A DNA stretch of 32,142 bases from IMG/VR virus record IMGVR_UViG_3300034198_022894, positions 1 through 32,142 of that record; one strand, written 5' to 3'. Each line of letters opens with the position of its first letter. Position 1 is the stretch's first letter. The position numbers were made by a program, and so were the translations under genes. The notes beneath the pieces are model-generated. The model saw only the letters and a list, made by a program, of their open reading frames with translations, searched no databases and was not told the DNA's origin. This document shows positions 1 to 32,142 of the stretch, piece by piece. This stretch comes from a virus.

Positions 1-18
1 GGCTGGCGCCGAGGTTTC

Positions 19-88
19 TGCATTCTTCATCCTTCCTTCAGCCTTCAGGCCGCGCGGCGGCCACCATGGACGGCGGCGGCGCTGAGGG
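19..88 (+). repeat. Right arm of a 7-bp-period repeat plus CCACCATGGACGGC block
   Basis: A pyrimidine-rich stretch (19-50) built on TTCTGCATTC/TTCAGCC matches the right arm of the 7-bp-period hairpins found whole at 5744-5825 and 25316-25400. The partner arm would lie left of the window. It is followed at 61-74 by CCACCATGGACGGC, which recurs before three other virion genes. The ATG inside that block (66) opens a short reading frame, MDGGGAEG, whose TGA (90-92) overlaps the ATG (89) of the next gene. Confidence 0.7.
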
Positions 89-3022
89 ATGATTCGCTTC
101 GCGGTCGCCCTCATCCTCTTTGCGGTGCTGTCCTCGCCGACCCGGGCGCAGACCTTTATCCGCAGCCTGCCGACGTCCACCAACGTCACCTCGGCGACCA
201 AGGTGCCCGTCGACGACGCGACCTACGGCACCCGGGCAATCACGGTCAACAACCTGCTGGTCGGCGTGTCGACCAATCCCGCCGTGCTGGCCGCAATCAC
301 CAACGTCGTCACCGACGTCTCGACGACCCTGCTCGGCAACAAGCTCGACACGACCAACGGCGTGCCCGTGGTAGCCGGTGTTTCCATCGGCACCAACACC
401 CTAGCCAAGCTGGAAATCAACGGCCTGTTCCCGCTGCCGGCAAACGCCACAAACTACTGGGCGGCCGGCGATTCGTGGACCGCTGGTGAGTTCGTGACGC
501 CGCAGACGTGGACTTCTTCCGGCAGTCCCTACCTGATGTTCTCGCCGCTGCTCTACTGCAACATCCTGAGCACAAACTGGGGGCTGAACCTCACCAATCG
601 CGGCGTCAGCGGCTCGCGCATTGCCCGCACTGGCACCGCACCCAACAGCACGCTCGCGCAGCTAAATGTCATCCCGGCCAGTTGGTCGGGTCTTGTGACC
701 GTGGAACACGGCTACAACGATTCCACGTCCGAGAATTATGGCGCGACGCAGCGCACCCACACGCTATTCCGGCAAGCGGCCGATGCCGTGCTGGCGCGCT
801 TGTTCGCCGCGGATTCAGCCAATGCCCAAGGACTTCGCGCCGACGGCACCACGATTGGTGGCTGGTCGGCGAGCGGCACCGTGAGCGACGCGGGCAACGC
901 CGGCACCGCGCCGTTCCCGGTCGGTGGAGTTTCGACGAACACCGTGCAGCTTCGCACGCTCACGGGTTCGCAGACGGTATCGTTCAGCGGCACCAATGCG
1001 TTCGTCGTGTTGGAGAACTCCAGCACTGGCGGCATCGTCGAATTTCGGCAGGGCACAAACATCATTGCCCGCGCCAACCTCGGCACGCCCGGCGAGACGT
1101 ATTTCCTCCCGCAGGCGCTACTCGCGCCCAATCGCTCCGGCACGTTCACCGTCACCAATGTCAGCGGGACCAACGTGCTGATCGGCGTCGGCTCCGTGGC
1201 CGCGCCGACAGCTACCGTCAATCGTCACGTCGTTCTCTGCACGCCCGGCCGGCTGAATGGGCTGCGCTGGAATTCGGTAGCCACGTCCATCGCGGGCGCG
1301 TTCACCGTCGCGGTTCAAGACTGGCAGCCCTACAAAGTGTTCCTCGCCGATGTCGCTTCCCGCGTGGACCCGGACACGATGGTTCCTTCCGATGACTTGA
1401 ATCACCCTGACCCTCGCGGCCACATCGAAATCGCGAAGGCAATCTCCATGTCCACGCGCTCGCCGGATGATTCGCAGTTAAACGCGCCAGCGGCCCGATT
1501 CCTGCAAGGCGGCCTGCAAGTTCAGGGTGCTCAGATTTACGGCGGGCAATACAAGGGCGGTCCTTCAGTGTTCCTGTCGATGGCCGCGGACAACAAGGGA
1601 TATCTCGACTCGTTCGATTATACCACTTCTACCTACTACCCGCTGAACATCCGCGCCAGAAATGTGATCGTGCCGAACTCCGGGGTGACCGTTTCTGGAG
1701 GCTTTAGCAGCGTGTCGCAGTATCCCTCCGGAAACTTTACCTCGCTGGCCATGTCTGGCGGTGCGGGTTATCTGGATTCGATCTACTACGATGGTTTTGT
1801 TACCACGAGCTACCTCCCGCTCAACCTTCGCGCCAAATCCACGCGCATTTCCGGCGGCGGGCTAACGGTCTCAGCCGGCCCGACCGGAACTAACGATTAC
1901 CCGGCGGGTGCATTCACCCAACTCGCTGTCGCGGGTTCCGTTGGCTATCTCGACTCGCTTAATTTCACCGGCAGCTCCGCGGCAACCTTCCTTCCGCTGG
2001 AAATTCGAGCCAAGGTCACGCAATTCGGCACCGCCGGCTCTGGCGCGGTCACTATTCACAGTGGCTTCAATTCGACCAACGATTACCCGAACGACGATTT
2101 CCTCTCGCTCGGCTTCAGCGGTGGTGAGGGTTATCTGGATTCACTCACCAACCAGGCGGGCGTCTTCAGCCTGTTGCCGCTCAACCTGCGGGGCAACCGC
2201 GTGCAAATCGGCTCTGGCGGCCAAGGCGGCGGCTTGGTTGTGCAAGGCTCCTTCATTGACACCAACCAGTATCCGGCCGGTGCGTTCACCTCACTGGCCA
2301 TGTCTGGAAATGAAGCTTATCTCGATGCCAACACCAACAGCGGAACGGCCGTAATAACGGTGCCGCTCAACATCCGCTCGAAAGGCGTGATTGTCTCGCC
2401 GGGTTCGCAGGGCATGGGCCTTGCCGTTCAGGGGGCGTATTCAGCAGTCACCGATTACCCGACTAACAAGTTCCTCGCGTTCGCCATCTCCGGCGGCGAA
2501 GCCTACGTGGACGCCTATGACCGCACGGGCGGAACCAGCCTAGCGGGACTGCCGATCAATCTCCGGGGCACTCCGGTTCGCATCGACAACGCGCTGGAGT
2601 TAGGCAACACCAGCGACACCACGCTTTCGCGCCTGAGCGCGGGGCGGTTGGCCGTTGAAGGTGTGCAAGTCGCACTCGAACCCACCACGGAGACGCTCGC
2701 CTACGTGACCACGAACGTCACGATCACCGCCGGCAAGGGGCCGATGCAGCGCAGCCTCCTGACAGTCACGAACAACTTCCAGTTGCTCTGGTCGGGCCTG
2801 ACGGACAACGACGGCGGCGTGGTGCATCTGATTCCCGCGACCACCAACGTCACGGTGCTTGTCAGTTCCCCGGGCCGCGCTGCGGGCAGCTCCGCCGCGA
2901 CGGCGACCGGCTCAACCACACTCACGATCACCGGTGCCACGAACGGCTGGGCGGAACTCGCGTGGAGCGTAGTGTCAGTCGGTGGAACCAATCGCGTGTC
3001 GGTTAATCTTGGAGCCTACTGA
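89..3022 (+). CDS. Tail-fibre-like protein with SGNH/GDSL hydrolase domain and six internal repeats
   Basis: A 977-residue protein, probably a receptor-binding or tail-side protein carrying an esterase. Residues 1-20 look like a Sec signal peptide (hydrophobic VALILFAVLSS, then TRAQ), odd for a virion protein. Residues ~120-450 carry the SGNH hydrolase blocks: GDSWTAG (Ser129), GVSGSR, GYND (Asn210) and DLNH (Asp436, His439). SGNH enzymes usually deacetylate or de-esterify carbohydrates, so surface polysaccharide is a likely but inferred target. From ~475 to ~845 there are six units of about 60 residues, each with a variant of DYPxGxF, SGGxxYLDS and LPLNLRAK. The C-terminal ~100 residues resemble the beta-rich ends of phage fibres. 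The start overlaps the leader frame of the preceding repeat (ATGA). The gene opens a run of overlapping genes to 5423. Confidence 0.8.
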   Translation: MIRFAVALILFAVLSSPTRAQTFIRSLPTSTNVTSATKVPVDDATYGTRAITVNNLLVGVSTNPAVLAAITNVVTDVSTTLLGNKLDTTNGVPVVAGVSIGTNTLAKLEINGLFPLPANATNYWAAGDSWTAGEFVTPQTWTSSGSPYLMFSPLLYCNILSTNWGLNLTNRGVSGSRIARTGTAPNSTLAQLNVIPASWSGLVTVEHGYNDSTSENYGATQRTHTLFRQAADAVLARLFAADSANAQGLRADGTTIGGWSASGTVSDAGNAGTAPFPVGGVSTNTVQLRTLTGSQTVSFSGTNAFVVLENSSTGGIVEFRQGTNIIARANLGTPGETYFLPQALLAPNRSGTFTVTNVSGTNVLIGVGSVAAPTATVNRHVVLCTPGRLNGLRWNSVATSIAGAFTVAVQDWQPYKVFLADVASRVDPDTMVPSDDLNHPDPRGHIEIAKAISMSTRSPDDSQLNAPAARFLQGGLQVQGAQIYGGQYKGGPSVFLSMAADNKGYLDSFDYTTSTYYPLNIRARNVIVPNSGVTVSGGFSSVSQYPSGNFTSLAMSGGAGYLDSIYYDGFVTTSYLPLNLRAKSTRISGGGLTVSAGPTGTNDYPAGAFTQLAVAGSVGYLDSLNFTGSSAATFLPLEIRAKVTQFGTAGSGAVTIHSGFNSTNDYPNDDFLSLGFSGGEGYLDSLTNQAGVFSLLPLNLRGNRVQIGSGGQGGGLVVQGSFIDTNQYPAGAFTSLAMSGNEAYLDANTNSGTAVITVPLNIRSKGVIVSPGSQGMGLAVQGAYSAVTDYPTNKFLAFAISGGEAYVDAYDRTGGTSLAGLPINLRGTPVRIDNALELGNTSDTTLSRLSAGRLAVEGVQVALEPTTETLAYVTTNVTITAGKGPMQRSLLTVTNNFQLLWSGLTDNDGGVVHLIPATTNVTVLVSSPGRAAGSSAATATGSTTLTITGATNGWAELAWSVVSVGGTNRVSVNLGAY

Positions 3023-3023
3023 C

Positions 3024-3794
3024 ATGACCCGCATCCTCCTTTCCCTCCTGCTCGCGTGGTCCTGCTACGCGCCGACGCCGTTGTTTCTGTTGCAGAACGG
3101 GGCGACAACGGCGGCGACTGAGCCGGTCATTTCCGGTTTGGTGCTATCGCTGACCGGCGACACGCTTTCGGCTGGATCGGTGACGACTTGGACCGATGCG
3201 AGCGGCAACGGCTACGACTGCACGCAGGGCACCAGCGCATCGCGACCCACGGCCGTCGTAGGGCCCAACGGCAAGATGGTGGTCCAATTTGACGGCGTGG
3301 ATGATTTCCTGACGGGTTCCAGCATCGTGGTTGGCAATGATGATTTCACCGTGTTAGTGGTCGGCTATGCAGTCGCCGGAACCGCATCTTATGCGCGTGT
3401 GATAGCAATGGCGTCCAATGCCGACGACCGCGACTATGCGGACGCGAACGGCTTCCTTCTGGGCATAACAACGGCTCCGCTTCTGCGCGTCTATCGAAGC
3501 CTCGCTGACCGCGGCGGAGTCAGCATCACCCTGTCAGACTGGGGCGTCTGGTCCTCGGACTGGTCCGGTTCGCAAAACCTTGTGCGAATCGACAATGGGA
3601 CGGCGGGAACCGCATCGAACTCCGGCACGTTGAACGCCAACAAATACCGGCTCGGGGCTGCGTTCAACAATGGCATCCTGAGCGGAACATACCTGAACGG
3701 TTCAATCGGCGCCGTGCGCGTCTTCAACCGCCAAATCACCGACACCGAACGCGCCGACTGGGTAGCGTGGGCTCGCACGAAATACGGAATATGA
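3024..3794 (+). CDS. LamG/concanavalin A-like lectin-domain protein with signal peptide
   Basis: 256 residues. The ATG at 3024 is chosen because it lies one base after the previous stop and gives a signal-peptide-like start (MTRILLSLLLAWSCYAP). An upstream in-frame ATG at 2982 would lie inside the fibre gene. The body has features of a LamG-like jelly-roll: GLVLSLTGDTL, WTDASGNGYD, VQFDGVDDFL, and a C-terminal GSIGAVRVFNRQITDTE. Such domains bind sugars. Next to the fibre gene this suggests an accessory adhesin or fibre-tip protein, but a secreted product is possible given the leader. The stop overlaps the next start (ATGA at 3791). Confidence 0.75.
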   Translation: MTRILLSLLLAWSCYAPTPLFLLQNGATTAATEPVISGLVLSLTGDTLSAGSVTTWTDASGNGYDCTQGTSASRPTAVVGPNGKMVVQFDGVDDFLTGSSIVVGNDDFTVLVVGYAVAGTASYARVIAMASNADDRDYADANGFLLGITTAPLLRVYRSLADRGGVSITLSDWGVWSSDWSGSQNLVRIDNGTAGTASNSGTLNANKYRLGAAFNNGILSGTYLNGSIGAVRVFNRQITDTERADWVAWARTKYGI

Positions 3795-4165
3795 AACGCA
3801 TCGCCCTCATTCTGCTCCCGCTCGCGCTACTGGCCGATCCGATCAGCACCGTGGTAATCGTGCCCGCCGCGCTCCGCGACGCTGCCAACGCGCTGGCCAA
3901 GCAGGAGTTTGACCCGGTTGGCGGGGAGTTCACGTTCACCGCGGCGCTGATGACGCCACCCGCGACCAACGTGACGCACTACTGGTGCGCGACTCCGTTC
4001 ACCGCGACCAATCGCGCCAAGCTCAACGTGCTCACCAACACGCCGCCATTTGCCGGCGTGACGCTGGTGCTGGACTACCAGCTCACCAACGGCGCCGCGC
4101 CCTTCGAGTTCCTCGCCACCCAAGGCCTCGCGCCCTACGCGCCGCCAATGTTTACACAACCATGA
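3791..4165 (+). CDS. Small protein with signal-peptide-like N-terminus, unknown function
   Basis: 124 residues, starting at the ATG that overlaps the preceding TGA. The N-terminus MKRIALILLPLALLADP is signal-peptide-like. The mature part is beta-rich with ATNVTHYWCATPF and TGVTLVLDYQ-like stretches and ends in a proline-rich tail. I do not recognise a family. It belongs to the fibre cluster and is the third consecutive product with an export-type leader. Confidence 0.65.
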   Translation: MKRIALILLPLALLADPISTVVIVPAALRDAANALAKQEFDPVGGEFTFTAALMTPPATNVTHYWCATPFTATNRAKLNVLTNTPPFAGVTLVLDYQLTNGAAPFEFLATQGLAPYAPPMFTQP

Positions 4166-4166
4166 A

Positions 4167-4526
4167 ATGGCCCCCCCCAGCCAGGGCGACCTATGGAAAC
4201 GCCTGAACGCAATGGCCGACCGACTCACCCATCTGGAGCCGGTAGTAGACGCGCTGCGGGAGCAAGCCAACCGCACCGATGCGCGCTTGGATGATTTTGA
4301 GAAGGAAGCCCGGGGCCGCTGGGAGGCACACAACAACCAAATGCACAATCTGAAGACAGACATCACCGCCGAACTGCACAACCTCAAGACCGAGCAACGC
4401 GTCCACGTCGCCGTCGTGGGTCTGGTCATCGGGATTCTCAGCTTCCTCGGCATCACCATCGGCGGTTGGGTCATTAAATCTTCTCTAGATTCGGTTCGTG
4501 CTAGCATCAACACCCAACAACGATGA
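4167..4526 (+). CDS. Coiled-coil protein with C-terminal membrane anchor, XhlA-like
   Basis: 119 residues. Residues ~10-75 are a charged, heptad-like helix (LWKRLNAMADRLTHLEPVV onward). Residues ~83-105 form one hydrophobic segment (VAVVGLVIGILSFLGITIGG). This layout, a short coiled coil followed by one membrane segment, matches XhlA/haemolysin-type accessory proteins that sit beside holins. The start is awkward. An ATG at 4162 overlaps the previous stop as elsewhere in this operon, but it is out of frame. The ATG used here (4167) is followed at once by eight C residues (4171-4178). A one-base change in that run could join the coupled start to this frame. Confidence 0.6.
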   Translation: MAPPSQGDLWKRLNAMADRLTHLEPVVDALREQANRTDARLDDFEKEARGRWEAHNNQMHNLKTDITAELHNLKTEQRVHVAVVGLVIGILSFLGITIGGWVIKSSLDSVRASINTQQR

Positions 4527-4837
4527 ACGAAGAAACGCTCATTGCCGGCCTGCTCGATACCTACTCCGCCAAACACGGCTGGCTCGCCGCCGCGCTGACG
4601 TGGATCGGCACCGCCCGCGTCGGTTTCAAGCTGGTGTCGGGCAAGCTGGAGGAAGCCATCGCGGCCTTCGTGGAATTCAGCGTCTCGACCAAGGACGCCG
4701 ATGCCGTGGACCGCATCAACGTCCTGTTCGCCAGCCGCACCTATCGCCTGCTCGCCTTCCTCGCCGACTACATCGCCAGCGTGAAACTCCCGCTCCAAGC
4801 CCGCTCCGGCCAAACCGTAAACATTCCCAAGCCATGA
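4523..4837 (+). CDS. Small membrane-associated protein, lysis-region candidate
   Basis: 104 residues; ATG overlaps the previous stop (ATGA). Two mildly hydrophobic stretches (HGWLAAALTWIGTARV near 18-33 and RLLAFLADYIASVKL near 74-90) flank a charged middle. Its place between an XhlA-like protein and a lipoprotein makes a holin-like or lysis-accessory role plausible. Neither segment is a convincing transmembrane helix, so the assignment rests mostly on context. Confidence 0.55.
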   Translation: MNEETLIAGLLDTYSAKHGWLAAALTWIGTARVGFKLVSGKLEEAIAAFVEFSVSTKDADAVDRINVLFASRTYRLLAFLADYIASVKLPLQARSGQTVNIPKP

Positions 4838-5244
4838 AGACTAAACTCCGCAACTTCACCGAAGACTGGCTTTTGCCGGCCGCCCTTGTCCTCAGCCTGT
4901 GGCTTCTCGGCTGCATGGCCACCGGCTGCGCCTCCACCAAGGCCAACAGCCAGAAGACCCTCGCCGGCATCCAATACGGTGCTGACGCGGCCATGAAGCT
5001 GTGGGGCAGCTACGTGGCCAAGGAGCAGAAGCGAGCCGATGCCCTGCCCGATGGCCAGCGGGAGGCCGCCCACGCGAAGCTCCTAGAACGCCGGCTTCAA
5101 GTGGACGATGCGCGGCGGAAGTTTAGCGCCGCCTGGGCCACCGCCTTTGCCGCGGCCCGCTACGACACGCAGCAACCGGCCGCCGGCCAGGTGCTGAGCC
5201 TGCTTACCGACCTCGAAACCACCGTCAACGCCTTTACCCGATGA
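4834..5244 (+). CDS. Lipoprotein, possible spanin-like lysis protein
   Basis: 136 residues from the ATG overlapping the previous stop. The N-terminus has a transmembrane-like stretch (LLPAALVLSLWLLGCMATG) followed by GCAST, a lipobox-like site for diacylglyceryl modification and outer-membrane attachment. The remainder is alpha-helical and charged (EQKRADALPDGQREAAHAKL), ending near residue 136. A lipoprotein with a helical periplasmic region in a lysis cassette fits an o-spanin or unimolecular spanin. I see no C-terminal membrane segment, so an inner-membrane partner would have to be another gene. Confidence 0.55.
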   Translation: MKTKLRNFTEDWLLPAALVLSLWLLGCMATGCASTKANSQKTLAGIQYGADAAMKLWGSYVAKEQKRADALPDGQREAAHAKLLERRLQVDDARRKFSAAWATAFAAARYDTQQPAAGQVLSLLTDLETTVNAFTR

Positions 5245-5423
5245 TTCCCATCGCCATCCCGCTTGCCATCGAAGCCGCCAAGGCTCTCGCCCCGTTCGCC
5301 CTCGACGTGCTCCGCCTGCTGAAGCAACGCGGCGAACTCACGCCCGAACAGATCGCCGAGCTGCAAGCCCTGAACGCCAAGACCGAGGCGGATTACGTCC
5401 GCGCGGCCGGCGGCCGGGAATGA
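5241..5423 (+). CDS. Small hypothetical protein, end of lysis operon
   Basis: 60 residues; start overlaps the preceding stop (ATGA). Hydrophobic N-terminal half (IPIAIPLAIEAAKALAPFAL) and a charged helical second half (TPEQIAELQALNAKTEADY). No family recognised. Its TGA stop (5421-5423) is also the first three bases of a repeat arm, so the element either supplied or replaced the end of this gene. Confidence 0.5.
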   Translation: MIPIAIPLAIEAAKALAPFALDVLRLLKQRGELTPEQIAELQALNAKTEADYVRAAGGRE

Positions 5424-5608
5424 ATCTGGAAGGCAGGAAAGCAGGAAGATCAAACACCTTGCCCGGAGCCCGGGCAAATGAGCAGACAGGGGAACGTGCC
5501 CGGACTCTGCGCAGTCGGGTAAAAGTAAACCCCGGCCGCTACCCGTCGGCGTAACAACAGCGCGGGACATTTTTGGTTCCCTTCCTGCCTTCCTGCCTTC
5601 CAAATTGA
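5421..5608. repeat. Inverted pair of 8-bp-period (GGAAGGCA) arms around a 130-bp insert
   Basis: Left arm 5421-5448 (TGAATCTGGAAGGCAGGAAA...) and right arm about 5580-5607 (...CTGCCTTCCAAATTG) are reverse complements with a few mismatches. The 130 bp between them has no convincing gene. It holds a perfect 8-bp hairpin, TTGCCCGG-AGC-CCGGGCAA (5459-5477), without a T-run. The element fills the whole gap between the gene ending at 5423 and the start at 5616. Confidence 0.8.
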
Positions 5609-5615
5609 ATTCCCA

Positions 5616-5936
5616 ATGACGCTCCAGGCCCTCGCCGACATCGCCACCGGCCGCATTGCCGAGCCGGCCCGCCTGTCGCCGAAGGATGCCGCCACGCTCG
5701 CCTCGCTGCGCCGCATCATCGCCGAGGCCACGGGCCGGGCCCGGAAGGAAGAAGGCAGAATGAAGAATGCAGAAGGCGCCGGGCCTGCCCCGGTTTCTTC
5801 ATTCCGCATTCTGCCTTCTTCCTTCGCCCCGCCACCATGGACGGCGCCCGCGTCAGGTGACGATGATTGCCCACGCGCTCCAGCTCGCCGCCAAGCGTTA
5901 CCTCGCGGTAACGGTCGGCGGCATCGCGGCGGGTGA
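5616..5936 (+). CDS. Short hypothetical ORF whose C-terminal half is repeat DNA
   Basis: The first ~45 residues (MTLQALADIATGRIAEPARL onward, helical, alanine-rich) look like genuine coding sequence. From about 5744 the frame runs through a 7-bp-period hairpin element and into the next gene's region before stopping at 5936. The original gene probably ended near 5744, and the element removed its stop. Function unknown. Its position before the tail-terminator-like gene would suit a small head-tail connector. Confidence 0.35.
   Translation: MTLQALADIATGRIAEPARLSPKDAATLASLRRIIAEATGRARKEEGRMKNAEGAGPAPVSSFRILPSSFAPPPWTAPASGDDDCPRAPARRQALPRGNGRRHRGG
5744..5857. repeat. 7-bp-period hairpin element plus CCACCATGGACGGC block
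   Basis: Left arm 5744-5775 (GAAGGAAGAAGGCAGAATG...) and right arm 5795-5825 (...CATTCTGCCTTCTTCCTTC) are near-complementary around a 19-nt GC-rich loop. At 5832-5845 follows CCACCATGGACGGC. The ATG in it (5837) encodes MDGARVR and stops with TGA at 5858-5860, three bases before the ATG of the tail gene. Architecture matches 19-88, 25316-25429 and 26988-27168. Confidence 0.8.
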
Positions 5937-6438
5937 CGTCGCCAGCACGACGCACGGGCTACCTCAGACCGTGTCCGATGGCGGCACGGGCAACACGACC
6001 GACACCGACGGCATTCCTCTTGCCGGCGGCCGGGCGCTGTTTTTCTTGGCGGGCGAGGACAACGATCACGCCGATCTCCCCTGCATCATCTGCGCTTGCA
6101 CCGGCACGTCGCAGCCGCCGCAGGACTTCACGGGCAACCAGGTTGCCGAGCTGACGGTTACGATCCATTACCCGGCCGACGACATGGTGGATCCCGCCGA
6201 TCCCGGCGCGGGCAATCTTGGCGTTGCGGCCATCGCCGAGGCCTGCCGCCAAGCCGTGGCCGACGCCCTCTACGTCGACGACCTGCCCGGCGAATTGAAC
6301 GACGCCCGGGAAGATGCGGATGCGCTCACCGTCATCGGCGTCGTCAGCAGCTTTGCCGACCGTCGCTTCGTCACCGAACGCGGCCGGGCCGTCGAATTCA
6401 CCGTCAGCATCTTGTGCGCTGGCCTCGATCTCACCTAA
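5863..6438 (+). CDS. Putative tail terminator / tail completion protein
   Basis: 191 residues from the ATG at 5863, which has AGGTG five bases upstream. A GTG at 5857 in the same frame is an alternative. The longer open frame upstream only reads through the repeat. The mixed alpha/beta sequence shows QVAELTVTIHYPADD, then a helix AIAEACRQAVADAL, and ends in VEFTVSILCAGLDLT. This resembles small tail-terminator proteins, which cap the tube and join it to the head. The call relies mainly on length and on lying directly before the tube-like gene. Confidence 0.5.
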   Translation: MIAHALQLAAKRYLAVTVGGIAAGDVASTTHGLPQTVSDGGTGNTTDTDGIPLAGGRALFFLAGEDNDHADLPCIICACTGTSQPPQDFTGNQVAELTVTIHYPADDMVDPADPGAGNLGVAAIAEACRQAVADALYVDDLPGELNDAREDADALTVIGVVSSFADRRFVTERGRAVEFTVSILCAGLDLT

Positions 6439-6456
6439 ACCAACTCAAGGAACTTT

Positions 6457-6882
6457 ATGGCAGTAACAGTGAAAGGAATCGGCGTCGCGTGGGGCATCAC
6501 GACCTCGGGCTACGCTTACACGGGCGCCGCCACCGCGCTCAACGTCAAGTCCCAGGAGCAGAATCTCACGAAAGACGCGGAGCTGGTTGAGGTCAAGGAC
6601 GCCAACGGCGAGACCGCCGCATTGGTGTTCTTCAATCCGACCAGCGAAGTCACCCTCCGCGTTTATCCGTTCCACGCGACGACGCTCAGCGGGGCCGCCA
6701 CCGCCGCCGCCGCGCTGCCGGCCGTGGGCGACAAGTTCACGATCACCGACGCCAGCGACGCCAGCATGGCCGGCGATTACGTCGTGATGCGCGTGGGCAA
6801 GACCCGCTCGCAGGGCGCCCAGGTCGAGTTTGACCTGACCGTGAAGAAGTGGGCCACGGACCTCTCCGCCACGATCTCCTGA
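6457..6882 (+). CDS. Putative major tail tube protein
   Basis: 141 residues, preceded by AAGGAAC at a fair ribosome-binding distance. All-beta composition with a tube-like core: QNLTKDAELVEVKDANGET, SEVTLRVYPF, VGDKFTITDASDASM and a final QVEFDLTVKKW. Small siphovirus tube proteins have this size and sit between terminator and chaperone genes, as here. No unambiguous signature was seen, so the call combines sequence character and order. Confidence 0.55.
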   Translation: MAVTVKGIGVAWGITTSGYAYTGAATALNVKSQEQNLTKDAELVEVKDANGETAALVFFNPTSEVTLRVYPFHATTLSGAATAAAALPAVGDKFTITDASDASMAGDYVVMRVGKTRSQGAQVEFDLTVKKWATDLSATIS

Positions 6883-6885
6883 GCC

Positions 6886-7512
6886 ATGCCCGAAGGCCTC
6901 GCCGAACTCTACGCCCGCGCCCATGTGCCGGTCGCCTTCGAGGTGGCCGGCACGGCGCTCGGGCCGTTCACGCTCGGCCACGCCATCTCGCTCGAAGTCC
7001 TCGGCCAAGCCGATCTTGCCGACGATGACCTTGCGGGCCTCCTGCTGGCGCTCGAAGTCTGCCGTCGGCCGCCGCTGGCCTTCATCCGCAATCATTCCCG
7101 GCTGGCCTTTCGCCTTGGCATTCGCGCCCGAGCCTTCTGGATGGGCCTGCGCTACGGTCCGCTCCGCCTGCTCCGCGAGATCCCCAAGTTCCGCGCCTAC
7201 TGCCGGCACTGGGGCCAGATGCCCAGCTTCCGCCACGATCCCGCCCAGGGCGAGAGCACGGCCGGCGCGCCCTTCCTGGAGCACCTGCTCGTGTGCCTGA
7301 TGGCCCGCCTCGGCTATTCCGAGGCCGCCGCGCTCGCCTTGCCGCTCGGCACGGCGCTGCTCCGCTACACGATCCACTGGGAAACCGAAGGCCGCCTCGA
7401 ACTGGCGACCGATGCCCAGGACGAACTCGCCGCCGCCCTCACCGCCGACGCGGCCCAGCGCCACGCCGAAATCCTCGCCGCCGCCAACGCCCGCCTGGCG
7501 GCCTCTGCCTGA
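6886..7512 (+). CDS. Putative tail assembly (chaperone-position) protein
   Basis: 208 residues, three bases after the tube-like gene. It begins with a small beta part (VPVAFEVAGTALGPFTLGHA) and then is helical (DDDLAGLLLALEVCRRPPLA, ARLGYSEAAALALPLGTALL). Its position between tube and tape measure is where gpG/GT-type tail chaperones are encoded. No slippery frameshift site was evident at its end; instead its stop overlaps the tape-measure start (TGATG). Family not recognised. Confidence 0.45.
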   Translation: MPEGLAELYARAHVPVAFEVAGTALGPFTLGHAISLEVLGQADLADDDLAGLLLALEVCRRPPLAFIRNHSRLAFRLGIRARAFWMGLRYGPLRLLREIPKFRAYCRHWGQMPSFRHDPAQGESTAGAPFLEHLLVCLMARLGYSEAAALALPLGTALLRYTIHWETEGRLELATDAQDELAAALTADAAQRHAEILAAANARLAASA

Positions 7513-8612
7513 TGGCCCTGAACCTCCTCGCCAAACTCGGCCTCGACATCAGCCCGTTTACCCGCGGGCTCAATGCGGCCGAATCCGCCGGCAAACGCAC
7601 CGCGAACGTCTTTGCCCGGGACATTGGACCCGGGCTGAAAAACAGCATTCTAGGCGGCCTGACGACCGGCATGATCCTGGGCGCGGGCAAACAGGTGCTC
7701 GACTACGCCGGCAAAATCAATGACCTGAGCGAGCAATACGGGATCAACAAGACCGAGATCCAGGGCCTGATGGCGGCGACGGCGGACAGCGGCTTGGAAT
7801 TCGAAAAGCTCGGGGCGGCGCTGGACAAGGTCGGCCAAGCCCGCCGCGACGCCGCGCAGGGCAACGCCAAGTTGCGCGATGAATTCTCGCGGTTCGGCGT
7901 GACGCTCGCCGACCTGAACGATCCGGCCAAAACCAATCTGGATTTGCTCAAGCAGATCGGCGGCACCCTTTCGACCATGACTCCGACCGCGGCCATCCGC
8001 GAATCGTTTGGGGAATTGGTCGGCGAAAAGGGCCAACGCCTGATCGAGTTGGTCAAGGCCCTGCAAGACATCAAGCCCGTCTCGTTGCTGTCCGATGACG
8101 AGGTCAAGACCCTCGACAGCCTCGGCGACACGGTCGGCAGTTTCTTCCGGGAAATCAAAGTCCTGGGCGGCCGGGCCATCGCCGACATGTCAAACATGGC
8201 CGCCAGCGAATTTGAGCGGGAGGGCGGGGGCTTCAAGGGCGCCCGCTACGGTCTTTATGCCGCGCTCGGATCCATTGTCACCGCGCCGTTTCGCGCCGCG
8301 GCCGGCGCTGATGTGTTTGGCGTTGAGGGCAAGACCGACCCGCTGACCGCCGCGGAGGTTGCTGCGGCCAAGGCCGACATGACCGCCCCGCCGCTGTTCA
8401 ACGAAACGGCCAAGACCGGCAAGACCACGTCCGCCGGCAAGTTGCCGACCTTCGATCCGCGCATCGCTGCGGGCGGACTGGCTTCGGCCGGGCTGTTCTT
8501 CGGCGGCGCCGGCAATCCGCTGCTCCGCGAAGTGAAGCAGCAAACCGACCTCGCCAAACAATCCGTCGCCGAACTCAAGCGGGTGCGCGACGCCATCATC
8601 AACGAACTCTGA
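7512..8612 (+). CDS. Short tape-measure-like protein
   Basis: 366 residues from the ATG overlapping the preceding stop. The N-terminus LGLDISPFTRGLNAAESAGK is typical of tape-measure proteins. It continues with long helical stretches, a hydrophobic glycine-rich segment (SILGGLTTGMILGAG) and a second hydrophobic region near residue 325 (AAGGLASAGLFFGGAGNP). Tape measures set tail length at about 1.5 angstrom per residue, so a tail near 50-55 nm is implied. That is short for a siphovirus. Confidence 0.6.
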   Translation: MALNLLAKLGLDISPFTRGLNAAESAGKRTANVFARDIGPGLKNSILGGLTTGMILGAGKQVLDYAGKINDLSEQYGINKTEIQGLMAATADSGLEFEKLGAALDKVGQARRDAAQGNAKLRDEFSRFGVTLADLNDPAKTNLDLLKQIGGTLSTMTPTAAIRESFGELVGEKGQRLIELVKALQDIKPVSLLSDDEVKTLDSLGDTVGSFFREIKVLGGRAIADMSNMAASEFEREGGGFKGARYGLYAALGSIVTAPFRAAAGADVFGVEGKTDPLTAAEVAAAKADMTAPPLFNETAKTGKTTSAGKLPTFDPRIAAGGLASAGLFFGGAGNPLLREVKQQTDLAKQSVAELKRVRDAIINEL

Positions 8613-8615
8613 GCC

Positions 8616-9449
8616 ATGATCATCAAGGGCACTGTCACCCAACCGCTGACGCCCGGCGTCAGTTGGTCCCCCCGAGGCGGACGCCTGGAGGAAGCCCGCG
8701 TCCAAATCCTGCACACCGACCTGGCCGTTTACGAGGTCACCGCCCAGGCCGGCGGCTACGAATACCGCTACGAGCCCATCGGCAGTTCGCCTATGGGCGT
8801 CTTCAGCTACAAGCGTCCGCAGGAGACGCAGGCCGACGTCGACCTGAGCGATACGTGGGCCGTCCGCTACATCACTGAACAGCGCGACATCTGGCTCGAT
8901 GACCTCGTCGTGGTCCAAATGAGAAAGATCACCGACCTGACCAACCGGGCGCGCTTCAAGGGCGACATCGACCTGTTGATTGCAGGCAACACGTCCCGCC
9001 TGCCCGACGAAACCGAGGCGGCGGCCGGCGCGGCCTCAGTAGCGTTGACCGTCCCGACGATCCTAGCGCGCACCGGCTTGGACAGCGACGCCGAGTTTGT
9101 GGCGATGACCAACGCACTGGTTGAGGATTTGAGCAACGGCGCCAACTCGCAATTCGTCAGCACCCCGGCGCTGGTTCGTTCCTCGGTGCGCCCGGCGTCC
9201 ACGTCACTCCAGCCCGTCTTCATCTACATCAACAACCTCTGCACGACCGCGGGCCTGCTGGCCTACGAGACCACGATTCCGAGCAACCTTGCCGCGGCCC
9301 TGACCGGCACCCTCAGCGCCTACTACTGGCTGATGCAGTCGCCCACGATGGAGCAACAGGAAGACGGCCGATGGCGCTACCAGCGCGAATACTGGGGCGT
9401 CCCGGGGATTGCCAATCTGCTCAGAGACCGTATCGTCACCCCAACATGA
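8616..9449 (+). CDS. Putative minor tail / virion structural protein
   Basis: 277 residues, three bases after the tape-measure gene. Early beta segments (VYEVTAQAGGYEYRYEPIG, WAVRYITEQRDIWLDD), a central charged helix and a C-terminal aromatic-rich part (YYWLMQSPTMEQQEDGRWRY). No family recognised. Placement after the tape measure suggests a distal-tail or baseplate component. The stop overlaps the next start. Confidence 0.5.
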   Translation: MIIKGTVTQPLTPGVSWSPRGGRLEEARVQILHTDLAVYEVTAQAGGYEYRYEPIGSSPMGVFSYKRPQETQADVDLSDTWAVRYITEQRDIWLDDLVVVQMRKITDLTNRARFKGDIDLLIAGNTSRLPDETEAAAGAASVALTVPTILARTGLDSDAEFVAMTNALVEDLSNGANSQFVSTPALVRSSVRPASTSLQPVFIYINNLCTTAGLLAYETTIPSNLAAALTGTLSAYYWLMQSPTMEQQEDGRWRYQREYWGVPGIANLLRDRIVTPT

Positions 9450-9661
9450 CCCCGCTGCCCACCACCCTCGTCGGCTCCAGCCGCGGCCGGATCACCCGCC
9501 GGATCGCGGCCCTGGAGAATGTCATCTACGGCACCAATCCCAACGCCGCCGACGGCACCTTGATCACGCGCACCCCGCGTGGCACTTTCATCCGGTCCCG
9601 CGCCCGAGGCACCGCGGCCGGCACGGGCAGTCAGCAATCCCAAATCCCCCGTTGGCTCTGA
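9446..9661 (+). CDS. Small basic protein at the end of the tail operon
   Basis: 71 residues, starting at the ATG that overlaps the previous TGA. Rich in Arg, Thr and Gly (SSRGRITRRIAALENVIYG, RGTFIRSRARGTAAG). No domain recognised. It is the last gene before attP. The 66 bp that follow hold no further gene. Confidence 0.5.
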   Translation: MTPLPTTLVGSSRGRITRRIAALENVIYGTNPNAADGTLITRTPRGTFIRSRARGTAAGTGSQQSQIPRWL

Positions 9662-9727
9662 CACCGAAACCGGCACCCAATCACCGCCCCACTCAAGAAC
9701 CCCAGCAAATCCGCCAAACCCGCCACC

Positions 9728-9774
9728 CCTTGACACGGTAGGGGTCACAGGTTCGAAACCTGTATCGCGCACCA
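9728..9774 (+). other. attP: attP core: 3' half of a tRNA-Val(GAC) gene
   Basis: The sequence runs from a tRNA anticodon loop to the CCA end: loop TTGACAC with anticodon GAC (valine), 3' anticodon stem GGTAG, variable GGGTC, T-arm ACAGG-TTCGAAA-CCTGT, acceptor strand ATCGCGC, then ACCA at 9771-9774. The 5' half is absent: bases before 9728 do not pair with the anticodon stem or form a D-arm. A 3' tRNA fragment next to an integrase gene is the classic phage attachment core, which restores the host tRNA after integration. Phage genes on both sides imply attP rather than attL or attR. Confidence 0.85.
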
Positions 9775-9790
9775 TGCGGATTTGTTCGAG

Positions 9791-9814
9791 AAAAGGCCCT
9801 TCGGGGCCTTTTTT
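9791..9814 (+). terminator. Rho-independent terminator between attP and integrase
   Basis: AAAAGGCCC-TTCG-GGGCC followed by six T residues: a stable stem with a TTCG tetraloop and a T-run. It lies 17 bases after the tRNA CCA end, so it may have been captured along with the tRNA 3' end and would terminate the restored tRNA transcript. In the phage it isolates the integrase from tail-operon transcription. The A and T flanks make it partly bidirectional. Confidence 0.85.
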
Positions 9815-9904
9815 GTTGCCTTTGCGCGGTTGGGTGGATGGGCGGTCGTCGGGCTTGGTTGCCGGTCGAATGCCGGTTCAAACGGTTTCACACGGGTTGC
9901 GTTC

Positions 9905-9922
9905 TGGCACCATTTGGCACCA
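9905..9922. promoter_or_regulatory. Tandem TGGCACCA sites, candidate integrase arm-type sites
   Basis: TGGCACCATTTGGCACCA contains two identical 8-mers 10 bp apart, one helical turn. They lie 12 bases before the integrase start and about 130 bp from the attP core, where arm-type integrase sites are usual. They could equally be an autoregulatory operator for integrase. Confidence 0.4.
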
Positions 9923-9933
9923 CGCTCGACAGC

Positions 9934-11040
9934 ATGGCAGGCAAGGTCACGGTGCGAAGGGTGAAGCGGCGCGGGGAATGGCGCTGGTGCGTCGATCGCG
10001 TGGAGCAGGGGCGGCGGGTGCGGGAGTTTTTCCGCGCGGCCCAGGAGGCGGAGGCGCATGCCGTGGCGTTGCGACGGCAGCGGAGCGTGGCGGGCGATTC
10101 GTGGATCCGGCTGTCGGCGGCGGAGCGGGCCGAGCTGATCGAGGTCTATGCCGCCGCCCGGGCGCGGAATGTGTCGCTGCGGGAGGTCTGGCAGGAGTGG
10201 TGCGCGCTGGCGCCCAGCCGGGCCAAGTTGACGCCGACGCTCGCGGCGGCCGTGGCGGCCTGCCTGGAGGCGAAGCGCGCGGCCGGGCGGCGGGAGCGTT
10301 ATTTGTCCGCCCTGGCCGCGGCGCTGGGGCAGTTCATCCGGGGGCGCGAGGAACTGGCGCTGGGCAGCGTGACGCGGCTGGAGATCCAGTCGCACGTGGG
10401 CGCGGTGGCGTCGCTGCATTCGCGGGCGACGCGGCTGAATCGGCTCTCGACGCTGTTCGCCTGGGCGGTGCGCGCTGGGCATCTCGACGCCAATCCGTGC
10501 GACCGGATCGAGCGGGTGACGCCGGAGCAACGCCCGCCGCTGATCCTCACGCCCGAGCAGGCGCACCACGCGCTGGCGTTCACGCGGGACCATTGGCCGC
10601 GCTACCTGGCTTGGCTAGCCATGACCTTGCTAGCCGGCGTGCGGCCCGAGGAGGCCGAGCGGTCCGAATGGTCCGCCATTGCCCCGGGGCATGTCGTGAT
10701 CGCGGCGCAGACGAGCAAGGTGCGGTGGCGGCGCGTGGTGCCGCTGATGCCGCTGGCGGCGGAATGGCTCGCGGAAGCGCGGAAACGGGAGGCGGAATTG
10801 CCCCTGCCCGCCATCTCGCTGAAGCGGTTTCGGCGCAAGTTGCGGGATGAACTGAAGCTGCCGAAGTGGCCCGCGGACCTGCTCCGGCACACGGCGGCAA
10901 GTTACCTGCTGGCGGAGCACCAGGACGCGGGCAAGGTGGCGTCGTGGCTGGGGAATTCGGCCGGCGTGCTGCTGCGGCACTACCGGGAACTGGTCACGCG
11001 GGAGGACGCGGCGCGGTTTTGGAACCCGCAGGGAGGATGA
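9934..11040 (+). CDS. int: Tyrosine-recombinase integrase
   Basis: 368 residues from the ATG at 9934 (MAGKVTVRRVKRRGEWRW). The frame extends upstream to 9838 but that part crosses the tandem TGGCACCA sites and looks non-coding. It has a basic N-terminal domain, a SAM-like core-binding domain (~90-200) and a catalytic domain with Arg237 (AGVRPEEAERSEW), a Lys in SKVRWRRV, Arg318 in DLLRHTAAS and nucleophile Tyr350 in LRHYREL. In box II the usual His three residues before the Arg is Asp315. It catalyses site-specific integration at the adjacent attP. Its TGA stop is also the first codon of a repeat arm. Confidence 0.93.
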   Translation: MAGKVTVRRVKRRGEWRWCVDRVEQGRRVREFFRAAQEAEAHAVALRRQRSVAGDSWIRLSAAERAELIEVYAAARARNVSLREVWQEWCALAPSRAKLTPTLAAAVAACLEAKRAAGRRERYLSALAAALGQFIRGREELALGSVTRLEIQSHVGAVASLHSRATRLNRLSTLFAWAVRAGHLDANPCDRIERVTPEQRPPLILTPEQAHHALAFTRDHWPRYLAWLAMTLLAGVRPEEAERSEWSAIAPGHVVIAAQTSKVRWRRVVPLMPLAAEWLAEARKREAELPLPAISLKRFRRKLRDELKLPKWPADLLRHTAASYLLAEHQDAGKVASWLGNSAGVLLRHYRELVTREDAARFWNPQGG

Positions 11041-11065
11041 ATTTGGAAGGCAGGAAGGCAGGAAC
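11038..11065 (+). repeat. Single 8-bp-period (GGAAGGCA) arm
   Basis: TGAATTTGGAAGGCAGGAAG... (28 bp) begins with the integrase stop codon. It has no close inverted partner. The same arm is repeated in direct orientation at 11413 and 11814. Confidence 0.8.
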
Positions 11066-11071
11066 CGAAGC

Positions 11072-11410
11072 CTAGGCCGGGAAGGTGCGGACGATCTCGG
11101 ATTGGCTGAAGAAAGCGTCGCCGGGGGCGCCAGCGGTTTCGCGGATCAGGCGAATGGTCTGGCCGTCGGCGGACTTCTCGAAGTAGGTGCTGACGCGGCC
11201 GAAGGTCTGGCGCGGGGTGCCGTGCCCGGGGCGCAGGTCGTGAAGCTGCTGGGCCAGGGAGGGCGCCTGCTGGCCGAGCAAGCTGCGGATGGCGGTGGCC
11301 TGCGTGGGGCCGAACTTGGCGAGGGCGGGCAGGTCGGCCGCGTAGGCGCGCACCAGCTTGGTGGGCTCTTTCTTGGGCTGGCCGGGGCCGCGTTTGGTTG
11401 GGGTGCTCAT
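11072..11410 (-). CDS. Small hypothetical protein of the lysogeny block
   Basis: 112 residues, leftward. Basic, proline-rich start (MSTPTKRGPGQPKKEPTK, AT-hook-like GRP-type RGPGQPKK), then a helical region and SRVSTYF-like and IRLIRETAG strands. The start lies against the 85-bp repeat at 11413. Weakly DNA-binding in character. Convergent with the integrase. I do not recognise a family. Confidence 0.55.
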   Translation of the reverse strand: MSTPTKRGPGQPKKEPTKLVRAYAADLPALAKFGPTQATAIRSLLGQQAPSLAQQLHDLRPGHGTPRQTFGRVSTYFEKSADGQTIRLIRETAGAPGDAFFSQSEIVRTFPA

Positions 11411-11412
11411 GG

Positions 11413-11497
11413 GAATTTGGAAGGCAGGAAGGCAGGAACGGACCGCGCATGGCGCCGACTTCGCCCCAGCCGCAGCCGGGGCGCGTGTCGGGGTCAG
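11413..11497. repeat. 85-bp direct repeat, copy A
   Basis: Identical over all 85 bases to 11814-11898. It combines the GGAAGGCA arm (first 27 bp) with a segment holding an imperfect hairpin (CCCCAGCC...GGCTGGGG-type, around 11464-11481). It lies between two leftward genes, abutting the stop of the upstream gene. Confidence 0.95.
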
Positions 11498-11728
11498 TCA
11501 CTTGGCGCGGAAGATGGGCGCCATCGAATACTTGCCGAGGGCAAAGATAAATTCGCCGTCACTGTCCGCCTTGACCATGCAGCGACCCTCGCGGCCTTCG
11601 CCAGAGAACCGGACAAACCGGCCCTTGCGCTCGGTAATGGTGACACTGAACACGCAGTCGTAATCGCCGACGCTGCGGGCGGTGAGGGTCTGGCCGGCTT
11701 TGATTGTCTTCGCTTCGTTCGTTTGCAT
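11498..11728 (-). CDS. Small hypothetical protein with beta-rich fold
   Basis: 76 residues from the ATG at 11728; a TTG two codons earlier is the alternative. Predicted mostly beta: GQTLTARSVGDYDCVFSVTI, RFVRFSGEGREGRCMVKAD, GEFIFALGKYSMAP. No family recognised. A promoter-like -35/-10 pair ends seven bases before this ATG, implying a nearly leaderless transcript. Next to the repressor and on its strand, so probably expressed in the lysogen. Confidence 0.6.
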   Translation of the reverse strand: MQTNEAKTIKAGQTLTARSVGDYDCVFSVTITERKGRFVRFSGEGREGRCMVKADSDGEFIFALGKYSMAPIFRAK

Positions 11729-11734
11729 GGCCAA

Positions 11735-11800
11735 TACCTACACCCTGTCGGAGTTCTCGTCAACAAGTATTCCGGTTCCCGCTGCGATTTTTTCAGGGCG
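11735..11800 (-). promoter_or_regulatory. Promoter-like repeat, copy 1
   Basis: On the minus strand, TTGACG (11763-11758), a 17-bp spacer and TAGGTA (11740-11735) lie just before the ATG at 11728. The -10 is poor. The 43 bp at 11758-11800 match 12151-12193 at 41 positions. The -35 sits in a partial dyad GGAATAC-N10-GAACTCC (minus strand, 11773-11750) that is perfect in the other copy. Confidence 0.45.
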
Positions 11801-11813
11801 AACCCCGGGGGAT

Positions 11814-11898
11814 GAATTTGGAAGGCAGGAAGGCAGGAACGGACCGCGCATGGCGCCGACTTCGCCCCAGCCGCAGCCGGGGCGCGTGTCGGGGTCAG
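11814..11898. repeat. 85-bp direct repeat, copy B
   Basis: Identical to 11413-11497. Its last bases contain the stop codon (TCA on the plus strand, 11895-11897) of the leftward gene 11895-12083. Recombination between the copies would delete 401 bp, including the 76-residue gene and its promoter. Confidence 0.95.
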
Positions 11899-12083
11899 GC
11901 GAGTTTTAGGTCTGAAAAACGAACCCAAGTCCGCAGCTTCATCGGCGTTCCGGCGGACGTGCTTTCCCATGAAACACGAGCGCGGGGTTTGTCGCTGGCC
12001 AATTCGATTACGCGCCCTACGCGCCCATTGGTGGAGTCGCTGGCGATGCGGATCACTGTTTTGCCAATCTCGAAGCTGTTCAT
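11895..12083 (-). CDS. Small hypothetical protein, possible SH3/KOW-like fold
   Basis: 62 residues (MNSFEIGKTVIRIASDSTNG...). Alternating beta segments with GRVGRVIELASDKPRARVSW resemble small SH3-like or KOW-type barrels. That likeness is by eye only. The stop codon lies in the 85-bp repeat. Upstream are a perfect CCGGGAT/ATCCCGG dyad and the second promoter repeat. Confidence 0.55.
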   Translation of the reverse strand: MNSFEIGKTVIRIASDSTNGRVGRVIELASDKPRARVSWESTSAGTPMKLRTWVRFSDLKLA

Positions 12084-12102
12084 TTCGTTTTTGTTTCTGC
12101 CC

Positions 12103-12193
12103 CCGGGATCATCCCGGCGACAAGGAGAACATGAACGCTGCCGGAATACCCGTCAACAAGTATTCCGTTTCCCGGTGCGATTTTTTCAGGGCG
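12103..12193 (-). promoter_or_regulatory. Promoter-like repeat, copy 2, with operator-like dyads
   Basis: Minus strand: TTGACG (12156-12151), 17-bp spacer, CATGTT, then a palindrome CCGGGAT-N-ATCCCGG (12103-12117) in the leader of the gene at 12083. The -35 lies inside a perfect 7-bp dyad GGAATAC-N10-GTATTCC (12143-12166), a likely regulator site. The shared 43-bp repeat is 12151-12193. It overlaps the stop of the upstream gene, followed by an A-run on the minus strand. Confidence 0.5.
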
Positions 12194-12401
12194 TGAGGCG
12201 GAAGGTCTGGCGGAGGCCTTGCTTCTGCACGAGCCAGGTGTCGCCGGTCCAGCGGTCGAGGATGAGGGCGCGGGAGCCCTCGGCGCGATCCCAGGCGAGC
12301 GGGGTGACGTCGTAGCGTAGCAGCCACGCCAGCAACGCCAGAGCGAGCAGGAAGCAGGCGGCCAGCAGCCGGGAGCGGGAAGCGGGGGCGACGTCAGGCA
12401 C
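12186..12401 (-). CDS. Small single-pass membrane protein
   Basis: 71 residues from a GTG at 12401 (VPDVAPASRS...), which overlaps the stop of the zinc-ribbon gene. A longer frame upstream exists but only shadows that gene. One transmembrane segment at ~11-29 (RLLAACFLLALALLAWLLRY) is followed by a soluble tail with ALILDRWTGDTWLVQKQGL. An LDRWTGxTW pattern is common in small membrane-anchored proteins of unknown role. Overlap with the zinc-ribbon gene suggests the two act together at the membrane. Confidence 0.6.
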   Translation of the reverse strand: MPDVAPASRSRLLAACFLLALALLAWLLRYDVTPLAWDRAEGSRALILDRWTGDTWLVQKQGLRQTFRLTP

Positions 12402-12783
12402 GGAAGGAGTGGGCAAGCTGTTGGCCGGCAGGGGTGCCGAGGGGAATGAGGTCGCGGGCGCCGCAGCCGGGGCAGAGGGCGTGCTGATCGCGCAGGCGCT
12501 TGAGGCCGAAGGCAAGGGTGGCCACGAGCAGAAGCAGGCCGAGCGGCCAGAAGGTGAAGATCGCAACGAGCGTGGCCACGATCAGCGCGCACTGAAGCAG
12601 GAAACCGACGACGCCGCTCCAATCGCCGGCCAGGGGCTCGCCCACGGTGCCGCACCGCCGACAGATGTAGGAGCCCGCCGGGGCATCAACCGCCGAAAAC
12701 TGGCACTGGCAGACGCCGCAGGTGATTAAACCGCCCCGACCGACTTCGAGGACCGTGCAACATTTCGGGCAGGTGGCGTTCAT
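12394..12783 (-). CDS. Zinc-ribbon membrane protein
   Basis: 129 residues. Cysteine pairs CPKC (5-8), CGVC (~22-25), CRRC (~41-44) and CPGC (~107-110) indicate two zinc ribbons at the N-terminus and a possible additional half-site after the membrane region. Two hydrophobic segments (VVGFLLQCALIVATLVAIF and FWPLGLLLLVATLAFGL) form a likely hairpin in the membrane. Lysogenically expressed small membrane proteins are often superinfection-exclusion factors; that role is inference from position only. 46 bp separate it from the repressor stop. Confidence 0.65.
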   Translation of the reverse strand: MNATCPKCCTVLEVGRGGLITCGVCQCQFSAVDAPAGSYICRRCGTVGEPLAGDWSGVVGFLLQCALIVATLVAIFTFWPLGLLLLVATLAFGLKRLRDQHALCPGCGARDLIPLGTPAGQQLAHSFRA

Positions 12784-12829
12784 GGCTGCCGGGAGATTTC
12801 CGCGGCGGGGGCGGGTGTCAACTTCTCAG

Positions 12830-13417
12830 TTACGGCCCCGCGCACCGGTTGTCGGACAAACCCTCGTCGGATTGCCGCGAGATGAAGGCAGCAATCCTGT
12901 TGTGTTCGCCCCCGCGTGTTGTCTCCTCCCCGGCTAAAACCGGCGCGGTCACACCTGGTCCGGAACTGACCTGGTTCACATCAGGCTGCGGGATGACATG
13001 GAACCCCAGCGAGCGGCGAGTGGCACCCGTTTCGCGATGGATCAGATCAAGGTCGGCCCACGCTTGCAGCACGTTCTCCCCCTGGCGAAGCGCATCCCGG
13101 GAGAGGGCAACCTGGCGCGTCAGGCCATGCCAGGAGAGCGTCAGGACAGCCTCGGCCTCGGCCGGAATCGGGCGACCAAGATCATAGGGCGGAGACGGTT
13201 CGCGCAGCCTATCCTCCACGCTGGCCGCCGGACTGCTCAATTCTTGCGCGGGCAAATCAAGGATTTCCTCAATCTTGCGGCGCGTGGCTTCATCGGTGCC
13301 ATTTTCCCCGTGCTTCCACCGACTGACGGCGCTGGGGCTAAGTCCAAGACGCTCAGCCAGTTGCGCCTGCGTCATGCGCTTGCGCTTGAGCCCGGCCATT
13401 AACTTTTGCAGGTTCAT
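12830..13417 (-). CDS. CI-like phage repressor (XRE-family HTH)
   Basis: 195 residues. Residues ~1-60 form an HTH_3/XRE DNA-binding domain (LMAGLKRKRMTQAQLAERLG, LSPSAVSRWKHGENG). The C-terminal ~130 residues (SWHGLTRQVALSRDALRQGE...) do not show the S24 autoproteolysis Ser-Lys dyad, so RecA-triggered cleavage is not evident. Divergent from the 77-residue gene at 13470 across a 52-bp operator-like gap, which fits the lysis-lysogeny switch. It probably represses the rightward early genes and drives the leftward block. Confidence 0.8.
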   Translation of the reverse strand: MNLQKLMAGLKRKRMTQAQLAERLGLSPSAVSRWKHGENGTDEATRRKIEEILDLPAQELSSPAASVEDRLREPSPPYDLGRPIPAEAEAVLTLSWHGLTRQVALSRDALRQGENVLQAWADLDLIHRETGATRRSLGFHVIPQPDVNQVSSGPGVTAPVLAGEETTRGGEHNRIAAFISRQSDEGLSDNRCAGP

Positions 13418-13469
13418 GTTAAGATTTGACTTGCGCTGGTCGCAACTTAAGGCAATATCGCCTCAACAA
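13418..13469. promoter_or_regulatory. Divergent operator/promoter region of the lysogeny switch
   Basis: This 52-bp gap is AT-richer than its surroundings. It holds a dyad TTGCG-CTGGT-CGCAA (13431-13445), the palindrome CTTAAG (13446-13451) and a second dyad AGGC-N6-GCCT (13450-13463). A rightward TTGACT (13426-13431) could be a -35, but no good -10 follows at 17 bp. The dyads are candidate repressor sites. Confidence 0.5.
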
Positions 13470-13703
13470 ATGAGTGGGACGCAAATTGAACTCAGCCGGC
13501 CGGATAGAGTGGAGGATGTGAACGGGCAGACGTTGATCACGGTGCGACGGGCGCCGAAGGCCCGTTTGAAGTTGCTGCTCCAGCACACGCCGGCCGCCCG
13601 GCCGATGATCGACATCGTTTCGGAGGCGCTGGACGCCATCACCATCCCGGAATTGCAGAAGCGCGGTCTCATTACTGGTGCAACAGACCTCAACGGCCGT
13701 TAA
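13470..13703 (+). CDS. Small early protein in the Cro position
   Basis: 77 residues from the ATG at 13470. The open frame extends further upstream but overlaps the repressor. Sequence: beta-like N-terminus (VEDVNGQTLITVRRAPKARL) and a helical C-terminal half (MIDIVSEALDAITIPELQKR). No clear helix-turn-helix, so the Cro-like role is by position only. Confidence 0.6.
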   Translation: MSGTQIELSRPDRVEDVNGQTLITVRRAPKARLKLLLQHTPAARPMIDIVSEALDAITIPELQKRGLITGATDLNGR

Positions 13704-13722
13704 GGCGCAATGTTAAGAATAT

Positions 13723-14022
13723 ATGGAAACAAGATTGATGACCCACCCGCTCGGCCCGGGCACGCGGAATTTCCCGGTGAATTGGCCGGTGGCCGAACTG
13801 GCGACGCTGGGGATGCAGGCGAGCGAGCGGGGCATGTCGTTGGGCGGGCTGATCAAGCACTTGGTGCGCGAGGGCTTGGCGGCGGAGACGCGGCGCGCGG
13901 CGGGGGCGGCGGCGCTGCTGGCACTTTTTCTGGGCATCACGGCCATCCAATGGCTGGGCCACGAAACGCAGGACATCCGGCGCGTGAAGGCAAGCGTGCG
14001 GGTCCGGCGGAGTGAGGCGTAA
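13723..14022 (+). CDS. RHH-like domain with C-terminal membrane segment
   Basis: 99 residues. Residues ~17-52 (NFPVNWPVAELATLGMQASE, then MSLGGLIKHLVREGL) resemble a ribbon-helix-helix DNA-binding domain. Residues ~60-79 (AGAAALLALFLGITAIQWLG) are a transmembrane-like segment. A later start at 13738 would remove METRL. A membrane-tethered small regulator is unusual; the RHH reading is tentative. Confidence 0.55.
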   Translation: METRLMTHPLGPGTRNFPVNWPVAELATLGMQASERGMSLGGLIKHLVREGLAAETRRAAGAAALLALFLGITAIQWLGHETQDIRRVKASVRVRRSEA

Positions 14023-14046
14023 ACCAACGAAGGAAAGGCAAAGAGC

Positions 14047-14265
14047 ATGAGGAACCAAGAAAAGATTTTGGCGGCGGCGGGTGGCGCTGTGTGCGTTACG
14101 TCGGGAGAAGTGAGCCGGGGCGGATTGTCTGCCGCGCCGGGGATTAAGGGGAATCGAAAGGCCACCCGCCGCCTGCTCCCGTTTTCGGCCCGCTGGGAGT
14201 TTGCCCGCGCGGCCGGCTCGCACGCGTTGGCCCGGGCCAACTTCTTTGAAGGGAGGCTGGCGTGA
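14047..14265 (+). CDS. Small hypothetical protein, weak call
   Basis: 72 residues, preceded by GAAGGAAAGG 10-19 bases upstream, and its stop overlaps the GTG start of the next gene. These two points are the only support. The sequence is low in structure and rich in Ala, Gly and Arg. It could be non-coding spacer. Confidence 0.35.
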   Translation: MRNQEKILAAAGGAVCVTSGEVSRGGLSAAPGIKGNRKATRRLLPFSARWEFARAAGSHALARANFFEGRLA

Positions 14266-14546
14266 AGGCAGAAGTGGGAATGCAGAAGGCAGAAGGGAAG
14301 GCAGCCGAGCGCCGGCCCACGCCGCTGGAAGTGAACTTCCGGCGGTTGCTGAATACGCGGTGGCAGGGGGTGAAGTGGAAGCTGGTGATCAACTCGGGGC
14401 TGCGGGCGACGGCCTCGGCGGTTGAGGAGTTGGTGCCGGGGGTCTGGTCGCTGAATGGCAAGCTGTTCGCGCTGGAGAACATCACGGACATCCATTTCGA
14501 CGCGACGGGCAATGTCGTGATCTCGGTGGAAAGGGAACGGCCATGA
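14262..14546 (+). CDS. Hypothetical protein with repeat-derived N-terminus
   Basis: 94 residues from GTG at 14262. The first ~15 residues (MKAEVGMQKAEGKAAERR) are encoded by a 7-bp-period repeat arm (14262-14304). The rest (VNFRRLLNTRWQGVKWKLVI, LENITDIHFDATGNVVISVE) looks like a small alpha/beta protein. The element appears to have become part of the gene. The stop overlaps the next start (ATGA). Confidence 0.5.
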   Translation: MKAEVGMQKAEGKAAERRPTPLEVNFRRLLNTRWQGVKWKLVINSGLRATASAVEELVPGVWSLNGKLFALENITDIHFDATGNVVISVERERP

Positions 14547-14902
14547 GCAGCCTGCCGCCACAAGTTCCGGGGTCGCTGCCGTGGGGCGCCAATGCCGACA
14601 GCGTGCTGACGGTCGCGCAGATGGCGACGTGGCTCCAGATCAGCGCCGACACGTTGCGTGAGCGGGCCAAGCGGGGCGAGGTGCCGGGCTTCCGCGAGGG
14701 GGACGAGTGGCGGTTTCATCCGCGCAGCTATCTGGCCGCCAAGGGGCAGATTGCCAGCCGCTGGGATGAGGCGCTGAACGCGTGGACGAAGCTGACGACC
14801 GGCATCGTGACGGATCCCGACATTAAACGATCGTTCTGGAAGACGTTTCCCCGTGAATTTTCCTGGTTCGACGCGCACGGCCCGGCCGTGCCGGCGACCT
14901 GA
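14543..14902 (+). CDS. Excisionase-like helix-turn-helix protein
   Basis: 119 residues. Residues ~20-70 match the HTH_17/excisionase-type MerR-like domain: VLTVAQMATWLQISADTLRE, RAKRGEVPGFREGDEWRF and HPRSYLAAK. Such proteins bend DNA as recombination directionality factors or act as regulators. The gene lies 3.5 kb from the integrase, so it may be a regulator rather than the excisionase itself. Confidence 0.65.
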   Translation: MSSLPPQVPGSLPWGANADSVLTVAQMATWLQISADTLRERAKRGEVPGFREGDEWRFHPRSYLAAKGQIASRWDEALNAWTKLTTGIVTDPDIKRSFWKTFPREFSWFDAHGPAVPAT

Positions 14903-14912
14903 AAGGACTACC

Positions 14913-15110
14913 ATGACCGAGGACGATTACATCAAGGCGGCCTACCTCATGAACGACTGGATGGCCAAGGGGCAGAAGGTGGTGATCAAGCCAGAGGCGA
15001 TGGCGGCGGCGCTGCGGGATGCCTTTCGCGCCGGGCAGGTGGCGGGCCGCGCCGAGCGGCCGAGCACAGTTTCCGCAGACGATTTGTTAGACTCAATTTT
15101 CCGCCGGTGA
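14913..15110 (+). CDS. Small helical early protein
   Basis: 65 residues from the ATG at 14913, preceded by GAAAGGA at good distance, which decides this start over the longer frame. Mostly helical: EDDYIKAAYLMNDWMAKGQK, then PEAMAAALRDAFRAGQVAG and a C-terminal SADDLLDSIF. No family recognised. Confidence 0.6.
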   Translation: MTEDDYIKAAYLMNDWMAKGQKVVIKPEAMAAALRDAFRAGQVAGRAERPSTVSADDLLDSIFRR

Positions 15111-15188
15111 GTGCCGGCGGGCCGGGGAGCTGGGTGGGTTTCTGGACAGTTACCGCATCGGTGCCCCGGATGTTTTGGAGCGAAGAAC

Positions 15189-15329
15189 ATGAGACGCAAC
15201 CAACAACGCAACGACGCCGTGAGCCGCGGCCTGCGCACGAAGCAGCAGGCGCTGGACTACATGCGGAAGACCGGCTCACGGGACTTTCGCGCCGCCGTGG
15301 AGGCCGTCCGCAGGAACGAACGGCCATGA
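15189..15329 (+). CDS. Very small basic early protein
   Basis: 46 residues from the ATG at 15189, with GGAGCGAAG just upstream. Highly basic helical sequence (MRRNQQRNDAVSRGLRTKQQ). A small nucleic-acid-binding role is possible. The 78 bp before it contain no other feature. Its stop overlaps an ATG at 15326 that opens a 37-residue frame to 15439, running through the structured element. Confidence 0.5.
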   Translation: MRRNQQRNDAVSRGLRTKQQALDYMRKTGSRDFRAAVEAVRRNERP

Positions 15330-15355
15330 CGCTCCCCGATTCTGCCAACACCCCC

Positions 15356-15424
15356 GCCGGGGCCGGAAGTGTGACCTTCCCAGCAGCCGTGAGGACATCC
15401 CCTGTCCGCGGTGCCGGCCCCGGC
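15356..15424 (+). ncRNA. Candidate structured RNA element
   Basis: A perfect 11-bp stem GCCGGGGCCGG (15356-15366) / CCGGCCCCGGC (15414-15424) encloses 47 nt. Inside is a second hairpin: GGACA-TCCCC-TGTCC (15393-15407), extended by CCGT/GCGG pairs (15387-15390 with 15408-15411) across a GA bulge. No T-run follows, so it is not a plain terminator. It lies 24 bases before the start of the next gene and might control it or be an independent small RNA. A 37-residue ORF (15326-15439) also spans it. Confidence 0.4.
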
Positions 15425-15447
15425 CTTCTCCTTTCCTGATTCCGACC

Positions 15448-15858
15448 ATGAACCATTTCCAGCGCAACAGCCTCCCCAGTCGGCTCGCGGCCATGAAGCC
15501 GGGCGAATCGCTTTGCCTCGACGGCGTGAAGATCACCGCGGCGCGGATGGCGGCCACTCGCATTTCAGCGCGGCGGGGCATCCCGTATGAGGCGCGGCTG
15601 GAGGGCAGCGAGCGGTCCGAGGCGGGCCAGCGCGTGGTCGTGTATTGCGGGGTCACTTCGGAGCGCGTGTTCACGGACCGGAACGGCGTGCGGCGGGTGG
15701 TGGCCCGGCGGCAGGTGCATTCGGTGACGGCCCGGGCCGGACTGAAGCCCGCGAGCGAACGCTGGTATGGCTTCCCGCTGGAGGAACTGAAGGCACAGGT
15801 CGAAAGGGGCTGGCGGCTGGTCTGCGCAAAGCGCGGGCTGGATCCGCGGTGGGCTTGA
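15448..15858 (+). CDS. Hypothetical early protein
   Basis: 136 residues. An N-terminal segment (RLAAMKPGESLCLDGVKITA) is followed by basic regions and a middle beta part (VVVYCGVTSERVFTDRNGVR). The C-terminus PLEELKAQVERGWRLVCAKR is helical. No family recognised. Small, in the regulatory/replication interval. Confidence 0.55.
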   Translation: MNHFQRNSLPSRLAAMKPGESLCLDGVKITAARMAATRISARRGIPYEARLEGSERSEAGQRVVVYCGVTSERVFTDRNGVRRVVARRQVHSVTARAGLKPASERWYGFPLEELKAQVERGWRLVCAKRGLDPRWA

Positions 15859-15876
15859 GGAGTGGGGAAAGAAGGC

Positions 15877-16602
15877 ATGCAAAACACACGTCAAGAGCTG
15901 TTCATGTTTCGGGAAGGCGCGAAACACCGCCGCACCCAATACATTCAGGCAGACGTTGTGGGATGGCGTGGAAACCCTCGGTGTTGGGCGGCTCAACGGT
16001 GGTGCAGTCTTGGCCTGTGTGTTGATGCAGAAGCCCATGCCCGAGAAGTGGAACAGCGTGGGATGAAAAGCCTCCAAGAGGAGATGCAAACTTTGGGGCG
16101 CTATGTGTGCAGCGACATCGGTGCTCGCTACATTGATCAGTTGATTGTCTGCGACCGCTGCGGCTTTGCGCGAATTCAGGCCACGGCGCTGTGGCAAGAA
16201 ATCGAGAGGGAAAACAAAACCAGTGAGCTGTTCAGTTTTTTTGAACGGTTCCCTGAACAACCCGTGGTCGCTGAGAAGCGGCCTGACTGCCGCGGCTGCA
16301 AAGCGTTCCGCGTGGATCTCGGGCTGCTTTTGGAAAAGCACCGGCAACGGATCGAAGCGGCCAACGAGTGGAGAAACAGTGCCGCTCAACGGTATGCCCT
16401 CTGGCAATTGGAGATTGCCCGGCGGCGAGAGGAGCGGCGGCGAATCAAGAATGCCGAGCGGAGGCAGAAGCGGCGCGAGCTGAAGCACAATCGCCGCGAA
16501 CGGCAGATGAAATCTCGCAAGGCCATGGATCGGCGGCCCCCTGAATTTGTCCAGATTTGCAGCCAGGCAAGGCAACTGGTTGAGGCACTAAACAAGGCAT
16601 AA
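15877..16602 (+). CDS. Hypothetical zinc-binding protein with basic coiled coil
   Basis: About 241 residues from the ATG at 15877 (AAGAAGG just before it); GTG at 15862 is an alternative start. Cysteines CDRC and CRGC, about 45 residues apart, could bind one zinc ion. The C-terminal third is a very basic helix (LEIARRREERRRIKNAERRQ) suggesting nucleic-acid binding. Base composition is visibly less GC-rich than the flanks, shared with the next gene, which suggests joint acquisition. No known family recognised. Confidence 0.6.
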   Translation: MQNTRQELFMFREGAKHRRTQYIQADVVGWRGNPRCWAAQRWCSLGLCVDAEAHAREVEQRGMKSLQEEMQTLGRYVCSDIGARYIDQLIVCDRCGFARIQATALWQEIERENKTSELFSFFERFPEQPVVAEKRPDCRGCKAFRVDLGLLLEKHRQRIEAANEWRNSAAQRYALWQLEIARRREERRRIKNAERRQKRRELKHNRRERQMKSRKAMDRRPPEFVQICSQARQLVEALNKA

Positions 16603-16603
16603 C

Positions 16604-17182
16604 ATGGAAATCGACACCATCAGAAGCGAGGCGGAGCAGTTTTACCAATTGGTCACCCAGGGGATCGAGGCCTGGATGAAGGCAGGCCAGATCGTGGCCC
16701 GGCAGTTGGACAGGGATCCGAAGTGGGCGGAGAAAGTTTGCCAACTGATCCCGGGAATGACGGAGGAGACGATTTATCGTTTTGACGCGATCGGTCGGAA
16801 CCAACTTGCCCCGAAACTGATGCTGGCAAACTGCCCGGGATATCGCGCCTTGGCGCAGCTTCCCGTTGAGCTTCAGCACCGCCATCTGGAACAGCCGGTC
16901 AAGCTGTTGGTCTTCCGTGATGGCCGACCGGACACCTTGCTGGTCGATGTCCAAAACCTGACCAAGCAGCAATGCCGGCAGGTGTTTTCGAACAAGGGCA
17001 TTCGAAGCGAAGCCCAGCAGCAGGCGTGGATTGAATCGCAGCAAACGAAGGTGGCCTTGCAGATCCCGGCGAAGCTGGGCGAGCCGTATTACATCCGCGG
17101 GCAAACGGTTCACATCCAGAAGCCCATGATCCTGACGCAGGCCGACGTGATGCGGATGCTCTCGAAAATGATCGGCGCCTGA
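16604..17182 (+). CDS. Hypothetical protein upstream of the primase
   Basis: 192 residues, one base after the previous stop. The N-terminal ~70 residues are helical (AEQFYQLVTQGIEAWMKAGQ, PGMTEETIYRFDAIGRNQLA) and have an HTH-like character. The C-terminal part has short strands (KLGEPYYIRGQTVHIQKPMI). It precedes the primase-helicase by five bases and is probably cotranscribed, so a replication-linked role is reasonable. Lower GC than neighbours. Family unknown. Confidence 0.6.
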   Translation: MEIDTIRSEAEQFYQLVTQGIEAWMKAGQIVARQLDRDPKWAEKVCQLIPGMTEETIYRFDAIGRNQLAPKLMLANCPGYRALAQLPVELQHRHLEQPVKLLVFRDGRPDTLLVDVQNLTKQQCRQVFSNKGIRSEAQQQAWIESQQTKVALQIPAKLGEPYYIRGQTVHIQKPMILTQADVMRMLSKMIGA

Positions 17183-17187
17183 AGCCA

Positions 17188-19248
17188 ATGTCACGCGTTG
17201 ATCACATCCTGAAGTTGCTCGGAGCCGATGAGGCGAAGGGGCGCACGCCGTGCCTCATTCCCATTCCGGCGAAGCAGAAGGGGCCGGTGATGGCCGGCTG
17301 GAATGAGGTCACCTGGGAGCGGATGCAGGACGAGGATTACCGGGCGCAGCTCGAAGCGTCGCCGAATCTCGGCGTCATCCTGGGCAAGCAGTCGGGGCCG
17401 CTGGCGACGGTGGACATTGACGTCGAGGAATACGTGGGGCCGTTCCTGGAGGCGAATCCGCGGCTGCGGCAGTGCCTGCGGACGCGGGGCGCGAAGGGCT
17501 GCCAGATTTGGGCCTGGCTGAAGCCGGACCCTAAGCTGGTGGGCCTCGGGCTGCCGAATTGGCAGCGGGGCTTTCCCGATCAGCGCTTCAACATTCCGCA
17601 TCGGGTGGTCACGCAGCCGATGGCGGATGGCAACGGGGGCACGAAGGAGGTGCCGCTGGTGGTGATGGAATGGCGGGCGGGGGCGACGCAGAGCGTGATC
17701 CAAGGCATTCATCCGAGCGGGAACGAGTATCGCGTGGTCGTGGAGGCGCCGCCGGCCGAGATCAGTTTCCGGGACATCATCTGGCCGGAGTATTTGAAGC
17801 GGCCGTGGGAGGATGATTTGTTCAAGGCGGTCGAGGGGCTGTTTGGCGATCCGTTTACGACTACGGAGGAGGGGCTGAAGTTGTCGCAGCATTTCTGGGC
17901 GGGGCGTTATGCGCTGATGTATGATGTCGTCTTTGAGCCGGACGAGGGTCGGTTCTATTTCTACAATTCGGCGACGGGTGGCTGGGAAGTGCGGATCACG
18001 ACGCAGGTGTTTACGGAGCTGAGCAAGGACTTCCTGCGCGTGGGCCGGGATTTGTCAGGGCAGCCGGCGGAGTTGCTGAAGGGCGCGACGGGGCGCGGAG
18101 TCTTCACGATCGCGCAAGTCGCGCGGTTCCTGGAGGGCGAGGTCGCGAAGCCGCGCGTCTTTGAGCACGAGCCCGGCATCATTCACCTGGAGAACGGCAT
18201 GCTGGATGTGCGGACCGATCCGCCGTTCCTCGATTCGTTTTCGCCGAACTACTTCTCGCGGAATCAGGTGCGGCACTCGTATGTGCCGGGCTCTCCGTGT
18301 CCGCTCTGGCGGGAGAAGCTGCTGGCGGATGCGCTGGACGGTGACGATCAGGTGTTGCTCCAGAAGATGGCCGGCATGTGCCTGCTGGGCAACAACCTGC
18401 TCCAACGCATCGTGATCCTGACGGGGAACGCGGGCTCGGGCAAAAGCCAGATCGCCCAGGTGATTCAGGGGATTATTGGCCGGCATAACGTGTCGCAGCT
18501 TCGCACGGAGCACCTCGACGAGCGGTTCGAGGCGGAGGGCTTCATCGGCAAGACGCTGCTCGTGGGGTCCGATGTGCCGGGGAGCTTTTTGAATCGGGCC
18601 TCGGCGTCGCAGCTCAAATCGCTGACGGGTGGCGATTACCTACAGGCCGAGATCAAGGGCGGCCGGCGTGTGGACATCACGGGGAACTTCAACGTCTTGA
18701 TCACCTGCAATTCGCGGTTGGTCGTGAAGACGGATGAGGATTCGGGCGCGTGGCGGCGGCGGCTGGTGATCCTCGCCTTCAATCGGCCGCCGCCGGTCGA
18801 GAAGATTCCCGACCTGGCGAAGCTGATTTTGGCGACCGAGGCGTCCGGGGTGCTGGATTGGATGATCGAGGGGGCGCGCATGGTCTTGCACGACGTCGAG
18901 GCGCATGGGCGCCTGGTGATGTCGCCGGCGCAGTCGCAGCGGGTCGAGGCGCTCCTGAATGAGTCGGAGAGCGTGCGGCATTACGTCGAGACGGCCTTGG
19001 AGCGCGCGGATCGGGAGCAGGGGATTTCGACGACGACGGAGGAGTTACTGGAAGGGTATCGGGAATTCTGCGCCGAGCGGGGCTGGAATGCCTTGGCGGA
19101 CAGCACCTTCCTGAATCAGTTGCGGGACTTGGTGCTGCGGGTGCATTCGCTGAGCCAGAGCAACGACATCAAGCGCAAGGTGGGCGAGCGGGATTCGGTG
19201 AAGCGGGGCTATCGACACCTCAAGATCATCGGAGGGCAAAACGAATGA
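17188..19248 (+). CDS. Primase-helicase (prim-pol plus SF3/D5-like helicase)
   Basis: 686 residues. Residues ~10-230 resemble bifunctional prim-pol domains: PCLIPIPAKQKGPVMAGWNE, then ATVDIDVEE with catalytic-type Asp76 and Asp78. Residues ~340-600 form a P4/D5-type superfamily 3 helicase: Walker A GNAGSGKS with Lys419, an acidic B-region, sensor-like NVLITCNSR, and SGAWRRRLVILAFNRPPP. It would prime and unwind phage DNA at the origin, as P4 alpha does. The stop overlaps the next start. The following inverted repeat is a candidate origin. Confidence 0.88.
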   Translation: MSRVDHILKLLGADEAKGRTPCLIPIPAKQKGPVMAGWNEVTWERMQDEDYRAQLEASPNLGVILGKQSGPLATVDIDVEEYVGPFLEANPRLRQCLRTRGAKGCQIWAWLKPDPKLVGLGLPNWQRGFPDQRFNIPHRVVTQPMADGNGGTKEVPLVVMEWRAGATQSVIQGIHPSGNEYRVVVEAPPAEISFRDIIWPEYLKRPWEDDLFKAVEGLFGDPFTTTEEGLKLSQHFWAGRYALMYDVVFEPDEGRFYFYNSATGGWEVRITTQVFTELSKDFLRVGRDLSGQPAELLKGATGRGVFTIAQVARFLEGEVAKPRVFEHEPGIIHLENGMLDVRTDPPFLDSFSPNYFSRNQVRHSYVPGSPCPLWREKLLADALDGDDQVLLQKMAGMCLLGNNLLQRIVILTGNAGSGKSQIAQVIQGIIGRHNVSQLRTEHLDERFEAEGFIGKTLLVGSDVPGSFLNRASASQLKSLTGGDYLQAEIKGGRRVDITGNFNVLITCNSRLVVKTDEDSGAWRRRLVILAFNRPPPVEKIPDLAKLILATEASGVLDWMIEGARMVLHDVEAHGRLVMSPAQSQRVEALLNESESVRHYVETALERADREQGISTTTEELLEGYREFCAERGWNALADSTFLNQLRDLVLRVHSLSQSNDIKRKVGERDSVKRGYRHLKIIGGQNE

Positions 19249-19877
19249 GGCCCGGCTACGAGAAGCGCGAGGACTTGGGCAAGCGCCGGGAGATCGCGGC
19301 GGAGTTGTTCGGCGCGATTCGCTGGAAGAGCCCGACGCAGGGCTACGCGCGGTGCCCAGGGGAGGGGACGCATTCAGGGCAGGGCGGGCCGCGGGACTTC
19401 CGCGTGCTGCTGGATGGCGTGCCCAACGTGAAGTGTTTTCACGCAAGCTGTTTGGCGATTGTCGAGGAGGCGAAGAGGAAGCTGCGCTCGCGCATCGGCA
19501 AGGCGGAATGCGTCCGCGTTTCCGCTCCGGGCGGCAGCGCGCCTCGGAAACGGACCTTCACACTCGGCCGTCCCACGCCATTCGGGCGTAGCCTTAAAAA
19601 AGAAGTCCGAGGTGTCAGTGTTTCCGAAATGCTTCTCGGACGGGTCGGACGGGGCGAGGACAACACCTCGCACATGACGTGTATGTTATATCAAGGTATT
19701 GAATTTAAGCCGTCCGACCCGTCCGAACTAGGGGAGAAAGAAGAAACCGGGGTGACAGTAGCCGGAACCACCCACGCCCCCGCTCCCCTGCCCAGCGCGA
19801 CTAAGGACTCTTTTTCCTGCCCCCCCAACGCAGGGGGCAAAGCTCCAGTGCAAAACGGGCACGAAGTAAATTCCTGA
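19245..19877 (+). CDS. Zinc-finger primase-associated protein, C-terminal half doubtful
   Basis: 210 residues; ATG overlaps the primase stop. Residues ~20-75 resemble a CHC2-like primase zinc finger: ARCPGEGTHSGQGG, VKCFHASCLAIVEEAK. From about residue 85 the frame crosses a simple-sequence region and a 17-bp inverted repeat (19636-19727) and loses protein-like character. The true gene may have ended earlier or been extended by the element. The N-terminal part probably helps the primase recognise template. Confidence 0.55.
   Translation: MRPGYEKREDLGKRREIAAELFGAIRWKSPTQGYARCPGEGTHSGQGGPRDFRVLLDGVPNVKCFHASCLAIVEEAKRKLRSRIGKAECVRVSAPGGSAPRKRTFTLGRPTPFGRSLKKEVRGVSVSEMLLGRVGRGEDNTSHMTCMLYQGIEFKPSDPSELGEKEETGVTVAGTTHAPAPLPSATKDSFSCPPNAGGKAPVQNGHEVNS
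19636..19727. repeat. 17-bp perfect inverted repeat with AT-rich centre, candidate origin
   Basis: TCGGACGGGTCGGACGG (19636-19652) and its exact complement CCGTCCGACCCGTCCGA (19711-19727) enclose 58 bp. That interior contains a GCGAGG/CCTCGC hairpin and then one of the most AT-rich stretches of the window (19676-19709). Each arm is a tandem of an 8-bp unit. The site follows the primase-helicase, where P4-type phages often keep their origin. It also matches the short-period arm design of the intergenic elements. Confidence 0.6.
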
Positions 19878-19892
19878 CCGCCTTCCGTTTCC

Positions 19893-20633
19893 ATGTCTGC
19901 ACCCGCCCACATCGTCAACCAGCGCGCCGCCGAATACGGCGTCACGGCCCGCACCGTGCGCAACTGGCGCTCCGCCGGCGCGCCCTTGGCCGATGCCGCC
20001 GCCCTTGCCGAATGGCTGCGCGTCCACGACCGACTCCCCGATCGCGCCGCCCGCGTCGGCGAACCCGTTGACGCCCGGATACAAGCCGCCCTTGCCACCG
20101 ACTGGACCGCCCTTGAAAGCGCCGACCTCGCCCAACGCCGCGGCGACCTCGAAACCTGGTCCGCGCTTGCCGGCCGCAAGATGCGCGCGGCCCTCGATGC
20201 CGAGGCCCACGGCGAATTCACCCGGTGGCAAAAGATCTACCTCGCTTTCCACGGCGCCGCCCTCCAGGCCCGGCTCGCCCAGGCCAAGCTCGGCATCGAC
20301 ACCGGCGACCTCATCACCCGCGTCGAATGCGAGCGCATCCTCCACGCCTTCATCAACCGCCTCTGCCTCGGCATCCAGCACACCCGCGACCACCTCGCCG
20401 GGCGCCTGACCAACATCCCCTTCGAGACCGAGATCGCCGACCACCTGGAGACCGCCTACATCACCCGCGCCCTCCTCGATCCCGTCAACGCCGCCCTCGC
20501 CCACGCCGCCGCCATCGGGCTCCCGGCCTGGGTGCCCGCCGCCTGCGAACGCGCCATCGCCGACCACCTTGCCGCCGGCCTCGACCAGCTCGAAGCCCGC
20601 CGCGCCCAAACCCTCACCGATCCCCAAGCATGA
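19893..20633 (+). CDS. Putative terminase small subunit (Nu1-like)
   Basis: 246 residues. The N-terminus VNQRAAEYGVTARTVRNWR is a winged-HTH-like motif as in Nu1-type small terminases, which bind cos DNA. A long helical body follows (LAQRRGDLETWSALAGRKMR, VECERILHAFINRLCLGIQH). Order agrees with lambda, in which Nu1 precedes the large subunit A. Here five inserted genes (20630-23503) separate them. An HTH regulator is the alternative. Confidence 0.6.
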   Translation: MSAPAHIVNQRAAEYGVTARTVRNWRSAGAPLADAAALAEWLRVHDRLPDRAARVGEPVDARIQAALATDWTALESADLAQRRGDLETWSALAGRKMRAALDAEAHGEFTRWQKIYLAFHGAALQARLAQAKLGIDTGDLITRVECERILHAFINRLCLGIQHTRDHLAGRLTNIPFETEIADHLETAYITRALLDPVNAALAHAAAIGLPAWVPAACERAIADHLAAGLDQLEARRAQTLTDPQA

Positions 20634-20941
20634 AAACCGACAAGCAAACCAAACCAACGGACACCTCGGACTCCCCCCTGCTTCGCCCCGTGGCGAAGGA
20701 AGGGGCCAACGCTGAAGCGAGCGCGGGCAAGGGGGCGGCGAAAGCCGAGCCCAATAGCCCCCTGCGCCTCGGCTTCGAGCTGATCGTGCAACTCCCTCAC
20801 GTCCCCGCCTCCGAGCGCGAGCGCATTGCCCGCAAGGCGCGGGAAACCATGGAGCAGGCCGTCACTCGCGAGTTTCGGCACTGGGAGACCCGAGCGACCA
20901 CCTGCGCCGTGTGGCTGCCTGCCCCGGCTCCCCGCTCTTAA
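20630..20941 (+). CDS. Small hypothetical protein ending in repeat DNA
   Basis: 103 residues; ATG overlaps the previous stop. Charged, disordered start (MKTDKQTKPTDTSDSPLLRP), then a structured part (LRLGFELIVQLPHVPASERE). The last few residues (APAPRS) are encoded by the CTCCCCGCTC repeat that fills the next gap, so the original C-terminus may have been altered. No family recognised. Confidence 0.5.
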   Translation: MKTDKQTKPTDTSDSPLLRPVAKEGANAEASAGKGAAKAEPNSPLRLGFELIVQLPHVPASERERIARKARETMEQAVTREFRHWETRATTCAVWLPAPAPRS

Positions 20942-20966
20942 CTCCCCGCTCCCTGCTCCCTGCTTC
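20931..20966. repeat. 7-bp-period CTCCCTG arm before a start codon
   Basis: Tandem CTCCCCG/CTCCCTG units, ending in CTTCT directly before ATG 20968. Related copies at 21597-21631 and 23490-23528. No purine-rich partner arm is nearby, unlike the other families. The arm displaces any purine-rich ribosome-binding site. Confidence 0.75.
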
Positions 20967-20967
20967 T

Positions 20968-21450
20968 ATGCACCCCGAGGATCTCCAGACGCCCGCCGTC
21001 CGGCTCCGCGAGCCCGCCGTCGACTTCCCGCACGAACTCCTCGACCGCCCCGAGGACATCGCCCGCGAGGAACTCCAGGCCGTGCTCGGTCGCGCCGTCA
21101 GCCCCGAGGACACCCGCCGGCTGTTCGTCTGGCACCTCAGCCGCCAGCATGCCGACTCCGCGGCCGAGTGGACCGTCCTGGAGCGCGTCCTGCTCTGGAT
21201 CGGCGGCGCCCGGTCGGCCGACTACCGCGCCACCGGCCAGGGCGACCGCCGCCCCAGCGAGACCGAGGCGGAGATCAGCGAGCGCCGCGTCGGCCTTCGC
21301 GCCGCCATCGCCTTGGCCGAATTCGTGCCCCACGGCCAGCACGCCTACAGCACCCGCTCCCTCGCCAAGATTTTTGGCGTCAGCCACGGCGAAGTCTTCC
21401 GCCTCCGCCAAAACCTCCGCGCCATCACCCCGGCGCAAGAACCGACATGA
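20968..21450 (+). CDS. HTH-containing hypothetical protein
   Basis: 160 residues from the ATG at 20968; upstream in-frame sequence is repeat DNA. A C-terminal helix-turn-helix (STRSLAKIFGVSHGEVFRLR) follows a helical body (PEDTRRLFVWHLSRQHADSA). Possibly a regulator or DNA-packaging accessory in the insert between the terminase subunits. Its TGA begins the next element. Confidence 0.55.
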   Translation: MHPEDLQTPAVRLREPAVDFPHELLDRPEDIAREELQAVLGRAVSPEDTRRLFVWHLSRQHADSAAEWTVLERVLLWIGGARSADYRATGQGDRRPSETEAEISERRVGLRAAIALAEFVPHGQHAYSTRSLAKIFGVSHGEVFRLRQNLRAITPAQEPT

Positions 21451-21631
21451 ACAGCGAAGACGCGAAGACGCGAAGGAGAGGAGTGATCCTGGCAATGTGG
21501 GCAAGTCGCTCGGGAGCAGCCCGCCGCCGGAGTTCCGCCGGAGGTTGCACGGTTCCAGCGCCTTCTTCGCGCCTTCGCGCCTTCGCTGTTCGTTTCCCCG
21601 CTCCTAGCTCCCCGCTCCCTGCTTCCGTCCC
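21449..21631. repeat. 8-bp-period GCGAAGAC hairpin element followed by CTCCCTG arm
   Basis: Left arm 21449-21479 (GAACAGCGAAGACGCGAAG...) overlaps the stop of the preceding gene. Right arm 21563-21591 (...CTTCGCGCCTTCGCTGTTC) is its near-complement. About 80 bp lie between, with no gene. A CTCCCCGCTCCCTGCTTCC arm (21597-21625) of a different family follows at once, up to ATG 21632. This nested use of two families shows that they stack. Confidence 0.8.
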
Positions 21632-22501
21632 ATGACCCTCTTCCCCGAACTCGCCCCCGAGCCCGTCGCCAGCGCGCCGGCCGAGGCCCCGCGCCGGGCC
21701 CTGCCCGTGCCCGAGGTCTGGCCAGATTCCGTGCAGAGCATTCCCGTCCTTCGCGGCCTGGCCGACCGCGCGCCCGTGCAAGCGATCATCACCAGCCCGC
21801 CCTACTGGGCCGTCCATCGTTACACTGACCTGCCCGGCGAAGAAATTGGCTGGGAACCCACCCCTGACGAATACGCGCTGCGTCTGGCCCTCGTCTTCGC
21901 CGTGCTCCGGCGCGCCTGCCTCACCCCGCAAAGCACCCTCTGGGTCAACCTCGCCGACGTGATGAACGACGCCGAGTGGGGCATCCGCGACAAGTCCCTG
22001 CCGGAAAAGACGCTGCTCGGCCTGCCCGCCCGCTTTCTCCTGGCGATGCTCGCCCAGGGCTTTACCTGCCGCAGCGAAATCGTCTGGACCAAGACCCGCG
22101 GCCTGATCGAGAACCCGACCGACCGCCCCACGCGCACCGACGAGCGCGTCTTCCTCTTCAGTTGCGGTCCCGGCTACTACTTCGACGCCGCGGCCCTCAG
22201 CGAACCCGACGACCTCGGCGGCCGGCGCAATGGCCGCAACCAATGGGCCCTTGCGCCCGATCAGGACTCCGCCGCCTACGCCCGGCACCCGGCCATCATG
22301 CCCCGCGCCCTTGCGCAACGCTGCGTGCTCGCCGGCACGCGCCCCGGCGACCTCGTCCTCGATCCCTTCTGCGGCACCGGCACCACGCTGGCGGTCGCCT
22401 ACGCCCACGGCCGCCGCGCCCTCGGCCTCGAACTCAATCCCGCCTACGTCGCCCAAGCCCGGGCCCGCCTCGACGCCACGACCCCGGGATTCCCACTTTG
22501 A
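21632..22501 (+). CDS. DNA methyltransferase (TSPPYW, N4-cytosine/N6-adenine type)
   Basis: 289 residues. Catalytic motif IV TSPPYW at 54-59 and the AdoMet-binding motif I DPFCGTGTT at ~244-252, in that order, place it in the beta class. SPPY is typical of N4-cytosine enzymes. Between them lies a target-recognition region. No restriction endonuclease gene is adjacent, so it is likely an orphan enzyme that shields phage DNA or alters gene control. Part of the accessory insert between terminase subunits. Confidence 0.85.
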   Translation: MTLFPELAPEPVASAPAEAPRRALPVPEVWPDSVQSIPVLRGLADRAPVQAIITSPPYWAVHRYTDLPGEEIGWEPTPDEYALRLALVFAVLRRACLTPQSTLWVNLADVMNDAEWGIRDKSLPEKTLLGLPARFLLAMLAQGFTCRSEIVWTKTRGLIENPTDRPTRTDERVFLFSCGPGYYFDAAALSEPDDLGGRRNGRNQWALAPDQDSAAYARHPAIMPRALAQRCVLAGTRPGDLVLDPFCGTGTTLAVAYAHGRRALGLELNPAYVAQARARLDATTPGFPL

Positions 22502-22502
22502 T

Positions 22503-22530
22503 AAATTTGGAAGGCAGGAAAACAGGAAGG
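22503..22530 (+). repeat. Left GGAAGGCA arm of the DUF5131 cassette
   Basis: AAATTTGGAAGGCAGGAAAA... lies after the methyltransferase stop. Its exact partner is 23525-23551, 1 kb away: 24 of 25 aligned bases are complementary. Both share a CAGGAA end that differs from the usual GCAGGAA, which argues that they are one pair. Confidence 0.85.
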
Positions 22531-22540
22531 ACATCAACGC

Positions 22541-23503
22541 ATGAAAGACACGAAGATTGAATGGTGTGACAACAGTTGGAGCCCGTGGCGCGGTTGCACG
22601 AAGGTCAGCCCCGGCTGCGCGCACTGTTACGCGGAGACGTTGAGCAAACGCAACCCGGCCGTGCTGGGCCAGTGGGGCAAGGGCAAGCCGCGGGTGAAGG
22701 CGAAGAACTGGAACGAGCCCGTGAAGTGGAACAGGTCCGCACAGAGCGAATGGGACTTGGTTTCGTTCAAGAGCCCCACCGTCTTCCCGTCGCTCTGCGA
22801 CTGGCTTGACGACGAGGTGCCGATTGAGTGGCTGGCGGAGTTCCTGCAACTGGTCCACGAGACGCCGAACCTGACATGGCTGCTGCTCACGAAGCGGCCG
22901 GAGAATTGGGTTTCGCAGATCGAGTCAGCCGTGGTTTGGCTCGCGAACCGGCAAATGGAATCGGACTGGATTCCCGAAGTGCTGGTTTGGTTGCAATCGT
23001 GGCGCGACGAAGGTGTGCCCCCGACCAACGTCTGGGTCGGCACGTCCGTAGAAGACCAGCAACGGGCCGACGAGCGCATCCCCGAACTGCTCAAGATTCC
23101 GGCGCGTGGGCGGTTCCTGAGCCTGGAGCCGCTGCTTGGGCCGGTGGATGTTCACCGGTGGCTCCGTCCACGGTGGTCGGAAACACTGACCGAGCGGAAC
23201 ACCCGGCCACTGGAATCCGAATGTCTCGACTGGCTCATCATCGGCGGCGAGAGCGGCGGCGGCTCCCGACCGTGCAACGTGGAGTGGATTCGCAGCCTCG
23301 TCGCCCAAGGCAAGGTTGGCGGCGCGGCGACGTTCGTGAAGCAGTTGGGGGCAATGCCTGTCGGTCCGACTCCAGAGGTTCGCGGGCGAGTGGGCTGGGT
23401 GGATGCCGAATGGAAACTGAACCACCCCAAGGGCGGCGACCCGGCCGAGTGGCCCGAAGACTTGCGCGTGCGACAGTTTCCGCAATTCGCTCCCCGCTCC
23501 TAG
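22541..23503 (+). CDS. Phage Gp37/Gp68-like protein, DUF5131 family
   Basis: 320 residues. The signature is near the start: IEWCDNSWSPWRGCTKVSPG, then CAHCYAE, giving a C-x6-C-x2-C cluster (a three-Cys motif). Other family features are LLTKRPENW, NVWVGTSVEDQQRADERIPE and LDWLIIGGESGGGSRP. This family is widespread in phages; its function is unsettled and a metal- or iron-sulphur-binding enzyme role has been suggested. It sits exactly between two inverted GGAAGGCA arms and its codon choice looks less GC-biased than the terminase gene, so transfer as a cassette is plausible. Confidence 0.85.
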   Translation: MKDTKIEWCDNSWSPWRGCTKVSPGCAHCYAETLSKRNPAVLGQWGKGKPRVKAKNWNEPVKWNRSAQSEWDLVSFKSPTVFPSLCDWLDDEVPIEWLAEFLQLVHETPNLTWLLLTKRPENWVSQIESAVVWLANRQMESDWIPEVLVWLQSWRDEGVPPTNVWVGTSVEDQQRADERIPELLKIPARGRFLSLEPLLGPVDVHRWLRPRWSETLTERNTRPLESECLDWLIIGGESGGGSRPCNVEWIRSLVAQGKVGGAATFVKQLGAMPVGPTPEVRGRVGWVDAEWKLNHPKGGDPAEWPEDLRVRQFPQFAPRS

Positions 23504-23551
23504 CTCCCCGCTCCCTGCTGCCTGTTCCTGATTTCCTGCCTTCCAAATTCA
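23490..23551. repeat. CTCCCTG arm plus right GGAAGGCA arm before TerL
   Basis: Tandem CTCCCCGCTC units (23490-23528), which include the last codons of the DUF5131 gene, run into the right arm TTCCTGATTTCCTGCCTTCC... (23525-23551). The final CA adjoins ATG 23552 of TerL. No Shine-Dalgarno sequence is left in front of TerL. Confidence 0.8.
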
Positions 23552-25318
23552 ATGTCTTCGCTCCCCGCCCCTCGCTTTATTGGCACCCTGGAATGGGCCG
23601 AGCGCCACCTGCGCGTCGGCGACGGCGCGTTTCGGGCGGCCGACTTCCCCTGGCTCGGGCCCATTGCCCGCGAGGTCGACCGCCGCCGCGGCTGCACGTT
23701 CGGCCTCATGTTCCCGCCGCAGGTCTTCAAGACCCTGTTCCTGCAGATGCGCGCGCTCCGCAACATCGCCGTCGAGCCCGGCCGCCAGCTCTTCTACTGC
23801 CTCAACGGCAAGGACGCCGCCGATCTCGCCGACGAAAAGCTCTGCCCCCTGCGCGACAGCGTGCCCGCCGTCATGGCCCACTTCCCGCACGATCCCGATG
23901 CGCGCGGCGGCAAGCAGATCTGGAAAGCCATCGACGCGCCCTTCAGCCTGTTGGGCGCCGAAAATCGCAACCATCGCAACAGCCGCTCCGGCCGCACCAT
24001 CTACCTCGACGAGCCCTGGCAATTCGAGCCCGGCTGGATCCCCGAGATCATCGCCCGGTCCGATTCCTACCAATGGCAGCGCCAGATCATCCTCGCCACG
24101 ACCGCCCCGAGCGTCGACGACGAGGTCGATGTCCTCTGGCGCACGTCGAGTCAGATGAATTGGCACGTCGTCTGCCTGCACTGCCGCGAGCGCGTGCCGC
24201 TGGAATTCGGCGAACCCGATTCAACCGGCGGCATCAAGTGGGACAGCGACGAGCACACCCGCGAGCCCGACGGCTCCTGGAAGATCGAGGTCGCGAAGCT
24301 CACCGCCCGCTGGCATTGCCCCGCGTGCAATCAGGTCACGCTCTACGATCCCAAGACCCTCCGCGAACTCAATGACCCCGCCCGCGGCGCCGGCTACGTG
24401 CAGGGCAATCCCGCGCCCGACCCGCAGGTCCACTTCTGGCGCGGCAACGCCTTCCTCATGCGCGACTGGCGCCAGCTCGTCGGCGAATGGCTGGCGGCCT
24501 GCAACGCCAAGCGCCGCGGCAGCCTGGAGGCCACCGAGGACTTCTACCGCAAGAAACGCGTCGAGTCCTGGGATCCCATGAAGGTCACGCGCCGCACGAA
24601 CGACCTACCCGTGGGCGATTACGACCTCGGCGATCCGTGGCCCGATGAGGGCAAGATGGCCGACGGCGCCCCGATGCGTTTCCTCTGGGTCGACGTGCAG
24701 CGCGATCACTTCTGGGCCGTCGCCCGGCAATGGAGCCCCAACGCGCAAAGCCGCCTGCTGCATTTCGAGCGCCTCTGGGAAGGCAGCCAGATCGAGGCCC
24801 TGCGCAAGCGGTTGGACATCCCGGCGAATCACGTCGTGCTCGACGAGGCTTACAACGCCGACCTCGTCCACCAGATCTGCACCGCCTACCATTTCCTCTG
24901 CGCGAATGGCGTCTCGGCCCGGGCCTTCCCGCATCACGACGGCGTGCGCCGCATCTTCGGCGAGCCGCGCACGATCGACCCCTTCCTCGGCCGGTCGAAT
25001 CAGGGCATGCAGTGGTGCGTGGGCTTCCACTACGCGTCCGAGGGCGCCAAGGACCGCCTCGACACGCTCCGCCAGGCCCGCAGCGCCGACGGCAAACCGC
25101 TCTGGACCATTGCCCGGAACTCGCCCAGCGAATACGTCGAGCAAGCCTACGCCGAGGCGAAGATCCGCAAGCGCCACCCGAAGAACAACGGCTGGTTCTA
25201 CGAATGGAAGAAGCTCCGCCCCGACAACCACGCCTTCGACATGGAATGCGGCCAGGTGATCAGCGCCAGCATGTGCGGCCTGCTCACCGCGACCAGCACC
25301 GCCGAGAGTGACGAATGA
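23552..25318 (+). CDS. terL: Terminase large subunit (lambda GpA type)
   Basis: 588 residues. ATPase half: a degenerate Walker A PPQVFKT (Lys60-Thr61), Walker B-like TIYLDEP (Asp153, Glu154) and a LATTAP coupling motif (~181-186). Two cysteine pairs (CLHC 208-211, CPAC 256-259) suggest a structural zinc as in GpA proteins. Nuclease half: FLWVDVQRDHFW and VVLDEAYNAD supply acidic residues. It cuts and translocates DNA into the procapsid via the portal at 27169. Its start abuts a repeat, and its TGA begins another. Confidence 0.92.
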   Translation: MSSLPAPRFIGTLEWAERHLRVGDGAFRAADFPWLGPIAREVDRRRGCTFGLMFPPQVFKTLFLQMRALRNIAVEPGRQLFYCLNGKDAADLADEKLCPLRDSVPAVMAHFPHDPDARGGKQIWKAIDAPFSLLGAENRNHRNSRSGRTIYLDEPWQFEPGWIPEIIARSDSYQWQRQIILATTAPSVDDEVDVLWRTSSQMNWHVVCLHCRERVPLEFGEPDSTGGIKWDSDEHTREPDGSWKIEVAKLTARWHCPACNQVTLYDPKTLRELNDPARGAGYVQGNPAPDPQVHFWRGNAFLMRDWRQLVGEWLAACNAKRRGSLEATEDFYRKKRVESWDPMKVTRRTNDLPVGDYDLGDPWPDEGKMADGAPMRFLWVDVQRDHFWAVARQWSPNAQSRLLHFERLWEGSQIEALRKRLDIPANHVVLDEAYNADLVHQICTAYHFLCANGVSARAFPHHDGVRRIFGEPRTIDPFLGRSNQGMQWCVGFHYASEGAKDRLDTLRQARSADGKPLWTIARNSPSEYVEQAYAEAKIRKRHPKNNGWFYEWKKLRPDNHAFDMECGQVISASMCGLLTATSTAESDE

Positions 25319-25429
25319 AGAAGGCAGAATGCAGAATGCAGAATGAAAAGGCGGCCGGCCCGCTGGGTTTCTGCATTCTTCCTTCTCCCTTCTGCCTTTG
25401 CGCCACCATGGACGGCGGCCGCGTAGGGC
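25316..25429. repeat. 7-bp-period hairpin element plus CCACCATGGACGGC block
   Basis: Left arm 25316-25348 (TGAAGAAGGCAGAATGCAG...) contains the TerL stop. Right arm 25371-25400 (...TTCCTTCTCCCTTCTGCC) follows a GC-rich loop. The block CCACCATGGACGGC (25403-25416) and GGCCGCGTAGGGC run straight into ATG 25430. The element fills the entire TerL-gpW gap. Confidence 0.85.
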
Positions 25430-25702
25430 ATGGCATTGGCTACCGTTCCCGCGGGTCCGTTTCGCGGCTGGACCTCGACCGAGATCAACACCCGGCTCGC
25501 GACCCTCAAGGCATACCTGATCGCGCGGACGCCCGGCGAAGGCCAGATCACCAGCGCCAGCGTGAACGGCAAGGCCTGGCAATACGATCCCCGCGGCGGC
25601 ATGACCGTGGCCGAGGAAATCGCCGCCCTCCAGGAAGCCCTCGCCTGGGTCGATGACACCGCCCTCGTCATGCCCAACGAACAAGTTTTCTCGGCCCGGT
25701 AA
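25430..25702 (+). CDS. gpW-like head-tail joining protein
   Basis: 90 residues, between large terminase and portal as in lambda (A-W-B). Sequence WTSTEINTRLATLKAYLIAR, a short beta hairpin (ITSASVNGKAWQYDP), then TVAEEIAALQEALAWVDD matches the helix-hairpin-helix pattern of gpW. gpW proteins stabilise packaged DNA and form the tail attachment site. The start at 25430 abuts the CCACCATGGACGGC element. Confidence 0.7.
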   Translation: MALATVPAGPFRGWTSTEINTRLATLKAYLIARTPGEGQITSASVNGKAWQYDPRGGMTVAEEIAALQEALAWVDDTALVMPNEQVFSAR

Positions 25703-25714
25703 CACCCGGAAAAA

Positions 25715-25793
25715 ATGAATTTGGAAGTCAGGAAAGCAGGAACGGGGACCAATCTTCCGGGGTATTTTCCTGCCTTCCTGCCTTCCAGATTCA
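25715..25793. repeat. Inverted pair of GGAAGGCA arms (compact hairpin)
   Basis: Left arm 25715-25742 (TGAATTTGGAAGTCAGG...) and right arm 25767-25793 (...CTGCCTTCCAGATTCA), with about 24 nt between; three mismatches. This is the tightest pair and could fold into a long mRNA hairpin. It lies between gpW and the metallophosphoesterase. Confidence 0.85.
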
Positions 25794-25803
25794 ATGCCCT
25801 GCC

Positions 25804-26748
25804 ATGCCCTCGCTGACCTCCAGCGCCACGAAAAGTGAAGTGACCAGACTGCGGGCCCGCTTGGCGACCGTCGAGCGGCAGCACGCCGCGGCGGTCGATG
25901 CCCTGGCCAAGGCCCGCTCCGCCCGCGTCACGCTGCCCACGGTCCGGCCCCGGGCCAAGCTCCGCGGCGATACCATCGAGGTCATGGTCAGCGACATTCA
26001 CGGCAACAAGCACGAGCCCGGCGCCCTGGCCGCCTTCCTGGCGGACCTCGCGGTCATTAAGCCGAACCGCGTCTTCCTCGGCGGCGACATCCTAGATTGC
26101 GGCGGCTTTCTGGCGGAACATCATACGCTCGGCTACGTCGCCGAGACCGCCGACAGCTACGAGGAAGACGTCGCCGCGACCAACCTGATCCTGTCCAAGA
26201 TCCAGCACGAATCCGGCGACGCCGACTGTCATTACCTCGAAGGCAATCACGAATGGCGCGTCGAGCGGTGGGCCGTCACGCAACGGCTCGCGCATCACAA
26301 GGACACCGAAATGCTCCGGCGCACCTTCGCCGCCGAACACGTCCTCGAACTCAAGCGGCGCGGCATCACGTATTACCGCCAAGGCGAATTGCACGGCGAC
26401 TGCCGCGTCCCCGGCTGGGTCAAGTGGGGCAAGCTCTTCTACGTCCACAAGCTCAGCAATGCCAAGGACGCGGCCGGTGCCGCCATTGGCAAGACCGCGG
26501 CGAACGTTGTCTTCTTCGACACCCATCGGGCCGCCTTCGCCCCGCGGCACCTCCCCGGCGTCGGCCTGATCTCCGCGTGGAATCCCGGCTGTCTCTGCCG
26601 CCGGCAGCCCCTCTGGATGAACACCAACCCTACCGGCTGGAACCACGGCTACCTCGTGCGCTTCATCTCGCACACCGGCCTTTTCCAAATGGTAAACGTC
26701 TCCATCGAGCACGGCCGCAGCTTCGGCGGCGCCATGTTCCACCGCTGA
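25804..26748 (+). CDS. Calcineurin-like metallophosphoesterase
   Basis: 314 residues. A short coiled coil (~10-38) precedes the catalytic domain: SDIHGN (Asp64, His66), GGDILD (Asp95) and GNHEW (Asn148, His149), the metal-binding signature of the family. A late DTHRA (~238-242) may replace the usual GHTH. Substrate unknown; phage members may act on nucleic-acid ends or nucleotides. It lies inside the otherwise lambda-like head operon between gpW and portal, with repeats on both sides, and therefore looks like an inserted accessory gene. An ATG at 25794 leads to an early stop. Confidence 0.85.
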   Translation: MPSLTSSATKSEVTRLRARLATVERQHAAAVDALAKARSARVTLPTVRPRAKLRGDTIEVMVSDIHGNKHEPGALAAFLADLAVIKPNRVFLGGDILDCGGFLAEHHTLGYVAETADSYEEDVAATNLILSKIQHESGDADCHYLEGNHEWRVERWAVTQRLAHHKDTEMLRRTFAAEHVLELKRRGITYYRQGELHGDCRVPGWVKWGKLFYVHKLSNAKDAAGAAIGKTAANVVFFDTHRAAFAPRHLPGVGLISAWNPGCLCRRQPLWMNTNPTGWNHGYLVRFISHTGLFQMVNVSIEHGRSFGGAMFHR

Positions 26749-26753
26749 ACCGC

Positions 26754-26990
26754 ATGGGCCTGCTCAAGCAACATGCCGCCCCGCGGCCTGACCGCGTGCC
26801 AAAAGGCTTGCTGACCAGCGAGCAATGGGCCGCGATAGAGCAACTCAGCCCGATCACCGCCCAGAAAATGCTGCGCCGCCTCGTGAGGTCGGGCAAATGG
26901 ATCAGTCGCGCTTACCGCATCCCCTGTGGCGGCGTCATCCGCCCCGTGCCGCATTACGCGCCCAAGAAAGCGGGGGGCAAGGCCGGATGA
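26754..26990 (+). CDS. Small winged-helix-like basic protein
   Basis: 78 residues, five bases after the phosphoesterase stop. Helices LLTSEQWAAIEQLSPITAQK and MLRRLVRSGKWISRAYR resemble a small winged-helix domain, with a basic C-terminus. Probably acquired together with the phosphoesterase. Its TGA (26988-26990) is the first codon of the next repeat arm. Confidence 0.55.
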   Translation: MGLLKQHAAPRPDRVPKGLLTSEQWAAIEQLSPITAQKMLRRLVRSGKWISRAYRIPCGGVIRPVPHYAPKKAGGKAG

Positions 26991-27168
26991 ATTTGGAAGG
27001 TAGGAAAGCAGGAACAGCCGAGAGCGCGGAGCCGGTGCGGATCACGCTCGGCGATTTGACCGGCCTGATTCCCCTTCCTGCCTTCCTGCCTTCCAGATTG
27101 ATTTTCTTCGCGCCTTCGCCCCTTCGCTGTTCAATCCGCGGCCACCATGGACGGCCGCCGCGCTAGGC
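26988..27168. repeat. Stacked GGAAGGCA hairpin, GCGAAGAC right arm and CCACCATGGACGGC block
   Basis: Left arm 26988-27015, right arm 27074-27101 (GGAAGGCA family), 58 bp apart. Next comes a right arm of the GCGAAGAC family (27104-27133), then CCACCATGGACGGC (27142-27155) and CGCTAGGC up to ATG 27169. Three element types occupy the whole 178-bp gap before the portal. No gene inside. Confidence 0.85.
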
Positions 27169-28758
27169 ATGTCGTCGCCGAAGTCCGCCGCCCGTCCGCG
27201 CCGCGTTGCCTCCCCGCGGGGAAATCGCGGCGCCGGCCGGATTCAGGCAACTGCCAGCGGCGACTCCACGGCTTCGGCCGTGGGCTCCTTTTTGTATCCC
27301 GGCTCCCAGGACGGCACGCAACGCGGCTGGCGCCCGGAGGTCGGCCGCGACATCGCCCGGCTCGTCACGCAATTCCGCCATCGGGCCATGGTGTCCGATG
27401 GCCGTTACATCTACACCAGCAGCGGACAGGTCCGCGGCGCGGTGAAGGAGAAGGCCGATTACACCATCGGCTCCGCCTGGCGCCCCGTCTACCTCGGCGC
27501 CGACAAGACCTTCGGCGACGCCTTCAACGCCGTCATGGCGCGCTGGACCGAGAACTGCGACCTCCGCGGCCGGCCCTTTTCGCTCGCCCGCAACGCGCAC
27601 ATCGCCTGCAAGTGCTTTGATACCGACGGCGACTTCTTCATCCTGCTCACGAAGAACGAGGCCGGCGAAGCGCGCCTGCAATTCCTGGAGGCCCACCGCG
27701 TCGGCTCGCCCTCGGGCGAAACGCTCCTGCCGCTCGACGTGCGCCTGCCCAATGGCCGCCTGCTGAAGGCCGGCAGCATCTTCCTCAACGGCATCGTTTA
27801 CGACGACTTCATGCGCCCGCTGGCGTATAACCTCGTCAACCCCGACGCCTTCCTGCTGCCCTACAGCGCCCGCGTCCGCGATCAATACCAGTTCCTGCCC
27901 GCCGAGTCCGTGATTCATGGCTTCGATCCCGAATGGTATTCGCAAGGCCGCGGCATCCCGAGCCTGATTTACGGCATCCTCGACTGGTATGACCTGAGCG
28001 AAATCCGCGAGGCCGAAAAGATTGCCACGAAGGCCACCGCCCGCGTCGCGATGATCGAGAGCAACGAATCCGGCCGCGCCGGCCTGCCGAACGCGCACCT
28101 GGCCGCCGGCGCCGGCGTGACCACGCTCGACGACATCGACACGCGCAACAAGGTCATCTCCGCCGGCCTGATCCGTTACTTCAAGGCGAACGCCGGGCAC
28201 AAGCTCGAAGCCTTCCAGCCCGAGCGGCCGAACCGTGATTTGGCCGACTTCCTCGATCACATTGCCCGCAGCGCGCATCGCGGCCTCGGCTGGCCCATCG
28301 ACATGCACGACATGAGCAAGATCGGCGGCGCCGCCGTGCGCTCCGTCATGGGCCAGATCCAGCGCAGCGTGGCCCAACGGCAAGACGCCCTCTGGACGCC
28401 GCTGCTGTCCGCCGTGCTCTACGCGACCGGCGCCTTCCTGGGCACGGGCGCGCTGCCCTTCACGCGGGATTGGTGGAACCTCGGCTTCACGCTGCCCAGC
28501 AAGCCGAGCGTGGACATCGGCCGCGACAGCCAGAACCGCCGCGCCGACGTGGCGATGGGCCTGCGTTCGCTCAGCGAGATCGCCGAGGAAGACGGCAGCA
28601 CCGCCGAGGAACTGCTCCGCCGCCGGGCCAACGACTGGCTGCTCCGCGACCGCATCGCCACCGAAACCGGCGTGCCGCCCGCCGCCATCTTCAATCCCGA
28701 CGTCGAGGTCGGCCAACCGATGGAAACCCAAATCACGGTCAACGACCCCAACGAATGA
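27169..28758 (+). CDS. Portal protein (lambda gpB family)
   Basis: 529 residues. After a basic disordered start, the sequence YTIGSAWRPVYLGADKTFGD, then CKCFDTDGDFFILL and EWYSQGRGIPSLIYGILDWY is typical of the lambda-type portal clip and stem. The C-terminus has SLSEIAEEDGSTAEELLRRR, the conserved end-motif region. It forms the dodecameric DNA entry vertex and docks TerL. Its stop overlaps the protease start. Lambda order terminase-W-portal-protease is kept apart from the insert upstream. Confidence 0.85.
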   Translation: MSSPKSAARPRRVASPRGNRGAGRIQATASGDSTASAVGSFLYPGSQDGTQRGWRPEVGRDIARLVTQFRHRAMVSDGRYIYTSSGQVRGAVKEKADYTIGSAWRPVYLGADKTFGDAFNAVMARWTENCDLRGRPFSLARNAHIACKCFDTDGDFFILLTKNEAGEARLQFLEAHRVGSPSGETLLPLDVRLPNGRLLKAGSIFLNGIVYDDFMRPLAYNLVNPDAFLLPYSARVRDQYQFLPAESVIHGFDPEWYSQGRGIPSLIYGILDWYDLSEIREAEKIATKATARVAMIESNESGRAGLPNAHLAAGAGVTTLDDIDTRNKVISAGLIRYFKANAGHKLEAFQPERPNRDLADFLDHIARSAHRGLGWPIDMHDMSKIGGAAVRSVMGQIQRSVAQRQDALWTPLLSAVLYATGAFLGTGALPFTRDWWNLGFTLPSKPSVDIGRDSQNRRADVAMGLRSLSEIAEEDGSTAEELLRRRANDWLLRDRIATETGVPPAAIFNPDVEVGQPMETQITVNDPNE

Positions 28759-29615
28759 CGCCTTACCCCCGCATCGCCGCCGCGCTGATCTCCGCCCGCT
28801 GGTGCATCACGCCCGCCGCGCTCGCCGCCATCCGCAACACCTTCGAGGCCGCCTGCGCCGGCCGGCTCCGTGCCGATGAGCACATGCCCATGCCCGGGCA
28901 GCCCGACGACTACGAGGAGGCCGAGCCCGTGATGGCCGAGGGCATCCTCGTCGTGCCCGTGCATGGCGTCTGCGCCCGTTACCTGTCCGCGATGGAAACG
29001 GACTGCGGCGGCCTGGACCTCAACGACACCGAAGCGACGCTTCGCGAAGCGCAGGCCGATCCGCGCGTGCAGGGCATCGTGCTCCATTTCAACTCGCCCG
29101 GCGGCACCGTGACCGGCATCCCAGAGCTGGCGGCCCTGATCACCGAAATCAACGCCACCAAGCCCGTGATCGCCTTCACGGATGCCCAGTGCTGCTCCGC
29201 CGCCTACTGGCTGGCGAGCGCCTGCGATTCCATCGTGGTCACGCCCACGGCCGACGTCGGGTCCATCGGCGTCTATTCCGCGCTGGTCGATGAATCGGCC
29301 GCCTGGGCGCAGGAAGGCTACAAGCTGGAGCTGATGAAGGCCGGCAAACACAAGGCGATGGGCATTCCCGGCCTGCCGCTGGCGCCCGAGGACCGCGCCC
29401 TCATCCAGGCCGAAGTGGATTCGATCTACGCGATGTTCACGGCGGACGTCGTGGCCAATCGCGCCCGCACCGGCGCCCAGGTCGCCGAGGAAACGATGCA
29501 GGGGCAGACCTTCATGGGCGGCAGCGCCGTCGCCGTGGGCCTCGCGGATCGCGTCGTGGGCAGCCTCACGGACCTGCTGGCCGCGCTCACCATGGACGGC
29601 CGCGCAACTCAGTAA
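28755..29615 (+). CDS. S49 family head maturation protease
   Basis: 286 residues from the ATG overlapping the portal stop. SppA/ClpP-like core: VQGIVLHFNSPGGTVTGIPE, catalytic Ser148 in CCSAAYWLASACD and catalytic Lys200 in GKHKAMG; a second glycine-rich loop VGSIGVYSALVDE. It would cleave the scaffold and portal during capsid maturation, like lambda gpC. The last residues MDGRATQ are coded by CACCATGGACGGCCGCGC, the same block that precedes four other genes. No in-frame scaffold fusion as in lambda C/Nu3 was evident; a separate helical gene follows. Confidence 0.88.
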   Translation: MTPYPRIAAALISARWCITPAALAAIRNTFEAACAGRLRADEHMPMPGQPDDYEEAEPVMAEGILVVPVHGVCARYLSAMETDCGGLDLNDTEATLREAQADPRVQGIVLHFNSPGGTVTGIPELAALITEINATKPVIAFTDAQCCSAAYWLASACDSIVVTPTADVGSIGVYSALVDESAAWAQEGYKLELMKAGKHKAMGIPGLPLAPEDRALIQAEVDSIYAMFTADVVANRARTGAQVAEETMQGQTFMGGSAVAVGLADRVVGSLTDLLAALTMDGRATQ

Positions 29616-29642
29616 CGTCGGAAAACCTCCGCCAAAAATACG

Positions 29643-30128
29643 ATGACCATCTTCGGCAAATCCGCTCGCGACACGTTCCTGATGGCCGCCCTCGCCCAGG
29701 CCGGCATCACGGAAGAAACCGTCACCGCCGCGCAGGCGGCGAACAACCTGGCGTTCCTCGGAGCGAAGAGTCCGCAGGAACAGGCGTTGCACAGCGACCT
29801 CCTGCAAGCCCGCGAGGAAAATGCCAAGCTCAAGGCGCTCGAAGCCAGCCTCAAGGGCACGGCGATTTCGCTCGGCGCAACTGAGTTTTCCGTGGAAGCC
29901 ATTACCGCCGCCGTCGAGGCCCGCGAGTCCGCCGCCCGCAAGGCCGGCGAGGACGCCGCCACGCTCCGCGCCGCCAGCGAACTCGCAGCCCGCGGCCACG
30001 CGCCCGTCGCCACCGCGCCCGGAGCTGCCGCCGACAACGCCCAGAAGAAACCCGGCGAAGGGCAAAAGGGCCTCGCCAAGGTAATCGCCATTTTCCAAGC
30101 CGAGCACGCTGCTGCGCGGCAGAACTAA
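29643..30128 (+). CDS. Putative scaffold-like protein
   Basis: 161 residues, between protease and capsid, where scaffolds are encoded. Helical and charged (LLQAREENAKLKALEASLKG, VEAITAAVEARESAARKAGE) with a flexible Ala/Pro linker and a basic C-terminal helix (GLAKVIAIFQAEHAAARQN), a usual capsid-binding end. Role inferred from order and shape. Confidence 0.55.
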   Translation: MTIFGKSARDTFLMAALAQAGITEETVTAAQAANNLAFLGAKSPQEQALHSDLLQAREENAKLKALEASLKGTAISLGATEFSVEAITAAVEARESAARKAGEDAATLRAASELAARGHAPVATAPGAAADNAQKKPGEGQKGLAKVIAIFQAEHAAARQN

Positions 30129-30146
30129 ACCCAAACCAAACGATTC

Positions 30147-31070
30147 ATGCCACACACCCTGCTCGACATCGCGAAGCTGAATGGCTCCGACAAAGTCGTG
30201 GGCCTGATCGAGGAGTCCCTGGTGCTTGCACCGGAAATCTCGATCTTTCCCGCCCGCACCATCCGCGGCACGTCCTACAAGACCGTCGTCCGCACCACCC
30301 TCCCCACCACGCAGTTCCGCGCCGCGAATGAAGGCGTGACCGGCTCCCAGTCCGCGTTCACCAATCGCCTCGTCGAGACCTTCATCCTCGACGCGCAGAT
30401 CAAGGTCGACAAGGCCGTGGCCGATGCCTACGAGGACGGCCCCGCCGCGCTCCAGGCCGTCGAGGCCGCGGGCGTCGTCGGCTCCGCGCTCAAGTTGCTC
30501 GGCACCCAGATCTGGTATGGCATTGGCACGGGCGGCGATGCGAAGGGCTTCCCCGGCGCCATTGGCATGCACGATTCGACCAACATGGTCGTCGATGCCG
30601 GCGGCACCACCGCCGATATCGCCTCGTCCGTCTGGGGCGTGAAGTTCGGCCCGCAGAACGCGCAGCTCGTGCTGGGCAACAACGGCTCGCTGACCATGTC
30701 CGACTGGATGGCGCAGCAGGTCACCGACGCCAACAGCAAGCTCTACACCGCGTATTGTTCCGCGCTGACCGCTTACCCCGGCCTCCAGGTCGGCAACGTC
30801 TACAGCGTCGGCCGCATCAAGAAGCTGACCACCGACTCGGGCAAGGGCCTCACCGATGCGCTGGTGGCCGACCTGCTCCAGAAGTTCCAGACGAACCTGG
30901 GCATGTTCCCCGACGTGCTGTTCATGACCCCGCGGTCGCTGTATCAGCTCCGCGCCAGCCGCACGGCCACGACCCCGGGCGGAACGCCCGCGCCGATCCC
31001 CACCGAGGTCTTCGGTGTGCCTATCCAAGTCACCAATCAGATCCGCAACACCGAGGCTCTGACGCTGTAA
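30147..31070 (+). CDS. Major capsid protein
   Basis: 307 residues. HK97-fold features by eye: an early RGTSYKTVVRTTLPTTQFRA segment, a spine-helix region, central GTQIWYGIGTGGDAKGFPGA and a C-terminal axial part (NLGMFPDVLFMTPRSLYQLR, EVFGVPIQVTNQIRNTEA). Length and place after the protease agree. It forms the icosahedral shell. No ribosome-binding site is visible; the leader is A/C-rich. Confidence 0.75.
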   Translation: MPHTLLDIAKLNGSDKVVGLIEESLVLAPEISIFPARTIRGTSYKTVVRTTLPTTQFRAANEGVTGSQSAFTNRLVETFILDAQIKVDKAVADAYEDGPAALQAVEAAGVVGSALKLLGTQIWYGIGTGGDAKGFPGAIGMHDSTNMVVDAGGTTADIASSVWGVKFGPQNAQLVLGNNGSLTMSDWMAQQVTDANSKLYTAYCSALTAYPGLQVGNVYSVGRIKKLTTDSGKGLTDALVADLLQKFQTNLGMFPDVLFMTPRSLYQLRASRTATTPGGTPAPIPTEVFGVPIQVTNQIRNTEALTL

Positions 31071-31102
31071 CTCACCCAAGCGACCCCTAAATAACCAAGA
31101 AC

Positions 31103-31531
31103 ATGGCCAACGAATTCGCCAGAAATCGGCAAGACGCGTCGCTCAATCCTGCGACCTTCGCCCTGCCCACCACGCTGCTCGCCGCGGGCTCCAAACAGAG
31201 CGCCGCCATTGACCTCGGCAGCGACACCTACGAGAACGAAAGCTTCGAACTCGAACTGAGCATCCCCGCGCTCAGCTCCACCATCGCCCCCGCGGCCTCG
31301 ACCGGCGGCGTCACCTACGCCATTGAGTCGGGCACGACCAGCACGTTCACCACCGCCAGCCGGACGATTGTCGCGCAGACTATTGCCGGCAGCGCCAACG
31401 GCGTCGCGGCTACCCTGGTGCGCTGCCGCGTGCCGAGCGACTGCGAACGCTACGTCCGCGCCCGCGTCACGCTGGCGACCACCTGCACGGATGCCAGCGC
31501 CGTCGCCGGCACCCTCACGATTCGCTTCTGA
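31103..31531 (+). CDS. Beta-rich virion protein, possible capsid decoration
   Basis: 142 residues, 32 bp after the capsid gene. Nearly all beta: SFELELSIPALSSTIAPAAS, GGVTYAIESGTTSTFTT, RYVRARVTLATTCTDASAVA. Small beta-rich proteins encoded just after the capsid often decorate or cement the shell. That role is inferred. Last gene before a strong terminator. Confidence 0.55.
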   Translation: MANEFARNRQDASLNPATFALPTTLLAAGSKQSAAIDLGSDTYENESFELELSIPALSSTIAPAASTGGVTYAIESGTTSTFTTASRTIVAQTIAGSANGVAATLVRCRVPSDCERYVRARVTLATTCTDASAVAGTLTIRF

Positions 31532-31563
31532 TCGGCCGCCTTCCCGATTGGAACTCATGCCGG

Positions 31564-31597
31564 CGCCGCCCTTGACTCACGTCGGGGGCGGCGTTTT
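31564..31597 (+). terminator. Rho-independent terminator after the head genes
   Basis: CGCCGCCC (31564-31571) and GGGCGGCG (31586-31593) form a perfect 8-bp stem with a 14-nt loop, followed by TTTT. It ends the capsid transcript 33 bp after the last head gene. A 26-codon frame (31557-31637) crosses it and overlaps the next start; I regard that as chance. Confidence 0.75.
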
Positions 31598-31633
31598 GGC
31601 GGAGATCCCACCGAAGGCACACAGAATGAAGGC

Positions 31634-32142
31634 ATGAACGAAATCGAAGGCACCCCGAAGAAAGTTCCCACGCTCTCCGCCTGCTTCATCGCAGGCAACG
31701 AAGCGCACTGCATTGGCAACATCCTGCGCGACATCCGCGAACACGTTGACGAGGTCGTGATCGTCAAGGCCGTAGGCAATCAGATGTCCGATTCCACGGC
31801 GCTAGTCGCCCTGGACTGCATCGCGGAAAAGAAGCTGCACCTTGCCGCCTACGGCAACCGCGACGAGACGCTGCCGCACATCGACGACTTCGCCGCGGCC
31901 CGCAACAAGTCGTTTTCCCTGGCGGCCAGCGACTGGATCCTCTGGCTCGACTGCGACGACCGCGTGACTCCCGAGAACATGGCCCGCATCCGCGAAGCCA
32001 TCGCCACCGTGCCCGACGACGTCAACGCGCTCTTCTGCTCCTACGCCATCGCCGACAAGGGCTCCGTCATCCTGCGCGAACGCCTGATCCGCAACGGCAA
32101 GGGCAAGTGGCGCGGCGCCATCCACGAAACCTGCGTCGTCGA
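31634..32142 (+). CDS. Glycosyltransferase family 2, 3' end outside window
   Basis: 169 complete codons, open to the window end. GT-A type features: LSACFIAGNEAHCIGNIL, VDEVVIVKA, SDSTALVALD, RNKSFSLAASDWILWLDCDD (the DxD-like metal site) and RLIRNGKGKWRGAIHE. These are typical of SunS-like or LPS core-modifying GT2 enzymes, which transfer sugar from a nucleotide donor. Behind a terminator, it may be an independently expressed gene that modifies the host surface or virion. The ATG at 31634 overlaps the stop of a short upstream frame. Confidence 0.8.
   Translation, partial: MNEIEGTPKKVPTLSACFIAGNEAHCIGNILRDIREHVDEVVIVKAVGNQMSDSTALVALDCIAEKKLHLAAYGNRDETLPHIDDFAAARNKSFSLAASDWILWLDCDDRVTPENMARIREAIATVPDDVNALFCSYAIADKGSVILRERLIRNGKGKWRGAIHETCVV

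Follow-up and report, generated by a model that had tools for sequence, protein, structure and literature searches.

Host-type palindromic repeats as likely exchange sites for accessory genes in phages that probably infect Verrucomicrobiota

A gene of the DUF5131 family lies between two conserved genes of the virus record IMGVR_UViG_3300034198_022894, which is 32,142 nucleotides long (hereafter, the window), and it is enclosed by a pair of inverted repeats. Are these repeats the two ends of a mobile unit that carries the gene, or do they belong to the junction in which the gene sits? The left arm (A+, 22503-22530, plus strand) begins directly after the stop codon of a DNA N6/N4 methyltransferase gene (21632-22501, plus strand; PF01555, E 7.2e-34) and is kept in all the related contigs that span this edge. 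The right arm (A-, 23525-23551, minus strand) ends at the start codon of the gene for the terminase large subunit (TerL, GpA type; 23552-25318, plus strand; PF05876, E 3.9e-18). The first-pass annotation had described the arms as complementary at 24 of 25 bases, and arm comparison in the window bore this out: AATTTGGAAGGCAGGAAAACAGGAA, starting at 22504, matches the reverse complement of AATTTGGAAGGCAGGAAATCAGGAA, ending at 23549, at 24 of 25 positions. This is the sole inverted repeat of at least 24/25 within 2 kb in the window, and the best match in each of 12 dinucleotide shuffles reached 19-21/25. The annotation had also taken the CAGGAA-end variant of the arms (AACAGGAA on the left, ATCAGGAA on the right) to be private to this pair. 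The variant is indeed unique in the window, but in relatives arms of other slots, and arms around other cargo, also end in AACAGGAA or ATCAGGAA; because the variant ends recur there, sharing them does not prove that the two arms are ends belonging to each other alone.

The window contains several families of degenerate tandem octamers or heptamers, designated A to D, and the arms belong to family A, which has 11 copies in the 32 kb. A family D repeat, GCTCCCCGCTCCTAGCTCCCCGCTCCCTGCT (23489-23520), lies inside the right edge and is common to relatives with another cargo. An Rfam search of the window and of a 150-nt interior described below returned no family, and the exact repeat string had no match in the literature searched. 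Three further A+ arms follow the integrase gene in direct order, on the plus strand (11033-11898; at 11040, 11414 and 11815). The 85 nt from 11413 are identical to those from 11814, and a 401-bp tandem duplication was dropped as an explanation since the identity spans only these 85 nt.

Nine contigs (L008-L016) encode a TerL ∼98% identical to that of the window, and we compared the window with seven of them (L008-L014, genomes G001-G007), all spanning the methyltransferase-TerL junction. Both A+ after the methyltransferase stop codon and A- before TerL were kept in the window and in all of G001-G007, while the cargo differed: DUF5131 in the window, an 85-aa ORF in G001-G003, QueC (PF06508, E 2.3e-44) together with a phrog_15826 protein in G004, G006 and G007, and an 86-aa ORF in G005, that is, four independent cargo alleles only, all from metagenome contigs. 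Nucleotide homology ends at 22528 and restarts at 23490 or 23525, which are the inner arm edges; in G005 the homology edges are 22555 and 23561. Since relatives keep both arms around other cargos and homology breaks at the inner edges, the arms mark a slot, as opposed to a transposon with DUF5131 as its fixed content. In the right arm, the inner half varies with the cargo (TTCCTGCC in G004, G006 and G007 versus TTCCTGAT) while the outer half is constant, and the exchange point is therefore placed inside the arm. The 1.05-kb unit proposed in the first-pass annotation thus holds as a gene cassette with the arms as its borders, between which whole genes are swapped exactly; it is disfavoured as one mobile unit with the arms as its two ends, given that the arms stay when the gene differs and outer letters stay while interiors move. 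As the same pair brackets a slot holding four different gene sets, the repeats appear to work as plug-in sockets. We consider it likely that the arms delimit a cargo slot, host-type palindromic repeats having been seeded into phage junctions where they serve as exchange sites for accessory genes.

Some cargo ORFs draw on repeat sequence. Those starting with M(S/I)N(D/H)QGPTPRTD begin inside another repeat, AATGACCAATGAGCAATGACC (G001:5013-5516, G005:2016-2357 and G006:6052-6701), and several translate the right arm as ...PDFLPSKF, so that the repeats supply coding sequence.

Chance or faulty assembly could in principle produce such a picture, with degenerate tandem octamers mimicking inverted repeats and misassembly at repeats mimicking cargo swaps; all the contigs are metagenomic, and what they share as arms is short. 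We regard this as very improbable. Shuffling never gave more than 21 matches, compared with the 24/25 observed, a given cargo allele turns up with identical junctions under different metagenome ids (L011, L013 and L014; L009 and L010), and 25-bp repeats are short compared with usual read lengths.

The cargo gene itself (22541-23503, plus strand) encodes 320 aa (PF07505, E 3.6e-62; phrog_2045, E 4.6e-72); the ORF is intact and the PF07505 match covers residues 4-271, most of the domain. Its C-x6-C-x2-C motif (C19, C26 and C29) is invariant in 33 sequences. A PDB fold search with a confident model (mean pLDDT 88) gave no match at E ≤ 0.001, for which reason we assign no function to DUF5131, and nothing on this family was found in the literature searched. 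Among 289 Verrucomicrobia genomes there were four DUF5131 matches, with 47-56% identity. Flanking inverted repeats were found at none of 22 DUF5131 relatives (38-52% identity), whose scores fell in the shuffle range; the score at the window locus has z = 13.5. This result indicates that the arms belong to the phage junction and that DUF5131 is one of several cargos. It also goes against the idea that the same arm-DUF5131-arm unit recurs at other loci, of which no case was found. The reading of the gene as a moron is correct insofar as it is an extra gene between conserved genes; a promoter and terminator of its own, however, were not found in a simple scan. The promoter scan, of the sigma-70 type, which may not be that of the host, gave no match at the cassette, and the intrinsic-terminator scan gave hits on the other strand only, near shuffle level. 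With QueC and DNA methyltransferases among the cargo families, it is probable that the slots house DNA-modification and counter-defence genes; a role of this kind for DUF5131 is a guess from the genes in sister slots.

If the arms are exchange sites, how far does the pattern extend beyond this junction? Comparison of the window with ten relatives yielded 35 clusters of homology breakpoints, 21 of them at most 20 nt from an A-D repeat. Only 4.2% of the window lies that close to a repeat; random placement put a mean of 1.46 clusters near an arm, and none of 10,000 draws reached 21. The other 14 clusters lie away from arms, mostly in the tail-fibre and lysogeny regions. In the half of the window from 17.2 to 32 kb every breakpoint fell at or beside an armed junction and none at unarmed gene junctions. 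In 28 viral contigs, neighbouring A arms with a spacing below 1.5 kb were oriented +/- in 50 cases, -/+ in 13, ++ in 8 and -- in 8. A CCACCATGGACGG-like sequence recurs at or near gene starts (62, 5828, 25399, 27138 and 29583 in the window), and its copies coincide with some exchange breakpoints.

Several other junctions proved to be slots as well. Slot X (5416-5613) consists of A+, a 150-nt interior and A- in the window; relatives have only 39 nt there, a C-family hairpin (G016 and G021) or nothing, as in G010, where 3 nt separate the two genes. The 150-nt interior (at 5423-5606) is 91% identical to an interior that lies between the equivalents of window positions 25743 and 27066 in G002, G007 and G009, and that is placed in the same way in G003 and G004. 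This place is slot Y, which in the window (25711-25796) is an A+/A- hairpin with a 40-nt interior. The outer arm letters follow the slot and not the interior: they are ATGAATCTGG...CCAAATTGAATT at slot X in the window, G002 and G006, and ATGAATTTGG...CCAGATTGATCC at slot Y. A metallophosphoesterase gene (25804-26748, plus strand) lies between two A+/A- units and is absent from this place in G002. Slot Z (26983-27125) comprises A+/A- and a C block; its 76-nt interior (26990-27099) starts like a 799-nt methyltransferase cargo that occupies a different slot in G002 (G002:26919-27751). The translation of that cargo contains a run of nine Cys followed by four Gly, which might reflect a tract prone to slippage or else faulty assembly. 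Upstream of the methyltransferase gene, a C+/C- hairpin with a D repeat (21444-21630) is replaced in relatives by other arm- or repeat-bounded cargo. After TerL (25313-25398), the window and G002 have a family-B hairpin, where G001 and G004-G007 have an ORF cargo of 308-616 nt between A arms. At this last slot and at slot Z the exchanged stretch reaches beyond the two arms, its ends lying in further repeats held in common, e.g. CCACCATGGACGG, which means that the A arms are not the sole exchange points. As RNA, the slot-changing interior at 5440-5589 folds more stably than its shuffled versions (z = -2.8), and the arms pair to close the structure; cargo may thus include a small RNA.

These data bear on two other explanations. 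According to the first, the arms act at gene junctions in transcription, translation or RNA stability, and the turnover of cargo there is ordinary phage mosaicism. Their position at stop and start codons would fit, as would the purine-rich left arm, which sometimes supplies an ATG and may act as a ribosome-binding region for the cargo gene, and the folding of the slot X unit. Nevertheless, the breakpoints lie at the inner arm edge, those of the 17.2-32 kb half all avoid unarmed junctions, and interiors move between non-homologous slots that have only arms in common, so that we hold this explanation to be improbable, weakened as it is by the breakpoint test.

According to the second, arm-gene-arm is a non-autonomous transposon that moves as a whole, its arms being terminal inverted repeats and its mobilisation being due to an enzyme that the host provides in trans, possibly the GxxExxY nuclease discussed below. 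Arms matching at 24/25 are what a transposon or MITE would have at its termini, and slot X is empty in G010. On the other hand, the outer arm letters of slots X and Y stay though the interior is exchanged, so the ends do not move, and DUF5131 with arms was not found elsewhere. Neither was a target-site duplication demonstrated, the sole empty junction, slot X in G010, being too diverged to judge; an empty methyltransferase-TerL site with the flanks seen here, as the first-pass annotation had envisaged, was not found. The presence of the same interior in different slots with slot-bound outer letters favours recombination inside the arms over transposition of the whole unit, which we rate as unlikely.

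We then considered where such repeats come from. Among named phages, the closest TerL is that of Verrucomicrobia phage P8625 (28.5% identity), whose gene order is methyltransferase, two genes, TerL, two genes and portal; a scan of P8625 for A-D arms gave no paired arms and single weak matches to A and B only. TerL relatives in prophages of Verrucomicrobia genomes reach 24-29% identity only. The exact A arm recurs in Verrucomicrobia MAGs, the richer of which have 7-22 copies each (genome-contig scan), and a hand count of these arms gave 18 close +/- pairs (<200 bp) and no close -/+ pair. Phage slots share the chromosomal neighbour orders A- C- and C+ A+. Nested palindromes of the form C+ A+ loop A- C- were seen in Verrucomicrobia chromosomes at L143:1455-1605 and L181:2040-2185. 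The exact family-B repeat is present in 2 of the 289 Verrucomicrobia genomes, so family B is not shown to be host-wide. The A arms and nested hairpins in chromosomes support the view that the host belongs to Verrucomicrobia and that the repeats are of host type in origin, although they do not fix the direction of transfer, and the phage group probably infects Verrucomicrobiota. It is also probably temperate: the group has a tyrosine integrase, in the window a phage-type integrase (phrog_1) at 9838-11040.

Exchange at arm-bounded slots could proceed in three steps. Palindromes that are normally short hairpins, perhaps mobilised in the host, would lodge between adjacent phage genes; the identity of phage and chromosomal hairpins and the empty slot X junction are the basis for this step, the route of entry being our conjecture. 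Recombination inside the arms would then swap the interior for whole genes from other slots or from arm-sharing phages, leaving the outer arm parts in place, as suggested by breakpoints at arms, swapped cargo, interiors present in more than one slot and slot-bound outer letters. In lysogens or mixed infections, homologous or annealing-type recombination acting on arms of 25-30 bp might accomplish this. Finally, the cargo would be read with its neighbours from upstream transcription, and its translation may be aided by the left arm, which is rich in purines and in some copies includes an ATG. Among the ORFs scanned (11-17 kb in part), no arm-preferring recombinase was identified and no RecT/ERF-type gene was recognised.

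Whole-gene exchange at defined sites has precedents. Integron gene cassettes are exchanged as units at recombination sites; integrons hold them in one array, whereas the phage slots are single-cargo and found at many junctions. In Neisseria, at minimal mobile elements (MMEs) one pair of conserved genes holds alternative whole-gene cassettes, incorporated solely by homologous recombination in flanking sequence, and NIME/dRS3 are short inverted repeats between genes to which a role in promoting recombination is ascribed (PMC3898611). With four cargos between methyltransferase and TerL, our locus behaves like an MME; its breakpoints lie in 25-bp arms and not in genes. Unlike in Neisseria, here the genomes are those of phages, the repeats bound the cassette in inverted orientation and no natural transformation is implied, and the arm sequence is unlike the dRS3 pattern ATTCCC(N8)GGGAAT. 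The PeSL cassettes of T4-type phages are repeated intergenic stem-loop motifs linked to gene shuffling (Arbiol 2010 and Comeau 2014, as cited in PMC4503421 and PMC3950731). PeSLs combine an early promoter and a stem loop beside genes, in contrast to the phage arms, which are host-type repeats that enclose a gene and show no match to a sigma-70 promoter, although sigma-70 may not be the promoter type of the host. Host-type repeats serving as standard connectors at many junctions would provide a sequence-level mechanism for accessory-gene exchange among phages of an almost uncultured phylum.

Arms of this style also accompany a chromosomal gene family. Genes for GxxExxY nucleases (PD-(D/E)XK, PF13366) were present, one to four per genome, in 13 of the 13 A-containing Verrucomicrobia genomes searched. 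Inverted repeats with a score of at least 13 flanked 20 of their 23 testable GxxExxY genes (median score 21), a rate that may not hold elsewhere because the genomes were chosen for containing A arms. Among 182 control ORFs, 18 reached the same cut-off (median score 10; Fisher p 1.6e-14), as did 1 of 20 stricter isolated control genes. The arm families differ among GxxExxY loci and share the tandem-unit style (including loci L364-L387). Where dispersal was measured, in two genomes, the family of arms around the GxxExxY gene proved to be scattered, with 184 copies in G028, mostly hairpins of ∼138 bp, and 24 copies in G039; the reversed control pattern gave no match in either search. One GxxExxY gene has A arms: at locus L187 the order is a DUF485 gene, an A+/A- hairpin, the GxxExxY gene (L187:2081-2640; TIGR04256, E 2.6e-33; PF13366, E 5.1e-33), another A- arm and a sodium:solute symporter gene. 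DUF485 and sodium:solute symporter genes are usually neighbours.

The excess of flanked genes over both controls, the dispersal in both genomes and the A-armed gene at L187 all speak for transposition of arm-bounded units; against it, none of the 28 virus records encodes PF13366/GxxExxY, and recombination inside the arms remains our preferred reading for the phage slots. The bracketed GxxExxY/PDDEXK_3 genes possibly form an undescribed mobile element. More tentatively, the arms might constitute an undescribed class of mobile palindromic elements of Verrucomicrobiota, having as usual cargo the GxxExxY nuclease as presumed mobiliser, along with many gene-free hairpins, whose ends phages captured as sockets for counter-defence genes. 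REPtrons and TIRtrons offer a parallel: their REP or TIR palindromes, associated with IS200/IS605-like tyrosine transposases, are high-copy and some flank the enzyme gene (PMC3733652). Our arms are likewise high-copy short chromosomal palindromes, some of which flank an enzyme gene; however, the arm consensus TGAATYTGGAAGGCAGGAARGCAGGAA has no GTAG or CGTC tag, and the bracketed gene is the PD-(D/E)XK GxxExxY gene instead of a tyrosine transposase. The GxxExxY family, scarcely mentioned by name in the literature searched, gains a testable lead to its function, being nearly always bracketed by inverted repeats in these genomes. In another Verrucomicrobia contig (L158:92-1235), A+ and A- lie ∼1.1 kb apart and enclose an alpha/beta hydrolase-like ORF on the opposite strand; this may be a second case of an arm-gene-arm unit in a chromosome.
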